DNA of 64,000 bases from Limnothrix sp. CACIAM 69d (GTDB taxonomy: Bacteria; Cyanobacteriota; Cyanobacteriia; CACIAM-69d): contig MKGP02000088.1 of assembly GCA_001913845.2 (NCBI GenBank), forward strand, positions 62,001-126,000, written 5' to 3'. Below, piece after piece: positions 1 to 64,000 of the stretch (the stretch's first letter is position 1; each line of letters starts with the position of its first letter). The notes beneath the pieces are model-generated. The model saw nothing but the letters and a program-made list of their open reading frames with translations, had not been told where the DNA came from and made no database searches. The position numbers were made by a program, and so were the translations under genes.

Positions 1-179
1 TGGCGCGGGCCTTGACCCAAAAGATGACCTACTCCCAGCAGTTGCAAGACTACAAAGACGCAGTTTTGCAAAAGCAGTTGGAAGCGTTGTCACCAGAAGA
101 GCTGGCCGCGTTGCAAGCTCGCTTGGAAGCGGAAGCGGCGGAAACGGATCGATCGAACCCGACCCATCCGTCACCCTAA
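1..179 (+). CDS. DUF3007 family protein, C-terminal part (cut by window edge)
   Basis: Frame 3 is open from the window edge to the TAA at 177-179 and gives about 58 residues: a segment around LTQKMTYSQQLQDYKDAVLQ, then an Ala/Glu-rich helical tail ending in HPSP. The 'KxMTYxQQLKDYxDAVLQK...LTPEEL' pattern is the cytoplasmic tail of the small cyanobacterial membrane protein DUF3007. In many cyanobacteria that gene lies between ndhL and trpA, and trpA follows here after 156 bp, which supports the call. The membrane segments lie outside the window. Its function is not established; the link to the NDH-1 gene ndhL is by gene order only. Confidence 0.75.
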   Translation, partial: ARALTQKMTYSQQLQDYKDAVLQKQLEALSPEELAALQARLEAEAAETDRSNPTHPSP

Positions 180-335
180 TCCGCATTCTTCGCCACCAAC
201 GCGCCGCCCGTTCCCCCCAATTCAAAGCCAGCATCCTCAGCCCCCAACAAGGGTTCACCCTGAATCCAGCCTGTGGGCAAAGTTGCTGGCCGTTTTTGAT
301 GTCCTGACCACCGAGTTGATCGATCGCCTGTCACC

Positions 336-1136
336 ATGACCGTCTCTGTTTCTGAACGTTTTGCCACCCTGCGCCAAGCCGGACGCTGTGCCCTGATCCC
401 TTTCATCACCGCCGGGGATCCGAATTTGGCAACAACGGAGGCGGCCCTGCGGCGACTCGATCGGGCAGGGGCCGACCTGATTGAACTGGGCGTGCCCTAC
501 TCCGACCCCCTAGCGGACGGCCCCACCATTCAAGCGGCCGCCACTCGGGCCTTGGCCAACGGCACTCGCCTTGATGATGTGTTGGCACTGGTGCAGCGGG
601 TTTCGCCGGAACTGTCCGCCCCGATCGTCCTGTTCACCTACTACAACCCAATTCTGAATCGAGGAATTGAGCAATTCATTCAAGACGTGAAAGCGGCTGG
701 GGCGGCGGGCCTGGTCGTGCCAGACTTGCCCCTCGAAGAAGCGGACGGCCTGCTGAAGCCAGCGGCGGCAGCGGGCTTGGAAGTCACACTGTTGGTGGCC
801 CCGACGAGTTCCAAGGATCGCATTGAAGCCATCGCCCAGCAGTCCCAAGGGTTTATCTACCTGGTCAGTGTGACCGGGGTAACGGGGATGCGCAGCGAAA
901 TGCACGGGCGCGTTTCCGAAATTTTGGCCGCCATGCGCCAGGTTACCGATAAACCGATCGGGGTGGGCTTTGGCATTTCCTCGCCGGAGCAAGCGGTGCA
1001 GGTGCGGACTTGGGGGGCTGATGCGGCGATCGTGGGCAGTGCCTTTGTGAAGCGGCTGGCCGACGGCACACCGGAAGAGGGCTTAGCCGCCGTTGAAGCG
1101 TTCTGCCGGGATTTACGAGCCGCCCTTGATCAATAA
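336..1136 (+). CDS. trpA: tryptophan synthase alpha chain
   Basis: 266 residues, the normal length for TrpA, which cleaves indole-3-glycerol phosphate to indole and glyceraldehyde 3-phosphate and passes indole to TrpB through the alpha-beta tunnel. Visible family features are the catalytic Glu50 in [17 protein letters not shown], Asp61 in the same motif, [10 protein letters not shown] (about residues 128-137), the phosphate-binding loop with VTGVTG, and GVGFGIS near residue 210. The ATG at 336 begins directly before the expected first helix. No other trp gene is adjacent, as is usual for the dispersed trp genes of cyanobacteria. It sits downstream of the DUF3007 gene on the same strand. Confidence 0.96.
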
Positions 1137-1864
1137 AAATCAACCAACTAGATCAACAACGAACTAGATCAACAAACTAAAGATCAATCAACTAGGCCAA
1201 TTCGATTGAGGCAAATTCCATTCCCTCAACAGAAATAGTCCAAGTCAAGCAGTCCAAGTAGGGGCGTACGGCCGTACGCCCTTATCAAGTTGGCCGGTGG
1301 AACTGGTCAGTGGCAATTTTGAGCAATTGTTTTGAACAATTCTTGAGCAATTGTAATGAATTGCCCCTACACCCAGTCGGCCATGGATTCCCAACTGTGG
1401 CGCAATTGGCTGCTCAATAATCCATTTTCCGATCGCCGATTGCGGCGGCGGGATTTGGCAGCATTCGAGCGTTTCCGCGATCGCTTGTCAACCACAATTT
1501 TCCTCAGGTCGATCGCATCGTCCCAAGAGTGAAATCGGTCAGGAAAAGTTCGCTGAGTCATGATTCTGGCCTCCCAAAATTGACGTTGGGGGAATTGCCA
1601 GCCCAGTTGCTGGCTTTTAGAGATGCAGCCCCGTCGTCGATGGAATGATCCCAGTGCAATCCAGCTTCATCGTCGAAGCGAGCTAGGGATGTGGACGCAA
1701 ATCTCTAGGGTATTGTTCTGCGAATTGGGAACCCAATCCGGTTAACTCCGCCAGAAGCCCCCAGTTCGATCGTACCGCTTTTTCTCAGGGGCGGCGACTC
1801 ATAAATCTTGATTCCTCAGGAATGAAGTTTCCAGAATTGTCCAAGGAATTCCAGCCCAAATTAC
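1137..1864. other. gene-poor intergenic region with repeat debris
   Basis: No convincing gene. The first part has short direct repeats of an 'aactagatcaacaa' type (about 1145-1197). It is followed by a 20-bp perfect palindrome at 1262-1281 inside a possible small element (listed separately). A 49-codon plus-strand frame (about 1384-1533) and a 64-codon minus-strand frame (1367-1561) overlap each other and resemble nothing I recognise. The rest, to the end of the Uma2 gene at 1865, shows no conserved signal. Confidence 0.5.
1258..1370. repeat. decayed MITE-like element with GTAGGGGC ends
   Basis: GTAGGGGC at 1258-1265 is mirrored by GCCCCTAC at 1363-1370. Inside the left end lies a perfect 20-bp palindrome, GGGCGTACGGCCGTACGCCC (1262-1281), and the right half contains several AATTGCTC/GAACAATT-type repeats. 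The same GTAGGGG...CCCCTAC ends bound the element at 27696-27801. This looks like a non-coding miniature element; no target duplication is clear. Confidence 0.45.
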
Positions 1865-2512
1865 TTATTGGGCTAAGTGATCACGCACCAACTGGCGCAA
1901 TGCTTGTTCAGCAGCAATTTCATCTTGCTGAGCCTCTGCCAAAAATTGATACAAATACGCTTTTTCTACCCAAGGAAAAATGGGGCTAAATTCTGATTCT
2001 TGATAATCCCCATTTTCCAAAATAAAAATGCGCCAATCACGGCCGTTATATCGCCACAGTTCTGGAACGCCCATCGCGGCATAGAGCCGATTTTTATCAA
2101 TATCCGTGTGGGTGATATCCACTTCCACTACCAGATCCGGCGGAGGATCAGTCGCAAAATCAACTCTTCGACCCGCAACCCGTGCTTGATTTTGAATGTA
2201 GTAAGCACAATCAGGTTCTGAGCTGCGATCAAGCTCTTCACGCTCAATCCGAGTAGATCCCATTGTTTTAATTTTCAGACCCATCTCAAAGATCATGATG
2301 ATGATAAAGCGCTCAATGAGACGAATCGAAAATTCATGATCTTCCAAGGGCATAGTGATTTCTAAAACTCCATGATCATAGGTCAAGCGAGCAGAACGAC
2401 GGAACGGCAGGGCATGGAGAACCTGTTGGTAAGTTTGCCAAGTTAGGCCACGCAGCGTCACACGTTTTTCGCCGATGAGTTGGGTGGGAGCCAGCGGGGC
2501 GATCGCAATCAT
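1865..2512 (-). CDS. Uma2 family (DUF820) endonuclease-like protein
   Basis: 215 residues. The pattern DPPPDLVVEVDITHTDIDKN (about residues 122-141) followed by YAAMGVPELWRYNGRDWRI is diagnostic of the Uma2/DUF820 family, a PD-(D/E)XK-fold group expanded to dozens of copies in cyanobacterial genomes. The acidic residue before LVVEV and the Glu in VEV sit where the family's metal-binding residues lie. The N-terminus (LTWQTYQQVLHALP...RLTYDHGVLEITMP) also fits. Its biological role is unknown; nuclease activity is inferred from the fold. It is divergent from polA, with 129 bp between the start codons. The C-terminus has a short Glu/Gln-rich helix. Confidence 0.85.
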   Translation of the reverse strand: MIAIAPLAPTQLIGEKRVTLRGLTWQTYQQVLHALPFRRSARLTYDHGVLEITMPLEDHEFSIRLIERFIIIMIFEMGLKIKTMGSTRIEREELDRSSEPDCAYYIQNQARVAGRRVDFATDPPPDLVVEVDITHTDIDKNRLYAAMGVPELWRYNGRDWRIFILENGDYQESEFSPIFPWVEKAYLYQFLAEAQQDEIAAEQALRQLVRDHLAQ

Positions 2513-2641
2513 TGCTCACAACTCCTGAAACGGTTGATCAGTTCTATTATCGCCAATGGAGCCAAGCAGTGGGCGAGCTGCCCGATCGCCCGGTGCGCAA
2601 AGGGACTGCTATGCTGAGGGCGAGCATTCTCCAATCGCCCC

Positions 2642-5587
2642 ATGACCGACTCCGCAAAGACCTTGCTTTTGGTAGATGGCCATTCCTTGGCTTTCCGAGC
2701 ATTCTATGCCTTCGTAAATGGACGAGATGGCGGCCTGCGCACTTCCACCGGCATTCCCACCAGCATTTGCTACGGATTTATTAAGGCCCTATTGGACACG
2801 ATCGCCCTTGAAAAACCCCAAGCGATCGCCCTGGCTTTTGATACTCGTCAGCCCACTTTTCGCCACGAAGCCGATGCGACCTACAAGGATGGGCGGCCGG
2901 AAACTCCCGTGGAGTTTATTGAAGATATTCAGCACCTCGAAACCCTGTTGGCGGCGCTGAATTTAACCATTGTCAAAACGCCAGGTTTTGAAGCGGATGA
3001 CGCGATCGGGACAATCACCCAACAGGGCATCGCGGCGGGCTATCGAGTCAAAATCTTGAGTGGCGATCGGGACTTATTTCAACTCATTAATGACCAGCAA
3101 GGCATCAGCGTTTTACACCTGGGTGGGCGCGATGTGAAGTCTTCCCGCTACAGCGAATATCGTGCGGCCCAAGTGGTGGAAAAATGGGGCGTACGTCCGG
3201 ATCAGGTGGTGGATTTCAAAGCCCTTTGCGGCGACAAATCCGATAATATTCCGGGGGTGAAAGGCATTGGCGAAAAAACCGCCGCCCAGCTTCTGCAAGA
3301 GCACGAGTCCTTGGATGGCATTTATCAGGCATTAGATTCTCTGAAAAAATCCGTTAAAAGCAAATTGGAAGTCGATCGAGAAGCTGCTTACCATTCTCAG
3401 TTTTTGGCACAAATTAAATGTGATGTGCCCTTGGATTTGACCTTGGCCGACTGTGAATTAAGCGGGTTCGATCGCGCTGCCCTTACCCCTCTGCTGGAAA
3501 AACTAGAACTGAATCAGTTTTTGAAGCAAATTGAGCGTTTAGAAGCTCGATTCGGCAATGGCCAGTTAACACTGGAAGCCGAGTCAGGGGCAGCCAATGA
3601 AACGGGTTCTGCGGGCCGATCGCCCCAATTATCTAGGGGTTCCCAAACTTCGACCTCGGAAGCGGAAGATACTTGGTTTTTCAGTGCTGAAGAGACCGAT
3701 GCACTCAAGGAAAATCCACCGCTACCGGCCGAATTTACCCCAGAAATTATTACTACGCCCGATCAATTGGAGGCGCTGGTTGCCGCCCTGTTGCGCTGCC
3801 AAAACCGCGACTATCCCACCGCTTGGGACACAGAAACCACCGATCTTGATCCTCGCAAGGCCGCACTGGTAGGAATTGGGGTTTGCTATGGCCATGCGGA
3901 ACAATTCACGGTGGCCTATATTCCCGTGGGACACAGTACGGGAAAACAGCTCGATCGAGCACTAGTTTTGCAAGCGCTGAAACCGATTTTGGAAAGCGAA
4001 AACCATCCCAAGGTGCTGCAAAATGCCAAGTTTGATCGGGCAATTTTGCGCAGCCAAGGAATTCAACTGGCCGGGGTGATTTTTGACCCAATGCTTGCCA
4101 GTTACGTGCTGAATCCAGAAGCCAGCCATAACCTAACCGATTTGGGATTGCGCTATTTAGGGATCAGCGCCACCAGCTATCAGGATCTTGTGCCAAAGGG
4201 GCAAACCATTGCAGCGGTGAGCATTGCTGCCGTTGCCAACTATTGCGGCACGGATGTTTATAGTGCATTTCATTTGGTCAATATCCTGCGATCGCAACTG
4301 TCTAGCGAACAGGATTTGTTGCCACTGTTTGAGCAAGTGGAGCTGCCCCTTGAGCCGGTTTTAGCGGCCATGGAAGGGCGAGGTATTCGGATTGACACGG
4401 CCTATTTGGCGGAATTTTCTAAGCAATTAGAAACAGACCTATTGGCGATCGAACAGCGAGCTTACGCAGCGGCTGGGGAGACTTTTAACTTAGGTTCACC
4501 CAAGCAGCTCAGTGAATTGCTGTTTGGCAAATTGGGTCTTGATCCCAAAAAGTCTCGCAAAACCAAAACCGGCTATTCCACGGATGCCGCTACCTTGGAA
4601 AAGTTAAAAGATGATCATCCCGTGGTGGAAGCGATCGTGGAGCATCGCACCTTAGCCAAACTGAAGTCTACCTATGTGGATGCGCTGCCGCAGTTGGTTT
4701 CGCCCCAAACCGATCGCGTCCATACGGACTTTAATCAAACGGTGACGGCGACGGGTCGCCTCTCTTCGTCCAATCCCAACTTGCAAAACATCCCGATTCG
4801 GACGGCCTTTAGTCGGCAAATTCGGCGGGCTTTTTTACCCAAAGCGGGCTGGCTGTTGGCCGCAGCGGACTATTCCCAAATTGAGCTAAGAATTTTGGCC
4901 CATTTGAGTCAGGAACCGGTCTTGATTGAGGCCTATCAAACAGGGCGAGATGTCCATGCTTTGACTGCGCAATTATTGCTCGATCGCCCCGACATTACCC
5001 CCGAAGAACGGCGACTGGGAAAAATCATCAACTTTGGGGTGATTTACGGCATGGGGGCACAACGGTTTGCGCGGGAAGCAGGCGTGTCGCGCATGGAAGC
5101 CAAGGAATTCATCGATCGCTTTAATCAGCGCTATCCCCAAGTCTTTGAGTATTTGCAACAAATGCAGCGCGAGGCGATCGCCCTGGGCTATGTGCATACG
5201 TTGCTGGGCCGACGGCGCTATTTTCAATTCATGAGTCCCTCGTTGAATCAATTGCGCGGCTCCGATCCCCAAGCGATCGACCTCGATCGGTTGCGGGTCA
5301 ATGGTCAAAATGATGCCCAATTGTTGCGGGCGGCGGCCAACGCTCCCATTCAGGGTTCCAGCGCCGACATCATCAAAATTGCCATGATTCAACTCCATCA
5401 ACGGTTGCAATCTACCCAGGCGACTTTACTGTTGCAAGTGCATGATGAATTGATCTTTGAAGTGCCTCCAGAGGAGTGGGACTTTGTGCGAGCAATCATC
5501 CAGGAAACCATGGAATCAGCAGTCACCTTGAGTGTGCCCTTGGCGGTGGAAGTTCATGCGGGCCAGAACTGGATGGAAGCAAAATAG
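2642..5587 (+). CDS. polA: DNA polymerase I
   Basis: 981 residues with all three Pol I modules. The N-terminal 5'-3' exonuclease (about 1-300) begins LLLVDGHSLAFRAFYAF and contains GFEADDAIGT and CGDKSDNIPGVKGIG. The 3'-5' proofreading domain (about 385-580) looks active: D396 and E398 in AWDTETTDLD, NAKFDRAIL, and YCGTD. The polymerase domain (about 620-981) has motif A DYSQIELRILAHLS, motif B RRLGKIINFGVIYGM and motif C QVHDELIF (D935). Motif B has Phe at the position that discriminates against dideoxynucleotides in E. coli Pol I. A linker around residues 300-370 is Ser/Glu-rich. It functions in Okazaki fragment processing and excision repair. The first ATG is used; the upstream neighbour is divergent. 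Confidence 0.97.
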   Translation: MTDSAKTLLLVDGHSLAFRAFYAFVNGRDGGLRTSTGIPTSICYGFIKALLDTIALEKPQAIALAFDTRQPTFRHEADATYKDGRPETPVEFIEDIQHLETLLAALNLTIVKTPGFEADDAIGTITQQGIAAGYRVKILSGDRDLFQLINDQQGISVLHLGGRDVKSSRYSEYRAAQVVEKWGVRPDQVVDFKALCGDKSDNIPGVKGIGEKTAAQLLQEHESLDGIYQALDSLKKSVKSKLEVDREAAYHSQFLAQIKCDVPLDLTLADCELSGFDRAALTPLLEKLELNQFLKQIERLEARFGNGQLTLEAESGAANETGSAGRSPQLSRGSQTSTSEAEDTWFFSAEETDALKENPPLPAEFTPEIITTPDQLEALVAALLRCQNRDYPTAWDTETTDLDPRKAALVGIGVCYGHAEQFTVAYIPVGHSTGKQLDRALVLQALKPILESENHPKVLQNAKFDRAILRSQGIQLAGVIFDPMLASYVLNPEASHNLTDLGLRYLGISATSYQDLVPKGQTIAAVSIAAVANYCGTDVYSAFHLVNILRSQLSSEQDLLPLFEQVELPLEPVLAAMEGRGIRIDTAYLAEFSKQLETDLLAIEQRAYAAAGETFNLGSPKQLSELLFGKLGLDPKKSRKTKTGYSTDAATLEKLKDDHPVVEAIVEHRTLAKLKSTYVDALPQLVSPQTDRVHTDFNQTVTATGRLSSSNPNLQNIPIRTAFSRQIRRAFLPKAGWLLAAADYSQIELRILAHLSQEPVLIEAYQTGRDVHALTAQLLLDRPDITPEERRLGKIINFGVIYGMGAQRFAREAGVSRMEAKEFIDRFNQRYPQVFEYLQQMQREAIALGYVHTLLGRRRYFQFMSPSLNQLRGSDPQAIDLDRLRVNGQNDAQLLRAAANAPIQGSSADIIKIAMIQLHQRLQSTQATLLLQVHDELIFEVPPEEWDFVRAIIQETMESAVTLSVPLAVEVHAGQNWMEAK

Positions 5588-6050
5588 CCTATCTGGAATG
5601 AGTGATGTAATTAGGAGTGATTTTAACTCTACTTCACCTTGCTGATTTCTTTCATCCTTAGAAATAGCTTCCTTTTAAGCCCATGAATTTGTTGCGGTAA
5701 ACTGTTAGATTCGGTTCCACTTCTCGTCAATTAAAATTGGCATAGAAAATTGGCATAGACAGTTACAGACTGGCACAGAATTGATGGAGTTCAATTGAGA
5801 ACCCCCATAGGATTGAGGCGATCGCGCGAATGCACTTGAAATAACCTGAGAGGATGTCTGAAAAGCCGCAATGGCTACCTTGCTTGTGGGTCTCATCCAC
5901 CGACAAAGCCAAGATGCTCAAGCCTCTTGATCCCAAGACCGTTAGTGCTTGACCAGTGCCCCAAGTCGCTTCAGCCATCCTCTGAGGTTTGTTAATTCCA
6001 GTTAATTCCAACCGATCGAGACAGCAAGCTGCGTCTTTTGTCCTCAACCA
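5588..6050. other. intergenic region containing a MITE
   Basis: 463 bp between polA and the glycosyltransferase. Apart from the inverted-repeat element at 5850-5982 I see no gene, RNA or terminator. Minus-strand open frames here run antisense into the next gene and show no family pattern. Confidence 0.5.
5850..5982 (-). repeat. 133-bp MITE, copy 1 (TGA target duplication)
   Basis: The left end GAGGATGTCTGAAAAG (5850-5865) and right end CGCTTCAGCCATCCTC (5967-5982) are imperfect inverted repeats. The trinucleotide TGA is duplicated outside both ends (5847-5849 and 5983-5985). The reverse complement aligns along its length with the element at 47349-47479 (shared core GCTTGAGCATCTTG, then CTTYGTCGRT and GATGAG). 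It is non-coding. The three-base TNA-type duplication is typical of some IS5-family transposases, so mobilisation in trans by such an element is inferred. Confidence 0.75.
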
Positions 6051-7205
6051 TTGCTGCGATCGCTTGTGTTGAATTTTGCGAGCTATTTTTTTGCCCCCGG
6101 TGGCTGGGGAACCCATGCCCGATCGCTCGCGGGAGCACTGCACCCGATCGAACCGATCGCCCTTTGTGATTGGCAACCTCCCCAACCCTTAGCCGATTGG
6201 GAACGGGGCGTGCCGGAACTGTTGACAGCCGGGCTGCAACCGGCGGCCAATGCACCCACCCTGGTCATTGTGTCCGGGTTGCCGATGCCGCCCTTTCCCG
6301 GTTGCTGCCAAATTGGGCTGTTTGTGTGGGAAACCACCCACATTCATCAAAAATTTCAGCAATTGCTCGATCGGTTCGATTACCTTTGGGTGCCGTCCCT
6401 TTGGCAACGACAGGTAGCGATCGAGTCCGGGCTTGCCCCCCAGCGCCTGGCCGTTGTGCCGGAAGGGGTTGACCCCCAAGTCTTTCAGCCCCATCCCCAC
6501 CGCCCCTCAGCTTTGAATCGCGACTTGCGGCAGCGGCGCTTCCGGTTCCTTTGTGTGGGCAAATGGGAACGACGCAAGGGCATCGATCTGCTGATCCAAG
6601 CCTTTGCCAAGGCCTTTGAACCCCAAGATCCCGTGGAACTGGTGTTGCACGCCCACAACGGCTACATTCCCCACTTTGACCTCAAGGCATCGATCAACCA
6701 TGCTGCAAAGCTATTGGGGGCCGAGGCCCATCGCATTTTACCCAGCTATCCGGCCGGGCGATCGGGCCTCGTGCAAGTCCTGCAAAAGGCCGATGCCTTT
6801 GTGTTGCCTACCCGGGGCGAGGCTTGGGGATTGCCCATTTTGGAAGCCATGGCCTGTGGGCTGCCCTGCATTGTCACGGACTGGAGCGGCCTGCGGGCCT
6901 ATGCTCACCCGGGCAATGCTTATCTGATTCCGGTCAAAAACTTGATTCCCGTCAATGATCCGCAGTTTTTTGACCCCAACTTGGACTGGGGCCACTGGGC
7001 CGAGCCGGACTTGGATGCTCTGGTGGCCCTGATGCGGCAGGTTTATCACGATCGGGAAGCAGCCCAACAACGCGGGGCGATCGCCCGGGCCGAAGCCGCC
7101 AGCCTCTGGACTTGGGAACGAGCCGCCCACACGGCCCAACAGCAATTGGCCGCCCTGGGATTCCGCCCCGATCGCTGGCCCCCTTCGGTATCCGCCGCCG
7201 CTTAG
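6051..7205 (+). CDS. GT4-family glycosyltransferase
   Basis: About 384 residues of a GT-B fold, GT4-type glycosyltransferase. Early N-terminal residues ASYFFAPGGWGTHARSLAGAL form the glycine-rich acceptor loop. The C-terminal nucleotide-sugar half has VPEGVDPQVF, then GKWERRKGIDLLIQAF, and the conserved acidic pair in GEAWGLPILEAMACGLPCI (E-x7-E). Donor and acceptor cannot be read from sequence; cell-surface polysaccharide or glycolipid synthesis is an inference. The frame is open back to 6006 but has no ATG, so a TTG (6051) or GTG (6066) start must be used. It stands alone between a repeat-bearing gap and a long empty stretch. Confidence 0.85.
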   Translation: MLRSLVLNFASYFFAPGGWGTHARSLAGALHPIEPIALCDWQPPQPLADWERGVPELLTAGLQPAANAPTLVIVSGLPMPPFPGCCQIGLFVWETTHIHQKFQQLLDRFDYLWVPSLWQRQVAIESGLAPQRLAVVPEGVDPQVFQPHPHRPSALNRDLRQRRFRFLCVGKWERRKGIDLLIQAFAKAFEPQDPVELVLHAHNGYIPHFDLKASINHAAKLLGAEAHRILPSYPAGRSGLVQVLQKADAFVLPTRGEAWGLPILEAMACGLPCIVTDWSGLRAYAHPGNAYLIPVKNLIPVNDPQFFDPNLDWGHWAEPDLDALVALMRQVYHDREAAQQRGAIARAEAASLWTWERAAHTAQQQLAALGFRPDRWPPSVSAAA

Positions 7206-7857
7206 GTGGCACTTTTGTGCGCTGATTCAGCAGAAAAGCCAAAATTTCTCCAAAACAGCGGAATTTTGGTCAAAACTAGAGAGCAATCAAAATTTTCCGT
7301 TAGTGGCTGAAACTCGCGTTTTAGGATCAGCGCCCTCTTATCGTGTCTAGGTATCTAACGCTACTCATGGGCTACCCACTCAAAGCGGATTTGCCATCAA
7401 ACCAAGATGGGCTTTCACCAGATTTTCACCCCTGACCGCTATATCTAAACTCGTCGGTTTTCTCACTGGCGATTCTGTTGAGCTATTGTTGAGCCATTGA
7501 TGAAGCCTCTGGTGAAACCATTGGTTAAGCTGCGGTTCATCACTCAGCTTTCGTTAAGACCCTAGCCCAGTTCTTAACCAAATCTTTAACCAAAGTTACC
7601 GCCAAATCGATCGTCGGGTGCGCCTTGCCTCTTATGGGCAAACTAATCGCTAATTTTCTAGTTCAAACCATCGCAGACAAAATCCGCAAGCTCTTTGTCT
7701 CCAGAATTGCTCTTTGATCGTCGTAACAACCGTCGTAACAAGGGTCTGAAGCTTCTTAATACCGGACAACTTGCTAACAGCAGTATCAGGGTTTCAGGTG
7801 CTTTGACGATCAACCCTAACCCCCTAAAACACCTAGTCAATATTAATTGTGATTACT
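7206..7857. other. intergenic region, no gene seen
   Basis: 650 bp with no supportable gene. A 69-codon plus-strand frame ends inside the next kinase in another phase and looks random. The stretch is poorer in HIP1 sites than its neighbours. No terminator or riboswitch pattern was recognised. Confidence 0.5.
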
Positions 7858-9525
7858 ATGCAATCCTCTCCTCTGCAAGTGGCGGACTTATACCCAGTCA
7901 GTGACTCGGGGCAAAATAAAACCATCCCCCTGATCTATCACCAAAATTTAGTTGCCCTGGCGGATGGTCAAAATCATATTTTGGAGCTGATCGCCCAAGG
8001 ACAACCCTTAGAAACCGTTCTGACAGAATTGGCTTTACTCATTGAAGCCCACACGTCCTGCCAAACTTTTTGCGCTTTTCTATTACTAGACGCGGAAACT
8101 CAGCGATTGCGCCACGGTGCTGCGCCTAGCCTGCCGCCCGACTATAACCAATGCATTGATGGCATCCCGATCGGGCCCGTGGTGGGATCCTGCGGCACGG
8201 CTGCTTATCACAAAGCTTCCGTGATTGTTGAAGATATTGCGACCGATCCGCTGTGGGCTGAATTTCGGGATTTGGCGATCGGCTTTGACCTGCGGGCTTG
8301 TTGGTCCACGCCCATTTTGTCCTGTGAAGGTCGGGTGTTGGGAACCTTTGCGATGTATAACCCCTTTCCCCATCGCCCCAATTCCCACGATCGCAAATTG
8401 CTGATTAAGGCAACCTATTTGGCCCGTGTGGCGATCGAACGACACCAAACCGAAAAAGCCCTGCAAGCGGCGAATGAAGATTTGGAACGACAGGTCACCA
8501 AACGCACCCAAGATCTGCAATTGGTTGTGACCCGTTTGCAGCGGGAAATGCAGGAACGAGAGCGAGCAGAAGAGCAATTGCGCCAACGGACGATCGAACT
8601 CGAAGCCACCTTAGATGAGCTAAAAAAAGCCCAGCTCTGGATGGTGCAAAGCGAGAAAATGTCTTCCTTAGGTCAGTTGGTGGCCGGCATGGCCCATGAA
8701 ATTAATAATCCGGTGAATTTTATCCATGGCAACCTCAAACATGTGCAAAGTCACGTGGAGTTGCTGTTAGGTTGGACAGAAAAGCTCCGCGATTGGGCCC
8801 AATCTAGTTCTTGCTCCAACCATCCTGAATTGGTGCGGATGATTACTGATTTAGATGAAGAATCGGATTTTGAATTTATTCAGGAAGATTTGCCCAAAAT
8901 CCTATCTTCTATGAATATAGGAACCGAGCGGATTCGCCAAATTATTCTTTCCTTGCGCAATTTTTCGCGGACGGATGAGGCTTGTTATAAACCGGTCAAC
9001 ATCCATGAAGGCATTGACAGCACCTTGGCGATTTTGCAACATCGGATGAAGGCTGCACCCGACCACCCGGAAATTCAGGTGAAATGTGACTATGGCGATT
9101 TACCGGCGGTGGAATGCTATGCCAGCAATTTAAATCAGGTCTTTATGAATTTGATTGCCAATGCGATCGAGGCAATTACTGAAAAATATCAAGTTGATCC
9201 ACTGGACGCTACGAACCCTGATTCATCAGCTAGGGGGCAATTTAAGGGTTGTATTGAAATTCAAACGCGCCTTTTGCGGGGCGATCGGGTGCAAATTCAA
9301 ATTACCGATAATGGGGTGGGGATGCCGGACAGCATCCAATCACAAATTTTTAATCCCTTTTTCACGACGAAGCCGATTGGCAAAGGCACGGGGCTGGGGA
9401 TGTCGATTAGCTATCAAATTGTGACGGAGCAACACCAGGGCCAGCTTCGGTTTAGCTCTGTGCCGGGTGCAGGATCGACGTTTACGATCGTGATGCCCCT
9501 GAAGCAAGAAGGGCAATCCACTTAG
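7858..9525 (+). CDS. GAF-domain sensor histidine kinase
   Basis: About 555 residues using the ATG at 7858; a GTG three codons earlier is an alternative. A GAF domain (about 20-190) has the typical CGTAAYHKASVIVEDIATDP pattern. A coiled coil (about 195-265) follows, then a phosphoacceptor helix KMSSLGQLVAGMAHEINNP with the His in AHEINNP. The ATPase part has NQVFMNLIANAIEAI (N box), DNGVGMP and GTGLGMSISYQIV. No membrane segment and no receiver domain, so it is a soluble orphan kinase; its regulator is not adjacent. It belongs to the same subfamily as the kinases at 52191 and 61074, which share the long helical insert and the HEGIDSTL-type motif. The GAF ligand is unknown. Confidence 0.92.
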   Translation: MQSSPLQVADLYPVSDSGQNKTIPLIYHQNLVALADGQNHILELIAQGQPLETVLTELALLIEAHTSCQTFCAFLLLDAETQRLRHGAAPSLPPDYNQCIDGIPIGPVVGSCGTAAYHKASVIVEDIATDPLWAEFRDLAIGFDLRACWSTPILSCEGRVLGTFAMYNPFPHRPNSHDRKLLIKATYLARVAIERHQTEKALQAANEDLERQVTKRTQDLQLVVTRLQREMQERERAEEQLRQRTIELEATLDELKKAQLWMVQSEKMSSLGQLVAGMAHEINNPVNFIHGNLKHVQSHVELLLGWTEKLRDWAQSSSCSNHPELVRMITDLDEESDFEFIQEDLPKILSSMNIGTERIRQIILSLRNFSRTDEACYKPVNIHEGIDSTLAILQHRMKAAPDHPEIQVKCDYGDLPAVECYASNLNQVFMNLIANAIEAITEKYQVDPLDATNPDSSARGQFKGCIEIQTRLLRGDRVQIQITDNGVGMPDSIQSQIFNPFFTTKPIGKGTGLGMSISYQIVTEQHQGQLRFSSVPGAGSTFTIVMPLKQEGQST

Positions 9526-9623
9526 CCCCGAGCGTCAGTCAGGATGGCCAGGGCAGGAGGCAGAAGTTAGGGTTACAATAGGAACCTCACCCAAGATCGA
9601 CGCGCTCTCCAGCCCATTGCGCC

Positions 9624-9770
9624 ATGCCTGAGCCTGCTTCTTCAGCCATTCATTCCTTCATTTAGCGGTGGCAAGCGTCAAGCGGCAATGAGCGGGGAAA
9701 TTATCAGCTTTTTTTGAGTGAATGGTGTGACTTGTTGGGGGTGGCGCGGCCCGATCCGAAAGGGGCGATC
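9624..9770 (+). pseudogene. N-terminal remnant of an MmeI-like DNA methyltransferase/endonuclease
   Basis: Translation from the ATG at 9624 gives MPEPASSAIHSFI, an in-frame TAG (9663-9665), then RWQ...[24 protein letters not shown]. The pattern 'FIxRW...ERxNYxLFLxELCDxLGVPRPDP' is the start of the large class I SAM-dependent DNA methyltransferases of the MmeI type. Homology stops at about 9770, well before the family's VFE...LYKRGxFVLEAKQ nuclease core. It is therefore broken by a nonsense codon and a 3' truncation. A C-terminal fragment of probably the same gene lies on the same strand at 12915-13235, beyond the cassette-like insert. Confidence 0.7.
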
Positions 9771-9918
9771 GCACGTCCAAGTCTTGCGGACTCACCCAAC
9801 TGTTGCTCAGCGATTCTACTGGCTCTCGTCATGAGGATGATCACAGGACTGAGTGCATTGTCTGCCTGATCTCTGTCGGTTACCGATGGCTATCACTGCA
9901 AGGGTCTCGCAGCGCAGC

Positions 9919-10005
9919 GGCATAACGGTGAAGTTGTGCGGCGGCAGATAACCTCGAACTCTCATCGATAACCTTTGTTCCGTCCGCACCAACGCAGTGT
10001 TAGCC
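9919..10005 (-). repeat. attC-like recombination site
   Basis: On the minus strand the outer boxes are GGCTAAC (10005-9999) and GTTATGCC (9926-9919). The inner arms are GTTGgTGCGGaCGG (9993-9980) and CCGCCGCACAAC (9944-9933), pairing with two unpaired bases on one arm only. That asymmetric bulge pattern is the hallmark of integron attC sites. The loop between the arms is about 35 nt. The outer boxes deviate by one base each from consensus RYYYAAC/GTTRRRY. It lies just 3' of the type IIG gene. Confidence 0.5.
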
Positions 10006-10040
10006 CTCTTCCGATTATGTAGCGTAAGTCTTAAAAAGTC

Positions 10041-12638
10041 TTAGACAAGTACGATATGGCTAGGTCGCTTATCCAAATCCAAGCCAGAAAGATATCCTTT
10101 GCTAATTAGTTTGGCAACTGCATTCCGAATCGTAGTTCTTCCTTGTTTTAAGTCAGTAACATATTCCGATAGTTGATCCCTAACTTCTTGATTTGCAATG
10201 ATAGGAATAATCACTTGCTTTGCATCATCGACTGTGATTTCTGCTAAACCATCTGAACCTCTAGCGTATGAACGCATCTGAACCGCCCATGCTTCACTCA
10301 CTAGGAAGGCAACAATATCTATAAGTTTTTCTTCATGTCCCTGTTTAATACGACAACGATGACAGCCATTTGTAACAACTATATCCTTACTATCATCTCC
10401 AACGAAACACCACTTGGAAACACTACCCCAAATTGAACCGAAATATAAGTCTCCAGGTTCAGCAAAATGTTTTGCTCGATCAGGTAGCTGCCAACCTCTA
10501 TACTCAGCAAATGAATACTCGCCACAACCCATATCGTCTAGCTGAACATACCGATATATCAACTCCTGCCTCTTCTTTTGTTTCAATCCTTTTGAATTAA
10601 TCTTCTCAGGAATAAAGTCAACAACATCTCCAAGTAAAAAATGATCTGCCTCTTTAATCCGATCACGAAGCATTAATACCTTCTTACAATAGCGTTTTGG
10701 ATCTAATGTTAAGTCTGGGTCTTCATAAACTACATTAACTGGAACCGACCAAGATTCCAAAGCTGCTTCTTGAGAAATTTCTTGCCCATCTCTAAGCCAC
10801 TCAAAGTAGTTACTTGCTTCACTGTTTCTAATTCTCTCAAGCGAAACAGGAAAATCAGAATCAACTATCAAATCTCCATTTTCATTAATGATGAAGCTGC
10901 CATCTTTTTGATTCCTCCGATAAATAGGCTCTGCCCTTTTATTTCCTGCTTCCCACCCTAGATTTTCAATCATCTCGACGGCAAAATAAAACTCTTCCTC
11001 TTGTATTTCTTCGAGTGGTTTATGCCTCTTTTCTGCAAATAAGACACTTGCACTTACATCTGCACCACTAGACTTAAAGGTAAAGCGAGGAAACGAAACA
11101 ATAGCAGCGATTTTAACATTACGAAGTAACCATTCTCGAAAAACTCTATACGTGGAAGATCTATTGCCTAGATACCCATTTGGTAGAATGATTCCAATTC
11201 TCCCTCCTGGCTTGCACTCTTTTACACATACTTCAGCAAAAAGAATACCTGTTTGTGCTGATGAAAGCACTTTACTGGTAATTTTGTATTTACCATCCTC
11301 TACCTTCCACTCTCTAGCAAGTTCGTATGTTTTTAGAACATTTGAACGAGTCTCAATAATTCTGGTTCCAAAGGGAGGATTGCAAAGAAGTATGTCATAT
11401 TTACTGCTTCTTGTATTTGCCGTTGCCAGAGAATCAGCTTTAGAAATATTTGTTTTTCCATCGCCATTTAATAACATGTTAAGGACAGCAACTTGAACAG
11501 CGTTAGATGAGTTATCAACACCCCAAACATTATCTGCATAGCCGTGATTAAATTCACGTCCTATACGAAATGCAGCTACCAAAAAATCTGCACTGCCGCA
11601 GGCTGGATCAGCAACATGTTCCCCAAATTGAGGATTAGCCACTTGTACGATGAAGTCAGTTGCCGATGTAGGTGTAAAGTATTGAGCTAAATCCCAACGA
11701 TAAAGATCTTTTGCAAATTTCATGTAGAAGGATTGAATTACACTTCTACGAGAATGAATAATGCGAACAGGTGCGAGAATTTTAAGAATATCTAATAATG
11801 TATCTCCTGAAATAGGGATTTCTTTGGAAATTGGATTAGGTAGGTGTTTTTCATAAAACGAAACAGCCTTATCGAGAACTTTATTGAATTTCTGAAGGGC
11901 AATATCAGAGCTTGTTCCTAAACTTGAAAAATCTTGAATTGCAAGTGGTTTTTGGGGACGACCCTCAAAAGCGTGCTCATCAAAGATTTTGGCTAGAAGT
12001 AGTTGCAAAATAATCGGATATCGTTGCTCTGCATCAAAGGAAGATTGATGCAGTATGTCTTCAATTCTGCTGAATATATTTGTTAACGATTCAGTTGTTT
12101 TTGTATCGTCAAATGTAATTTCTTTAGTTGTAACCTTCGCGCCAAATGAGGGTAGAAATGAAAGCGGACCTTCTCGTGTTTCGCGAACACCATTTGAACG
12201 CTCTTCCCAAAAAACACGTTGCTCAACGTCATCCCAGTACAAAGCAATACAATTATCTTTTTTGGCAAAATCTAGTAAAGGTTCCACCTGAGTTTTTTTA
12301 ACGTAATCGCTATCTTTGTTTTGCCGTTTTACCTCACAAAGTACAAGCGCATGTGAAAGTACATCATCTATACTCCCCGTATCAACAGACTGAATTGGGA
12401 CATCAAGAACGGCAAAGTCACCTCGGAAGCTATTACGACCAGAGTTGCCGAACCTTTTAATTACAGGCTCAATAAGAAAGTTCTCTGGTGGATACCCTTT
12501 TCGTATCAAATGCCGAATTGCCTGCACCCTTTGAAACTCTTCGCTTGGTGTAAGCCCATCCTTGCTTTTGCCTGTAGCTTTAAGTTGTCCACGAACAGGG
12601 CATGTAAGCGTAAGTCTTGTTAGAGCAGTCATTGGCAA
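10041..12638 (-). CDS. single-chain restriction-modification enzyme (type IIG-like, R-M-S fusion)
   Basis: 865 residues combining three activities. The N-terminus is an HsdR_N-like PD-(D/E)XK nuclease with D74 (RGDFAVLDV), E102-V-K104 (LCEVKRQ) and Gln117. The middle is an N6-adenine methyltransferase of HsdM type: QYFTP (319-323), DPACGSADF (344-352) and the catalytic NPPFG (420-424). The last 220 residues or so resemble an HsdS target-recognition domain, with a final helical repeat. The order nuclease-methylase-recognition in one chain is type IIG organisation, so self-contained cutting and protection are inferred. Codon use is AT-rich, unlike its neighbours, indicating acquisition. An attC-like site follows its stop. 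There are no partner genes. Confidence 0.85.
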   Translation of the reverse strand: MPMTALTRLTLTCPVRGQLKATGKSKDGLTPSEEFQRVQAIRHLIRKGYPPENFLIEPVIKRFGNSGRNSFRGDFAVLDVPIQSVDTGSIDDVLSHALVLCEVKRQNKDSDYVKKTQVEPLLDFAKKDNCIALYWDDVEQRVFWEERSNGVRETREGPLSFLPSFGAKVTTKEITFDDTKTTESLTNIFSRIEDILHQSSFDAEQRYPIILQLLLAKIFDEHAFEGRPQKPLAIQDFSSLGTSSDIALQKFNKVLDKAVSFYEKHLPNPISKEIPISGDTLLDILKILAPVRIIHSRRSVIQSFYMKFAKDLYRWDLAQYFTPTSATDFIVQVANPQFGEHVADPACGSADFLVAAFRIGREFNHGYADNVWGVDNSSNAVQVAVLNMLLNGDGKTNISKADSLATANTRSSKYDILLCNPPFGTRIIETRSNVLKTYELAREWKVEDGKYKITSKVLSSAQTGILFAEVCVKECKPGGRIGIILPNGYLGNRSSTYRVFREWLLRNVKIAAIVSFPRFTFKSSGADVSASVLFAEKRHKPLEEIQEEEFYFAVEMIENLGWEAGNKRAEPIYRRNQKDGSFIINENGDLIVDSDFPVSLERIRNSEASNYFEWLRDGQEISQEAALESWSVPVNVVYEDPDLTLDPKRYCKKVLMLRDRIKEADHFLLGDVVDFIPEKINSKGLKQKKRQELIYRYVQLDDMGCGEYSFAEYRGWQLPDRAKHFAEPGDLYFGSIWGSVSKWCFVGDDSKDIVVTNGCHRCRIKQGHEEKLIDIVAFLVSEAWAVQMRSYARGSDGLAEITVDDAKQVIIPIIANQEVRDQLSEYVTDLKQGRTTIRNAVAKLISKGYLSGLDLDKRPSHIVLV

Positions 12639-12695
12639 AAAAATACGATGAGTGGTTAAGGCATTAGGTATATCTTAGTAGGGCTAACTATTTAT

Positions 12696-12754
12696 TAGAC
12701 CGCAGGTACAGGATAACTCCCCTCAGCAGAGTGTTGTCAAGCAGTTGCGGTCTA
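12696..12754. repeat. inverted repeat TAGACCGCA / TGCGGTCTA
   Basis: Perfect 9-bp arms at 12696-12704 and 12746-12754 enclose a 41-nt loop. Together with GGGCTAAC at 12681-12688 it could be half of a second, degenerate attC-like site in plus orientation, but no matching 3' core box follows it. Confidence 0.4.
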
Positions 12755-12767
12755 GCTCCGGTACTAA

Positions 12768-12799
12768 GGGTATTATCCCGCAGTTGCAAGATAATACCC
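12768..12799. repeat. hairpin GGGTATTATC / GATAATACCC
   Basis: Perfect 10-bp arms with a 12-nt loop (12768-12777, 12790-12799). No T-run follows on the plus strand, so it is not a typical intrinsic terminator. It may be an operator or element end; role unknown. Confidence 0.4.
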
Positions 12800-12914
12800 C
12801 CCCTTATAGGACTTTTACCGCAACGATCGCCCCAGAAACACCACAGCCCTAATCCAACGGCGCGATCGCCCGTTTCACCAGGTTCTCAGCCGTCAGACCA
12901 TTCAGACCCATCAG

Positions 12915-13235
12915 TTGGCCAGCGGTAGCCGTCGTTTCGCCGCGCTTCCAGGCAAACACATCGCGCGGAGCCGCGCTGCGCAGGACAATCGCCCCTTGCC
13001 CCTGCCCAAGGAATTCAAAGAGCGCGTCGCCGCCGTCCGCGATCTGTTCCGCACCGAAGGGGGCGAATGGACAATCGATCGCGCCACCAGCCGATTCAGC
13101 GGCAAAAACACCAAAGCCAAAGCCAAAAACATCAGACAGGCGATCGAAGCCCTCGAAGGCGCGGGGCTGCTGCTGTCCTACGAAGATAACGGCGAACAAC
13201 GCTGGTATGATGCCAGCCTCCAGGCGATCGCCTAG
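12915..13235 (+). pseudogene. C-terminal remnant of an MmeI-like methyltransferase
   Basis: The plus frame ends in a helical domain: LPLPKEFKERVAAVRDLFR, then FSGKNTKAKAKNIRQAIEALE, then YEDNGEQRWYDA and a TAG. Large DNA methyltransferases of the MmeI/class I group end with a similar 'LPxxxxERVxAVRxxL...ETLxxLGxA...RYxA' winged-helix-like tail. The only start codon available (TTG at 12915) has no ribosome-binding site. The same-strand N-terminal remnant lies at 9624-9770, so I read the two as ends of one gene whose middle was lost or replaced. The family match is from memory of the pattern and is moderate. The first 30 codons look non-homologous. Confidence 0.5.
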
Positions 13236-13288
13236 CAATTAGCGATCATCTTCAGCTCAAGATTCTTCGCGCTGCTCGATCGACCGTG

Positions 13289-15790
13289 CTAGGAGCGGGC
13301 CAACAGATCCAACGGGCGATCGCTCTCTTGCAGGTTAGATTCCAAATCCGCAATTAGGCGAGGATCGTGCTGCTCCAGCAGTTGAGTGGCGGCGTTGGCC
13401 TGGAGCGGCTGGGCCAGCCAATAGCCCTGAATGTAGGTGCAACCCAGATTGGCCAGCCAAACCAGTTGCTCAGCGGTTTCCACACCCTCCGCGATCGTGT
13501 CCATGCCCAACTGTTCCGCCAGGGTGATGATGGCGCGGACGATCGCTTGGGTATTGTCGCGCCCGCCCAGTTGGGAAATGAAGGATTGATCGATTTTGAG
13601 CACATCCAACGGGAACCGATGCAAATAGCTGAGGGAGGAGTAGCCCGTGCCGAAGTCATCGAGACAAAGGACGATCTGGCGCGATCGCAGCTCATACATG
13701 GTGGCGGCGGCCAGATCGGAATTGTCGGCGATGGTGGTTTCCGTTAGCTCCAACTTCAGGGTTCCGGGATTGATGTTGGTGCGGGTCAACACCTGATCAA
13801 TTTGCTCCATCAGGTCAAGGCGGGAAAATTGCTTGGCGGAAAGGTTGACAGCCATTTGCAAATGCCCCAATTGTGGGAAAAGTTGTTGCCACTCCCGAAG
13901 TTGATAGCAGGCGCGATAGAGCGTCCACAGGCCAAGGGTGATGATCAGGCCCGTTTCTTCGGCGATCGCAATGAACCGATCGGGAGCAATGGGCCCCAAT
14001 TCCGGATGATGCCAGCGCAACAGGGCTTCAAAACATTGAATTTCGCCCGTGCGGGCCTCCGCGATCGGTTGATAGCGCAAGCTAAAGGGCATGGGCACTT
14101 CGGGGTGGCCGGCTCGATCGATGCCCATATCTTCAATTTGGGCGATCGCCCGGCGCAGGTCATGCTCTAGGCGCAGGGTGGTGAGCACCTGTTGGTGAAC
14201 GGCCCGATCGAACACCTCATGGCGCGATCGCATGGCCTTGGCCCGGCGCATGAAAATATCCGCATCCCGCAACAGCAACTCCGCACAGTCATATTCCCGA
14301 GATCCCAGGGCAATGCCAATGCTGACGCTGGTGAAAATCTCCTGGCTGCCCAAGGTCACCGGCCGCGCCAAGGAACGATGGATTGATTCGGCCACCTGTT
14401 CCGCTTGGGCCCGGGTGGTCACATCTTGCAGCAAAATCGCAAATTCATCGCCATCCAACCGGGCGATCGAGTCGGTGGGCCGCAAGCAGCGCCGCAATCG
14501 GTGGGCGATCGCCACCAAGAGTTCGTCCCCCGCTTGATGGCCCAGGCTGTCGTTAATTACCTTGAAGCGATCGATATCCACAAACAGGATCGCAAAGCCC
14601 CCCTGTTCTGTCACTTGCATCAGGCGAATGGTTTTGGCCAACTCTTCCATCAAAAAGGTGCGGTTGGGCAACCCGGTGAGTCGATCGTGCAGGGCGTTGT
14701 AGCGCAATTGCGATTCGGCCCGTTCCCGCTCCTGAATTTCCTGTTGCAGTTGTTGCACCGCCGCCCGCAACTTCAGGGTGCGCTGTTCCACCAGGCTTTC
14801 AATTTGCATGTTGAAGCTGGCCAGCTTCACATCGCTTTGGTGGCGCAAGATGGTGCAGCCAATGCCCGCGGCCGCCAACCGCAGCAGGTTGCATTCCGCA
14901 TCCGTCCAGAGCCGATCGGTTCGGCAGCGATCGAACCCCAAGAACCCCCAAAATTCCCCTTGCAAAATCATGGGCAGCATCAAAACCCCATGAACCGTCT
15001 GCCCATGCCAAAAGCTGCGATAGGCATAGTTGGCGGGCAAATCTTGCAGCCGGAAATTCAACACCCGATCGGTGCTGAGGTATTCGTGCCAACTGGGGTC
15101 TAAATCTTTGTAGGCAATGTTTTGCAGCTCCAAATGCTCCATCTGCAACGTCAGCCCAGCGCGAGTCCATTCCCAACGCTGGCTAGTGAGCAGCTCGCCC
15201 GTCACGGGGTGGGGATGGTTCCGGAACACGTAGGCGCGATCGGCCTGGGTCATGCTGCCCAGCACTTGCAGGGTTTGGGTAATGGCTCGATCGCCATCGG
15301 GCAACAACATCAAACAGCGCATGGCTTCCCCCACCGCCAGCGCCGTCGCATCCCGCTGCTCCAAGTCCTGTTCCGCCAGACGCAAAGCTTTGGCCAAGGT
15401 GGGTTCCAACCGTTCGTCTAGCCCCTCAATCAGCAGCAGGGGTTCCCCGTGATCCGGCAACGTCAACCGCGAACAAAGACAGGGCAGCGACACCAGCTCC
15501 CCTTGGCGATAAAACGTCCAATGTTCGGTCCAGGTCTGTCGCTTGCTGAGGGCTTGCTGAATTCGCTCTAGGCGCATCCGCACTGGCTCGTGGCGACCCT
15601 GCTGGGCATGTTTTACCCAGGCCCGCAGACTCGATCGGCTCCAGAGTTCGCTCCCCGATCGATTGGCCCAGTGGAGCCGCATAGCGAACAGATCAATCAC
15701 CCAAATGGGCGAAGTCAGTTGATCCAGTAGTTGCAGGGGTGGCGGAGTCAAGATTGAACTAGTGCGAAGGGGATTAAACGCTTCCGTCAT
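13289..15790 (-). CDS. GAF-GGDEF-EAL cyclic-di-GMP protein
   Basis: 833 residues. An N-terminal PAS-like part (about 20-75, PIWVIDLFAMRLHWANRSG) is followed by a GAF domain (about 150-325) and a short coiled coil. Next comes a diguanylate-cyclase domain (about 365-530) and an EAL phosphodiesterase domain (about 560-810). The cyclase signature reads RLDGDEF instead of GGDEF, so its activity is doubtful. The EAL domain keeps its catalytic set: CFEALLRW, NLSAKQF, LELTET, LDDFGTGYSSL, KIDQSFI, AEGVET and QGYWLAQP. The likely net role is c-di-GMP hydrolysis, perhaps controlled through the GAF and degenerate GGDEF modules. No membrane segments, so cytosolic. It is monocistronic between an MmeI remnant and a long empty region. 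Confidence 0.92.
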   Translation of the reverse strand: MTEAFNPLRTSSILTPPPLQLLDQLTSPIWVIDLFAMRLHWANRSGSELWSRSSLRAWVKHAQQGRHEPVRMRLERIQQALSKRQTWTEHWTFYRQGELVSLPCLCSRLTLPDHGEPLLLIEGLDERLEPTLAKALRLAEQDLEQRDATALAVGEAMRCLMLLPDGDRAITQTLQVLGSMTQADRAYVFRNHPHPVTGELLTSQRWEWTRAGLTLQMEHLELQNIAYKDLDPSWHEYLSTDRVLNFRLQDLPANYAYRSFWHGQTVHGVLMLPMILQGEFWGFLGFDRCRTDRLWTDAECNLLRLAAAGIGCTILRHQSDVKLASFNMQIESLVEQRTLKLRAAVQQLQQEIQERERAESQLRYNALHDRLTGLPNRTFLMEELAKTIRLMQVTEQGGFAILFVDIDRFKVINDSLGHQAGDELLVAIAHRLRRCLRPTDSIARLDGDEFAILLQDVTTRAQAEQVAESIHRSLARPVTLGSQEIFTSVSIGIALGSREYDCAELLLRDADIFMRRAKAMRSRHEVFDRAVHQQVLTTLRLEHDLRRAIAQIEDMGIDRAGHPEVPMPFSLRYQPIAEARTGEIQCFEALLRWHHPELGPIAPDRFIAIAEETGLIITLGLWTLYRACYQLREWQQLFPQLGHLQMAVNLSAKQFSRLDLMEQIDQVLTRTNINPGTLKLELTETTIADNSDLAAATMYELRSRQIVLCLDDFGTGYSSLSYLHRFPLDVLKIDQSFISQLGGRDNTQAIVRAIITLAEQLGMDTIAEGVETAEQLVWLANLGCTYIQGYWLAQPLQANAATQLLEQHDPRLIADLESNLQESDRPLDLLARS

Positions 15791-16769
15791 GGATCGGCAG
15801 AGATAGTGAGCTAGGAGACGTAGACCAACCTAGAGACCCTGATTACCTTCAAGACCGGCAGCGGGGCGATTGAGTCTAATCCCTATCCCCACACCAAACA
15901 GCAGGCTATCCGCCCTTTGTGGGTGGGCCACAGATCCAGCGTCCGCAGCCAATTTTGGGTCAGGGGGTTCAGACCTGTCCAAATCCTAGCCAACCGATTC
16001 GACAAAGTACGGAAAAGTACGGAGATAACCCAAGAAATCTTGGGAAAACTGCCGAAATCAACAGCGATCAACCGCAAGGGCGCGTCCGAAACTTCACGGA
16101 GCGAGGCATTCCGATGGGATCCAAAGGAAATCGAGACACTTTCAGCAAGAGTAGATGGGCAACCGGAGAACCGGTTCGCGTTGCTGGCAACGGCTTCAGC
16201 CTTGGCACGTTGCTGTTTTATCTTTAGCCGATCGATCTGCCATTTGTCGATTGCTTTTGAGGATGAACGGGGGTTCCCCTCTATCCTGTCAAGGGAGCTT
16301 CTGCCGCTGTGTGATCGACTGCCAAATTTCTTGTGATCTTTTTGAGCATGGGGATTGATCTGAGGTGGGTCAATGCCTGAGCAGAAGCCAAAACTATCTC
16401 CTGGGTCGGTTATGGCGATCGATTCCCTCGCCTACCCCGATCGATGCTAATTCGGTATTGATTGGGTGCGCTGGATTTGGCGAAATTTTTCAGAATTACG
16501 GTGACAGAATTCGTCTGAATTGAGGGGAACGATTCTGAGATCGCGTTGAAATCTTAGAGAAACCGGATCGCGATCGCGCCAGGTTCAGTCCAGAAAATCA
16601 GCCACCCACCGTTAGCCCCTAAAAGCGAGCCGCCAGTCAAGCCCAACGCTTAACTCAAAACCCAGCCCAATCTTCAAGCCCCATTGACCTCCAAATAAAG
16701 CCCCCAATTCAACTCAGCAATCAACTGGGTCATTAACCCAGCAATCACGCTGGTCAACCAACCTCACGA
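15791..16769. other. intergenic region, no gene seen
   Basis: Nearly 1 kb separating the 3' end of mutS from the divergent side of the GGDEF/EAL gene. Overlapping plus-strand frames of 139, 102 and 67 codons (15917-16358) show no domain, no good ribosome-binding site and no conserved pattern, so they are not called. The last 150 bp before mutS repeat short 'caactgggtcattaacccagcaatca' type words. Confidence 0.5.
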
Positions 16770-19568
16770 CTAACTCCCATTGCCAAAAATGTCTAATTGG
16801 GCAATGGGCGGCTCTGAGGCGCTGTTTAGCTCATTAGATGTTTTTGAGTGAGTTCGAGGCCCAGTTTGGGCGGTTTTTCGCAGCCCTACGGCGATTTTCG
16901 AGTGTTTTTCAATTTGGGCCATGATTTCGCGGGCCCGGGCGATCGTGCTGGGGGGCAACCCGGCCAGGCGGGCCGCTTCGATGCCGTAGGAGCGATCGGC
17001 TCCGCCCGGTTGCACCTGATGCAAAAACACAATGCGATCGGGCAATTCCTTGACGGCCACTTGGTAGTTAGCCACGTTGTCGAGGAGGGTGGCCAGTTCG
17101 TTTAGCTCGTGGTAGTGGGTGGCAAAGATCGATCGGGCGCGCAGTTCGCTGGCCAAATATTCCGCCACGGACCAGGCGATCGCTAGGCCATCAAAGGTGG
17201 CCGTTCCCCGTCCAATTTCATCGAGCAAGACCAGGGATCGATCGGTGGCGTGGTTGAGAATATTGGCCGTTTCGTTCATTTCCACCATGAAGGTCGATTG
17301 CCCGGTGGCCAAGTCATCCACCGCCCCCACCCGGGTAAAGATTCGATCGCAAATTCCCAAATGGGCTGCCTGGGCTGGCACGTAGGATCCGACCTGGGCC
17401 ATGAGCTGAATCAGGCCCACTTGCCGCAAATAGCAACTTTTGCCGCTGGCGTTGGGCCCCGTCAGCACCACTAAATCGGGCAAAGGAGGCGACGCTGAAT
17501 CGGGCGATCGATGAGTGGGATTCGGAGGTTGATCCGGCGGTTCAGGCAATGTATTAATTGATACCTCTAAGTTGGCAATTGCTGGCGCATCTTGCTCGCT
17601 CCTCGCCCGATCGCCCGATGGCTCATGCCCCAATTGGGTCGAGTTAGGCACAAAGAACCCTTCCGGTAAGGATTGTTCAACCACCGGGTGGCGACCCTGC
17701 CGAATCTCGATCGTGCGGCCTTGATCAATCAAGGGTCGGCAATAGCCCCGGGCGATCGCCAGTTCGGCGAAATTGGTCAACACATCGATCGCCGCCACGG
17801 CCAGGGCCACCTTGCGAATTTGATCCGCCAGTTCCCCCGTGGCCGATCGCAACTCACAGAAAATCTCGTATTCCAACCGGTTCAAATCTTCACGGGCCGA
17901 CAAAATTCGCGCTTCCCGTTCCTTCAGCTCTGGAGTGATGTAGCGCTCTTCGTTCACGAGGGTTTGCTTGCGGATATAGTCCTCGGGCACAAGATCCACC
18001 TTGGCCCGGGACACACCAATGAAGTAGCCAAAGGTTTTGTTGTAGCCCACCTTCAGGGTGTGGATGCCGGTGCGTTGCCGCTCGATCGCCTCCAAGTTAG
18101 CCAGCCAGTCCCGATCGCCCGCCGACTGTTGGCGCATGGTGTCCAAGGCATGGTTCACGCCATCCCGAACAAGGCCGCCTTCGGTGACGGACAGGGGCGG
18201 TTCATCAACCAAATGGCTGCGGAGGCGATCGCCCAGTTGCTCCAGGGCCGACGGCACCTGTTGCAACACGCGGAAATAGGGCGATCGGCCCCCGCTCACC
18301 ACCTGGGCCAGCTCCGGCAACCGGCCCAGGGAATCCGCCAAGGCCACCAAATCCCGGGCGTTGGCCGTGCCCGCGCCGGCCCGCCCCGCCAATCGTTCCA
18401 GGTCATACATTTCCCGCAGCAGCCGTTGCAGATCCTGGCGCAAGTCGGGCTGGTCAATCAGTTCCCCGATCGCCCCTTGGCGGGCCCGAATTCCATCCAA
18501 ATCCAACAAGGGTTGCAGCAACCAACGACGCAAAGCCCGACCGCCCATGGCCGTTACGGTGCGATCGAGCGCCCACAGTAGCGATCCAGTCAGGGTGCCA
18601 TCGCGCACGGTTTGGACAATTTCCAAATTCCGGCGGGTTTGGTAATCCAGAATTAAATAGTCTGTAATTTCGTAAGTTTTGAGCAGTTGCAGCGGAATTT
18701 CGCGGGTTTGATCTTCGGAACTGGGATGGGTTTCCGTGAGGTAGGTCAACAGTCCGCCCGCCGCCCGGGCCGCCAAGGGCCGGCGATCGCAGCCCACCCC
18801 TTCCAGCGATCGCAGCCGGAAGCGATCGAGCAATCGTTGCCTGGCTTCCGCCAGCCCAAACCGCGATTGGGGCCGCAGGGCGTAGCAAAACTGGCCAGGT
18901 AACCAATCGGGAAAGTCCCGCCCCTTCAGGTGCGATCGATTTTCGCCCGGCCGCAACAGCCCCACCAGATCCAGCGCATTCACCGGCACCAACACTTCCG
19001 ACGGACTCAGGCGCAACAGCTCTTGCACCAAGGGATCCGGCTCTTCCCCTTGGGTAGCCCAAAATTCCCCGGTGGAAATGTCCGCATAGGCCAAGCCCCA
19101 ATGGCGACGCTCCAGCACGATCGCCGCCAAAAAGTTATTTTTGCGGGCCGCCAACATGCCCTCTTCGAGCACCGTCCCCGGCGTGAGAATTCGGGTCACC
19201 TCCCGCCGCACCAGCCCCTGAGCTTCGGCCGCATCCTGGGTTTGGTCACAGAGGGCCACCGCATAGCCCTTTTCCACCAGTTGGGCCGCATAGCGCTCGA
19301 TCGCATGGTGCGGCACGCCGGCCATGGGTACGCGCCCAATATCTTTGCCGCCCTCCTTGGAAGTCAGCACCAACTCCAGCACCTCCGCGATCGTGCAGGC
19401 ATCCTGGAAAAAGGTCTCGAAAAAGTCGCCCACCCGATAGAGCAACAGGGCTTGGGGATGTTGTTCTTTGACCGAGACATAGTGCTGCATCATCGGCGTG
19501 AGCTGATCGCGGTTCAGCGGCCGATAGTCAGCATTGGGAATCTCACGCGGCGTGGCAGAGGCACTCAT
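16770..19568 (-). CDS. mutS: DNA mismatch repair protein MutS
   Basis: 932 residues, somewhat longer than E. coli MutS (853). The mismatch-reading Phe-X-Glu motif is present in [15 protein letters not shown] near residue 45. Core, lever and clamp domains follow. The ATPase part (from about residue 695) has Walker [27 protein letters not shown], Walker [18 protein letters not shown], and the His-loop FATHYHEL. It recognises mismatches and recruits MutL. Extra length comes mainly from a Pro/Ser/Asp-rich stretch (about residues 630-695, including [20 protein letters not shown]) inserted just before Walker A. The first ATG gives a sensible N-terminus. No mutL nearby. Confidence 0.96.
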
Positions 19569-19851
19569 ATGGCCAAAGGAGTCTTTCGGAATCTTTCATA
19601 GTATCGGGCAACGGTTGGTCGTGGGGGCTTCAGCCCGCCCAGCGCACCGGTTGAAACCGGCCCTGCGAACCGATCGATCGCCTGAGCTAGCATGGCCAGG
19701 ACAAGCTTGGCTCCGTTGAACCAGCCCTTGGACTCAGCCTGCGGGATGAGGCAATCATCCAAAGTAGCCATTCACAGGAACGGCTCCAAGTCACGGTTCA
19801 AACAACAGCCAGCCCCTAACCATCAGCATCAGCAAGCAGGAGGACACCACC

Positions 19852-21354
19852 ATGGGCCGGGCGATCGAGCGAAGTTGTGTGGCAACAGCGATCGGGGTTG
19901 TGGTCTTGGGGGGTGCGCCCGCTTGGGCCCTGTCGGCCAGCCAGCGATCGGGTGATGCGGGCCCCAGCGTGGTGCGCTTGCAACGACAACTGAAAACCCT
20001 GGGTAATTACGGCGGCCCCCTCAATGGCCAGTTTGATAACGCCACGGTCGCCGCCCTAGAAGCTTTCCAGCGATCGCGGGGTCTCTATACCAAGGGGGCA
20101 GTGGATATTGTGACGAAGCGATCGCTCCTGGAAGCCACGGGGGCTGATTTAACCTTGGTGGCGAATTTGCAACCGGGCGATCGGGGCCCCAGCACCAGGG
20201 AATTGCAACGGCTCCTGAATCGGTTGGGCTTTTTGGCCGCCGAACCCACGGGCAATTTTGACAGCCCCACTCGCCAAGCCCTGGAACGATTTCAGCAGTC
20301 CCTGAACCTGTCAACCACGGGTCATGTGGACTTGGCCACCATGCAGGCCCTGCGCGATCGGGCAGGCACCGACAGCGGCCCAGGGACTCCAGCCCGGCCC
20401 AACCGCCCGACCACCAGCCAACCGGCCACGGCCAGCAATGGTCTGGGGCCCGGCCAGCGGAGCGCCGCCGTTCGGCAACTGCAAACCCGCTTGCGCCAGT
20501 TGGGCTTTTTCAAAACCACGCCCACGGGATTCTATGGGCCAATCACCGGCCGGGCGGTGCGAGCATTCCAACAGGCGGCGGGGTTGACCGCCACGGGCCG
20601 GGCAACGCCGGAAACCCTGCGGGCGATCGAAACCCGGCTGGCGGCCCAACCGGCGAATCCCCGATCGACCAACACGCCACCCACCGATCGCCAAGCAGTC
20701 AGCCCGCGATCGACCCAGCCCACCCCAACCCAACCGGCCACCCCGGTCAACCCGCCCGATCGGCCATCCATGCGGCCCCTCAATCCCGATTACCAAGCCT
20801 TGAAGCCCGGTGACAGCGGCGATCGGGTCAAGGCCCTTCAAGATCAGTTGCGAGCCTTGGGATTCCTCAAAACCCGCAGCACCGGATTCTACGGCGACAT
20901 CACCCAAGCGGCCGTCATCGCCTTCCAGCGATCGCGCCAACTACCCGCCACGGGCCAAGCCAGCCCCGCCACCCTGCGGGCCCTGTTTGGGGTCTCCAAC
21001 GGCAGCCAACCCAGCCCTAGCCCCAGCTCGGCAACGCCAGCCCGCGCCGTCCCTGCCTTCCAGTCCCCTCGGCCCACCGCTGCCCCGCGAGCCGTTCCCA
21101 ACAGCAGCCCCCTGGCCCAGCGATCGCCCAGTGCCCGCAGCGATGATCGCTGGCTGATGCCGGGCGATCGAGGGGTGCGCGTCACCGCCCTGCAACAGCG
21201 CCTGGCCGCCCTCGGTCTCCTGGGGTTCGATCGGGTGAATGGGGTCTACGACAACCTCACCGCCCAGGCCGTCATCAACTTCCAACGATCGCGACGACTC
21301 AGCCCCACCGGCATTGCTGACCTGACCACCCAACGGGCCATGGGCCTGCTTTGA
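19852..21354 (+). CDS. secreted protein with five peptidoglycan-binding (PG_binding_1) repeats
   Basis: 500 residues with an N-terminal signal sequence (hydrophobic CVATAIGVVVLGGAPAWA, likely cleaved after AWA). Five copies of the PG_binding_1 fold occur, each with 'GDxGxxVxxLQxxLxxLG...Y/FGxxTxxAVxxFQxxxxLxxTGxxxxxTxxAL'. They lie at about residues 33-95, 107-165, 205-262, 322-378 and 430-498. Pro/Thr/Gln-rich linkers (RPNRPTTSQPATAS and similar) separate the last three. No hydrolase or amidase domain is present, so it probably binds cell-wall peptidoglycan as a structural or scaffolding protein. It lies alone downstream of the divergent mutS. Its 3' end carries a 15-bp triplication covering the stop codon. 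Confidence 0.85.
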   Translation: MGRAIERSCVATAIGVVVLGGAPAWALSASQRSGDAGPSVVRLQRQLKTLGNYGGPLNGQFDNATVAALEAFQRSRGLYTKGAVDIVTKRSLLEATGADLTLVANLQPGDRGPSTRELQRLLNRLGFLAAEPTGNFDSPTRQALERFQQSLNLSTTGHVDLATMQALRDRAGTDSGPGTPARPNRPTTSQPATASNGLGPGQRSAAVRQLQTRLRQLGFFKTTPTGFYGPITGRAVRAFQQAAGLTATGRATPETLRAIETRLAAQPANPRSTNTPPTDRQAVSPRSTQPTPTQPATPVNPPDRPSMRPLNPDYQALKPGDSGDRVKALQDQLRALGFLKTRSTGFYGDITQAAVIAFQRSRQLPATGQASPATLRALFGVSNGSQPSPSPSSATPARAVPAFQSPRPTAAPRAVPNSSPLAQRSPSARSDDRWLMPGDRGVRVTALQQRLAALGLLGFDRVNGVYDNLTAQAVINFQRSRRLSPTGIADLTTQRAMGLL

Positions 21355-21386
21355 ATGGGACTGCTTTGAATGGGTCTGCTTTGAAG
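21342..21386 (+). repeat. 15-bp tandem repeat x3 over a stop codon
   Basis: Three consecutive units GGGCCTGCTTTGAAT, GGGACTGCTTTGAAT and GGGTCTGCTTTGAAG (21342-21386). Each unit re-encodes the final Gly-Leu-Leu-stop of the upstream gene, with ATG before each GGN, so the termination site exists in triplicate. Confidence 0.85.
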
Positions 21387-21433
21387 TTGCTGCCTCACAC
21401 GATCGCCCCATCCTCACTCTGGCTCCGTGCCCC

Positions 21434-22069
21434 ATGGAATTCCCTGAACCCCCGCTTCGGCCTCGCGCCCTGCCCCTTTGGCTGGAATGGACGATCGTTA
21501 GCAGCCTCGTGGCCGGAACCGTTGGCTTTGGGCAACATCACCTGGCCTCCTGGCCCCAGTTTCCTTGGCTGCCCTGGTTGGGGCCGTTGCTGGGTGCGCC
21601 CTTTGTGGGGCTAGCCCAAGGCTTCGTGCTGCGATCGCACCTGCGCCGGGGCAAAGCTTGGGCCAAGGCCAGCGCGATCGGCCTCTGGGTGGGTCTATCG
21701 GTCGGTGGCCTGATGATCTGGTTGATGCAGCGATCGCCATCGGGCAATTTCTCAATTCTGCTAGCGGCCTTCCCGATCGCCGCTGCCATCCAAGGAGCCT
21801 TCCAAGCGCCCGTCCTGCGATCGCGCGTGCAACACCCCAATCGCTGGATTTTGATCTGTGCCCTGGCCTGGTTCGTGAACCTTTTCCCCATGTTGGTTTT
21901 TGGGGCCATGAGCCTGGACTGGCTAGAGGGCGCAATTGTCCCAGCGAGCTACACCCTGCTGAATGGTCTCCTGAGTGGGGCGATTGTTGGGCTAATTCGG
22001 GGCGTTGGCCTCAGCCTGCTGCTCTATCCCCCATCCCCCCGGCAGCCGGCCCAATCGTCCGGATCTTGA
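21434..22069 (+). CDS. hypothetical integral membrane protein
   Basis: 211 residues and mostly hydrophobic. Likely membrane helices are at about 17-35 (LWLEWTIVSSLVAGTVGF), 45-65, 78-98 (AIGLWVGLSVGGLMIWLMQ), 104-125, 138-160 and 175-195. Between helices, short Arg/His-containing loops (LRSHLRRGKAWAKA, LRSRVQHPNRW) suggest cytoplasmic segments. I do not recognise a family. It lies 79 bp after the peptidoglycan-binding gene on the same strand and may be co-transcribed. The C-terminal tail is Pro/Ser-rich and soluble. The frame uses HIP1-rich, GC-rich codons like the core genome. Confidence 0.65.
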   Translation: MEFPEPPLRPRALPLWLEWTIVSSLVAGTVGFGQHHLASWPQFPWLPWLGPLLGAPFVGLAQGFVLRSHLRRGKAWAKASAIGLWVGLSVGGLMIWLMQRSPSGNFSILLAAFPIAAAIQGAFQAPVLRSRVQHPNRWILICALAWFVNLFPMLVFGAMSLDWLEGAIVPASYTLLNGLLSGAIVGLIRGVGLSLLLYPPSPRQPAQSSGS

Positions 22070-22242
22070 CGGAGCGATCGCCCGCAGCCAGCCGCTCAAA
22101 ACAACACCCCCCCCAAAACAGCCCCCCAGGAACAGCCCCAGAATCGTCTTGAATACTTGCGAGAAAATTCCTAGAAAATTTTTTTCTGAAACCCTTGACA
22201 AATCAAAAAACTCTTGGCATTCTACTAAAGCGTCAAACGCAA

Positions 22243-22314
22243 GCGGGTGTAGCTCAGTGGTAGAGCGTCACCTTGCCAAGGTGAATGTCGCGCGTTCGAA
22301 TCGCGTCACCCGCT
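22243..22314 (+). tRNA. trnG: tRNA-Gly (GCC)
   Basis: A clear cloverleaf: acceptor GCGGGTG (22243-22249) pairs with CACCCGC (22307-22313). The D-arm AGCTCAGTGGTAGAGC, an anticodon stem CACCT/AGGTG around loop TTGCCAA (anticodon GCC) and the T-arm GCGCGTTCGAATCGCGT are all present. CCA is not encoded. A T7 run starts at 22314 and can act as the terminator. Confidence 0.97.
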
Positions 22315-22394
22315 TTTTTTAAGACCGAAAAAGCTTCGAGAGCGGCTGGTTAGTAACATCTAATCAGTCGCTTTTGTTGATCGGGAGGATTGCG

Positions 22395-22646
22395 ATGTTG
22401 TTGCCCCAAACGATTCGAGATTACGTCAAAGCCCAGTTCCCGATCGAGCAGCAAGAAACCGTGCTGGGAATTTTGGTGAACTATCCCCAAGACCCGGCCG
22501 CCACAGCCCACACGGAGCAAGTGTTGATGGCGGCGTTGACCCTGGCGGGTAGCAACTTGGGACAGTTGAAGGCCTATGTGGAAGTGGCGATCGAGGATGA
22601 GGCAGAACTGTTGGGTTGGGCCGCAGCAGCAGGAATGCACCCCTAA
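22395..22646 (+). CDS. small hypothetical protein
   Basis: 83 residues from the ATG at 22395, chosen because GGAGG lies at 22384-22388 with good spacing; a TTG at 22374 would extend it by seven codons. The predicted protein is acidic and all-helical (IRDYVKAQFPIEQQETVLGILVNY ... EVAIEDEAELLGWAAAAG) with no motif I can name. Its stop overlaps the convergent ribD stop by 4 bp. Genuine coding is supported by the strong ribosome-binding site and the tight packing between tRNA-Gly and ribD. Confidence 0.7.
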   Translation: MLLPQTIRDYVKAQFPIEQQETVLGILVNYPQDPAATAHTEQVLMAALTLAGSNLGQLKAYVEVAIEDEAELLGWAAAAGMHP

Positions 22647-23791
22647 TCGGTTCTCTGGACGGGGCGTAAGTAGCCCTCGATCGCGAAGTCTTGGCCCACT
22701 GATCGCCAGGTGACCCGCTCCAGGGCGATCGCGTCGCCCATTTGCGTTAGCCCCAAATCGCCCACCGGGGACGGAGCCGCCACCCCGCCAACAATTTTGG
22801 GCGCGATAAACGCCAGGATTTTTTGCACCGATCCATCGGCGATCGCCTGGGCCGACAGGGCCCCGCCACATTCCCACAACACCGATAGAAATTGCCGCTG
22901 ATTCAGCACCTCGATCGCCCGGGCGGGCGACAGATTCGGCACTTCTTGCACCTCAACACCCCGATCGCGCAACCAAGCCTGCATTTCCAGATTTGCACCC
23001 GGCAACGTCAGCACCAAAGTTGGCGCTTCCGACGGCTCCCACAGGTGCAAAATCCGACCATCGGCCGTGGTTTGGGGCAAATCTAGCCGCCGAGTCATCA
23101 CCACCCGCAGCGGATCGTGACTGTCCAGGCCGTGGCTGGTGAGCTTGGGGTTATCGCGCCGCACCGTGTTGCCCCCCACAATCACCGCATCGCAACCGGC
23201 CCGCAAACGATGCACCTCCGCCCGGGCCTGCTCATCGGTCACCCAAGCGCTGTGGCCGTGGGTGGTGGCGATTTTGCCATCCAGGGTCATGGCATATTTC
23301 AAAATGCCCAGGGGCCGACCCTGCTGAATACGATAAAAAAACGGCTCATTCAGGCGATCGCACGCGGCCCGTTCCACCCCCACCAGGGTTCCAATGCCCG
23401 CCGCATTCAAGGTGGCAATGCCTTGGCCCGCCACCTGGGGGTTCGGATCCACCGTTCCAATTACCACCTTAGCCACGCCCGCTTCCACCAACGCCTTGGA
23501 ACAGGGCGGCGTGCGGCCGTAGTGATTGCAGGGTTCGAGGCTGACATACACCGTGGCTCCCCGCGCCCGATCGCCCGCATCCCGCAGGGCAAACACCTCC
23601 GCATGGGGCTGGCCCGCGCCGGGATGGAACCCTTCGCCCACCACTTCCGTACCCTGCACAATCACGCTACCCACCATTGGGTTTGGGGCCGTGCGCCCCA
23701 GGGCCCGACGGGCCAACTCCAAACAACGGCGCATCATTGCCCGATCGAACTCGGTGGCAGCGGGGGCATCGACGGCGACAAACTCAGACAT
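22643..23791 (-). CDS. ribD: bifunctional riboflavin biosynthesis deaminase/reductase RibD
   Basis: About 382 residues. The N-terminal deaminase half has the zinc site: HAEVFAL (His-Ala-Glu) and PCNHYGRTPPC. The C-terminal reductase half begins near residue 150 with GRPLGILKYAMTLDGKIAT and contains VGGNTVRRDNPKLTSH and ECGGALSAQAI. It catalyses the second and third steps from GTP to riboflavin: deamination, then NADPH-dependent reduction of the ribosyl side chain. The ATG at 23791 (MSEFVAVDA) is preferred over an upstream TTG at 23809. It lies 117 bp downstream of hsdS on the same strand; no FMN riboswitch is seen before it. Confidence 0.95.
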   Translation of the reverse strand: MSEFVAVDAPAATEFDRAMMRRCLELARRALGRTAPNPMVGSVIVQGTEVVGEGFHPGAGQPHAEVFALRDAGDRARGATVYVSLEPCNHYGRTPPCSKALVEAGVAKVVIGTVDPNPQVAGQGIATLNAAGIGTLVGVERAACDRLNEPFFYRIQQGRPLGILKYAMTLDGKIATTHGHSAWVTDEQARAEVHRLRAGCDAVIVGGNTVRRDNPKLTSHGLDSHDPLRVVMTRRLDLPQTTADGRILHLWEPSEAPTLVLTLPGANLEMQAWLRDRGVEVQEVPNLSPARAIEVLNQRQFLSVLWECGGALSAQAIADGSVQKILAFIAPKIVGGVAAPSPVGDLGLTQMGDAIALERVTWRSVGQDFAIEGYLRPVQRTD

Positions 23792-23908
23792 AGGACGCGA
23801 CGAGAGCAAGGGCGATCGCGATAACCCGCGATTCCTTCAAATGGTAAGGGCTGACGCACCTCAACCGGCAAAATCTGCCTGGCAATCCGCGAAACCCCCA
23901 AGCAGAGC

Positions 23909-25375
23909 CTAGGTTCCTGCACTGGCCGAAGGACAATCAAGACTCAGTTGGGTGGCTTTGGGTTTGCGTTTGCGCGGGGTGGGTTGTTGGGTGCGATCGG
24001 CTCGAATCCGTTCGAGCAACACCGAGGCGGGTTCGTCGTTGGGGTCTTGGGGCACGAGTTGGCCGCGAAAGGCTTTGGCGAGGGTGGCTTGGTCGAGTCG
24101 ATCGAGCAGGGCGATCGCTTTCTGATAGTTTTGTTCGATCGTCTCGATCGCTTTGAATCGCTCTTCAACGCGCTGCACAATCTCTTTTTGTTCAGGTATT
24201 GAGCATAGAGGCAGAGGTAATGCTGAAACTTTAGAGAGGCTCAATGTGTGAAGACCAGAGCTAGAAGATGCCACCAACTCAATGGCAAGACGGCCAATTG
24301 GTGATAGTAACCAATACAAGGCAAATTTTTCAAAAACTAAATCACCGACTCGAACCTTAATTAAATGATTTTGATGAGCACAATTCTCAATTTCACCACT
24401 CCAAAGCGCGACTCTTCCAATTTGGTCGATGCTGCCGTTACCCTCAACAATAAGGAGATCTCCTGAATTCAGCTTTACTCGTTTCCATTCTGTTTCTGAA
24501 ATTCCAATCTCTAAAACCTCATCAAGCCGTAATTCATTTGCATAAACATTGGCTACGCGTAAATAGGGAACTGTTTTTTCTAAACTTGCTCGGTTGTGAC
24601 TTTTGGCCAATCCTCCTATGACTTTTGCAACTTGATTAATAGTTACCCAAATCCAGTCTTCAGGTAAGCTCGACAAGTTATTGATCTGATCATTATCAAG
24701 AGTTGGGCAATTTACGGATAGATCAGGTTTATTCTTGTCGCGCCAGTCGGCTGTTAGGTCGCCGCGAAAGGCAGCGGCTAGGACGGCTTGTTTATAGCGT
24801 TGGATGAGCTTGGGGATCTGCTGCAACTCCTCGCGGGCGCGGCGACTGCGGCCCAACAATTCATCCAACTTCTCCACAATCCGCCCCTGCTCCCCCAAAG
24901 GCGGCAAAGGAATTGAAGTCCGTAAAACTTCACTTCGACTGAGTTCAACTTGATTAGTCGAACCTGTATGCATTTCCTCAATACGTTTTTGAATGAAAGG
25001 CGACTTGATAAAATAGTGTAGATAGTAAGGATGGCAGGCAGTATTACAACGAACGATTGTAACGTGGCTATCTACAACAGCCCTTTCATAGCCTTCGAGT
25101 TCTGTAAATAAAGCTGCTCTTCCAATAGTGCCAGTTCCTGTGGAGTTCCAGAGTAAGTCACCTGACTGGAGAAAACGTTCAGGTGTCCAAGAATCCCACT
25201 GATCAGGATGAATAAATTTCAAATAGGTTGGGTCTACTCCATCCCACCGAATGCATTTTTGATTAATAACTGGTAGATCACTTTTGTCTATATATTTTGG
25301 TGATTTGCCACGCTGAATATATTCGGAAATTTCACCAATCTCAGTTAATATCCAACCTTTTGGTAAATCGTTCAT
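23909..25375 (-). CDS. hsdS: type I restriction-modification specificity subunit HsdS
   Basis: 488 residues with two target-recognition domains in the standard order. TRD1 (about 1-165) starts PKGWILTEIGEISEYIQRGK and ends SIPLPPLGEQGRIVEKLDELL. A central conserved helix contains KQAVLAAAFRGDLTADWR. TRD2 (about 225-405) starts LPEDWIWVTINQVAKVIGG. A second conserved helix has QATLAKAFRGQLVPQDPNDE. A basic tail (PRKRKPKAT) follows. It sets the bipartite DNA sequence recognised by the HsdR2M2S complex. It is last in the hsdR-hsdM-mntA-hepT-hsdS run and separated from hepT by a small inverted-repeat element. The TRD portions are AT-richer than the conserved parts, typical of exchanged TRDs. A near-identical tail copy lies at 59854-59979. 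Confidence 0.93.
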   Translation of the reverse strand: MNDLPKGWILTEIGEISEYIQRGKSPKYIDKSDLPVINQKCIRWDGVDPTYLKFIHPDQWDSWTPERFLQSGDLLWNSTGTGTIGRAALFTELEGYERAVVDSHVTIVRCNTACHPYYLHYFIKSPFIQKRIEEMHTGSTNQVELSRSEVLRTSIPLPPLGEQGRIVEKLDELLGRSRRAREELQQIPKLIQRYKQAVLAAAFRGDLTADWRDKNKPDLSVNCPTLDNDQINNLSSLPEDWIWVTINQVAKVIGGLAKSHNRASLEKTVPYLRVANVYANELRLDEVLEIGISETEWKRVKLNSGDLLIVEGNGSIDQIGRVALWSGEIENCAHQNHLIKVRVGDLVFEKFALYWLLSPIGRLAIELVASSSSGLHTLSLSKVSALPLPLCSIPEQKEIVQRVEERFKAIETIEQNYQKAIALLDRLDQATLAKAFRGQLVPQDPNDEPASVLLERIRADRTQQPTPRKRKPKATQLSLDCPSASAGT

Positions 25376-25413
25376 TCTTTTAACTCCTGTTTGATCGTTT
25401 TCATTGAATCCGC

Positions 25414-25497
25414 GTAGGTTGGGTTGAGCCTCGCGAAACCCAACACGACTTATATCAATCTTGCTGGCGTTGGGTTTCGTTCCTCAACCCAACCTAC
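25414..25497. repeat. 84-bp MITE with GTAGGTTGGGTTGAG ends
   Basis: GTAGGTTGGGTTGAG (from 25414) is inverted as CTCAACCCAACCTAC (ending 25497); inside, CGAAACCCAAC and GTTGGGTTTCG extend the pairing, leaving a short AT-rich loop. The last base is the first base of the reverse-complemented hepT stop codon. A half copy lies at 56729-56757. It sits between hepT and hsdS. Confidence 0.8.
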
Positions 25498-25847
25498 TAG
25501 CTACTTTCTTCTTGAACAATCATTTCTGAAATCACCATTTTAAGCGATGGTAGAGATTTTTCAATTGTTGCCCACACCACAGCAGTATCAATTTCCCAAT
25601 ATTGATGCACAAAAATATCCCGAGCACCCGCCACAGATTTCCATGGGATTTGCGGATAAAGCCTTCGGCGATCATCAGGAATTTGCTTAACTGCCTCTCC
25701 AATATTTTCTAGTAATTTAACCACTGCTAAAATTTTCTCTTTGTTGCCTGAGAAGGTATCAAAATCAACGCCATCAACAAACCTTTCAATATCTGCAATC
25801 GATTCCAAGATATCTTGCAAAAACTCCAATAGGCTGCGTTTTGTCAT
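25497..25847 (-). CDS. hepT: HEPN toxin HepT (DUF86)
   Basis: 116 residues. The HEPN ribonuclease motif R-X4-H-X-Y is exact: R76-DIFV-H81-Q-Y83. HepT proteins of this DUF86 class cleave RNA, reportedly the tRNA 3' end, and are neutralised when the partner MntA adds AMP groups to the tyrosine of this motif. The start overlaps the mntA stop by 4 bp (ATGA type), showing translational coupling. It is followed immediately by a MITE and then hsdS. Placement inside the type I restriction operon suggests a back-up abortive response or an addiction function for the operon; that is inference. Confidence 0.9.
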   Translation of the reverse strand: MTKRSLLEFLQDILESIADIERFVDGVDFDTFSGNKEKILAVVKLLENIGEAVKQIPDDRRRLYPQIPWKSVAGARDIFVHQYWEIDTAVVWATIEKSLPSLKMVISEMIVQEESS

Positions 25848-26137
25848 AAATAAATCACCTCCGCCAAAACCCGCTCCTTAATTCGCGACTTCAGCCCATT
25901 TCGCGTCACCACATCAACCCTAATCGATAGTAACTCACTCAAATCGTCTCGCAACTCAAGCAAGCGATATAAACTCGGCGCTTGCTCATACTCCACCAAA
26001 ACATCCACATCGCTGTCATCATTCTGCTCCCCTCGCGCATAGGAACCAAACAACCCCAATTTGGTAATTTGATAGGTTTCCAGTAACGCCGATTTTTGAT
26101 GAGCCAAAATTCGCAAAACCTCATCCCGCGTTTTCAT
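25844..26137 (-). CDS. mntA: MNT nucleotidyltransferase antitoxin MntA
   Basis: 97 residues with the minimal nucleotidyltransferase signature GS-x10-DxD: G31-S32 (LFGSYARGE) and D43-V-D45 (DDSDVDVLVEY), plus a third acidic residue D75 in IRVDVVT. Family members AMPylate the HepT toxin. The gene overlaps both neighbours by 4 bp: its ATG lies in the end of hsdM, and its stop overlaps the hepT start. It is therefore built into the hsdM transcript. The downstream partner at 25497 carries the matching RX4HXY motif, so the pair appears complete and active. Confidence 0.92.
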   Translation of the reverse strand: MKTRDEVLRILAHQKSALLETYQITKLGLFGSYARGEQNDDSDVDVLVEYEQAPSLYRLLELRDDLSELLSIRVDVVTRNGLKSRIKERVLAEVIYL

Positions 26138-27591
26138 TCCCCCGCGTCCTCCATTGGCAGCGCCCCCATCAGCGCCGAAATTTCCGCCAGCGCCTTGCTT
26201 AAATGATCCGCGATCGCCTCAGCGATTTCTGCCGGTTCCGTTAGGTCGTCTTCCGGGTCGTTGCTCGTGTCCCGCAGCCAACTGATATCTAAATTGTCCT
26301 GGCGATCGGCAATTTGTGCCCGCGTAAAACAGCGAAACCGCCCCTCCTCGCCCTGATCCTGACGGGGCGATCGGCCCAACGGGTCAGCGCCAAAGGCCGC
26401 CTCAAACTCCGCAAAATCCGCCGCCGTGAGCTGCCGGGTTTTGCCAAAGCTCTCCATATTCGCCCGCAAATCGTAGACCCACACCGCTTTGGTGTTGGCG
26501 CGATCGGTCTGCCCCCGCGTGAAAAACAGCACATTCGTTTTCACCCCCTGGGCATAGAAAATCCCCGTCGGCAACCGCAAAATCGTATGCAAATCGCATA
26601 GCTCCATCAGGCCTTGGCGCAGTCGCCGCCCCGTGTTGTCCTCAAACAGCACATTATCGGGAACCACCACCGCCGCCCGGCCGCCCGGCTTCAGCGCCCG
26701 ATAGATATGCTCCACAAAAGCCAACTGCTTGTTGGACGTTTCCGCCGTAATTGAAAAGTCCGATCGCGTCGGTCGGCCGCCGCCTTTTTTCGTGCCAAAG
26801 GGCGGATTCGTCAAAATCAGATCCGCCTTGCCCAGGTCTTCCCCATCCGGCGACAAACTATCGCCACAGTCCACGGCTTTTTCAATGCCATGCAACAGCA
26901 GGTTCATCAAGCACAGCCGGTGGGTGTCGGGCACCAGTTCCAGGCCGCGATAGGCTTCCTGACGCTGAAAGAGCGCCTGGGCCTCGCTGAGGGCATACAG
27001 ATCATTGGTCTGCTGCTTGATGTAGTGATCTGCCGCCACCAAGAAACCGCCCGTGCCCGCCGCTGGATCTTGGATAATTTCGCCCGCCTGGGGTTGCACC
27101 AGCCGCACAATGCAATCGATCAACGGGCGCGGCGTGAAATATTGACCGGCTCCCGATTTCTTTTCGGCGGCGTTTTTTTCGAGCAGGCCTTCGTAGAGAT
27201 TGCCCAGGCCTTCTTCGCGGGCCTCAAACCAATCGAGCTGGTCAATATCCCGAGTCAGCGATTGCAAATTGGTGGGCTTCCGTAGCCGGGTTTGGGCATC
27301 GGTAAAAATCGCCAAAATCACCGGATCTTTGACCTTTTGGGGGTCGCCCAAGTCCAGCAACAGGCGGCGATAAAAATTGAGCTGGGCCTCGCCCACTTCC
27401 GCCACCAGTTCTCCCCAGCGATCGCCCGCCGGTAGCCGATGTTCCTGGCCCGTTTCCGCCAACATTTTCAGAAACAGCAGATAGGTCAGCTCAGTGACAT
27501 ATTCGTGATAGGTAATGCCGTCATCCCGCAGGATGTGGCACAAATTCCACAGTTTCGCGACAATATCACCGGTTTTCGTGCTGTTGCTCAT
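26134..27591 (-). CDS. hsdM: type I restriction-modification methyltransferase HsdM
   Basis: 485 residues. The N-terminal helical HsdM_N domain (about 8-135) is followed by the N6-adenine methyltransferase. GQYFTPRPLID is at 149-159, the SAM-binding DPAAGTGGF at 175-183 and the catalytic NPPFG at 262-266. It methylates adenine in both half-sites of the HsdS target and is needed with HsdS for restriction. The gene overlaps mntA by 4 bp downstream. Upstream, 259 bp filled by a nested repeat element separate it from hsdR. The final 60 residues are acidic and helical (DDLTEPAEIAEAIADHLSKALAE), which may contact HsdS. Confidence 0.95.
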   Translation of the reverse strand: MSNSTKTGDIVAKLWNLCHILRDDGITYHEYVTELTYLLFLKMLAETGQEHRLPAGDRWGELVAEVGEAQLNFYRRLLLDLGDPQKVKDPVILAIFTDAQTRLRKPTNLQSLTRDIDQLDWFEAREEGLGNLYEGLLEKNAAEKKSGAGQYFTPRPLIDCIVRLVQPQAGEIIQDPAAGTGGFLVAADHYIKQQTNDLYALSEAQALFQRQEAYRGLELVPDTHRLCLMNLLLHGIEKAVDCGDSLSPDGEDLGKADLILTNPPFGTKKGGGRPTRSDFSITAETSNKQLAFVEHIYRALKPGGRAAVVVPDNVLFEDNTGRRLRQGLMELCDLHTILRLPTGIFYAQGVKTNVLFFTRGQTDRANTKAVWVYDLRANMESFGKTRQLTAADFAEFEAAFGADPLGRSPRQDQGEEGRFRCFTRAQIADRQDNLDISWLRDTSNDPEDDLTEPAEIAEAIADHLSKALAEISALMGALPMEDAGE

Positions 27592-27634
27592 GGTGGCTCT
27601 TGCTTGCGGGTTCGCTCAGTTTGGGTCAAGGGAC

Positions 27635-27828
27635 TTAGGGGGTGTCATCAAATCGGCTGAAACCCTGATGATCTCGTTTTCCCAACCGATCCATCGTAGG
27701 GGCGGGGTCTCCCCGCCCAGCCCCCGAGATCCTGGATGTTTCCAGAGTTGGACGGGGTTGTGGCGATCGCTCGGGTCAGGGTTGGGAGACCCAACCCCTA
27801 CAGCGATGGAATGGATGACAGGCCCTAA
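27635..27828. repeat. outer MITE between hsdR and hsdM, interrupted by another element
   Basis: The ends TTAGGGGGTGTCATC (27635-27649) and GATGACAGGCCCTAA (27814-27828) are imperfect inverted repeats (13 of 15). The next left-end bases, ATCGGCTGAAACCCTGAT, match the element at 62651-62767 (ATCGCCTGAAACCCTGAT), showing one family. The middle is occupied by a second element at 27696-27801. Confidence 0.7.
27696..27801. repeat. inner MITE (GTAGGGG ends) nested in another repeat
   Basis: GTAGGGGCGGGGTCTCCCCGCC at the left is itself a hairpin, and GGGTTGGGAGACCCAACCCCTAC at the right is another. The outermost GTAGGGG (27696) and CCCCTAC (27801) are inverted. Flanking CCATC and CGATGG extend the symmetry. 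The same end type occurs at 1258-1370. Confidence 0.7.
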
Positions 27829-27850
27829 ACCCCTTGTTTGGGTTGGGGTG

Positions 27851-30800
27851 TCACGCCCGATCGCGCCAGAGTTCTTCGGCAATGTCACCGATCAGGGTTT
27901 CCAGTTCCCCATCAAAGACGCGGTTAAAGCGCGTAAAGCCCCCATCCTTGCGAAAGGGTTCCTGATCAAAGGCGGCGCGATCGATCACAAATTCCCGCGC
28001 CATCTGGTCGCCAATTTTGGCCAGCCAACGCCGCTGGGGATCGGTCCAGTTGCGGCGGGCCATGATCCGCTGAATCGCATTTTTGACCCGCTGATCATAG
28101 GGGATTAACGGATCGCCCAAGGCCGCCTGACGAATAAACCCAATAATCGAGGCGGCAATATCCTCGTTTTTGGTGTCGCGCCAGGCTTGCCGCAAGCTGG
28201 TTTCCGAGTAGCCCAGCCGATCGAGGTCTTGCCGCAACTCCCGCAACTGGGCGCGGGTCAGCTCTCGCGGCCGCTGTAACACCACCGTCAGCGCCGCAAT
28301 TTGGTTGCGGTTGTCGCGGATATAGGCCGCAAAGCTATCGAGAAAGTCGGCAGGTTTTTGGCCCTGACCATAGCCCCGAGTCACGGCCACCACCCGATCG
28401 GGATGGTGGGAAATCGGCAACCATTGGCCCTGGCCCACCTCCGGGTTCCAGTCCAAAATCGGCCCTAATCCGGGGCGATCGCGCACCCAAGCGGCCAACT
28501 CGTTCAAAGGTGCGCTGCGGAACCGTTCCAGGCTGGCGGCTGGGGTTTCGCCGCTCTGGGCTTCGTAGGCGGTTTGGGCTTCCTCCGCCAGCCGCCGCAG
28601 TTTTTGCCGCAACTTGACGACAATCTGATCGCGAATGATCGCCCGGTGGGGTTCGCTGTCCACCTGCGCCAGCTCATCAAACAGTTGCGCCAGGGTGATG
28701 GTCGGATTCACGACCACGGGTTTCATATCCGTGAGGGTTTGCAATTGCCGGTAGAGATCGACGGCATCAAAAATGCGGAAGGTTTCTTTCTCGATCTCGC
28801 TGCATTGGCGGGTAGCGCGGCCCAACATTTGTTCATACAAAATCCGACTATTTACCCGGCGCAAAAAGACCAAATTGGTGATCTTGGGAATGTCAATGCC
28901 GGTGGTCAGCAAATCCACCGTGACGGCAATTTTGGGCAGGGAATCATTACGGTACGATCGAATCAAATCCCCCACGCGATCGACGCTGCCGGTAATTTTG
29001 CGAACGGCCGCATCTTCAATCTCGCCATACTGCTCCTCAAGGGCTTGTTTGACGGCTTCCACCACCTGATCCGCATGGGCATCATTCACCGCAAAAATCA
29101 GGGTTTTGCCGGGCAAGCTGGGATCAATTTGGCGGGCTAATTCCTGGGCCACCGCTTGGTTAAAGGCTTTGGTAATCACCTTTTTGTTGAATTGCTCCAC
29201 CTCAAAGCTCAGATCGTCGGGGGTTTGGGCCAGGTCGATCGTGCCGGTGGTGGTGTTGAACCGTTCGATCGGCTCGCCCGCCGCAAACTGAATCCCGTTT
29301 TGGCTGAGTTCCGTAGCGATCTGAATCGGTGGCTCGTGATCAATTAAGTAGCCATCAATCACCGCCGCTCGATAGGAATACTTGAAAATCGGCTCTCCAA
29401 AAATTTGTGTCGTGTGCAGGGCCGGCGTGGCCGTCAGACCAATTTTGACCGCATCAAAGTGCTCGAGAACGCGCCGATATTTGGAAACATAATCATCTTG
29501 GTTGCGGAAACTCAATTCGCCATCGGACAGTTCCCGATCGAGCAAATAGCCCCGATGACATTCATCAATTACGAGCAAATCGTATTGATTCACCGGCGGA
29601 ATGGCCGCGCGATCGCTGGCATAGAGCACCCGTTTCACCAATCCCTGAATCGTGCAGATATGGACTTGGGTTGCCGGATCGGGGGTGATTTGGCCCAGGC
29701 CTTGCAGCCCAAAAATGTCGGCAAAGGCCTTGGCGCTGACCATTTTGGTGGTGCGAAAGGCATCTTCGGACTGCTGACCAAGGGCGCTGCGATCGACCAC
29801 AAAGCAGATCCGCCGAAACCGCTGGGCATTCAGCAGCCGATAGAGCAGGGCGATCGCCAGGCGGGTTTTGCCGGTTCCGGTGGCCATGGCCACCAGCATC
29901 GCCCGTTGATCCTGGCTGAGGGCCTGTTCGATCGCCGCGATCGCCTGTTCCTGGTAGGGGCGCAGGGCCAGGCCCGGCGGATAGGCCAGGGTTGTCAAGG
30001 TTTGGTCGGCGGCCGCCCGATCGATCGCTAGGTCGGCTTTCAGCTCCTCCGGGTTGGGCCAAGCGGTCAAGACCCGGCGGCGATGGGTCGATCGGCGCAG
30101 ATCTCGCATCCAAATGCCGCTTTCGGTTTCCAACTGTTTCAGGTAGGGCCGCCCATTGGTGGCAAAGGCCAGGGGCACTTGGAACCCATCCCAAGGCCCC
30201 TCCCCAAACAGACTCCAACCCTCGCCCGCCCGGATGCCTTTGGCGTAGCGCTCGGCCTGGTCAATGGCGGCGGAAACGTTCTTGCGTTGGCGTTTGGCTT
30301 CAATCACGCCCACGCAGCTTGTGCCGATGAATAGGGCATAGTCAGCCCGGCCGCGCCCGCAGGGCCACTCGGCGATCGCCAGGTTTTGGCCCTTCGTGGG
30401 GCGGGTTCCCTGGGCAAAATTCAGGGTTTCGCTATCGGCTAACCAGCCCGCATCCCGCAACTGCTGGTCAATCAGCGATCGGGTGGCCGCTTCATCCAAA
30501 TCCAGTTGGGCTGCTGCCCGATCGGCCAGGGAAATAATTTGGGCGGTTTGTTGGGCCGACAACCGCTGGGCTTGGGCTTGCAGCGCTGCCAGTTCGGCCG
30601 CCAAGGCCGATCGATCCTGGTCAGACTCGATCGCCAATTGCTCCCACAGGGCCCGATCGGCTGCGGCTTGCTCGGCCCGCTGCTCGGCGCTCAGGGCCGC
30701 TTGGGCCTGGGCTGCGGCGGCCAAGCGGGCCCGTTCGGCTTCGCTGTGGCTGGCGGCCAGGTCGGCCCGCAGGCGATCGAGTTCCCCTTGCAAGGCAGCA

Positions 30801-31237
30801 TTCCCCGCCACCGGATTGGGCGGCGGTGCAAAAGGCCCTGGTTTAAAGGCGCGATCGGCCCCAAAGGTTTGATGAAACCAAATGGCCAAGGCTCTTGCCA
30901 GCTTCAAGCCATTCAGCGCTTCCCGATGGTCGCCGGTATAGGCATGGGTGGCCTGATTGCCCGCCACGCGAATCTGATGAAACAGATCGCCAACCTCCCG
31001 AGGCATGATCCGCTCCAATTGCAATCGCCGGAGCAAGTCCATTTGCGATTCCTCGATCGACACAAACAGACCCGATCTCGCCGCCGTCAGTTGGGCCAAG
31101 CGCTCCGCAAACTGCCGCAACTTGATCAAGCAGGTGTTGGGATCGTCCTGAAAGTATCGTTCCGCCAGGGCCCCTAAACGCACCAACTGCGGATCATGCC
31201 CCTGCAAAAAGCCAAAGTTGGCCGATTCTCCCGCCAT
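27851..31237 (-). CDS. hsdR: type I restriction endonuclease subunit HsdR
   Basis: 1128 residues. The N-terminal DUF4145 domain (about 10-130) is followed by a long Ala/Gln/Arg-rich coiled coil (about 145-240). The PD-(D/E)XK nuclease has D299 (GRADYALF), E313-A-K315 (VIEAKRQ) and the QxxxY motif Q327-Y331. The SF2 translocase has Walker A ATGTGKT (452-458), then DECHRG, TATPA and a motif VI region with QMLGRATRQ. A C-terminal EcoEI-type domain completes it. It translocates and cuts DNA unmethylated at the HsdS target. Stop and start lie between two repeats and the 204-residue nuclease gene. The DUF4145-coiled-coil extension is typical of the EcoEI-like HsdR branch. Confidence 0.96.
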   Translation of the reverse strand: MAGESANFGFLQGHDPQLVRLGALAERYFQDDPNTCLIKLRQFAERLAQLTAARSGLFVSIEESQMDLLRRLQLERIMPREVGDLFHQIRVAGNQATHAYTGDHREALNGLKLARALAIWFHQTFGADRAFKPGPFAPPPNPVAGNAALQGELDRLRADLAASHSEAERARLAAAAQAQAALSAEQRAEQAAADRALWEQLAIESDQDRSALAAELAALQAQAQRLSAQQTAQIISLADRAAAQLDLDEAATRSLIDQQLRDAGWLADSETLNFAQGTRPTKGQNLAIAEWPCGRGRADYALFIGTSCVGVIEAKRQRKNVSAAIDQAERYAKGIRAGEGWSLFGEGPWDGFQVPLAFATNGRPYLKQLETESGIWMRDLRRSTHRRRVLTAWPNPEELKADLAIDRAAADQTLTTLAYPPGLALRPYQEQAIAAIEQALSQDQRAMLVAMATGTGKTRLAIALLYRLLNAQRFRRICFVVDRSALGQQSEDAFRTTKMVSAKAFADIFGLQGLGQITPDPATQVHICTIQGLVKRVLYASDRAAIPPVNQYDLLVIDECHRGYLLDRELSDGELSFRNQDDYVSKYRRVLEHFDAVKIGLTATPALHTTQIFGEPIFKYSYRAAVIDGYLIDHEPPIQIATELSQNGIQFAAGEPIERFNTTTGTIDLAQTPDDLSFEVEQFNKKVITKAFNQAVAQELARQIDPSLPGKTLIFAVNDAHADQVVEAVKQALEEQYGEIEDAAVRKITGSVDRVGDLIRSYRNDSLPKIAVTVDLLTTGIDIPKITNLVFLRRVNSRILYEQMLGRATRQCSEIEKETFRIFDAVDLYRQLQTLTDMKPVVVNPTITLAQLFDELAQVDSEPHRAIIRDQIVVKLRQKLRRLAEEAQTAYEAQSGETPAASLERFRSAPLNELAAWVRDRPGLGPILDWNPEVGQGQWLPISHHPDRVVAVTRGYGQGQKPADFLDSFAAYIRDNRNQIAALTVVLQRPRELTRAQLRELRQDLDRLGYSETSLRQAWRDTKNEDIAASIIGFIRQAALGDPLIPYDQRVKNAIQRIMARRNWTDPQRRWLAKIGDQMAREFVIDRAAFDQEPFRKDGGFTRFNRVFDGELETLIGDIAEELWRDRA

Positions 31238-31375
31238 AGTCTGCCTTGGGTGGTGAATGTTCTCGATATGTTTTGGCAGCTCACCCTTGAATCACAAAAA
31301 ATCACAGACATACAGATGGGAGCTAAACCTCTCTGATTTTACAAAAAACTCTCAACCCACCAGGCAGTCCATGGC

Positions 31376-31990
31376 TTAACCCTGACCCAAAATTAAGGCT
31401 TCTAATCTGACTTGATCAGCATGAAGTGCAATGAGATCAACGACATGGTGATCATTACAAGGATATTGATCGAATTTCAGCACAGGACGATGATGCAGCC
31501 GAGTCTTACGTTTCGCAAGATTAATCTTGGCAATGCCAATATTTTTACGTTTGTATGTACTCAAAAAGTTCGGTTGATTCCAAAAGCGCTGACCGATCGC
31601 AGTGCAGTAACGAAGAATGCATTGCGCACCTAAAATTTGCTGCTTGATAGACTTTAGATCAGCATCAGACTTTTTCAATTCAATATATAAAATCCACTGA
31701 CCGATAGCAGCATCGTCGCAAATCAAAATATAGTCGGCACAGCGTTGCTCACCCCTGATTCCTTGGAATAGCTTGCGCCGATCCCAAAATTGATCGGCAC
31801 GGATCACCAGCGTTTTCTCAGGGCAATTAGTGACAGTGAGAGCATACAGCTTTTGCATAGCTCCTCCCTGTTTTTGCCGTTCCGTCAGTTCTACCTGATA
31901 GCAATGGCGACCATACTGGATATTTTGGGGCTGGCAGGGAACTAGTAGGTGTTCATGAATCATAGAGCGCAAAATTTCTATCTCCGCCAT
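31376..31990 (-). CDS. small PD-(D/E)XK-like nuclease partner of an OLD-like ATPase
   Basis: 204 residues of no family I can name. The central part reads CADYILICDDAAIGQWILYI, then ELKK, then a helix KSIKQQILGAQ. D86, E104-L-K106 and Q117/118 follow the order D...ExK...Q of PD-(D/E)XK nucleases, with strands and helix in the right places. The first 60 residues look like a small alpha-beta region. Its ATG follows the ATPase stop codon with no gap, so the two are translated as a unit. A nuclease effector controlled by the ATPase is inferred; the catalytic reading rests on one motif. Codon use is AT-richer than core genes. Alternative: a regulatory or structural partner. Confidence 0.6.
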   Translation of the reverse strand: MAEIEILRSMIHEHLLVPCQPQNIQYGRHCYQVELTERQKQGGAMQKLYALTVTNCPEKTLVIRADQFWDRRKLFQGIRGEQRCADYILICDDAAIGQWILYIELKKSDADLKSIKQQILGAQCILRYCTAIGQRFWNQPNFLSTYKRKNIGIAKINLAKRKTRLHHRPVLKFDQYPCNDHHVVDLIALHADQVRLEALILGQG

Positions 31991-33376
31991 CTACTCTATA
32001 CCCCAAATAATTGCCTCTTGAATTTGATTCATTTGATCAATTGTTTGATCGAAGCTGCCTACTTCGATACCCTGCTCGGCATTAATATCCGCAGCAGTAA
32101 GCGTTTGGCGTTTGACTTTGCCTTTGCGCCCAGGAATAGAAATTAAAGCTTGTTGAGCAATATAGACTCTCATTTGTTCGGGAGTTAGTAGCTCTTCAGA
32201 TTGATATCCCCATTGGTCTCGAATTTCCTGAAGATGGGGGCGATCGCGATTGAGCATGATTAAGTGGTTAATTTCCTTAATCAAATAATCACTATGGGTG
32301 GTAATACAAACCTTGATGCCCACATTCACCAGTTTTGCCAAAAGCCGTGCAATGCGACGCTGATTTTCTGGGTGTAAGTTTAGTTCTGGCTCGTCGATGA
32401 TAAACAGATCACCAGGCTGGGCAGCGTGCTTTAGGTAGAAACCAATATCCAAGAGAGATCTAACTGCACTAGAACTTTCATCCATCGTTAGCCTCAGGCT
32501 CTTGCGATGGCTGGGGCTATAGTAAATTCCATTGTTGCGAACGCTATATTCACCACCCACTAATTTTCTGAAATCTTCTAAGATTTCGGGAAACTGACGA
32601 ACTAAGAAGCTTTCCTCTTTCGCAATAACTTCAAGATTTTGGGTGAAATCCACGTTCTGCTTAACCGGTAATGCATAGTCTCGATAGACCTTGAAAAGTA
32701 GTCCCATCGGATCAAAATCTTCATTAGATTGTCTCATTTCTTCTAGCAAGCGATTGCGAGCAAAAATCAGTTCATTACGAAAAATAACCGCACCTGTTCT
32801 TTCAGCACTCGCAATGAAGGGATGTGGAAGATAATCCGAAAAAATCAGATTTTTCAGTGCATTGGAGATAATACTTTTAACAGCCGCCTCAGGGATTAAG
32901 CTACTTGCATTGGAAATTAGTAGTGTGATTGTTAAGTCAAGACTGTTTCGGGGCTTGATCAGTGAAAATACTTCTGCATCTTGAGATTGAACATTGTGTT
33001 CAAATTCCTGATTGAATTGAAATTGTGAAAAATCTAATTTGATCCTAAATTCAGCATCTTTGAATTTTTTTTCTGGGGCGGCAAAGATTTTATAAAGCTG
33101 TTGACTATAAAATTGACAACCCCGTTCAAGAATTTCCTGAGCTTGTTCTAAATAACTGGGAATATGTAGTGAAACAGAGCCTTTTGCAAAAAGCTCGCTG
33201 ATAACACTTGACTCAATTTCAAAATTCAAAATATGCGGCCAAGTTTCTAGAAAGCCAAATAGGGCATAAACTGCATAGGTTTTGCCAGTATTGTTCGATC
33301 CACAAATGATTGTGAAATCTCCCAGAGTAAATTCAGCCTCTTGAATTGGCCCTAGATTTTTGACCTGAATTTCCAT
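31991..33376 (-). CDS. OLD/ABC-type AAA ATPase of a two-gene defence-like module
   Basis: 461 residues. Walker A is GSNNTGKT (26-33) directly after MEIQVKNLGPIQEAEFTLGD, the usual start of AAA_15/AAA_21 ATPases. ASAERTG (189-195) sits where the family has its Pro/Ser-x-Arg motif. MDESSSAVRSLLDIGFYL (298-315) corresponds to the ABC signature, Walker B is LFIIDEPELNLHP (324-336), and the switch His is in ITTHSDYLIKEIN (358-370). The C-terminal 80 residues lack the TOPRIM nuclease that OLD proteins carry; the adjacent 204-residue gene may supply nuclease activity in trans. It lies 68 bp after recQ and upstream of hsdR, all on one strand. An antiviral role is inferred from ATPase type and context. 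Confidence 0.75.
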   Translation of the reverse strand: MEIQVKNLGPIQEAEFTLGDFTIICGSNNTGKTYAVYALFGFLETWPHILNFEIESSVISELFAKGSVSLHIPSYLEQAQEILERGCQFYSQQLYKIFAAPEKKFKDAEFRIKLDFSQFQFNQEFEHNVQSQDAEVFSLIKPRNSLDLTITLLISNASSLIPEAAVKSIISNALKNLIFSDYLPHPFIASAERTGAVIFRNELIFARNRLLEEMRQSNEDFDPMGLLFKVYRDYALPVKQNVDFTQNLEVIAKEESFLVRQFPEILEDFRKLVGGEYSVRNNGIYYSPSHRKSLRLTMDESSSAVRSLLDIGFYLKHAAQPGDLFIIDEPELNLHPENQRRIARLLAKLVNVGIKVCITTHSDYLIKEINHLIMLNRDRPHLQEIRDQWGYQSEELLTPEQMRVYIAQQALISIPGRKGKVKRQTLTAADINAEQGIEVGSFDQTIDQMNQIQEAIIWGIE

Positions 33377-33444
33377 AGGTTACTAACACTCCTGATGAGT
33401 GATTATTACTACTAATTATAAGAAGCCATTCCAAGCAAAAACAG

Positions 33445-35706
33445 TTAATGGGCGAGTTCATTCGCGGTTTCGGCTTCCCAGGCGGCGCGGACAAGGCGGA
33501 TGTCGGCGTAGGTGTAGCGCTGTTGCAGGAAGTCGTAGATTTCTGTGAGTCGCTGGGCCCCGCAATGGTCGATCGCCCGAACAATTTCTTGCTGGATGTC
33601 GGGAGCCACGAAATCATCGATGTTGATCGCGTAGCCCTTGCGGATCAGCTCTTCGATGTGGGTGGCGATCGTGGTGGTGCGGAGGTTGCGGGCTTCGGCG
33701 ATGTCGGCCAGGCGCTGGCCCTGTTGGTAGAGTTCCCAGGTGCTGTAGATCGTGGTGCTGACGGCGCGGCTAGTGCGATCGCTGATCCGTTGGTCGATCG
33801 CCTTGGCCGGTGAATCGAGGTTGAATTCTTGGCAAAACGCCCCGATCGCCGCCGTGAAGGTTTGGCCGTATTGCTCCAGCTTGCGGCGACCGACTCCCGG
33901 CACATCGGCAAATTGCGCCAAATCCAGGGGCCGCAGCTTGGCCATGGCCCGCAGGCTGGCATCGGTGAAGACCACGTAGGGCGGCACGTTTTGCTCGTCG
34001 GCCAGTTGTTTGCGCAGTTGTCGCAGCCGATCGAACAGGGGCTGTTCTTCGGGGGCCAGGTCTTCGGTGTTGCTGGTGGGGCGATCGCGCCGTTGGGGGG
34101 GCACGGCGACCCAAACTTCTCGCTGTTTGCGCAACACTTCCCAACTGAGGGCGTTTAACCGCAAAACCCGATAGCCGTCGGTGGTTTCATCGACCAAGCC
34201 TTCGTGCCGGAGCGATCGCGCCAGCAATTGCCACTGTTCCGCCGTCCGATCCTTGCCAATGCCGTAGGTTGAGAGTTCCTGGTGGTTATTGCGCAAAATC
34301 TTTTCGTTTTTGGAGCCGCGCAACACGTCGATGATGTATTGGGTGCCGAACCGTTCCCGCACCCGGGCCACGCAAGAGAGGAATTTCTGAGCCGGAATCG
34401 TCCAATCTTCCAGGGGTTTGGGGTCGCGGCAGTTGTCACAGCCGTTGCAATTGCCGGGAAAGGCTTCGCCAAAGTAGCCCAGTTGGATCGTGCGGCGGCA
34501 GACGGTGCTTTCGGCATAGTCGATCGTCTGGCGCAGTTGCTGTTGGGCGATCCGCTGTTCGTTGGGGTCGGGCTTTTGACCGATCAAATATTCAATGCTG
34601 CGAATGTCGCCCGTACCGAAGTAGAGGATGCAGCGGGCAGGGTCGCCATCGCGGCCGGCGCGGCCCGATTCTTGGTAGTAGCCTTCCAGGTTGCGGGGCA
34701 GGTCGTAATGCACCACCAGCCGCACATCGGGCTTGTTGATGCCCATGCCAAAGGCGATCGTCGCCACCATCACCCGCACATCGTCGCGAATGAAGCGGGT
34801 TTGGTTGTCGGCGCGGCTCCCGTTGTCCATGCCCGCGTGGTAGGCGAGCGCTTCGATGCCGTCCATTTGCAGCTTGCGGGTCAGCTCGTCCACCCGTTTG
34901 CGACTGAAGCAATAGACGATCGCGGAGCCATCGGTGGTGCGCAACAACCGCAGCAGTTCGGGATAGGTGTTGCGATCCTTGGGCCGCACTTCGTAATACA
35001 AATTGGGGCGGTTGAAGCTGGCGATATGGATGCGTGGATCGCGCAACTGCAACTGATGCACGATGTCTTGGCGGACGCGATCGGTGGCCGTGGCGGTCAG
35101 GGCCATGAAGGGCACGTTGGGATAGCGATCGCGCAGGCTCCAGAGTTGCCGATATTCCGGGCGGAAGTCGTGGCCCCACTCGGAAACGCAATGGGCCTCA
35201 TCGATCGCGAATTGCGCCAAACCAACCGTCTGGTGGATCCGATCGATTAGGGGCAAAAACCCTTCGGTCATCAACCGTTCCGGCGCAACGTAAACCAATT
35301 TGTAGACATTGTTCAGCAGTTCCAATTCGCGCGATCGCAACTCCGCCACGCCCAAACTGCTGTTCAGAAAGGTGGCGGAAATCCCGTTATCGCGCAGGGC
35401 GGCCACCTGGTCTTGCATCAGGGCAATCAGCGGCGACACCACCACGGTCAGGCCGGGTTGCAACAGGGCGGGCAGTTGGAAACAAAGGGATTTGCCGCCA
35501 CCCGTGGGAATCACGACCAGTTGATCGCGCCCGGCCAGTGCTGCTTCCACGATCTCCCGCTGGCCGGGCCGAAAGCTGCGATAGCCAAAATATTGCTTGA
35601 GGGCCTGGTCAAGGTTGGGATCGGTGACCCGATCGGGCGTTGTGAAGGGTTGCCCCGCCGTTTGGTTTGTTGTCTGACCAACCCCGATCATGTTCCTTGC
35701 CGTCAC
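33445..35706 (-). CDS. recQ: ATP-dependent DNA helicase RecQ
   Basis: 753 residues. The SF2 helicase core has FRPGQREIV, Walker A PTGGGKS, the DEAH box [24 protein letters not shown] and [10 protein letters not shown]. The RecQ zinc site follows ([10 protein letters not shown]...NCNGCDNC), then a winged helix, then an HRDC domain (about 520-600, [16 protein letters not shown] and [13 protein letters not shown]). The last 110 residues or so add an HTH_40-like region ([22 protein letters not shown]) seen in some bacterial RecQ proteins. It unwinds DNA in recombination and fork repair. It leads the minus-strand block containing the ATPase-nuclease pair and type I genes; whether it takes part in defence is unknown. 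Alternative starts exist because the first 25 residues are weakly conserved. Confidence 0.95.
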
Positions 35707-35875
35707 TCGCCGCGCAATTCCTTGCTGAATTTAGCTCAAAACGGCAGTTCATACCGATCGGGCTGGGGATGGGCGATCGATCCAAGTCTGGAGTTCATGG
35801 GCAACCTGGCATAAGCAAGAAAATAGTTCCCATCAATGTCAAAATAATCACCGATGGGCTGATCTACATACGGGC

Positions 35876-36631
35876 ATGGACTCTTCCTTTGTGTGGCGGT
35901 GGCTTGTGCGACAATCCTGCACAGTCGAGATGCTGCCCGTGAATAATCCGGTTTCTGGATTGGGTTTTGGCTCCGTGTCTGTGGGTGATGACCTGGATTC
36001 TGAATTGGGTTCTGTCGCTGTAACATTGGGTGACGAGCAATCAGGTCATCCAACACAGGAACCTTCTCACTCAACTTCGGGCTGTTTATTGACAGATCCT
36101 TTAGTTTTGGGTGAGTCAGCGGCGGGGTTTACGCTGCTGGAATTGCTGATGGTGGCGGCGCTGGTGGGCATCCTCAGCGCGATCGCTGCGCCCGTTTGGC
36201 TGTCTTTTGCTGATAATCAACGCCTCAGCCAAGCCCAGGATGCGGCCTTTCGGACGATGCGGATTGCCCAGGCCCGGGCCCGCCACAATCGACGGATTTG
36301 GGAAGTATGTTTTCGGGACACGGGCCGATCGGTGGAGTTGGCGGTGCAACCCGCTCGAACAGGATTTTGTGACAATGCCCGGTGGGAACCTCTGCTGGCG
36401 GAGGCTACGGGCACGATCGGTGTGGCGATCGATGGGGATAACAGCACCCTACGATCGCGCAGTGGCGTTTACCGAATGCAATTCCAAGGCAGTGGCTGGG
36501 TGAATGGGCAACTGGGCCGAGTCACCTTTCAACTGCGCGATCGGGGGGATGATAGCCGCCGGAGTTGCGTGTTTGTGTCAACCCTCTTGGGTGCGTTACG
36601 GGGCGATCGCGATCGGGCCTGTTTGCGCTAG
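35876..36631 (+). CDS. type IV prepilin-like / GspH-family protein
   Basis: 251 residues as drawn. The signature AGFTLLELLMVAALVGILSA (about residues 83-102) is a type III signal: cleavage by PilD between Gly and Phe, Glu at +5, then a hydrophobic helix. The C-terminal part has paired cysteines (VCFRDTG..., GFCDNA..., SCVFVSTLLG) as in GspH/FimT minor pseudopilins. The leader of about 84 residues is unusually long. An internal ATG at 35930 shortens it by only 18, so the long acidic Ser/Asp/Gly-rich leader seems real or the true start is a later non-ATG codon. The role is probably minor pilin in pilus assembly, motility or DNA uptake. No other pil genes adjoin. Confidence 0.8.
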   Translation: MDSSFVWRWLVRQSCTVEMLPVNNPVSGLGFGSVSVGDDLDSELGSVAVTLGDEQSGHPTQEPSHSTSGCLLTDPLVLGESAAGFTLLELLMVAALVGILSAIAAPVWLSFADNQRLSQAQDAAFRTMRIAQARARHNRRIWEVCFRDTGRSVELAVQPARTGFCDNARWEPLLAEATGTIGVAIDGDNSTLRSRSGVYRMQFQGSGWVNGQLGRVTFQLRDRGDDSRRSCVFVSTLLGALRGDRDRACLR

Positions 36632-36670
36632 CTCACGGCTGGTTGGCTCGCTGGTGCGCGGGCTGCTGAT

Positions 36671-37159
36671 TTAGTTCTTCGCTTTTTCGCTCATGCCCTG
36701 GCCCAGCTCGGGAGCCACGGGATACCAACGCCAACGCTGGAGCCGAAACCGCAGTGTGGTGAACCGGGCCCGTTCCGCCACCGGGCGATCGAGCAATTGC
36801 TCCACGGGCAACACTGTGCCATCGGTCTGCACAGCCAAATTATCCGCATCCAGTTCCAGCATCCAATTGCCGAACCGACAGGTAACCGGTGTGATCCGAA
36901 AGCCACTCAAGGACTCGATCGGGTGGCCAATGCGGGCCCCCACACAAAACACCTCCTCCGGGGCCCGGCTCACGCCCCGCAGCGCGATCGCCACTTCCTC
37001 GCGCAATTGCTCAGATTGCTCAATTAACGATTGCCACTCGGCCAGGCTGGAGGAACCACCGGCCAACGCGGGCTGGACTTCCCAGCCAACGGTAGTCGCT
37101 CGGACAACGCCCACCAGAATGGTGATTAGCCCCAAAGTCCAATGTACGTATTTACCCAT
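36671..37159 (-). CDS. hypothetical exported protein
   Basis: 162 residues. The N-terminus (MGKYVHWTLGLITILVGVVRATT) is a signal sequence or membrane anchor. The mature part has a helical stretch SLAEWQSLIEQSEQLREEVAIALRGV, two cysteines (EEVFCVGARIGHP, ITPVTCRFGNW) that could pair in the periplasm, and a basic FTTLRFRLQRWRWYP segment. I recognise no family. It is convergent with the prepilin gene (39 bp between stops) and divergent from argB. The predicted fold is mixed alpha-beta. Coding is supported by compositional agreement with neighbours and the clear leader peptide. Confidence 0.6.
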   Translation of the reverse strand: MGKYVHWTLGLITILVGVVRATTVGWEVQPALAGGSSSLAEWQSLIEQSEQLREEVAIALRGVSRAPEEVFCVGARIGHPIESLSGFRITPVTCRFGNWMLELDADNLAVQTDGTVLPVEQLLDRPVAERARFTTLRFRLQRWRWYPVAPELGQGMSEKAKN

Positions 37160-37196
37160 TGATCGGGAAGCAACCGCCGAGCGCCTAGACGATTAC

Positions 37197-37210
37197 GTAG
37201 CCTCTGTTAC
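37197..37210. promoter_or_regulatory. possible NtcA box (GTA-N8-TAC)
   Basis: GTAGCCTCTGTTAC fits the palindromic NtcA consensus exactly. It is 255 bp before argB and 38 bp before the divergent exported-protein gene. No well-placed TAN3T -10 box follows at the usual 22-bp spacing, and such a word is expected several times by chance in 64 kb, so this is weak. Confidence 0.25.
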
Positions 37211-37464
37211 GGTTTTAGCCCGATCGGCTCAATCTTTGCCCGGTTCTCAAGAAAACCACACAGCAATTTCAGTGCGTCTGGTCACCACGATCCGATCGCC
37301 TGCCTCGTATCATGCAACCGAAGCGGGCCCCTCATTGGATTGGCCCACAAAAAACGGCCGAGAGGTGAGTTAAGCACAGCGCTGACAGCCCTCCTCCACC
37401 CGGCCGCTATTCACCGGGCAATCCTAACCTCACCCCAGCAAACCCTCAGAGCCACTGACTGACC

Positions 37465-38364
37465 ATGGATCACGAAAGCGAATACATCAGCAAAGCCGAA
37501 GCCACCCGGGTGCGCGTTCTCAGCGAAGCCCTGCCCTACATTCAGCAGTTTGCCGGGCGCACGGTGGTGGTGAAATATGGCGGCGCAGCCATGAAAGACG
37601 ATCGCCTCAAGGACAAGGTGATTCGTGATGTTGTGTTCATGTCCTGTGTGGGGCTACGTCCGGTGGTGGTGCATGGGGGCGGGCCCGAAATTAACAACTG
37701 GCTGGGCAAACTCAACATCGAGCCACAGTTTCGCGACGGGCTGCGGGTGACCGACTCCGACACCATGGACGTGGTGGAAATGGTGTTGGTGGGCCGTGTG
37801 AATAAGGAATTGGTCTCGCTGATTAACCAGGCCGGCGGCATGGCGATCGGGCTTTGTGGCAAAGACGGCAACTTGGTAACCGCTCGCCAAAAGGGCAACC
37901 GCCAGGAAATTGGCTTTGTGGGCGAAGTCAACAGCATCAACATCGATGTGTTGGAACCAATGTTGAACAATGGCTATATTCCCGTGATTTCCAGCGTGGC
38001 GGCCGATGCGGATGGCCAGGCTTACAACATCAATGCGGACACGGTGGCCGGAGAGTTGGCCGCCGCCCTGGGAGCCGAGAAGATGATTCTGCTGACGGAT
38101 ACGGCCGGGGTGCTGCGGGACTATAAAGATCCTTCAACCCTAATCCCCAAGGTGGATATTCAAGGGGCCCGGGAGCTAATTTCCCAAGGCGTTGTCGGCG
38201 GCGGCATGATTCCCAAGGTGAACTGTTGTGTTCGATCGCTGGCTCAAGGGGTGCGAGCGGCTCACATTATTGATGGCCGGATTCCCCACGCCCTATTGCT
38301 GGAAATTTTTACGGACGCGGGAATCGGAACCATGATTGTGGCCTCCGATCTGATGAAGTCCTAG
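37465..38364 (+). CDS. argB: acetylglutamate kinase
   Basis: 299 residues, the full length of arginine-sensitive NAGKs. It phosphorylates N-acetylglutamate in arginine synthesis. Visible motifs are the N-terminal helix [24 protein letters not shown] (the PII-contact and arginine-response helix in the cyanobacterial enzyme), the Lys of [10 protein letters not shown], the phosphate loop [30 protein letters not shown], and VGGGMIPKV near the C-terminus. In cyanobacteria the nitrogen regulator PII activates this enzyme, and the sequence keeps the required N-terminal extension. Monocistronic by spacing; it is followed by a short dispersed palindrome. Confidence 0.97.
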
Positions 38365-38418
38365 GGGGTGGGCGCGGTTCTTCACAACCCGGATCCGGTT
38401 GCTATGAGACAGTGGGGG

Positions 38419-38438
38419 CAAGGGGCTGAAGCCCCTTG
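38419..38438. repeat. dispersed palindrome CAAGGGGCTGAAGCCCCTTG
   Basis: A 20-bp near-perfect palindrome preceded by GACA and followed by TC. The same core is at 41258-41277 and 62712-62731, and one-sided versions occur at about 47408 and 56646. It lies between argB and the oxidoreductase gene. Confidence 0.8.
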
Positions 38439-38504
38439 TCTAGTATGGGGATTGCGGAAGTTCCCTGAAGCAACCTGAACCGTTCTGAACTGTTTCGAGC
38501 AATC

Positions 38505-39602
38505 ATGACCTATTCCACAAACACCCTGGGCGTGGCGATCGCTGGTACGGGGTTTGGCCAAAAAATCCATCTGCCGGTGTTGCAACAGCACCATCGCACC
38601 CGCCCGATCGCCCTGTACCACCGCCAAATTCAAACGGCCCAGGCGATCGCCCAACGGCATCAGCTTCCCTATGCTTTCGATCGCTTTGCGGAAATGGTGG
38701 CCCTGCCGGAGGTGCAAGCGGTGATGATTTCTACGCCGCCCTTTTTGCACTACACCATGGCCCAAACGGCCCTGGCGGCCGGGAAGCATGTGCTGTTGGA
38801 AAAACCGGTGACCATGACGGCGCAAGAGGCGATCGCCCTGGAGCAGTTGGCCGCGACAACGAGAGCGATCGTGGCGGTGGATTTTGAGTTTCGGATGGTT
38901 CCGGCTTGGCAATATTTGGCGGAACTGCTGGCGGACGATCGCGTGGGTCAAAAACGCCTGATCAAAATCGACTGGATGGCTTCCAGCCGGGCCGATGCCA
39001 GCCGGCCTTGGAATTGGTATGCCCAGCGATCGAGCGGCGGCGGGGCCCTCGGGGCGATCGGGTCTCACACCTTCGACTATATCCATTGGCTATTTGGGCC
39101 CGTGCGGCGGTTGTTTGCCCATTTAGTTACCTCCGTGCCCGATCGACCTGACCCCAGCAGCGGCCAACTGAAACCGGTGGATTCCGATGATATTTGCCAA
39201 ATCTTGCTGGAGCTGACCGACGGCACGCCGGTTCAGGTCTGTTTAAGCTCCACAACCTACCAAGGGCGGGGTCATTGGGTGGAAATCTATGGCGATCGAG
39301 GCACGCTGATTCTGGGCAGCGACAACCAAACGGACTATATCCACGGGTTCAAGCTTTGGTATGCACCCGCAGGCGAGCCGTTGCAGGAATTGCCCATTCC
39401 CGATCGGCTGGCGTTTCCCCAAACCTATCCCGACGGGCGAATGGCGGCCGTGTTGCGGGTGGTCGATCGCTGGGTGCAGGCGATCGATCAAGGCCAGGCG
39501 ATCGCCCCATCCCTCCGCGAGGGGATTGCGTCTCAGCAGCTCATGGACTTGGCCCACGAATCCCACGATCGGGGGCAATGGGTGACGGTTCCCAATGCTT
39601 AA
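38505..39602 (+). CDS. Gfo/Idh/MocA-family oxidoreductase
   Basis: 365 residues. The Rossmann N-terminus has LGVAIAGTGFGQKIHLPVL (G-x-G-x-x-G-like) and the family's EKPV motif (HVLLEKPVTMT, about residues 105-115), whose Lys helps catalysis. The C-terminal alpha-beta domain has GGGALGAIGSHTFDYIHWLFG with the usual His. NAD(P)-dependent oxidation or reduction of a sugar or biliverdin-like substrate is possible; the substrate cannot be told from sequence. It is clearly not BvdR-length. The neighbours (argB upstream, a B12 riboswitch downstream) give no hint. The ATG at 38505 yields the expected start. Confidence 0.88.
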   Translation: MTYSTNTLGVAIAGTGFGQKIHLPVLQQHHRTRPIALYHRQIQTAQAIAQRHQLPYAFDRFAEMVALPEVQAVMISTPPFLHYTMAQTALAAGKHVLLEKPVTMTAQEAIALEQLAATTRAIVAVDFEFRMVPAWQYLAELLADDRVGQKRLIKIDWMASSRADASRPWNWYAQRSSGGGALGAIGSHTFDYIHWLFGPVRRLFAHLVTSVPDRPDPSSGQLKPVDSDDICQILLELTDGTPVQVCLSSTTYQGRGHWVEIYGDRGTLILGSDNQTDYIHGFKLWYAPAGEPLQELPIPDRLAFPQTYPDGRMAAVLRVVDRWVQAIDQGQAIAPSLREGIASQQLMDLAHESHDRGQWVTVPNA

Positions 39603-39779
39603 TCGCCCCAAACCCACCAGGACTGCCCCTTGCAAACTGGGGTGGCGAGCAACCCCTGTTGAAATATCTTCGATCTGAACTATGCTCTTGAGATGAATCT
39701 GCCCAGCTCGATCGACGGCGGCCACAGCCAAATCATTTGGCCTTCCGTAGCCAGCCGCTGGGCAACCCGCTCGTGATTC

Positions 39780-39900
<121 letters not shown>

Positions 39901-39931
39901 TTACCCCTTCCACTTCTGCGAGGTTCGGACT

Positions 39932-40492
39932 GTGGAGTCCTCACAACTTTTGTCACCGACGGGCGAAACGCTCGCGGCCAGTTCCGCATCCCCATCCGTC
40001 GTTTTCAGCCAAGCTGGCTCCGGGCAAACCAGTCCAGCGCCAACGAATGGAGCCGCCTCGGCCGCTGTGATGCAATCGGCCGACCAACCCGCCACGGTTC
40101 CCATGGCCCTGTTGGTTTGCACCACCTGTGCCAGCACTTGGCAAAACGGCCAGCGCGTGGGCATCAGTGGCGGTGAGCAATTGCTCGATCGCCTGCAAAG
40201 CCGTTTGGCGGATGGGGCCAATGGCGCGATCGCCCTGACTCCCACCCAATGCATGAGCGCCTGTAGCCATGCCTGTGTGGTGGCCTTTGCGGCAGCCGGT
40301 AAACACAGCTATCTGTTTGGGGATTTGCCCCACGATCCGGCCCGCCTGGATCAAACCGTGGAGGCGATCGCCGCCTGTGCCAATCTCTATCTCGATCGCC
40401 CCGATGGTCTGCTGGCCTGGGGCGAACGGCCGGAACCCCTGAAAAGCGGCGTTTTGGCCCGTATTCCCCCCACCACGGTTTCAATCACCTAG
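39932..40492 (+). CDS. DUF1636 family metal-binding protein
   Basis: About 186 residues. The open frame extends back to 39737 through the riboswitch, so an internal start is needed. GTG at 39932 has GAGG eight bases upstream and begins right after the aptamer; ATG at 40070 is a later option. The conserved part starts LLVCTTCASTWQNGQRVGISGG and continues TPTQCMSACSHACVVAFAAAGK, a thioredoxin-like 2Fe-2S fold with four cysteines, then PDGLLAWGERPEPLKSGVLARIPP. DUF1636 proteins recur in B12-riboswitch loci with HupE/UreJ and CobW, as here. Its role is presumed to be metal delivery or cobalamin-related redox; unproven. Confidence 0.85.
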   Translation: MESSQLLSPTGETLAASSASPSVVFSQAGSGQTSPAPTNGAASAAVMQSADQPATVPMALLVCTTCASTWQNGQRVGISGGEQLLDRLQSRLADGANGAIALTPTQCMSACSHACVVAFAAAGKHSYLFGDLPHDPARLDQTVEAIAACANLYLDRPDGLLAWGERPEPLKSGVLARIPPTTVSIT

Positions 40493-40562
40493 GGGTTGTT
40501 ATGCATTCCCCTAGAATCCTGTATTCCCCCATCTGCCCCTGAGGGCTTGGAGAAATTATCTA

Positions 40563-41204
40563 ATGCGACAACTCAAAACATTGGCATCAGCTCAAGGCCG
40601 TTTCGCTGGTGCTGTGGCCGGGCTATCTCTGTTGCTGGCTGCGCTGCCCGCATCGGCGCACCACATGATGGGTGGTCAGGTGCCGAGCAACGGCTTTGAG
40701 GGATTCATGTCCGGTTTGGCTCACCCGGTGATCGGCTTGGATCACTTGGCCTTTGTGGTGGCTTCCGGTTTGGTGGCGATCGGGGCGGCCCGAGGCTGGA
40801 TTGTGCCTGTGATCTTTGCGATCGCGGCCTTGGGCGGCACGGGTCTACACCTGCAAAGTTGGGATTTACCCTTCCCGGAGCTGATGGTTTCCGGTTCGGT
40901 GGTGCTATTTGGGTTGTTGCTGGCCATGGGTCGCCAACTGCCGACGGTGGCCTTGGGGGCGATCGCCCTGGTGGCTGGCCTGTTTCATGGTTATGCCTAC
41001 GGCGAATCGATCGTCGGGGCGGGCATGGTTCCCCTCACGGCCTATCTGATTGGGTTTACGGCCATTCAGCTCACGATCGCCCTCGGGGTGCGGGGGTTGG
41101 TGCAACGGTTGGCGGAAGGTTCGATCGCCCAAACCCTGCGCCACATCGGTTTTGCCATTGTGGGTGCGGGCGCGGCATTCTTAGCCTCGGCCTTGGGCGC
41201 TTAG
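40563..41204 (+). CDS. hupE: HupE/UreJ family metal transporter
   Basis: 213 residues. It has a signal or first helix (AGAVAGLSLLLAALPASA), then AHHMMGGQVPSNGFEGFMSGLAHPVIGLDHLAF containing the metal-coordinating His-rich stretch (HPxxGxDHxxF) of HupE/UreJ, and five or six further helices including LFHGYAYGE. Family members move Ni2+ or Co2+. The upstream cobalamin riboswitch and the partner CobW point to cobalt uptake for B12. The gap to DUF1636 is 70 bp, so the riboswitch probably controls both. Inner membrane; His29-His30 at the mature N-terminus could be a first metal site. Confidence 0.9.
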   Translation: MRQLKTLASAQGRFAGAVAGLSLLLAALPASAHHMMGGQVPSNGFEGFMSGLAHPVIGLDHLAFVVASGLVAIGAARGWIVPVIFAIAALGGTGLHLQSWDLPFPELMVSGSVVLFGLLLAMGRQLPTVALGAIALVAGLFHGYAYGESIVGAGMVPLTAYLIGFTAIQLTIALGVRGLVQRLAEGSIAQTLRHIGFAIVGAGAAFLASALGA

Positions 41205-41222
41205 GGGATACCTGAGAACTAA

Positions 41223-41338
41223 CTTGAGGGACTTGCAAAGCACGAGTCGTCGTGGGGCAAGGGGCTTAAGCCCCTTGTCTGCGTCAGTTGAGGAGACTCG
41301 CAAGGGAGCAGTTATGGCTGTTCAGCCATTCCCTTAAG
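41223..41338. repeat. small inverted-repeat element with CAAGGGGCTTAAGCCCCTTG core
   Basis: The centre is a perfect 20-bp palindrome (41258-41277). The outer sequences CTTGAGGGA (41223-41231) and TCCCTTAAG (41330-41338) are imperfect inverted ends. The part after the core, TCTGCGTCAGTTGAGGAG, resembles TCTTCGTCGATCGATGAGG of the MITE at 47349. It separates hupE from cobW. Confidence 0.6.
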
Positions 41339-41384
41339 GCCGCTCAGAACTGAAGTTCAAGGACTGAATTCAACACCAATAACC

Positions 41385-42467
41385 ATGCACAAAATTCCCG
41401 TTACCGTTGTTACCGGCTTTTTGGGCGCGGGCAAAACCACGCTGCTGCGCCATTTGTTGCAAAACCCCCAAGGCCGCCGGATTGCCGTGCTGGTGAATGA
41501 GTTTGGGGAAGTGGGGATTGATGGGGACTTGCTGCGATCGTGCCAAGTCTGTGACGAAGCGGAGACAACTGATCCCAATAACGGCCCCAGCAACGTGATT
41601 GAGCTAACCAATGGTTGCTTGTGCTGCACGGTGCAAGAGGAATTTTTGCCGACGATGCAACAGTTGCTCGATCGCCGGGAAGATATCGATTGCATTGTGA
41701 TTGAAACTTCGGGGCTGGCGCTGCCCAAGCCGTTGGTGCAAGCTTTCCGTTGGCCGGAAATCCGCACGGGGGCGACGGTCGATGGCGTGATTGCCACGGT
41801 GGACTGCGAAGCCCTGGCGGCTGGTCGTGTGGTGGGCGATGTGGCCGCGCTGTTGGAGCAGCGGGCCGCCGATGACAGCCTGGAGCACGAAACCCCGATC
41901 GAGGAATTGTTTGAAGACCAGCTCGCCTGTGCTGACTTGGTGCTGTTGACCAAGTGCGATCGGGTGGAGCCGATCGAGGTGGCGCGGGTGGAAACCTGGC
42001 TGAAGCAGGAGTTGCGACCCGGGGTGAAAATTGTCCGTTGCCAACGGGGGGCGATCGCGCCGGAACTGTTGCTGGGCTTCAATGCGGCCGTGGAAGACAA
42101 CCTGGACGATCGCCCCAGCCACCACGATCATCACCACCATGATCATGACGATAAGCATGATCACGACCATGACCACGATCACGATCATGACGACGACATC
42201 AGCGCGATCGCCCTCACCCTCGGAGCCGTGGAGCCTCGCGCTTTGGTGCAACGCCTAGAGCGGCTGGTGCAGGAGTGGGAAATCTACCGCATTAAGGGAT
42301 TTGCCGATGTGGCCGGCAAGCCGATGCGGTTGGTGGTGCAAGGGGTGGGGCCGCGGTTCGAGACCTTTTTTGATCGCCCCTGGCGGCCCGATGAAGCGCG
42401 ATCGACCCAACTGGTGATCATTGGTCGCGATTTGGATCGATCGGCGATCGCGGCGGCCATTGGCTAA
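41385..42467 (+). CDS. cobW: CobW-family GTPase metallochaperone
   Basis: 360 residues. The G3E GTPase features are VTGFLGAGKTTLL (Walker A, 9-21), NEFGEVGIDG, the metal-binding NGCLCC (CLCC at 78-81), ETSGLALPKP and LTKCD. A His/Asp-rich linker at about residues 243-274, around HHDHHHHDHDD and onward, can bind several metal ions. A CobW C-terminal domain ends the protein. COG0523 members load metals onto target enzymes. Riboswitch context makes Co2+ delivery to cobalamin synthesis the likeliest role, though Zn or Ni chaperones look alike. It is third in the riboswitch-led run, with a repeat element in the 180-bp gap before it. Confidence 0.92.
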   Translation: MHKIPVTVVTGFLGAGKTTLLRHLLQNPQGRRIAVLVNEFGEVGIDGDLLRSCQVCDEAETTDPNNGPSNVIELTNGCLCCTVQEEFLPTMQQLLDRREDIDCIVIETSGLALPKPLVQAFRWPEIRTGATVDGVIATVDCEALAAGRVVGDVAALLEQRAADDSLEHETPIEELFEDQLACADLVLLTKCDRVEPIEVARVETWLKQELRPGVKIVRCQRGAIAPELLLGFNAAVEDNLDDRPSHHDHHHHDHDDKHDHDHDHDHDHDDDISAIALTLGAVEPRALVQRLERLVQEWEIYRIKGFADVAGKPMRLVVQGVGPRFETFFDRPWRPDEARSTQLVIIGRDLDRSAIAAAIG

Positions 42468-42497
42468 GTTCAGGCGAAAAAAGGGTTGATCAACAGC

Positions 42498-43043
42498 TCA
42501 CATCGCCTGATTCCAGGTCGTACCCACAAACACGATCGCCGCCATCAGGGCCAACAGTCCTTGAATCACGTTGCCAATAATCGATCCCAACAGGATGCCC
42601 AAGGCTGCTTTTAGGGAAACTTTGAAGCGGGGCACGAGCGGTATGGTGCGCCGGTAGAGCATTTCCCCCACCACGGCCCCCAACACCGGGCCCAACAGAA
42701 TGCCTGCCAAGGGCCCTCCGATCGGGAGGGCCGGCAACAGGCCAAAGAACCCCAACAGCAACCCCACGATCGAGCCAATTTGCCCCCACTGGCTGGCTCC
42801 GGCCTTTTGTGCGCCAATGATGCCCGCCAGGTTGTCGATTAACAGGCTCAAGACCAAGACGGCGATCGACACCCACAGGGCCGTGGTCACCAGGGCCCAG
42901 CCCTTGACGGCTCCCCAAATCACCACGGCCAACACCACCAAACTGGGCCCTGGAATGGCGGGGATGAAGGATCCCAACACGCCCACCAAGGCCATGGCGA
43001 TTAAGCCCAAATACAAAATTGTCTGACCTGTCTGCCCGTCCAT
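42498..43043 (-). CDS. DUF456 family membrane protein
   Basis: 181 residues with five or six hydrophobic helices. The family pattern is seen in GVLGSFIPAIPGPSLVVLAVVIWG near the N-terminus, in the middle glycine-rich block GSIVGLLLGFFGLLPALPIGGPLAGILLGPVLGAVVGEMLYRR, and in the C-terminal KAALGILLGSIIGNVIQGLLALMAAIVF. DUF456 proteins have two copies of a short glycine-zipper segment and no known biochemical function. It is convergent with cobW (30 bp between stops) and 72 bp downstream of the dppB-type permease on the same strand. The start ATG at 43043 gives a polar N-terminus before the first helix. Confidence 0.85.
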   Translation of the reverse strand: MDGQTGQTILYLGLIAMALVGVLGSFIPAIPGPSLVVLAVVIWGAVKGWALVTTALWVSIAVLVLSLLIDNLAGIIGAQKAGASQWGQIGSIVGLLLGFFGLLPALPIGGPLAGILLGPVLGAVVGEMLYRRTIPLVPRFKVSLKAALGILLGSIIGNVIQGLLALMAAIVFVGTTWNQAM

Positions 43044-43115
43044 GTTGAGTTGCGAATTGAGCTGCGAGTTGGTTGGCGAATTTGGGCGCGTTAATCGGGT
43101 TGGGATGACAGCGGC

Positions 43116-44078
43116 CTAGCGATCGAGCCGCACCCTCGGATCCAAAACCCCATAGAGGCCATCCGCAATCAGATTGAACAGCACAATCAAAATCGCATAG
43201 ATAAACGCGATCGCCATCACCACGGGCGTATCGTTGCGCTGGATGGAGTCCACCAGCAAGGAACCAATGCCCGGCACACGGAACACCTGCTCCGTCACGA
43301 TCGCCCCCGTGAACACCGCTGGCACATCAAGCGCCACCAGCGTCACCACGGGAATCAAGGCATTGCGCAAAATATGCCGCCCCACCACAATCCATTCCGG
43401 CAGTCCCTTCGCCCGAGCCGTTCGCACATAGCCCTGATAAACCTGCTCCAGCACCGAAGCGCGGGTGAACCGCATCAGGCCGGCCGTTTGAAACAGGGCC
43501 AACACCCCGATCGGCATCATGGACTGCTTAATCTGTTCTCCCAGGCTAGCGAAATCCACCACTTGCAGGTTGCTGTCATAGATAAAGGGCAGCCAGCGCA
43601 GTTGCACGCTAAACAGCAAAATCACCAGCAGACCCGTGAAAAAGGGCGGCAGAGAAAAGCCAATGAAGGAAATGAGCGTGGCCGTGCGATCGACCCAACC
43701 ATGGCGCTTGAGGGCGGCAATTAGCCCCAAGGGCAGGGCAATGAGGGCGCTGAATCCGTAGGCCACTCCCACTACGGCCAGGGTGGTGGGTAACCGTTGG
43801 CCAATCAGTTCCAAAACGGGCACTCGGCTGACGAAGGAGTAGCCTAAGTCGCCCCGCAGCAGGGACAGCAGCCACTTGACATAGCGGATGTGAACGGGTT
43901 GATCCAGCCCCAGGGAGGCGCGAATCTGCGATCGAACCTCGGGGGAGAGGGCCCCGTTGGCGGCAAATTCACCCAAGGGGTCGCCGGGGGCCAGGGCCAG
44001 GATGCCAAAAATAATCAAACTGATGGCGAGCAGTGTTGGAATTGCCACCCCAATTCGTCCGAGGAAGTAGCGCCCCAT
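43116..44078 (-). CDS. ABC transporter permease, DppB/OppB type
   Basis: About 320 residues from the ATG at 44078 (MGRYFLGRIGVAIPTLLAISL). A longer frame to 44315 would overlap bioU and adds non-homologous residues, so it is rejected. Typical of peptide/nickel permeases: an N-terminal helix with IIFGILALAPGDP, the proline-containing loop LGLDQPVHIRYVKWL, and the coupling-helix motif EAA-like YVRTARAKGLPEWIVVGRHILRNALIP. The C-terminus is LYGVLDPRVRLD. It moves oligopeptides or metals with a binding protein and ATPase encoded elsewhere. The rest of the transporter is not in the window, as often occurs for cyanobacterial Opp systems. Confidence 0.93.
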   Translation of the reverse strand: MGRYFLGRIGVAIPTLLAISLIIFGILALAPGDPLGEFAANGALSPEVRSQIRASLGLDQPVHIRYVKWLLSLLRGDLGYSFVSRVPVLELIGQRLPTTLAVVGVAYGFSALIALPLGLIAALKRHGWVDRTATLISFIGFSLPPFFTGLLVILLFSVQLRWLPFIYDSNLQVVDFASLGEQIKQSMMPIGVLALFQTAGLMRFTRASVLEQVYQGYVRTARAKGLPEWIVVGRHILRNALIPVVTLVALDVPAVFTGAIVTEQVFRVPGIGSLLVDSIQRNDTPVVMAIAFIYAILIVLFNLIADGLYGVLDPRVRLDR

Positions 44079-44209
44079 GGGTTTAATAGCGGTTGATCCG
44101 GTTGCTGGATCAAATGATTGATCAAACTGATGATAGGCCGTTGGAATCGATCGCCCCGTAGCCAGCGAGACCCGCCTTGCAAAGGGTTTTGGGCGGGTGT
44201 CGCTCGGCC

Positions 44210-45250
44210 TTAGCGGACAAATTGGGGCATGATTTCGGCGGCGGTGAACAGGCCAAACTGCCCGCGCCGTTGTAGGGAAACGCCGGCCTTCAGGTAACCA
44301 AAGGCGGGGCCACAAACGTTGGCGGCCATGCTGGTTTCGTCACCGAGGGTGAAGGTGTGGGTGGAGATTTTGCCCTCGAAGGTGCGACCCGTGACTTGCA
44401 CGTTGGTGCTGAGGGGTTTTTTGGCGTTGCGCGTATCCACCACACCACCGACCGTGACCCGATCGCGGCTGCAAATGCCCGCCAACTCCAGCATCAGATC
44501 ATCGGCATGTTCCATGTTTTCCAAGGCCAGGATGCCGTTGGTGGTGTCGAGGAGAGCTTCGACTTCCGCATCGGTCATCAGCCGAGCCCGCTCGGTGTCA
44601 TAACCGGGCATGTGGGCGATGTCTTCGCGGATGGTGGCGCGGTAGGCTTCCCAGTTGGCGATGCCGACTCCGAAGGTGATTTTGACGCTGTGAACTTCGG
44701 CGTAGCTTTGGGCGGCGATCGTGGCGGCGGCGGTCAACAGGCCGGGGGTGGCTCCGCAACCGGTCAGGTAGGTGATGCCGGCGTTGGCGAGCCGATCGCC
44801 CAGGGCCAGGATCTGTTCCATGGCGCTGGTGCGTTTGAGGGCATCCACCAACACGCCGCGCCAACCGGAGGCGATGATTTGTTCGACAACCTCGGCCATG
44901 AAGGTGTTGGGCAGGTTGGGCAGGGCCAGGAAGAAGCCATCGACGTTACCCTTGGCGGCTTCGATCGCCTCCAGGATGCTGGTGGGGCTGAGGGAGCCGC
45001 CGGGCAGATGGCCCACGGAACCCCGATCGCGGTAGGTGGCGATCGCCCGATCGGGATCTAGCCCTTCGGGGTTGTAGGCAAAACCATCGCGATCGACCGC
45101 TGCCACCAGCCGCATTTCGCGCTTGGGAGCCAGCACCCGCGCCGCCGCTTGGCCCAAGCCGCCAAAGCCCATCACCCCAACCCGAATTGCGCCGGCCTTG
45201 TCCGAATTCACCATTTGCGCCGATGCCAAGTCCACAACCGAATGACTCAT
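44210..45250 (-). CDS. bioU: (S)-8-amino-7-oxononanoate synthase BioU (suicide enzyme of biotin synthesis)
   Basis: 346 residues. The Rossmann N-terminus has [24 protein letters not shown], typical of the cyanobacterial family once called saccharopine-dehydrogenase-like and now known as BioU. In Synechocystis the enzyme donates the side-chain amine of its own Lys124 to make 7,8-diaminononanoate and is consumed. The equivalent appears to be K139 here ([13 protein letters not shown]), the offset reflecting a 15-residue N-terminal extension. A start at Met13 (45214) would give K127. [16 protein letters not shown] and [10 protein letters not shown] complete the pattern. It replaces BioA in biotin synthesis. 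No other bio gene is adjacent. Confidence 0.78.
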
Positions 45251-45896
45251 AACGGAATCCCCAAACTGAACGGGTCAATCAACTTCCAACAAATTCCAAC
45301 AAACAAATTCCAACCAATTCCCAGCGCGGGAAAACGCGAGAAAAAGATAACCCCCAATCATTGCAGCGATCGGTAAATCTCAGCAATCGCGATCGCCGGG
45401 TCACCGGCCCGGACTCGGCGGGTTCCGATCGCAATTGCCTGGGCGATGGGTTGCCCAAACCAGTAGCTGACAATACTTTCGAGCGACGAATGGTGGGTGC
45501 TCAATGGCCGATCGATTGCCCCAAACCCTTGCCAATGCGTCCCTTGACTGCGATCGGAAGTTACGCCACACTATCAAAAAGGCAAAGTCAGCGCTCCTAT
45601 TCAATTTAAACAATTGTCAAGAAGCGTCTCGAAATGGATCGTTTTTTGGGCGATCCGCATCGATCAACCCTCGATCGACATTTCAGACCCTCGGTAACTC
45701 GGTGAAATCCCGATTCTAAAAAGACCATGGTTTGCTCGGTTGGTGCTTTCCGCCGCCCGGAACTCCCCCGTTGGGTTCTTCGTTGCGGAGCGATCGCCCG
45801 AGTCAGTGCTCAAACATCTGTACGAGTTATCCCGCTGGGGAACTTGTGCAAAGGCCTTGAGACCGCCTGTTGGCCGCCTAGTCTGGAAACCCCCGC
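45251..45896. other. intergenic region, no gene seen
   Basis: About 645 bp. Immediately upstream of bioU are tandem short words of the type aacaaattcca (45280-45320). The remainder has overlapping frames of 64-93 codons in several phases with no family resemblance. It probably contains promoters for bioU and the DUF2997 gene, but no clear -10/-35 pair stands out. Confidence 0.45.
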
Positions 45897-46109
45897 ATGG
45901 AAACCCTGGAATTCATCATTTACCCCGATGGTCGGGTACAGGAGAAAGTCACCGGTATTATCGGGGCCTCCTGTGCCGAAGTGACCGCCGCCATCGAAGC
46001 ACAACTGGGGCGGGTCATTAGCCGCGAGGTAACTTCCGAAAACTTTGCTCGGGCCCAAGCGGATCGCGAGGCCTCGATCGAAGCCCAAACAACCTTCAGC
46101 GAGTGGTAG
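45897..46109 (+). CDS. DUF2997 family protein
   Basis: 70 residues. It begins METLEFIIYPDGRVQEKVTGIIGASC and continues to the conserved CAEVTAAIEAQLGRVI, the DUF2997 pattern: a small alpha-beta fold with a single Cys. In cyanobacteria DUF2997 genes sit directly before ycf35 (DUF1257) and a ferredoxin, and that order is seen here. The function is not known. It is probably the first gene of the three, with 127 bp before the next start. The length is normal for the family. Confidence 0.85.
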   Translation: METLEFIIYPDGRVQEKVTGIIGASCAEVTAAIEAQLGRVISREVTSENFARAQADREASIEAQTTFSEW

Positions 46110-46236
46110 CACTCTGGGATTTCTAAGGCGCAGCTTTCGAGCCATTCGGGAGCGGCGCTTTAAAAATTTCAGCCGCGCTTGCTCCGGGGGGTCTGCATCG
46201 TTCAACCCGTTCAGATCGCTGTTAACGAAAACCACC

Positions 46237-46623
46237 ATGTCGCACTTTAGCCAAATCAAAACGCAACTTCGCAACCTGACTTCCCTGAAAGCCGCCCTCA
46301 CGGATCTGGGCATGGATTGGAAAGAAGGCCCCGCCACCGTGCGGGGCTACCAGGGGCAAACGGAAACCGCCGACGTGGCGATCGAACAGCCCAACGGCTA
46401 TGACATCGGCTTTGCCTGGAACGGCCAGGAATATGCCCTGGTGACCGATATGCAATTTTGGCAACTGAACGGCTCGGTCGATCGGTTCCTGAAGCAAGTG
46501 ACCCAGCGCTATGCCTTCCACACCGTGATCAACAGCGGTGCTGAACAGGGCTTCCAGGTGGCCGAGCAGGTCAAGAATGAGGACGGATCGATCCGTCTGG
46601 TGTTGCAACGCTGGAATGGTTAA
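46237..46623 (+). CDS. ycf35: Ycf35 / DUF1257 family protein
   Basis: 128 residues from the ATG at 46237 (MSHFSQIKTQLRNLTSLKAAL). The open frame reaches back to 46045, but the family start is MSHFS, so the shorter form is used. The pattern LGMDWKEGPATVRGYQGQTETADVAI and NGYDIGFAWNGQEYALVTDMQFW is diagnostic. Ycf35 is conserved in cyanobacteria and red-algal plastids with no assigned reaction. Its steady linkage with DUF2997 and a ferredoxin suggests an iron-sulfur or redox-associated role, by context only. Confidence 0.92.
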   Translation: MSHFSQIKTQLRNLTSLKAALTDLGMDWKEGPATVRGYQGQTETADVAIEQPNGYDIGFAWNGQEYALVTDMQFWQLNGSVDRFLKQVTQRYAFHTVINSGAEQGFQVAEQVKNEDGSIRLVLQRWNG

Positions 46624-46746
46624 GGTTCGTTAAGGGAGAGGCTTTGATCCTTTCTACGCAACGACTCAACCGGCCGCGTCGGCTCCATTGTCTAGCGCTG
46701 GCTTTGCCCAAAGCAGTGGCGATCTCGCCAGATTTTCTCGCTTGCG

Positions 46747-46801
46747 ATCGGGGCAGGTTCTCAGAGTCCACAAACTCAGAACTTGCCCCGATTTGTTTTT
46801 T
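46747..46801 (+). terminator. intrinsic terminator-like hairpin
   Basis: ATCGGGGCAGGTTCT (46747-46761) pairs with AGAACTTGCCCCGAT (46778-46792), one G-T pair aside, extended by CAGAGT/ACTCAG-type bases. It is followed by TTTGTTTTTT. It would stop transcription of DUF2997-ycf35 before the ferredoxin. Confidence 0.8.
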
Positions 46802-46842
46802 CCGATTGTCGGCTTGCTATGCCACTAGAGGCAGGAAAAACC

Positions 46843-47349
46843 ATGGATCAGGAACCACAAGCACCAATGGAATCCGCGATGGAATCCGCAATGGAATCCA
46901 CCGAGCTGGGGGTCAACCATGGCGCGGGCCCAGGGTTTGCACCAGAGTTGGGCGGTGCATTGCGTGGCCTGGGCGATCGCACCGGCTTGGAGCCGGAACT
47001 GGGCGGTCTGGTGCGCCAAAAGGGCGTGTATGTGGACGAAATTACCTGCATTGGCTGCAAAAACTGCGCCCACGTAGCCCGCAACACCTTTTACATTGAG
47101 CTGGAATATGGCCGAGCCCGAGCCATTCGCCAAGACGGCGACCCTGAGGAGCTAATCCAAGAGGCGATCGACACCTGCCCGGTGAACTGCATCCATTGGG
47201 TTCCCTTTGCGGAACTGAAACGCCTCGAAGAGGAGCGGCGATATCAAGAAATTCCCACGGCGGGCTTCCCGATCGATAAATCCGTGATTGCGGCTAATTT
47301 ACGTCGTCGCAAGGAAGCGGCCAGAAAACGGCGATCGGAACAGGCTTAG
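46843..47349 (+). CDS. [4Fe-4S] ferredoxin with N-terminal extension
   Basis: 168 residues from the ATG at 46843, which has GAGGCAGGA a few bases upstream. The cluster motif is CIGCKNCAHVARN (C-x2-C-x2-C), completed by the distant Cys in TCPVNCIHWVP. This is a single low-potential [4Fe-4S] cluster of Fer4_13 type. About 70 residues precede it, including three tandem Met-Glu-Ser-Ala units encoded by a 12-bp repeat (46867-46902) and a Gly-rich linker. The C-terminus is a basic helix (LRRRKEAARKRRS). It is linked to DUF2997-ycf35 as in other cyanobacteria. Its TAG stop is immediately followed by a MITE. Soluble electron carrier; partner unknown. Confidence 0.9.
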   Translation: MDQEPQAPMESAMESAMESTELGVNHGAGPGFAPELGGALRGLGDRTGLEPELGGLVRQKGVYVDEITCIGCKNCAHVARNTFYIELEYGRARAIRQDGDPEELIQEAIDTCPVNCIHWVPFAELKRLEEERRYQEIPTAGFPIDKSVIAANLRRRKEAARKRRSEQA

Positions 47350-47479
47350 AGGATGTCTGAAAAGTGTCTTTTGGCACGGGCAATGCACCAATAGTCGTGG
47401 GGGCAAGGGGCTTGAGCATCTTGTCTTCGTCGATCGATGAGGCGTGCAGAGTATCGATTTTGGCTTTTCAGACATCCTC
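47349..47479 (+). repeat. 131-bp MITE, copy 2 (TTA target duplication)
   Basis: Perfect 16-bp terminal inverted repeats: GAGGATGTCTGAAAAG (47349-47364) and CTTTTCAGACATCCTC (47464-47479). TTA flanks both sides (47346-47348, 47480-47482). Its interior matches the reverse complement of the element at 5850-5982. The first base of the element completes the TAG stop of the ferredoxin gene. Confidence 0.9.
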
Positions 47480-47593
47480 TTAGGCAACAGCTAGGCCAAA
47501 ACTAAGCCCAAGCTCAACAGTCGATCGCCCCTAGCCGATGGGCCGACCCTGTTTCCCAAATTCATGGTTCCCGAGCCGAAAGCCAATTAACCC

Positions 47594-48148
47594 ATGGCCG
47601 ATCAACCCATGGACGATCGCCCCATGGCCGCGCGGCCGATGGCGATCGTCATTCGTCCCGGCTTGCCCAGCGATGCAGCGGCAATTGCCCGACTTTTTCA
47701 CGATACTGTGCGAGAAATTAACAGTCTTGATTACAGCTTGCAGCAGGTGAAAGCTTGGGCCCCGGATGATTTGTCGTTTTGCAACTGGGCTGAACGCAGC
47801 CAAACCCGCTGGACAATCGTGGCGGAGGATCGGTCAACCCCCGATCGCGACCTGATCGTGGGTTTCTGTGAATTGGAACCCGATGGGCATATTGATTGCT
47901 TCTACTGCCACAAAAACTATCAACGCTGTGGTTTGGGTCGGCAGCTTTACCAAGCCCTAGAAACCGAAGCACTCGATCGTTCTCTTCAACAATTGCAAGT
48001 TGAATCCAGCATCACAGCGCGCCCTTTTTTTGAAGCGATGGGCTTTGTTATGCTCTCTTCCCAGACCGTAAGTGTTCGAGGCGAAAGTTTTGTGAACTAC
48101 AAGATGGTTAAAGCACTCAGCCCAATTCCCAAAAGCAGCATAACCTAA
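47594..48148 (+). CDS. GNAT-family N-acetyltransferase
   Basis: 184 residues from the first ATG; the fold itself starts at MAIVIRPGLPSDAAAIARLF, so the ATG at 47639 is an equally good start. The acetyl-CoA loop is NYQRCGLGRQLYQALE, matching the GNAT R/Q-x-x-G-x-G/A motif. PDGHIDCFYC precedes it as beta-4, and RPFFEAMGFVM gives the usual C-terminal GF motif. The acetyl acceptor cannot be told. The extra N-terminal residues derive from a repeated ATGGCCGAT-like sequence (MADQPMDDRPMAARPM), which suggests slippage at the start. It is monocistronic, followed by AT-rich empty DNA. Confidence 0.87.
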   Translation: MADQPMDDRPMAARPMAIVIRPGLPSDAAAIARLFHDTVREINSLDYSLQQVKAWAPDDLSFCNWAERSQTRWTIVAEDRSTPDRDLIVGFCELEPDGHIDCFYCHKNYQRCGLGRQLYQALETEALDRSLQQLQVESSITARPFFEAMGFVMLSSQTVSVRGESFVNYKMVKALSPIPKSSIT

Positions 48149-48748
48149 GATTTAAACAAGCAAGAGTCGCATCTCTATCATGCGATTTTTCTTGAGGAAA
48201 ATTCGAGAATTAATTACCAATAATTTTGTGATTAAAAAATCAAGTGATCAGTTAATTAATTTCAATTAAGTCAATTCAGTTCTAGCCCGAGGATCATGGA
48301 GAAAATATTAATTGTTGATTTCTGAATCGGAAATTTAATTATAAATTTTGTCAACTGCTGAGATTGGATTCTAGCAATGGAGAAACGGGCGTGCTACCTT
48401 GAAAGTCCGGAAAAACTCGTAAATTAGTTCGAGCATTTTGAAGCATTACCCTTGCTAGTTTCCTGTCTCTGCCACGATCTTGCCCCCTTGATCCCGATAC
48501 GTTGGTATCAATTTAAACCAGAAAATCTGTATTGATCAATCCTGGTTGTTCCGGCATTGCTTGTAAAGCGGCCTGTGAAAGCTAAATTCTGAGGCTATGA
48601 ATCAGAGAAAAAATAAAATAATCCTAAAAAAGTTGAATTGCCATCTGTTGTTGTGGTTCGGTCTGAATGACCGATCGGCCCTCGGCTTAGAGTCAGCCTG
48701 CCACTCACTGCTCCGTTCCTCTTCATTGCTGAAACTGATGGCTCCAAA
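48149..48748. other. AT-rich intergenic region
   Basis: 600 bp, strikingly AT-rich around 48170-48360 and nearly free of HIP1 sites. A 29-codon frame (48180-48269) is too short to call. No RNA fold I recognise. It probably contains the promoter of the downstream three-gene sensory operon. Confidence 0.45.
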
Positions 48749-49762
48749 ATGATGGTTCTTCAAAAATTTCGACCCAAACGGTTCCCACAATTTCTGTTGG
48801 TTTGTGCATTCGTTCTGAGCCTGGTGATTCATGGCTGCTTGGCCGGTGGAAATCGCGAGCTGCCCACCTTGCGAGTGGGAATGAATAATTGGCCCGGCTA
48901 CATGGTTGCGCTCTACGCCAAAGAAGCGGGCCTCTTCCAAAAGCGTGGTCTCCAGGTGGAGTTAGTGCGCTTCACCAATCAGCAAGATAATATTCGGGCT
49001 ACTATTCGCGGCTCGTTGGATGCCAGCTTTGTGCCCCTATGGGAGGCAATGCAGGTAGACCCGGGAAACGATCGCCCGGCCTATGTGATGGTGGCGGATA
49101 TTTCCCATGGTTCCGATGGGATTGTGGCGCGATCGGCCGTGCCCTCCGTGAAAGATTTGCGGGGCAAAACCGTGGCGGCCAAGTTGGGAACCGTCAGCCA
49201 TCTGATCTTGCTAGAGGCTTTGCAGTCTCAGCAACTGAAGCCAACGGACGTGAAAATTAAAGATGTTTCTAACGATATTGCTGTGCAGTTGTTGGCCCAA
49301 GGCGAAGTGGATGCGGCGGTGGTTTGGGAGCCATTGCTGAGTGAAACGGCGGCCAAAATTAAAGGCAAAGTGATTTTTACCACTAAAGATGTGGACAGTT
49401 TGGTGATTGATGGATTGGCCACGCGGGCTAGCTTTGCGGCGGATCATCAAGCGGAATTAACCCAACTTATGTTGGCTTGGTTGGATGCGATTCATGCGGT
49501 GGATACCCAGCCCGATCGCGTGTTTGCCAGCATTGCGCGTCAGTTGGGCCAAACGCCAGAATCCGTTGCTAAGGACTACTCTGGCCTGCTCAAGGGAGGA
49601 GTTGAACTGAATCGCCGGATGTTTGAGGGTCGGCTTGAAGCCGCTAAAAATGAAATTGTGCAGTTGCTGAAGTTAGACCCGCGCCATCGCCAGGTTATTC
49701 GTGAAGATATTGAATTCGATCGTGGGCCGATGATGACTGCAATTGAACAATGGAAACCCTAA
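48749..49762 (+). CDS. ABC-type substrate-binding lipoprotein (NMT1/SsuA-like)
   Basis: 337 residues. The N-terminus ends a hydrophobic leader with LVIHGC, a lipobox with Cys near residue 30, so the mature protein is lipid-anchored on the outer face of the inner membrane. The binding fold is of the NMT1/TauA/SsuA type: [59 protein letters not shown], and [16 protein letters not shown]. No permease or ATPase gene adjoins. Instead, its 3' end overlaps the start of a membrane hybrid histidine kinase by 13 bp. I infer a periplasmic ligand receptor for that kinase rather than a transport component. Ligand unknown; relatives bind aliphatic sulfonates, nitrate/bicarbonate or pyrimidines. Confidence 0.88.
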
Positions 49763-52194
49763 TTTCAAGCCAAAACCCAGCCCAAAAGTCCGGGACAATT
49801 ATCATTACCCCATCGCCCAAATCGCCCAAAGCGGTTGCCCCTGCCCGCAGCCTGGCTCGGCAGCTCCTCAGCAAGCTAGGAATTTCCCTGATGGCGATCG
49901 GGGTGTCCATTTTGGGCGTGAACTATCACCTCATTTCGGCCCAACTGCAAAACCAAATGGGCAAGCGGGCTTTTGCTATTACCCAAGGGTTGCAGTTCGC
50001 CACGGAAGGGCTGCTGGAAATTAGCCAAGAAAGCATTTTGCGGCGAGTGGTGCAAAATTATGCCACCCTGCCAACGGTGTTGGAAATTGCTATTTTGCGA
50101 CCCGATGGCACGGTTTTAACCCATAGTTCCGGCTTCCTAGAAAACCAATCCTATGCTGCGAAATACCCTGCCCTGGCGGAACCGATTCAAGGTGCAGCCG
50201 CCTCGGGGGTCGAAGCCAGTTACCCCCTGCAATTGCAGGGGCGATCGGTGTTAGTGAGCCTGATGCCCTTTAGCAGCACGCTCTTTCAGGTGCAAGGGAA
50301 GCGGGGGTTGGCCGTGGTGATGCTGGATCAAGAGCAAACGGCCTTGGAAATTCGCCAGAGTTTTCTGACTTCCATGGTGACTTGGGGGGCTGGCATCATT
50401 GGCATTTTGGGCTTGGGAACTCTGCTGTTGCAGCGCTTGGTGTTGCGGCCTTTGAATCAGCTTCAGCAGGCGATCGGGGTTAGCCAAGCAGGCATGACTT
50501 TCACCTTGCCTCCGCAAATGCCTGACCATGAAATTGGCTTTTTGGCAAAAACATTTGAGCAGATTTTTACCCAAAATATTGCCTTGCTCAATCAAGCCCA
50601 ACAGCAAACGGTAGCCCTGGTCAAAGCCAAAGAGGCGGCGGATGTGGCTAACACGGCCAAGAGTGAATTTTTGGCCAATATGAGCCATGAATTGCGAACA
50701 CCGCTGAACGGCATTTTAGGCTATGCCCAAATCCTCCTGCGATCGCGCACTATGACCGAAAAGGAGAAGCATGGGTTAACGGTGATTTACCAATGTGGCT
50801 CTCATCTGTTGAATTTGATTAATGACATTTTAGATCTGTCCAAAATCGAAGCCCGTAAGCTGGAAATTTTGCCAGCCCCGGTGAATTTTCCGGCCTTTTT
50901 GCAAAGCGTGATCGAAATTTGCAAAATCCGTGCTGAACAGAAAGAACTCAATTTTATCTATGAAGCCGATCGCCCTCTACCGGAGGGGTTGTTGTTGGAT
51001 GAAAAACGCCTGCGCCAGGTGCTGATTAATTTGTTGGGCAATGCGATTAAGTTCACCGATGCGGGGTCGGTGACGTTGCAGGTGCAATGGGTCGATCGCC
51101 CCTTGGAAACCGCTGCAAAACCCCATAAACCAGCACAACCTTGCTTGCGGTTTGTGGTGCGAGACACGGGCATTGGCATGAGTACCGATCAGTTGGGGCG
51201 TTTGTTCACGGCCTTTGAGCAGGTGGGCGATCGCCGCAGAAACGCCGAAGGAACCGGTTTGGGTTTGGCCATCAGCCAGCAAATGGTGCAGTTGATGGGC
51301 GGAACCATTCAAGTACAAAGCACCTTGGGAGTGGGGAGTGTTTTTTCGTTCCAGTTGTCATTCCCGGCAACCGATCGCTGGCAAGTGCCGTTGCTGGAGT
51401 CCCACAGTCAATTGGTGGTGGGCTATGAGGGGATGAAGCGCAATTTGTTGATTGTGGACGATCGCCCTGAGAATCGATCGGTTCTGGTGGCATTTTTAGA
51501 GCCGCTGGGATTTGGTTTGACCGAAGCGGAAAATGGGCAAACGGCCTTGAACTATTTGCGATCGCAGATTCCCAATCAACTCCCAGATTTGGTGATTACG
51601 GATTTAGCCATGCCTGTGATGGATGGCTTTGAAATGTTGAAAAAAGTCCGCAATGATCCGCTGCTCTGTCACTTAAAAATCTTGGTTTCTTCCGCTTCTG
51701 TGACGCAACTTGATCGCCAAACCAGCATTGAAGCGGGCGGTGATGATTTTCTGGCCAAGCCAGTGTTAATGGCAAGTTTACTGGACAGTTTGCAGCGCCA
51801 TTTGGGCGTGGTTTGGCGCTATGAATCGGAGGATGTTGCTGCGGATTCTCAGTCCCCAGCAGCCCATTTAACGAATGAATTTGCCGAACAAAAAGCAATT
51901 CATTTACCCGATCGCGCAACCCTGGAAAATCTGCTGGATCTGGCCCAGCGGGGACGCTTAAAACAACTCTTGGCAGTCATTGACCCCCTGCAAACCCAGG
52001 ATCCGCAACTGCAATCTTTCTGGAAGGAATTGCGATCTTTGGCGAAAACCTTCCAAGCGGAACGGATTGAAACCCTGCTGCAAACGGCCCTGGCCAGTCA
52101 AGATCAATCGTTGTCCAGCGAAGATCGCACTGAGCCGGCCATTGCTCGGTCAGCAATCACCAGTCAGCCATCAACCTTTGGAGAGTTCTCATGA
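49750..52194 (+). CDS. membrane hybrid histidine kinase with receiver domain
   Basis: 814 residues. Two membrane helices (about 40-62 and 210-235) enclose a periplasmic sensor of about 150 residues ([17 protein letters not shown]...). HAMP follows the second helix, then a phosphoacceptor helix with [18 protein letters not shown] and an ATPase domain with [25 protein letters not shown] receiver (about 570-690) has [12 protein letters not shown], the phospho-Asp in [15 protein letters not shown], and SSAS/K. The C-terminal 120 residues may be an HPt-like or linker domain. It overlaps the lipoprotein gene upstream (13 bp) and the receiver-kinase downstream (4 bp). The lipoprotein probably senses for it. 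Confidence 0.93.
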
Positions 52195-53558
52195 CCAATA
52201 TGCTATCGGGCTTAATTCTGATTGTGGATGATACGCCAACGAATTTGGATGTGGTTTGTGAAGCATTGAGCGATGCGGGATTTGAGGTGGCCATTGCCAC
52301 CAGCGGTGAGCGGGCGCTCCAGCAGGTGCAGCGAGAACTACCGGATTTGATTCTCTTGGATGTGATGATGCCGGGAATTGACGGGTTTGAAACTTGCCAG
52401 CGCTTGAAGGCCGATCCCCTCACCCGATCGGTGCCAATTATTTTTATGACCGCGCTTTCGGATACGGATAGCAAAATTAGGGCCTTGGACTTAGGGGCCG
52501 CTGATTACATCACAAAGCCCTTCCAAGAACAAGAAGTGCTCGCAAGGGTCAAAACCCATTTACAAATTCGATCGCTGACCAAAGAATTAGAACAGGATCT
52601 GGATCAAAAAAATGCGGCTCTGCAAGCTTCCCAATTGCAACTAATTCAAAGTGAAAAAATGTCTGCCCTGGGAAACCTGGTGGCCGGAATTGCCCATGAA
52701 ATCAACAACCCGATCGGGTTTCTCCGGGGCAGCATTGAGCATATTCAAGACTATGTGGAAGATTTGATGGAGCATGTGGACTGTTATCAACAGACCTACT
52801 CGGAAGCGAGTGCCCAAATTTCGGATCATGCGGAAGATATTGAGCTGGATTTAATTCGCGAGGACTTACCCAAAATTCTCGATTCCATGAAGGCTGCCAG
52901 CCATCGCATCGCAGAAATCAGCACCAGTTTACGAACCTTTTCGCGATCGGATAGTGACAACGAAGATGCTCCGGTGTTGGCCGATATCCATGAGGGCTTG
53001 GATAGTACCTTGTTGATTTTGAAATATCGCTTGAAAGCGAGCGATCGCCGTCCAGAAATTTTGGTTCAAAAACTGTATGGGAACTTGCCAGAAGTGCCTT
53101 GCTTTCCGGGACAGCTCAACCAGGTTTTTATGAATTTGTTGGCCAATGCGATCGATGCCTTCGATGAAGCCACCCATCAACAATCCTTTATGGAATTGGC
53201 AACTCGGCAGCCAACTATCACGATCGAAACCCTCCTAGCACCCGATCAACAATCGGTGGAAGTTTGGATTCGTGATAATGCCTTCGGGATGAGCGAGGCG
53301 GTGCAGCAACGCATTTTTGACTGGGCTTTCACAACCAAAGGGGTGGGGCGCGGCACGGGGCTAGGCTTGGCGATCGCCCGCCAAATTGTGGTCGATCGAC
53401 ATCAGGGCGAGCTGACGGTGAACTCAACCTTGGGAGAAGGCACTAGTTTCTGTTTGCGGTTGCCGCTGCCCTCAATGCTTTCTGATCTGACTTGGGGCAG
53501 TGGCGCGATGATGGGGATCTTGTCGCCCAGCCCGTTGGTGGAGTCCCATTGTTCTTGA
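52191..53558 (+). CDS. receiver-histidine kinase protein
   Basis: 455 residues. An N-terminal receiver (about 1-125) has [15 protein letters not shown], the phospho-Asp in [16 protein letters not shown], then MTALSD and KPFQ. A short coiled coil precedes the kinase core: [20 protein letters not shown] with the acceptor His, a long helical insert, [41 protein letters not shown] and [15 protein letters not shown]. The ATPase motif DNAFGMS replaces the usual DNGxGM Gly by Ala. The ATG overlaps the stop of the hybrid kinase by 4 bp, so the receiver may accept phosphate from it, forming a relay. There is no DNA-binding output. Confidence 0.92.
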
Positions 53559-53640
53559 GGGCCACCGTTCTTGCTTAATTAGCCAAAAATCGTCCCTGTG
53601 GATCTGGCTCAGATTGTTCAACGGGAATTGCCCAACCTTC

Positions 53641-54732
53641 CTAGATCTCCAGAGATTCCAGCACCCAGGGAGATTGCTTCGGGGGTTCCATCTGCGGATA
53701 GAGCGTTAGCACTTGCTCCAAGCCCAGACGCGATTGGGCGGCGGTGCTGAGGGGCGATTGTCGCTCCCGATCGAAATGTTCACCGGCCGCACAGGCAATC
53801 ATGGCCGCATTGTCGGTGCAGAACTTCATGGGCGGGAACAAAACCCGTAGCCCCAAGGGTTCCGCCGCTGCCGCCAGGGTTGCCCGCAAGCCCCGATTGG
53901 CCGCCACCCCACCCCCGATCGCGATCGTCGAAAAGCCCAGATCCTGCGCCGCCGCGATCGCCCGCTTGGTGAGGGCATTCACCACCGCCGTTTGGAAGCT
54001 GGCGGCCAAATCCGCCAAAGGCAGCTCAGGGGATTCCGCTTGCAGTTTTTGCACCAATCGCAACATGGCCGTTTTCAGGCCGCTGAAGCTGCAATCGTAG
54101 GGATGAAAGCCCCCGTCCGGCAACGAAACGCGCCCTTCCGGCAACTTGAAAGCCTTGGGATTGCCCTCGGCCGCCAGGCGATCGATCACGGGCCCGCCCG
54201 GATAGCCCAAGCCCATCAGCCGCGCCACCTTGTCAAAGGCCTCCCCCGCCGCGTCATCCCGGGTTTGACCCACCGTTTCATAAACACCCGAGTCGCGCAC
54301 CGCAATCAAGCTGGTGTGGCCCCCAGAGACCAACAGACACAGGAACGGCGGCTGCAACGTTGGCTCCATTAGATAGGAGGCGCAGATATGGCCTTCCAGG
54401 TGATGCACCGCCAAAAAGGGTTTTTGGTGCAGCATGGCCAGGGTTTTGCCCGCCGTCAACCCCACCAACAGGGCCCCAACCAAGCCGGGCGCACTGGTGG
54501 CGGCCACTGCGTCGATCGCCCCCCAACCGAGACCCGATTCCTGGAGCGCTTGGGCGATCGTCCAATTAATCGTTTCCACATGGCCCCGGGAAGCCACCTC
54601 CGGCACAATGCCACCGTAGGGCTGGTGGAGGGCAATTTGCGACGAGACCACATTGGCTAGCACTTGACGATTCTTTACGATCGCCACCGCCGTCTCATCA
54701 CAACTTGTTTCAATTGCTAAAGCAGTCGCCAT
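53641..54732 (-). CDS. tsaD: tRNA N6-threonylcarbamoyladenosine transferase TsaD
   Basis: 363 residues. Core motifs are [15 protein letters not shown] (start), [16 protein letters not shown], the metal-binding [22 protein letters not shown] and [13 protein letters not shown]. With TsaB, TsaC and TsaE it installs t6A37 on ANN-decoding tRNAs. The sequence starts at the first [16 protein letters not shown], matching the family. It is divergent from psaF; an inverted repeat TTGAAGTCT / AGACTTCAA lies in the gap at 54779-54812. No other tsa gene nearby. Confidence 0.96.
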
Positions 54733-54956
54733 CGTTGGGAATTTGGCTGATATGGTGAGGGGCAGTATTGGCCATTTGTTGAAGTCTAACTGGTTTCGGC
54801 CGAAGACTTCAAACGCGCCCTCTGCCTAGCCTTGCGCGGTCTGGTGTTCCTCCTTAAAGGGATCCAAACCCACGGGGCGATCGGGCAAAGTTCTCGCGAC
54901 AAATTGCCGTGATTTGTAACAGAAACGTATTGTTTCATAAAGAAAGGAAACAATCT

Positions 54957-55439
54957 ATGCGTCAGTTGTTTGCAATTGCGCTAGCGGTTTGCCTCTGGTT
55001 TGGGTTTGCTGCCCCGGCTAAGGCAGATTACTACGCTAACCTGACCCCCTGCGGCCAGAACGCTGCCTTCGTGAAGCGCGCCAAAGCAGCCACCACGCCC
55101 CAGGCGAAAGCTCGTTTTGAAAAGTATTCCACCCTGCTGTGCGGTGAAGAGGGTCTGCCTCACTTGATCACCGATGGCAACCTGTCTCACCTGGCAGAAT
55201 TCACGATCCCGAGCTTGGCTTTCCTGTACATCGCTGGCTGGATTGGCTGGGCTGGTCGTTCGTACCTGCAAGCCATCAAGAAGGGTGACAACCCCGAAGA
55301 AAGCGAAATCATCATCAACGTGCCTTTGGCTGTGAAGTGCTCCTTGGGTGGTGCGGCTTGGCCCGCAGCGGCCTTGGCTGAATTCGGCAGCGGCAAGTTG
55401 TTGGCCAAAGAAAGCGAAATTACGGTTTCGCCTCGCTAA
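54957..55439 (+). CDS. psaF: photosystem I reaction centre subunit III
   Basis: 160 residues from the ATG at 54957, which has AAAGGAAA upstream. A cleavable signal peptide (LFAIALAVCLWFGFAAPAKA) targets the N-terminal half to the lumen. The mature part starts DYYANLTPCGQNAAFVKRAK and has the conserved Cys pair (LTPCG, LLCGEEGLPHL). A transmembrane helix follows at SLAFLYIAGWIGWAGRSYL. PsaF docks plastocyanin or cytochrome c6 and contacts PsaJ. It is followed by psaJ after 256 bp and psaL after a further 136 bp, all on one strand. Confidence 0.97.
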   Translation: MRQLFAIALAVCLWFGFAAPAKADYYANLTPCGQNAAFVKRAKAATTPQAKARFEKYSTLLCGEEGLPHLITDGNLSHLAEFTIPSLAFLYIAGWIGWAGRSYLQAIKKGDNPEESEIIINVPLAVKCSLGGAAWPAAALAEFGSGKLLAKESEITVSPR

Positions 55440-55695
55440 ACCCGGTTGGTTTACCGGGGTGCGGTAAGGGCACAGGTTTATGGTGACAAATCGGATGACG
55501 ACCCCGATCGGTCAGCCGCCGTTGCTGGCAAACAACTGATTCTGTGAGCGATCGCCTGGGGCTGGGAGGCACAACCAACCGACCCGGTGATCGCTTCCCT
55601 GTTATCAGCGATCGCCCCGTTTCCGTTCCCGCCTGGGCCATGGCCGATCGACCCCCACTCCCCTGTTTTTAGAGATCTGGATTCGGAGACCATCC

Positions 55696-55821
55696 ATGAA
55701 AGACTTGCAGCGCTATTTGTCCTCGGCTCCCGTGTTGGCAGCCGCTTGGGTTACCTTCACCGCTGGCCTGTTGATTGAATTCAACCGGTTCCATCCGGAT
55801 TACTTGGTGCCGCCCTTCTAA
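55696..55821 (+). CDS. psaJ: photosystem I reaction centre subunit IX
   Basis: 41 residues: [20 protein letters not shown] then [20 protein letters not shown] and a final Phe. One transmembrane helix with the PsaJ signature LSxAPVLAxxW...GxLIExNRFxPD. It stabilises PsaF in the PSI complex, and the genes are adjacent as usual. The 256-bp psaF-psaJ spacer has no hairpin I recognise. Too short for automatic detection but unmistakable. Confidence 0.95.
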
Positions 55822-55957
55822 ATCAAGGGCGATCGCAGTTTGGGCGTTGGGTTGGGTCTGCCAAAGGGCAGCCAGAACACCGGCCCACGATCCAAACAAC
55901 CAGTTTTGAAAACGCTTTGTCCCGCTGATTGCACGCTTAACCTCTAGAGGGAAAACT

Positions 55958-56440
55958 ATGGCTTTGGACGTGGTTTCTCATAACGGCGATCCCCAGGTCG
56001 GCGATCTGGTGACTCCGATCTCCGGTTCTGGTTTTACGAAGGCTTTGATTCAAAATCTGCCGGCCTACCGCAAGGGCCTGTCGCCGATTCGTCGTGGTTT
56101 GGAAGTGGGCATGGCCCATGGTTATTTGCTGTTTGGGCCCTTTGCCTTCACGAGCCAATTCCGCAACACCAGCTACGGCACTTTGGTGGGCTTGATTGAA
56201 GCAATTATTTTGGTGACGATTCTGTCGCTGTGCCTGTCGGTCTATGGCAACGTGACGACCAAGGCTCCTTTGGCCTCCGTGGCCGTGTCCGAAGTGCCCG
56301 CTGAGTTGGGCACGAAGGAAGGCTGGAGCGAGTTCGCTGGCGGCTTCACAATCGGTGGCATCGGCGGCGCGGCCTTCGCTTACGCGGTCTATTCCGTGGT
56401 GCAGTCGGGCGTGTTCCAAACCTTTGCGAACGGTCTGTAA
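55958..56440 (+). CDS. psaL: photosystem I reaction centre subunit XI
   Basis: 160 residues. Features are the soluble N-terminus VVSHNGDPQVGDLVTPISGS, NLPAYRKGLSPIRRGLEVGMAHGYLLFGPF with the conserved chlorophyll-ligand region, and helices LVGLIEAIILVTILSLCLSVYG and FTIGGIGGAAFAYAVYSVV. PsaL forms the interface between PSI monomers in trimers or tetramers. In many cyanobacteria psaL is with psaI, away from psaF; here it follows psaF-psaJ directly and a terminator comes next. psaI is not seen up to 56788. Confidence 0.96.
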   Translation: MALDVVSHNGDPQVGDLVTPISGSGFTKALIQNLPAYRKGLSPIRRGLEVGMAHGYLLFGPFAFTSQFRNTSYGTLVGLIEAIILVTILSLCLSVYGNVTTKAPLASVAVSEVPAELGTKEGWSEFAGGFTIGGIGGAAFAYAVYSVVQSGVFQTFANGL

Positions 56441-56467
56441 TTGACCCAACGTTAGGTTTTCGCTCTG

Positions 56468-56501
56468 AAAAAGGCGGTGGTCTTGGTGGCCATCGCCTTT
56501 T
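56468..56501 (+). terminator. intrinsic terminator after psaL
   Basis: AAAAGGCGGTGG (56469-56480) pairs with CCATCGCCTTTT (56490-56501) around a nine-base loop, with one G-T pair. It lies 28 bp after the psaL stop and closes the psaF-psaJ-psaL unit. Confidence 0.8.
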
Positions 56502-56728
56502 GATTTCTTGATTTTGGGTTAATCAACGGTTGTTGAGGAATTTCTAGGCGCTGATTTCTGAATTCCTAATAGTTTTGTCGTTTTGTAGTAGCATGACAGG
56601 CTTAATACATTGGGTCAAAGTTGCGGAGCCAGTCGTAGTAACAAGGGGCTTGAGCATCTTGCTGCCTAACGATTTGGTGGCGATAACAGCCATATAATTT
56701 AACCCAGTGAATTAAGGCAGCTACGCTA

Positions 56729-56757
56729 GTAGGTTGGGTTGAGGGACGAAACCCAAC
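56729..56757. repeat. half copy of the GTAGGTTGGGTTGAG element
   Basis: GTAGGTTGGGTTGAGGGACG then AAACCCAAC matches one end plus the internal inverted arm of the complete element at 25414-25497. The second half is missing. A fragment AACAAGGGGCTTGAGCATCTTG (about 56643) of the MITE family also lies in this gap. Confidence 0.65.
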
Positions 56758-56788
56758 AGAAACAAAGCTTGTGCTGATTTTTGAATCC

Positions 56789-58420
56789 CTAGGAGTCGAT
56801 CGCGGCGGGCAAATCCGCCAACCAACCGGCCGCCTGTTGCCCATTGCCGGGGCCGCTGGCCAAACCCCAAGACCCGGTTCCCGTAATCACAAACCCATTG
56901 GGGCCACAGGGAGCCACCGTTGATTGGCCATCCGCATGGACTGGCCGCGCCCCCACCCAGGGTTGCAGAGCCGCCAACGCCGCCCAATCGGGGGATTCGG
57001 ACTCCAAAGTGGGACAACCATGGAGCGCCCACAGCTCCGGAAAGAACTGCGCCGCCGCCCTCAGTTGCGATCGCAGGGCCCACCGTGCGCCGGGATGTTG
57101 CAAATTGAGGGGCCGATCGACCCCAGGATAGAACTTGCAGCCGCCGATCCGAATTTCCCAATCTCCAGCGGCGGCTCCCAGGGCTTCCGGTTGGAATCGA
57201 TCGAGCCGACGCGGATCCAAAAGATCCAGGGGAATCGGCCGATCGCCCCAGGCCGCGGCCCAGGTGTGATCGATCCAATCGGTGGCCTCCCCGCTCATAG
57301 CCAACGCCAGGCGATCGAATGCCCACTGCTGATCCAACCAATCGAGAAAAGCCGCCGCCGGAATCAGGGTGGGGCTGATCACCAACGGCCCGGCGCTGCC
57401 GTCCTGTTTCCAGGCCCGGCGGGGAAAAGTCAGGCCCTGGGAGATCGCCGATCGGGGAATGGCGAAGGTGATCGATGTGCCCGCGATCGGGAAGAGCGGT
57501 TGGCTCACCGCGCCGCTTTGTTCCAGCAGCGGATCAAACCCCGTGGCAAAGATGAATCGATCGGTGGCGCGGCCGAGGGTGATCGCCTTGCCCCCTTGGT
57601 GGGCCCGCAATTGCTGGATTTGCCCGCTCGCATTCCGATCGATGCCGGTAATGTCCGTGTTGAGTTGCCACTGAATCCGCCCCATTTGATTCAGCCGATC
57701 GGTCAATTCCGCCACCAGTCGGCCCGCATGGATCGCACCCCCCGGTTGGCGGGTGATTTGGCCCGCAAAATCCGCCGCCCCCAAAAAAGGAGCCAAACCG
57801 GGATTCAAGGTCAAGGCCTCCGTCACGGACACCAGGGCCGCCAGGTCGCGATCGCCCGTGGCCCGATGCAGCCGCGCCACCTCTTGGCTGGCCTTGGTGG
57901 CGGCTTGGGAACCCTGATAAACCCGCAGTTTGGCCCCCAATTGCAAACCGGTGCGAGCTGCCAAGTCGGGATCCCGGGCCGCCAGCTCGCGCCAAAGGTG
58001 TAAATTGCGGAACCCCCATTGCAGCATGGCCCGCTCCCGATCGGCCGCTGTGGGTTCCTGGGCCCGGGCCCGCTCCAAAAAGGATTGGATCGCGGCTCGA
58101 TCGACCCCTTGGGCCACAAACCCCGGATAGGCATAGCCCCCCTGATCCAAGGGCGTTGCAAAGGACTGGGCCAATTGCGCGGCCGTGAGACCGCCGGCCA
58201 CCAGCCCTTCGGTGGCCGTCAAGCTGCGCCCATTGCCGGCCGTCAAACCGGCTCCCGGCGTGGCAGCGCGATCGACCATCACCAGGGGCAGTTCCATTTG
58301 GCCCGTTTGGCGAATGGCCCAAGCGGTCAACAAACCCGCCACGCCCGCACCGACGATGTAGACACGACGGGCGCGGGGCCCGGTGGTGCGATCGACAGGA
58401 TTCAACAGAACAGAGGACAT
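56789..58420 (-). CDS. FAD-dependent oxidoreductase (DAO superfamily)
   Basis: 543 residues. The N-terminal dinucleotide fold is RRVYIVGAGVAGLLTAWAI (GxGxxG, about 19-37). A second FAD motif comes late: GPNGFVITGTGSWGLASGPG, the DAO-type end where the flavin ring is bound. The middle holds a substrate domain with ITRQPGGAIHAGRLVAELTDRL and RFIFATGFDPLLEQ. The substrate is not evident: amino acid, amine or ring oxidation are all possible. About 100 residues longer than typical glycine-oxidase relatives. It stands alone between psaL and a 6-PGDH-like gene. Confidence 0.82.
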   Translation of the reverse strand: MSSVLLNPVDRTTGPRARRVYIVGAGVAGLLTAWAIRQTGQMELPLVMVDRAATPGAGLTAGNGRSLTATEGLVAGGLTAAQLAQSFATPLDQGGYAYPGFVAQGVDRAAIQSFLERARAQEPTAADRERAMLQWGFRNLHLWRELAARDPDLAARTGLQLGAKLRVYQGSQAATKASQEVARLHRATGDRDLAALVSVTEALTLNPGLAPFLGAADFAGQITRQPGGAIHAGRLVAELTDRLNQMGRIQWQLNTDITGIDRNASGQIQQLRAHQGGKAITLGRATDRFIFATGFDPLLEQSGAVSQPLFPIAGTSITFAIPRSAISQGLTFPRRAWKQDGSAGPLVISPTLIPAAAFLDWLDQQWAFDRLALAMSGEATDWIDHTWAAAWGDRPIPLDLLDPRRLDRFQPEALGAAAGDWEIRIGGCKFYPGVDRPLNLQHPGARWALRSQLRAAAQFFPELWALHGCPTLESESPDWAALAALQPWVGARPVHADGQSTVAPCGPNGFVITGTGSWGLASGPGNGQQAAGWLADLPAAIDS

Positions 58421-58673
58421 GGCAACGGCTTGGGGTTTAGGGAATGGGAGCAGACAGGTCGATTAGGCGGGCGATCGAGTGGTGGATCGCGCCAGGCATC
58501 GAGGGTAATGAATTTAGAATAACTATTCAACGATGAATCGATGAAAGCTTCAAGGGGCCAGGGGCAATCGTCCCGATCACTGGAACGGCTGGTATAACCC
58601 GAAACCTATTTTAAAAATGATCTGAAAAACGATCGCCCCAACAATTGCCCATTCACGCCGCTGACCAGTCGGC

Positions 58674-59555
58674 CTAAGGTTCCGGTTCCGTCGCCGGAGC
58701 GATCGCCGCAAACAGCGCCGAATAGTCCGTGTTGCCCAACCCCAGGGCGATCGCCCGTTCCACCACTGCCCGCACTGCCTGCACCGGAGCCGTCTCGATT
58801 CCTTGGGCCCCCGCCGCCTGGGCAAACAAGTCCAGATCCTTCAGCAGATGCTTCGTGGGGAAATTGGGGCGATCGAAGTCCCGATCGAGCATCCGTTGCA
58901 ACTTCTTGTCAAAGGTCGGCGCGTAGAGGGCGCTGGGTCGCAAAATCTGCAAAAAGGTCTCCACGGCAATCCCTTCCCGTTCCACCAGAGCCAAACTGGC
59001 CGCAAAGGCCGTGGTGAGCGACCCAATCAACTGATTCATGGCCAACTTCAACGCCGCCGCCGCCCCCACGGGCCCCACCAACAGCGGCTCGGGGCCAAAG
59101 GTTTGCAACCAAGCCCGATCGCGCTCAAACTGGGCCGGCGTGGCCCCCACCATCAACAGCAGCTTGCCCGCGCTCAGTTCGGGAATGCTGCCCAGGACGG
59201 GTGCTTCGTAATAGTCACAGCCCCAAGCGGTTAACTCAGCGTCGATCGCCCGGCTTTCTTCCGGAGCGATCGTGCCCATTTGCACCACGGTTTTGTCCGC
59301 CAACAGCGACCCGATCGCCCCATCCAGCAGCACCGATCGAATGGCGGCCCCATCCGCCAGCCACAACACCACCCGATCAGCCGGGGCGATCGCCGCCGCC
59401 AAATCCGTCGTGGTGTTCAGGCGATCGATCCCCTGCAACGGTTCCAGGGCCTCGGGCGATCGGTTCCAAGCCACCACGTCTTCGCCCGTGGCCGCCAGCC
59501 GCCCAGCCGCGGCCCGACCCATCAACCCCATGCCCAACACGGCTACTACAGTCAT
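58674..59555 (-). CDS. NAD(P)-dependent beta-hydroxyacid dehydrogenase
   Basis: 293 residues of the 3-hydroxyisobutyrate dehydrogenase type. The nucleotide-binding motif is VAVLGMGLMGRAAAGRLA (GxGxMG) at the N-terminus. The substrate-binding stretch is DYYEAPVLGS followed by GKLLLMVG; the catalytic Lys is in ALKLAMNQLIGSLTTA. PTKHLLKDLDLF matches the C-terminal helical domain. Relatives reduce glyoxylate or succinic semialdehyde or oxidise hydroxyisobutyrate; the 'KDLxL' and Ser/Thr residues do not settle which. Monocistronic by spacing (about 250 bp to the previous start). Confidence 0.88.
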   Translation of the reverse strand: MTVVAVLGMGLMGRAAAGRLAATGEDVVAWNRSPEALEPLQGIDRLNTTTDLAAAIAPADRVVLWLADGAAIRSVLLDGAIGSLLADKTVVQMGTIAPEESRAIDAELTAWGCDYYEAPVLGSIPELSAGKLLLMVGATPAQFERDRAWLQTFGPEPLLVGPVGAAAALKLAMNQLIGSLTTAFAASLALVEREGIAVETFLQILRPSALYAPTFDKKLQRMLDRDFDRPNFPTKHLLKDLDLFAQAAGAQGIETAPVQAVRAVVERAIALGLGNTDYSALFAAIAPATEPEP

Positions 59556-59634
59556 TGCGCCCGATTTTGATCATGAATGAGTTTGAGAGTTTGATTGTGG
59601 CATTTTGATTCCTGGGAGTGAATGGGCAATCGCT

Positions 59635-59844
59635 TTATTCTGAAAACATCATTTGCAGGGTTTCTAGAATTCGTCGCTGGGTTTTACGATCAATCCGTCT
59701 CAAGGATTTGACTAATTGTTGACGGTCAACGGTACGAATTTGATCGAGGACTACTTGTGCTGACTTATTTTCAAAAGAGCAAGGAATTCGGGTTGGGTCA
59801 TCTCGAAACTTAGTGGTTAATGGGGCGATGATGACCGCTTGCAA
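59635..59844 (-). pseudogene. truncated MazF/PemK toxin
   Basis: 69 residues beginning in mid-fold: AVIIAPLTTKFRDDPTRIPC, then SAQVVLDQIRTVDRQQLVK and a C-terminal helix ILETLQMMF. These are strands 4-5 and the terminal helix of MazF-type mRNA interferases, including the conserved DQIRTVD. The first third, which holds GEI/V-x-x-x-xxG and the catalytic Arg, is absent; upstream DNA is instead a piece of hsdS. No antitoxin gene adjoins. It is therefore a broken toxin. Confidence 0.75.
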
Positions 59845-59853
59845 GAACTAATT

Positions 59854-59979
59854 CATTTCGTCCAACTCGTGCCCCAAGACCCCAACGACGAACCCGCCGC
59901 AGTATTGCTAGAACGGATTCGAGCCGATCGCACCCAACAACCTACCCCGCGCAAACGCAAACCCAAAGCCAGCCAATGA
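59854..59979 (+). pseudogene. C-terminal fragment of an hsdS gene
   Basis: In frame to TGA at 59977-59979, the translation LVPQDPNDEPAAVLLERIRA continues as DRTQQPTPRKRKPKASQ. It matches the tail of the intact HsdS at 23909 (LVPQDPNDEPASVLLERIRA, PTPRKRKPKAT) almost residue for residue. Homology begins at about 59854, ten bases from the start of the mazF fragment, with no start codon. A remnant of a second type I locus or a recombination leftover. Confidence 0.8.
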
Positions 59980-60517
59980 CCCTTGGGGCGTTCTGGGCCG
60001 CGTGAATGGACGCAACCTGAGTTCAATGCCTTCACAATTGGCGAACCGTCATTCTTTCAATCGCTAGTCACGCATCAAGCGATTAAATTATCCGTCATTG
60101 ATTCATGAAGTATCGCCCGATCGCCCAGATCATCTATTTCTCAACAGGGGATGGCTCCAGATCGCCAAATTTCGTTACAGATCCTCCTGTACCAAGCCAA
60201 CCTGGTGACGCAATGTCACAGACGCAAAACTTTTTGATTGGAATAATCAAGTTTTATTTTTAATTTCTGTTCGATTTCTTACGAAAGTCTTCAAAAACAG
60301 CCATGATTGGCCAAGTAGCTTCAGTAGCGGACTTTGATTATAGGCATTAATTTTAACCAAGTTTATCTCATAAATTCCTGAGTACTATGAGGATAGTCAG
60401 AAAGATCCCTTGACGCTCAAAACTACCGTCTTTATATAATGAACATGATTCAGCAAGGTTGCTGATCATGTGCTCGAAACTCCCTACTCCATCAGATCAG
60501 GATTTCACTTTATTTTT
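59980..60517. other. intergenic region before the H-NOX operon
   Basis: No gene seen. AT-rich from about 60220. A sigma-70-like promoter is present at the downstream end (listed separately). GTG at 60470 would add 16 codons to H-NOX but those residues (LETPYSIRSGFHFIF) lie outside the family. Confidence 0.5.
60410..60440 (+). promoter_or_regulatory. sigma-70-type promoter of the H-NOX operon
   Basis: TTGACG (60410-60415) and TATATA (60433-60438, 17-bp spacing) or TATAAT (60435-60440, 19-bp spacing). Start of transcription expected near 60446, about 70 bp before the ATG. Confidence 0.5.
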
Positions 60518-61069
60518 ATGTATGGCTTAATTAACAGCGCTTTGCGGATGATGATGTGCGAGCAATATGGCCAGGAAATTTGGGACGACATCATGACCCA
60601 TGCTCAGCTTTCGGAGGAGCATTTTTTTGTGATGAAGTCCTATCCTGACGACATCACCCATAACATTGTGCAAGCGGCGACCACTATTTTGGATATTTCT
60701 CCAACGGAATTGCTCCGCAAATTTGGCCACTATTGGGTGGGTTACACCAAAACGGCGGGCTACCAAGAAATTATGAATATGTGTGGTGATAACTTGGTGG
60801 ATTTTTTGGGCAGTTTGGATGATTTACATACGCGGCTAGGGGTGCAATTTCCCGCGTTTCGTCCTCCGTCCTTTGACTGTGATCAAGTAGGCCATCACAC
60901 GGTGGAATTACACTATCGATCGACTCGCCAAGGGTTGGCTCCCATGGTGGAAGGTTTGATTGAAGGGCTGGGCGATCGCTTCGATACGGAAGTGGAAATT
61001 ACCCAAATTGCCGATCGCGCTCAGGGTGACGAATGCGATACCTTCCTCATCCACTACACCACTGACTAG
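60518..61069 (+). CDS. H-NOX heme nitric-oxide/oxygen sensor
   Basis: 183 residues from MYGLINSALR, the canonical start of H-NOX domains. The proximal heme ligand is H104 in FLGSLDDLHTRLG, the YxSxR heme-propionate motif is Y133-R-S135-T-R137, and the Pro bending the heme lies in FRPPSF. The distal pocket has no obvious Tyr in the usual H-bonding position, which would favour NO over O2; this is an inference. The stop is 4 bp from the start of a histidine kinase with an HNOBA domain, the classical H-NOX partner. Stand-alone soluble sensor. Confidence 0.95.
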   Translation: MYGLINSALRMMMCEQYGQEIWDDIMTHAQLSEEHFFVMKSYPDDITHNIVQAATTILDISPTELLRKFGHYWVGYTKTAGYQEIMNMCGDNLVDFLGSLDDLHTRLGVQFPAFRPPSFDCDQVGHHTVELHYRSTRQGLAPMVEGLIEGLGDRFDTEVEITQIADRAQGDECDTFLIHYTTD

Positions 61070-61073
61070 GGCT

Positions 61074-62642
61074 ATGGATCAGTTGCCCTTACCCCAATTT
61101 CACCTTTCAGCAGAGTTGCTGGTGCAGCTCTTTCCGTTTCATTTGGCCCTCAATCATCAACTGCAAATTGTTCAGGTGGGGCAAGCGCTCGATCGAATCT
61201 ATCCCCACCCCTTGAGAGGACGCTTATTTGCAGATCATTTTTCGATCAACCGTCCTCGTATGTCGATTAGCATTGAGGACTTTCTTAAGAAAAGACAATC
61301 CCTTTTTCTGCTGGAGTCTCGAGATCTATCTTTGGTTTTGAAGGGACAGATGATGGATTTGCTGGAATCAGGAATTTTTCTTTTTCTGTGCTCTCCATCC
61401 GCGATCGATGCTCAAAAACTAACAGATGCAGGAATTCAACTGAAGGATTTTCCGCTTCATGACGTAACACCGGATCTAGTGTTTTTGCAACAAACCACCC
61501 AGATGTCCGTGAAGCAGGTGGAGACTCTCAACCAGCAGTTGATTGCTAGCCAAGAGCAGTTAAAGGATGCTTTATCGATTCAGGAACATTTGCGATTTAA
61601 GGCAGAAAAACAAGCACGCCAGCTTGAACAACAACTGAAGGAGCTAAAAGAAACGCAAATTCAGCTTGTGCAGGCTGAGAAAATGTCCACGTTGGGGCAA
61701 ATGATTTCGGGTATTGTTCATGAAATCAATAATCCTTTGCATTTTATTCACGGTAATTTGGATCATTGCCTCAATTATGCTCAGAGTTTGCTGGAGGCTT
61801 GCCAGATTTTATTAAAAGCTTCTCCCCGAGCAAGGGAGTGGCACGAGATATTCCATGCCAATTCATCTTCATCCGAAAATTGGTTGAACGAAGCCACGTT
61901 AGGCTCAGATCCTGAAGATCAGAACATTGATGTTGATCATTCTTTGGATGATGCTGTGGCTCTGGCTAGTTTGGACTTGGAAAATCTTGCTTTTGCTTTG
62001 GATGATTTTCCGAAGGTGCTTCAGTCCATGCGGATTGGCAGTCAGCGAATTCGTGAAATTGTGGAGGGGTTACGTCAATTTTCGCGCTTGGATGCCAGTG
62101 CGCTCGATTGGTTTGATATTCATGAAGGTATTGATAACACATTGATGATTCTGAGGAGCCGACTCACCAGGGCTAAGGTTTCATCGAATATTGAAATTAT
62201 TAGAAACTATGGCAATGTGCCACTTATTTCTTGCTATGGGGGACAGATTAATCAGGTTTTTATGAATATTTTGGCGAATGCGATCGATGCCCTAGAAGAC
62301 CATAATCAGGCCTGTGAATTACCGGCACGATCGGGCACAAAACGGGAACTACCCAAAATTTGGATTGAAACAGGTTTGATTAATTCTGGATGGCTGCGCA
62401 TCTCGATTCGTGACAATGGATGCGGGATGCCCAGGGACATTCAATCAAAGATGTTTGAGCCGTTTTTCACAACAAAGTCCGCCCATCGGGGCACGGGTCT
62501 CGGCATGTCAATTAGCTACAAAATTGTGACGGAACGCCACGGGGGCCGGTTGCGCTGCCTCTCGGAACCTTGCCAGGGCACGGAGTTTGTGATTGAACTG
62601 CCGATCGAGCCGGCCCAACTGCAAGGCAAGAGCGCGGTTTAG
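61074..62642 (+). CDS. H-NOX-associated histidine kinase (HNOBA-kinase)
   Basis: 522 residues from the ATG at 61074. The N-terminal domain (about 5-170) has FPFHLALNHQLQIVQVGQAL, HFSINRPRM and LHDVTPDLVFLQQTT, the HNOBA (heme NO-binding associated) pattern. A coiled coil (about 165-215) leads to KMSTLGQMISGIVHEINNP with the acceptor His, a helical insert with acidic stretches, and DIHEGIDNTLMILRSRL. The ATPase motifs are NQVFMNILANAIDAL, DNGCGMP and GTGLGMSISYKIV. It should be switched by the preceding H-NOX protein on NO binding. Its response regulator is not in the window. Sister of the kinases at 7858 and 52191. Confidence 0.94.
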   Translation: MDQLPLPQFHLSAELLVQLFPFHLALNHQLQIVQVGQALDRIYPHPLRGRLFADHFSINRPRMSISIEDFLKKRQSLFLLESRDLSLVLKGQMMDLLESGIFLFLCSPSAIDAQKLTDAGIQLKDFPLHDVTPDLVFLQQTTQMSVKQVETLNQQLIASQEQLKDALSIQEHLRFKAEKQARQLEQQLKELKETQIQLVQAEKMSTLGQMISGIVHEINNPLHFIHGNLDHCLNYAQSLLEACQILLKASPRAREWHEIFHANSSSSENWLNEATLGSDPEDQNIDVDHSLDDAVALASLDLENLAFALDDFPKVLQSMRIGSQRIREIVEGLRQFSRLDASALDWFDIHEGIDNTLMILRSRLTRAKVSSNIEIIRNYGNVPLISCYGGQINQVFMNILANAIDALEDHNQACELPARSGTKRELPKIWIETGLINSGWLRISIRDNGCGMPRDIQSKMFEPFFTTKSAHRGTGLGMSISYKIVTERHGGRLRCLSEPCQGTEFVIELPIEPAQLQGKSAV

Positions 62643-62650
62643 GCACAGTC

Positions 62651-62767
62651 CCTAGGGCTTGTCGTCACATCGCCTGAAACCCTGATTCCACCGTCGGCGG
62701 ATCGGGGGAGGCAAGGGGCTTCAGCCCCTTGTCTAGGGTGGTTGGCGTAATGACGACAGCCCCTAGG
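62651..62767. repeat. 117-bp MITE with CCTAGGGcttGTCGTCA ends
   Basis: CCTAGGGCTTGTCGTCA (62651-62667) is inverted as TGACGACAGCCCCTAGG (62751-62767). The interior holds the CAAGGGGCTTCAGCCCCTTG palindrome (62712-62731) and ATCGCCTGAAACCCTGAT, shared with the element at 27635-27828. The right end contributes the stop codon of the cytosine methyltransferase. Confidence 0.8.
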
Positions 62768-64000
62768 ATCCTTGGCGACGACGCGGGGCGATCGCATGGC
62801 GGCTGACGGCGTAAAAATCGGCGGCTTGGCTCATGGTGTAGCTCAACCACTGGGGATCGCCGGTTATGAGGGGGCGATCGGGCAAGGTGGGTTCGCCGGG
62901 CAGGCACGATCGCACCTGGGCAGCCACGGCCCGCGCCAACAGGGGCGGCACCGAGTTACCAATTTGCCGCATTCCATGCCATTTCGTGCCGTGGAAACAG
63001 AACCAGTCGGGGTAGGAGTGGAGGCGGGCCGCTTCGCGCACGGTGATGCAACGCCCTTGGATGGGGTGAATGGGTCGGGGTGAGGTGAACGCACCGCGAT
63101 TGCTGGGGGTTCCGGCCCGTAGGGTGTTGCAGATGCCTTCGGGATGCAGTTTTAAAAAGCGACTGATGCGATCAACTTCGCCGGAGGGCGTGGTTTGGAA
63201 CCGGGCCACTGAGGCGGCGCTGTGGTCGGTGCGCAAACAACCGGACAGGCCCGATCGGCGCGATCGGCGGGGATGGCTGAAATCAGCGGGATCCCGCAAT
63301 GCACCCCGTAACCAGCGAGCATAGTCGCCGGGGGGATCGGCCAGTTGGCCCAAGTCCAACCAATCGCTCGATCGCAGTTCGGGATAGTGATCCACGTCGG
63401 GCAAATCCCCGATCGCCCCGGCCACGGTGGGGCAAATGGGCAAATGGGCTAGGGTTCGATCGCGCTTGGCACTTTTGCAAACCGGCGGGCGACGGGTTTG
63501 GGGGGCTGGATAGCTGGGCAGCGGCCAGCCCGATCGGGCCCCCAACAGAAACAAACGTTGGCGATCTTGCGGCACGCCGTAATGGGCCGCATTCAAAACC
63601 TGATAATTCGCCTCCACTTGGTAGCCAAAATCGGCAAATAAATCGATTAATTCGCCTAAAAATGCTCGATGTTTGCCCAGGGTCATGCCCCGCACATTTT
63701 CAATCACGAAATATTTGGGCCGCAGCTCATTTACCAGCCGCGCAAAGTGAAACATCAAAGCATTACGCGGATCATCAAAGGCCCGCTTTCCCATCATGGA
63801 AAATCCCTGGCAAGGCGGCCCCCCAAAAAGCACATCAATTTCCAGTTCTGGTTCTTCTAGCCCTAGCTCGATCGCGGCGGGTTGCAAGCTGGGGCCCGTT
63901 GTCGCGATCGGCAGCAGATCGATCGACTGTTGGCGTGTTTGGCCCTTGGCGTGATGGGTCAATGCTGAATCACTGGGGCGATCGCCCCGCAACACCGCCG
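62763..64000 (-). CDS. C5-cytosine DNA methyltransferase, N-terminus outside window
   Basis: At least 410 residues, open to the window edge. Motif IV with the catalytic Cys is GGPPCQGFSMMG, motif VI ENVRGM, motif VIII QDRQRLFLLG, and motif X QIGNSVPPLLARAVAAQV. The SAM-binding FxGxGG motif I must lie beyond 64000, and the Met-like codon at 63995 is internal. The target-recognition region runs from about residue 170 to 320. Unspecified; a solitary or type II methylase. Its stop lies within the right end of a MITE, which suggests the gene's last codons were set by the insertion. Confidence 0.92.
   Translation of the reverse strand, partial: AVLRGDRPSDSALTHHAKGQTRQQSIDLLPIATTGPSLQPAAIELGLEEPELEIDVLFGGPPCQGFSMMGKRAFDDPRNALMFHFARLVNELRPKYFVIENVRGMTLGKHRAFLGELIDLFADFGYQVEANYQVLNAAHYGVPQDRQRLFLLGARSGWPLPSYPAPQTRRPPVCKSAKRDRTLAHLPICPTVAGAIGDLPDVDHYPELRSSDWLDLGQLADPPGDYARWLRGALRDPADFSHPRRSRRSGLSGCLRTDHSAASVARFQTTPSGEVDRISRFLKLHPEGICNTLRAGTPSNRGAFTSPRPIHPIQGRCITVREAARLHSYPDWFCFHGTKWHGMRQIGNSVPPLLARAVAAQVRSCLPGEPTLPDRPLITGDPQWLSYTMSQAADFYAVSRHAIAPRRRQGS

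Follow-up and report, generated by a model that had tools for sequence, protein, structure and literature searches.

What raises a question at this locus is a gene bounded by integron-like core sites in cyanobacterial DNA with no integrase in view. It may be asked whether the gene is a true integron cassette and, if so, how it came to be held there. An earlier note, made from the letters of the window (the whole 64-kb stretch of DNA analysed), described an integron-cassette-like unit at 9919–12688, and its coordinates proved exact to the base when the sequence was re-read. The reading reached here, at a probability of about 0.92, is that the unit is an intI-less relic of an integron, consisting of an attI docking site and one cassette. 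The earlier note recognised the cassette correctly and overlooked the docking site beside it. The features are as follows, the slash in core sites standing between G and TT.

9527–13254, no strand: block present in the window and absent in the sister genome G002 (collinear flanks 93–95% identical)
9919–10005, minus strand: attC, with R'' at 9999–10005 and R' at 9919–9926 (GTTATGCC, of which TTATGCC is the target's), from a covariance model
9926–12687, minus strand: gene cassette in its predicted excised form, 2762 bp, with core sites at both ends
10041–12632, minus strand: 863-aa fused PD-(D/E)xK-type nuclease, N6-adenine methyltransferase and HsdS-like target recognition domain, predicted from Pfam, a conserved motif and fold matches
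12682–12688, minus strand: upstream core G/TTAGCC, the attI/cassette junction, read from sequence
12686–12847, minus strand: solo attI, a dispersed element of about 160 bp ending in TCTAATAAATAG followed by TT, assigned from a profile of intI-adjacent attIs, copies in relatives and intI stubs by other copies
12849–12991, minus strand: 143-bp 3'-end fragment of a transketolase-like gene, abutting attI

The cassette and its attC site

Along the minus strand, the core GTTAGCC (12688–12682) is followed by the ORF, R'' (GGCTAAC, 10005–9999), a hairpin and GTTATGCC (9926–9919). Both cores, GTTAGCC and GTTATGCC, contain G/TT and are each one base off GTTRRRY; the same two variants are also present in true cyanobacterial integrons. 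Since the target contributes TTATGCC and the cassette TTAGCC, R' of the circular cassette is G/TTAGCC, the exact complement of R''. As in integron cassettes, the gene content is a single ORF of 863 aa with a short leader, reading towards attC. The AT-rich gene reported to follow a GTTAGCC core is borne out by a GC content of 39.3% in the cassette versus 54.7% in the window. The 43-bp leader given in the earlier note holds for a TTG start at 12638, whereas homologues favour the ATG at 12632, which leaves about 49 bp.

The attC site was assessed with a covariance model (R1) of 14 aligned attCs, the window site left out, with 19 pairs of which 10 show compensatory changes. The training sites came from a home-made scan of the surroundings of integron integrases in other Cyanobacteriia, 20 stretches in all. 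On this model the window attC scored 77.7 bits (E 1.4e-16) and was the sole match in the 64 kb; integrase-linked attCs score up to 86 bits. The hairpin of 87 nt has paired R''/R' and L''/L' arms, unpaired spacers and extrahelical bases, and the two unpaired bases already noticed on one arm are a G and an A of the 5' arm (columns 17 and 25 of the model). The home-made scan of both strands of the window returned this site alone, and 20 shuffled windows gave zero matches. A covariance model had been proposed as the check on the cassette-like unit, and it places the score far above background.

Cyanobacterial genomes contain many palindromic repeats, and the hairpin might in principle be one of these, unrelated to integrons, with the gene merely alongside. 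The single match in the window at the above E-value, the agreement of both cassette ends, and 89–92% identity to attCs in the integrase-adjacent arrays of complete integrons leave this explanation a negligible chance, and the covariance model refutes it. The earlier note had named a hairpin widespread without cassettes or integrases as the outcome that would speak against a cassette; the attC family was found instead in integrase-bearing arrays of other cyanobacteria. An attC of the integrase-bearing genome G134 is identical to that of the window at 77/87 positions, and relatives of the site occur on named plasmids of Kovacikia minuta and Synechocystis. On Kovacikia minuta plasmid pB (NZ_CP083584.1), an attC that is 91.5% identical (76.1 bits) ends the first cassette and adjoins an annotated integron integrase.

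The predicted restriction-modification cargo

The 863-aa protein is likely a single-chain (type IIG/IIB-like) restriction-modification enzyme, as first proposed, with an activity that we infer. Its methyltransferase core matches Pfam N6_Mtase (E 2e-28), the D...ExK nuclease motif of the N-terminal domain is kept in 11 homologues aligned over the whole domain, and the C-terminal domain has fold matches to HsdS and BsaXI specificity subunits, so that nuclease, N6-methyltransferase and target recognition domain (TRD) appear to lie in one chain. The N-terminal domain also matched the BsaXI fold with E 5e-5 and a low TM-score. The protein thus resembles the type IIB enzyme BsaXI in the fold of both its N-terminal nuclease region and its C-terminal specificity domain; BsaXI, however, carries specificity on a separate chain, whereas the window enzyme has all parts in one chain and one TRD-like region. 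Homologues with 47–62% identity occur in Bacteroidota, Bacillota and Pseudomonadota. No attC was found near the homologues in other phyla, and no homologue was found in 380 cyanobacterial genomes.

The attI flank, its copies and the missing integrase

The DNA to the right of the junction recurs in relatives in differing contexts, and the repeat stops exactly at the junction. When profiled, the repeat matches DNA directly upstream of intI in true integrons, where the core is AATAYATAG/TT. A second, independent profile drew on 12 intI-adjacent attIs, all from families other than the window's; it matched 12746–12686 (E 1.4e-6) and stopped on the GTT of the junction; the next unrelated match had E 2. 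Judged by these profiles, the flank at 12686–12847 is an attI, not random DNA, and it stands at the head of the cassette as in a complete integron. The readings of the repeat as a second attC type or a dispersed repeat of unknown kind were ruled out by the match to intI-adjacent attIs. Expression of the cassette would presumably start at a promoter close to attI; scanning attI for sigma-70 promoters gave nothing above chance and no cassette promoter.

The first working idea was an off-target insertion at a chance site (attG), with an incidental attI-like flank, and it was dropped once intI-adjacent attIs were seen to match the flank. Such off-target events are documented for cassettes and discussed (PMC12901181, PMC12444791), and no intI stub lies beside the window attI, where the transketolase 3' fragment stands instead. 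However, a chance site would have to account for a flank of about 160 bp matched by an independent attI profile whose end falls on the junction, for the recurrence of the element in relatives, where cassettes occupy the equivalent position, and for the intI stubs that adjoin other copies. Insertion at an attG is accordingly held to be very improbable.

The fragment abutting attI is homologous to the 3' end of an intact 737-aa transketolase-like gene in G001 (L021 4711–6924), which lies immediately upstream of an attI copy. Transketolase-like 3' ends are also repeated nearby, three in G002 (L122, G002:C12) and two in G001 (L021, G001:C56), and some of them come with incomplete attI copies, as though integration or duplication had recurred at this gene end. 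Next to the window fragment, 12992–13254 is a 3' fragment of another gene (ORF end 13235), with homologous stretches elsewhere in G001 and G004. A comparison with sister strains, suggested in the earlier note, showed the unit to be absent from G002, which has about 60 bp in place of 9527–13254 between the conserved flanks. The absent block takes in the transketolase-like fragment, and the piece gained or lost was therefore larger than the cassette. No empty attI was found at the window locus because the sister genome lacks the entire block.

Similar units are dispersed in relatives. Genome G004 holds six attI copies, one truncated. Five copies are each followed on the same strand by one attC 0.8–4.2 kb downstream, and these five make up every strong attC in that genome. 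The genomes are drafts, and the numbers of attI and attC sites are to be read as minima. As at the window locus, the core by attI complements R'' of the far attC in L115, L116 and L117 (in L117 with one G-T pair). The DNA between the two sites in the G004 units is AT-rich (GC 0.39–0.44 versus 0.54–0.64 in the flanks), and the cargo predicted from translations includes a GIY-YIG-like protein (L117), a lipase-like protein (L119) and a toxin-antitoxin-like pair (L115). L116 4219–6884 (G004:C11) encodes, on opposite strands, a methyltransferase, a putative endonuclease and a helix-turn-helix regulator, seemingly a whole restriction-modification system by its translations. Within the window's own genome, more attI sequences, whole or in part, lie on contigs C23, C91 and C31. 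On G000:C31, a partial attI (L177 5029–5106) is followed in the same orientation by two weaker attCs (5810–5914 and 6948–7044); the prefilter overlooked these two contig C31 sites, seen by direct search, and genome-wide attC counts are lower bounds for this reason. Truncated attI copies occur in L120, L122 and L177. Outside the family, G183, G026, G070 and G032 hold attCs, attI-like copies and N-terminal intI stubs.

The earlier note had seen no integrase, and none was found in the window; the genome search that it proposed likewise returned no full-length IntI. The best TIGR02249 match in the genome, a XerC-like protein of 307 aa, scored 57 bits against a cut-off of 265, and a direct search with cyanobacterial IntI gave no full-length intI. 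The intI that stands beside attI in a complete integron is therefore present in neither window nor genome. TIGR02249 exceeded its cut-off in 0/6 genomes of the window's family and in 123/390 Cyanobacteriia genomes, some with premature stop codons. Remnants of intI were found elsewhere. Two attI copies in G004 have an intI 5' end directly adjoining in divergent orientation (E 2e-18 and 1.6e-10), and copies of the same attI abut intI stubs in G026 and G032, which belong to two other families. A tblastn match beside the repeat in L117 (E 0.007) was rejected as a stub, being merely attI sequence upstream of the intI start. In G004, G026, G032, G070 and G183, which have no strong full-length IntI match, the stubs are N-terminal almost without exception. 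In G070, with 37 attC matches and no full-length intI, an open frame at G070:C2:1916302–1916556 fuses IntI residues 6–71 and 284–300, an internal deletion. L180 (G183) has apparent tandem units of an N-terminal intI stub, attI and a cassette with attC, also with no full-length intI.

According to the proposed mechanism, an IntI, past or acting in trans, would have inserted the AT-rich, promoterless cassette between G and TT of attI (...TCTAATAAATAG/TT). The folded bottom strand of attC would have recombined with double-stranded attI to give attI-G/TTAGCC-gene-attC-G/TTATGCC. At the window locus, we infer that insertion by IntI was followed by loss of the integrase. Since no integrase is left in the genome, the cassette would now be immobile unless mobilised by an incoming IntI, such as one carried by a plasmid.

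The same anatomy would also be expected of a working dispersed system, in which solo attIs are scattered landing pads still used by IntI supplied in trans from plasmids. The attC structure and the attI core are intact, as are both cassette junctions, most of the several attI copies per genome hold one cassette, and complete integrons with the closely similar attC noted above occur on a plasmid of another cyanobacterium. This explanation is considered rather unlikely, given that no full-length IntI was found in any of the six family genomes, that some attI copies are truncated (L120, L122, L177) and that the intI stubs are decaying, which is relic-like. A broader suggestion concerns a recurrent non-autonomous form of cyanobacterial integron with several scattered solo attIs per genome, one or a few cassettes at each and often only the first 25–80 codons of intI, filled or emptied in trans. 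The N-terminal bias of the stubs is not what plain decay would predict; the suggestion is tentative and perhaps doubtful.

Comparison with known integrons

With the cyanobacterial attI profile, what looked like a stray cassette is seen to be docked, and genomes of the family would hold several loaded docking sites each, left by presumed integrase loss. Several of the lone cassettes hold predicted defence genes, namely restriction-modification systems and the toxin-antitoxin-like pair, and cassette capture in trans becomes directly testable. Outside class 1 integrons attIs have been little characterised (PMC9024848), so that integrase-less platforms go unseen. Scattered solo attIs seem to be a variant of the integron not described before; no description of several solo attIs per genome, mostly with one cassette, was found in the open-licence literature.

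Integrons in Cyanobacteria are already known (PMC8352920, PMC8618304, PMC2426708). Lone attCs without an integrase are termed SALIN (PMC12690207), and the window, with one attC in 64 kb and no intI, falls in this class. The SALIN and CALIN classes of IntegronFinder, for single or clustered attCs, share with it an attC cassette with no integrase nearby (PMC12690207), but tools look for attI only in class 1 integrons (PMC9024848), whereas the window cassette sits in a recognisable attI. Loss of the integrase with retention of cassettes is known, for example, in Xanthomonas (PMC12444791), and intI pseudogenes have been reported (PMC2426708). Such integrons with inactivated or deleted intI resemble the present units in their persisting cassettes and truncated intI remnants. 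The Xanthomonas platform, however, occupies a conserved chromosomal place by ilvD, in contrast to the scattered attI copies with mostly one cassette each described here. The integron of Kovacikia minuta plasmid pB comes close in its attC and in a first cassette with a DNA methyltransferase gene; unlike the window unit, it carries several cassettes as well as an annotated integron integrase.
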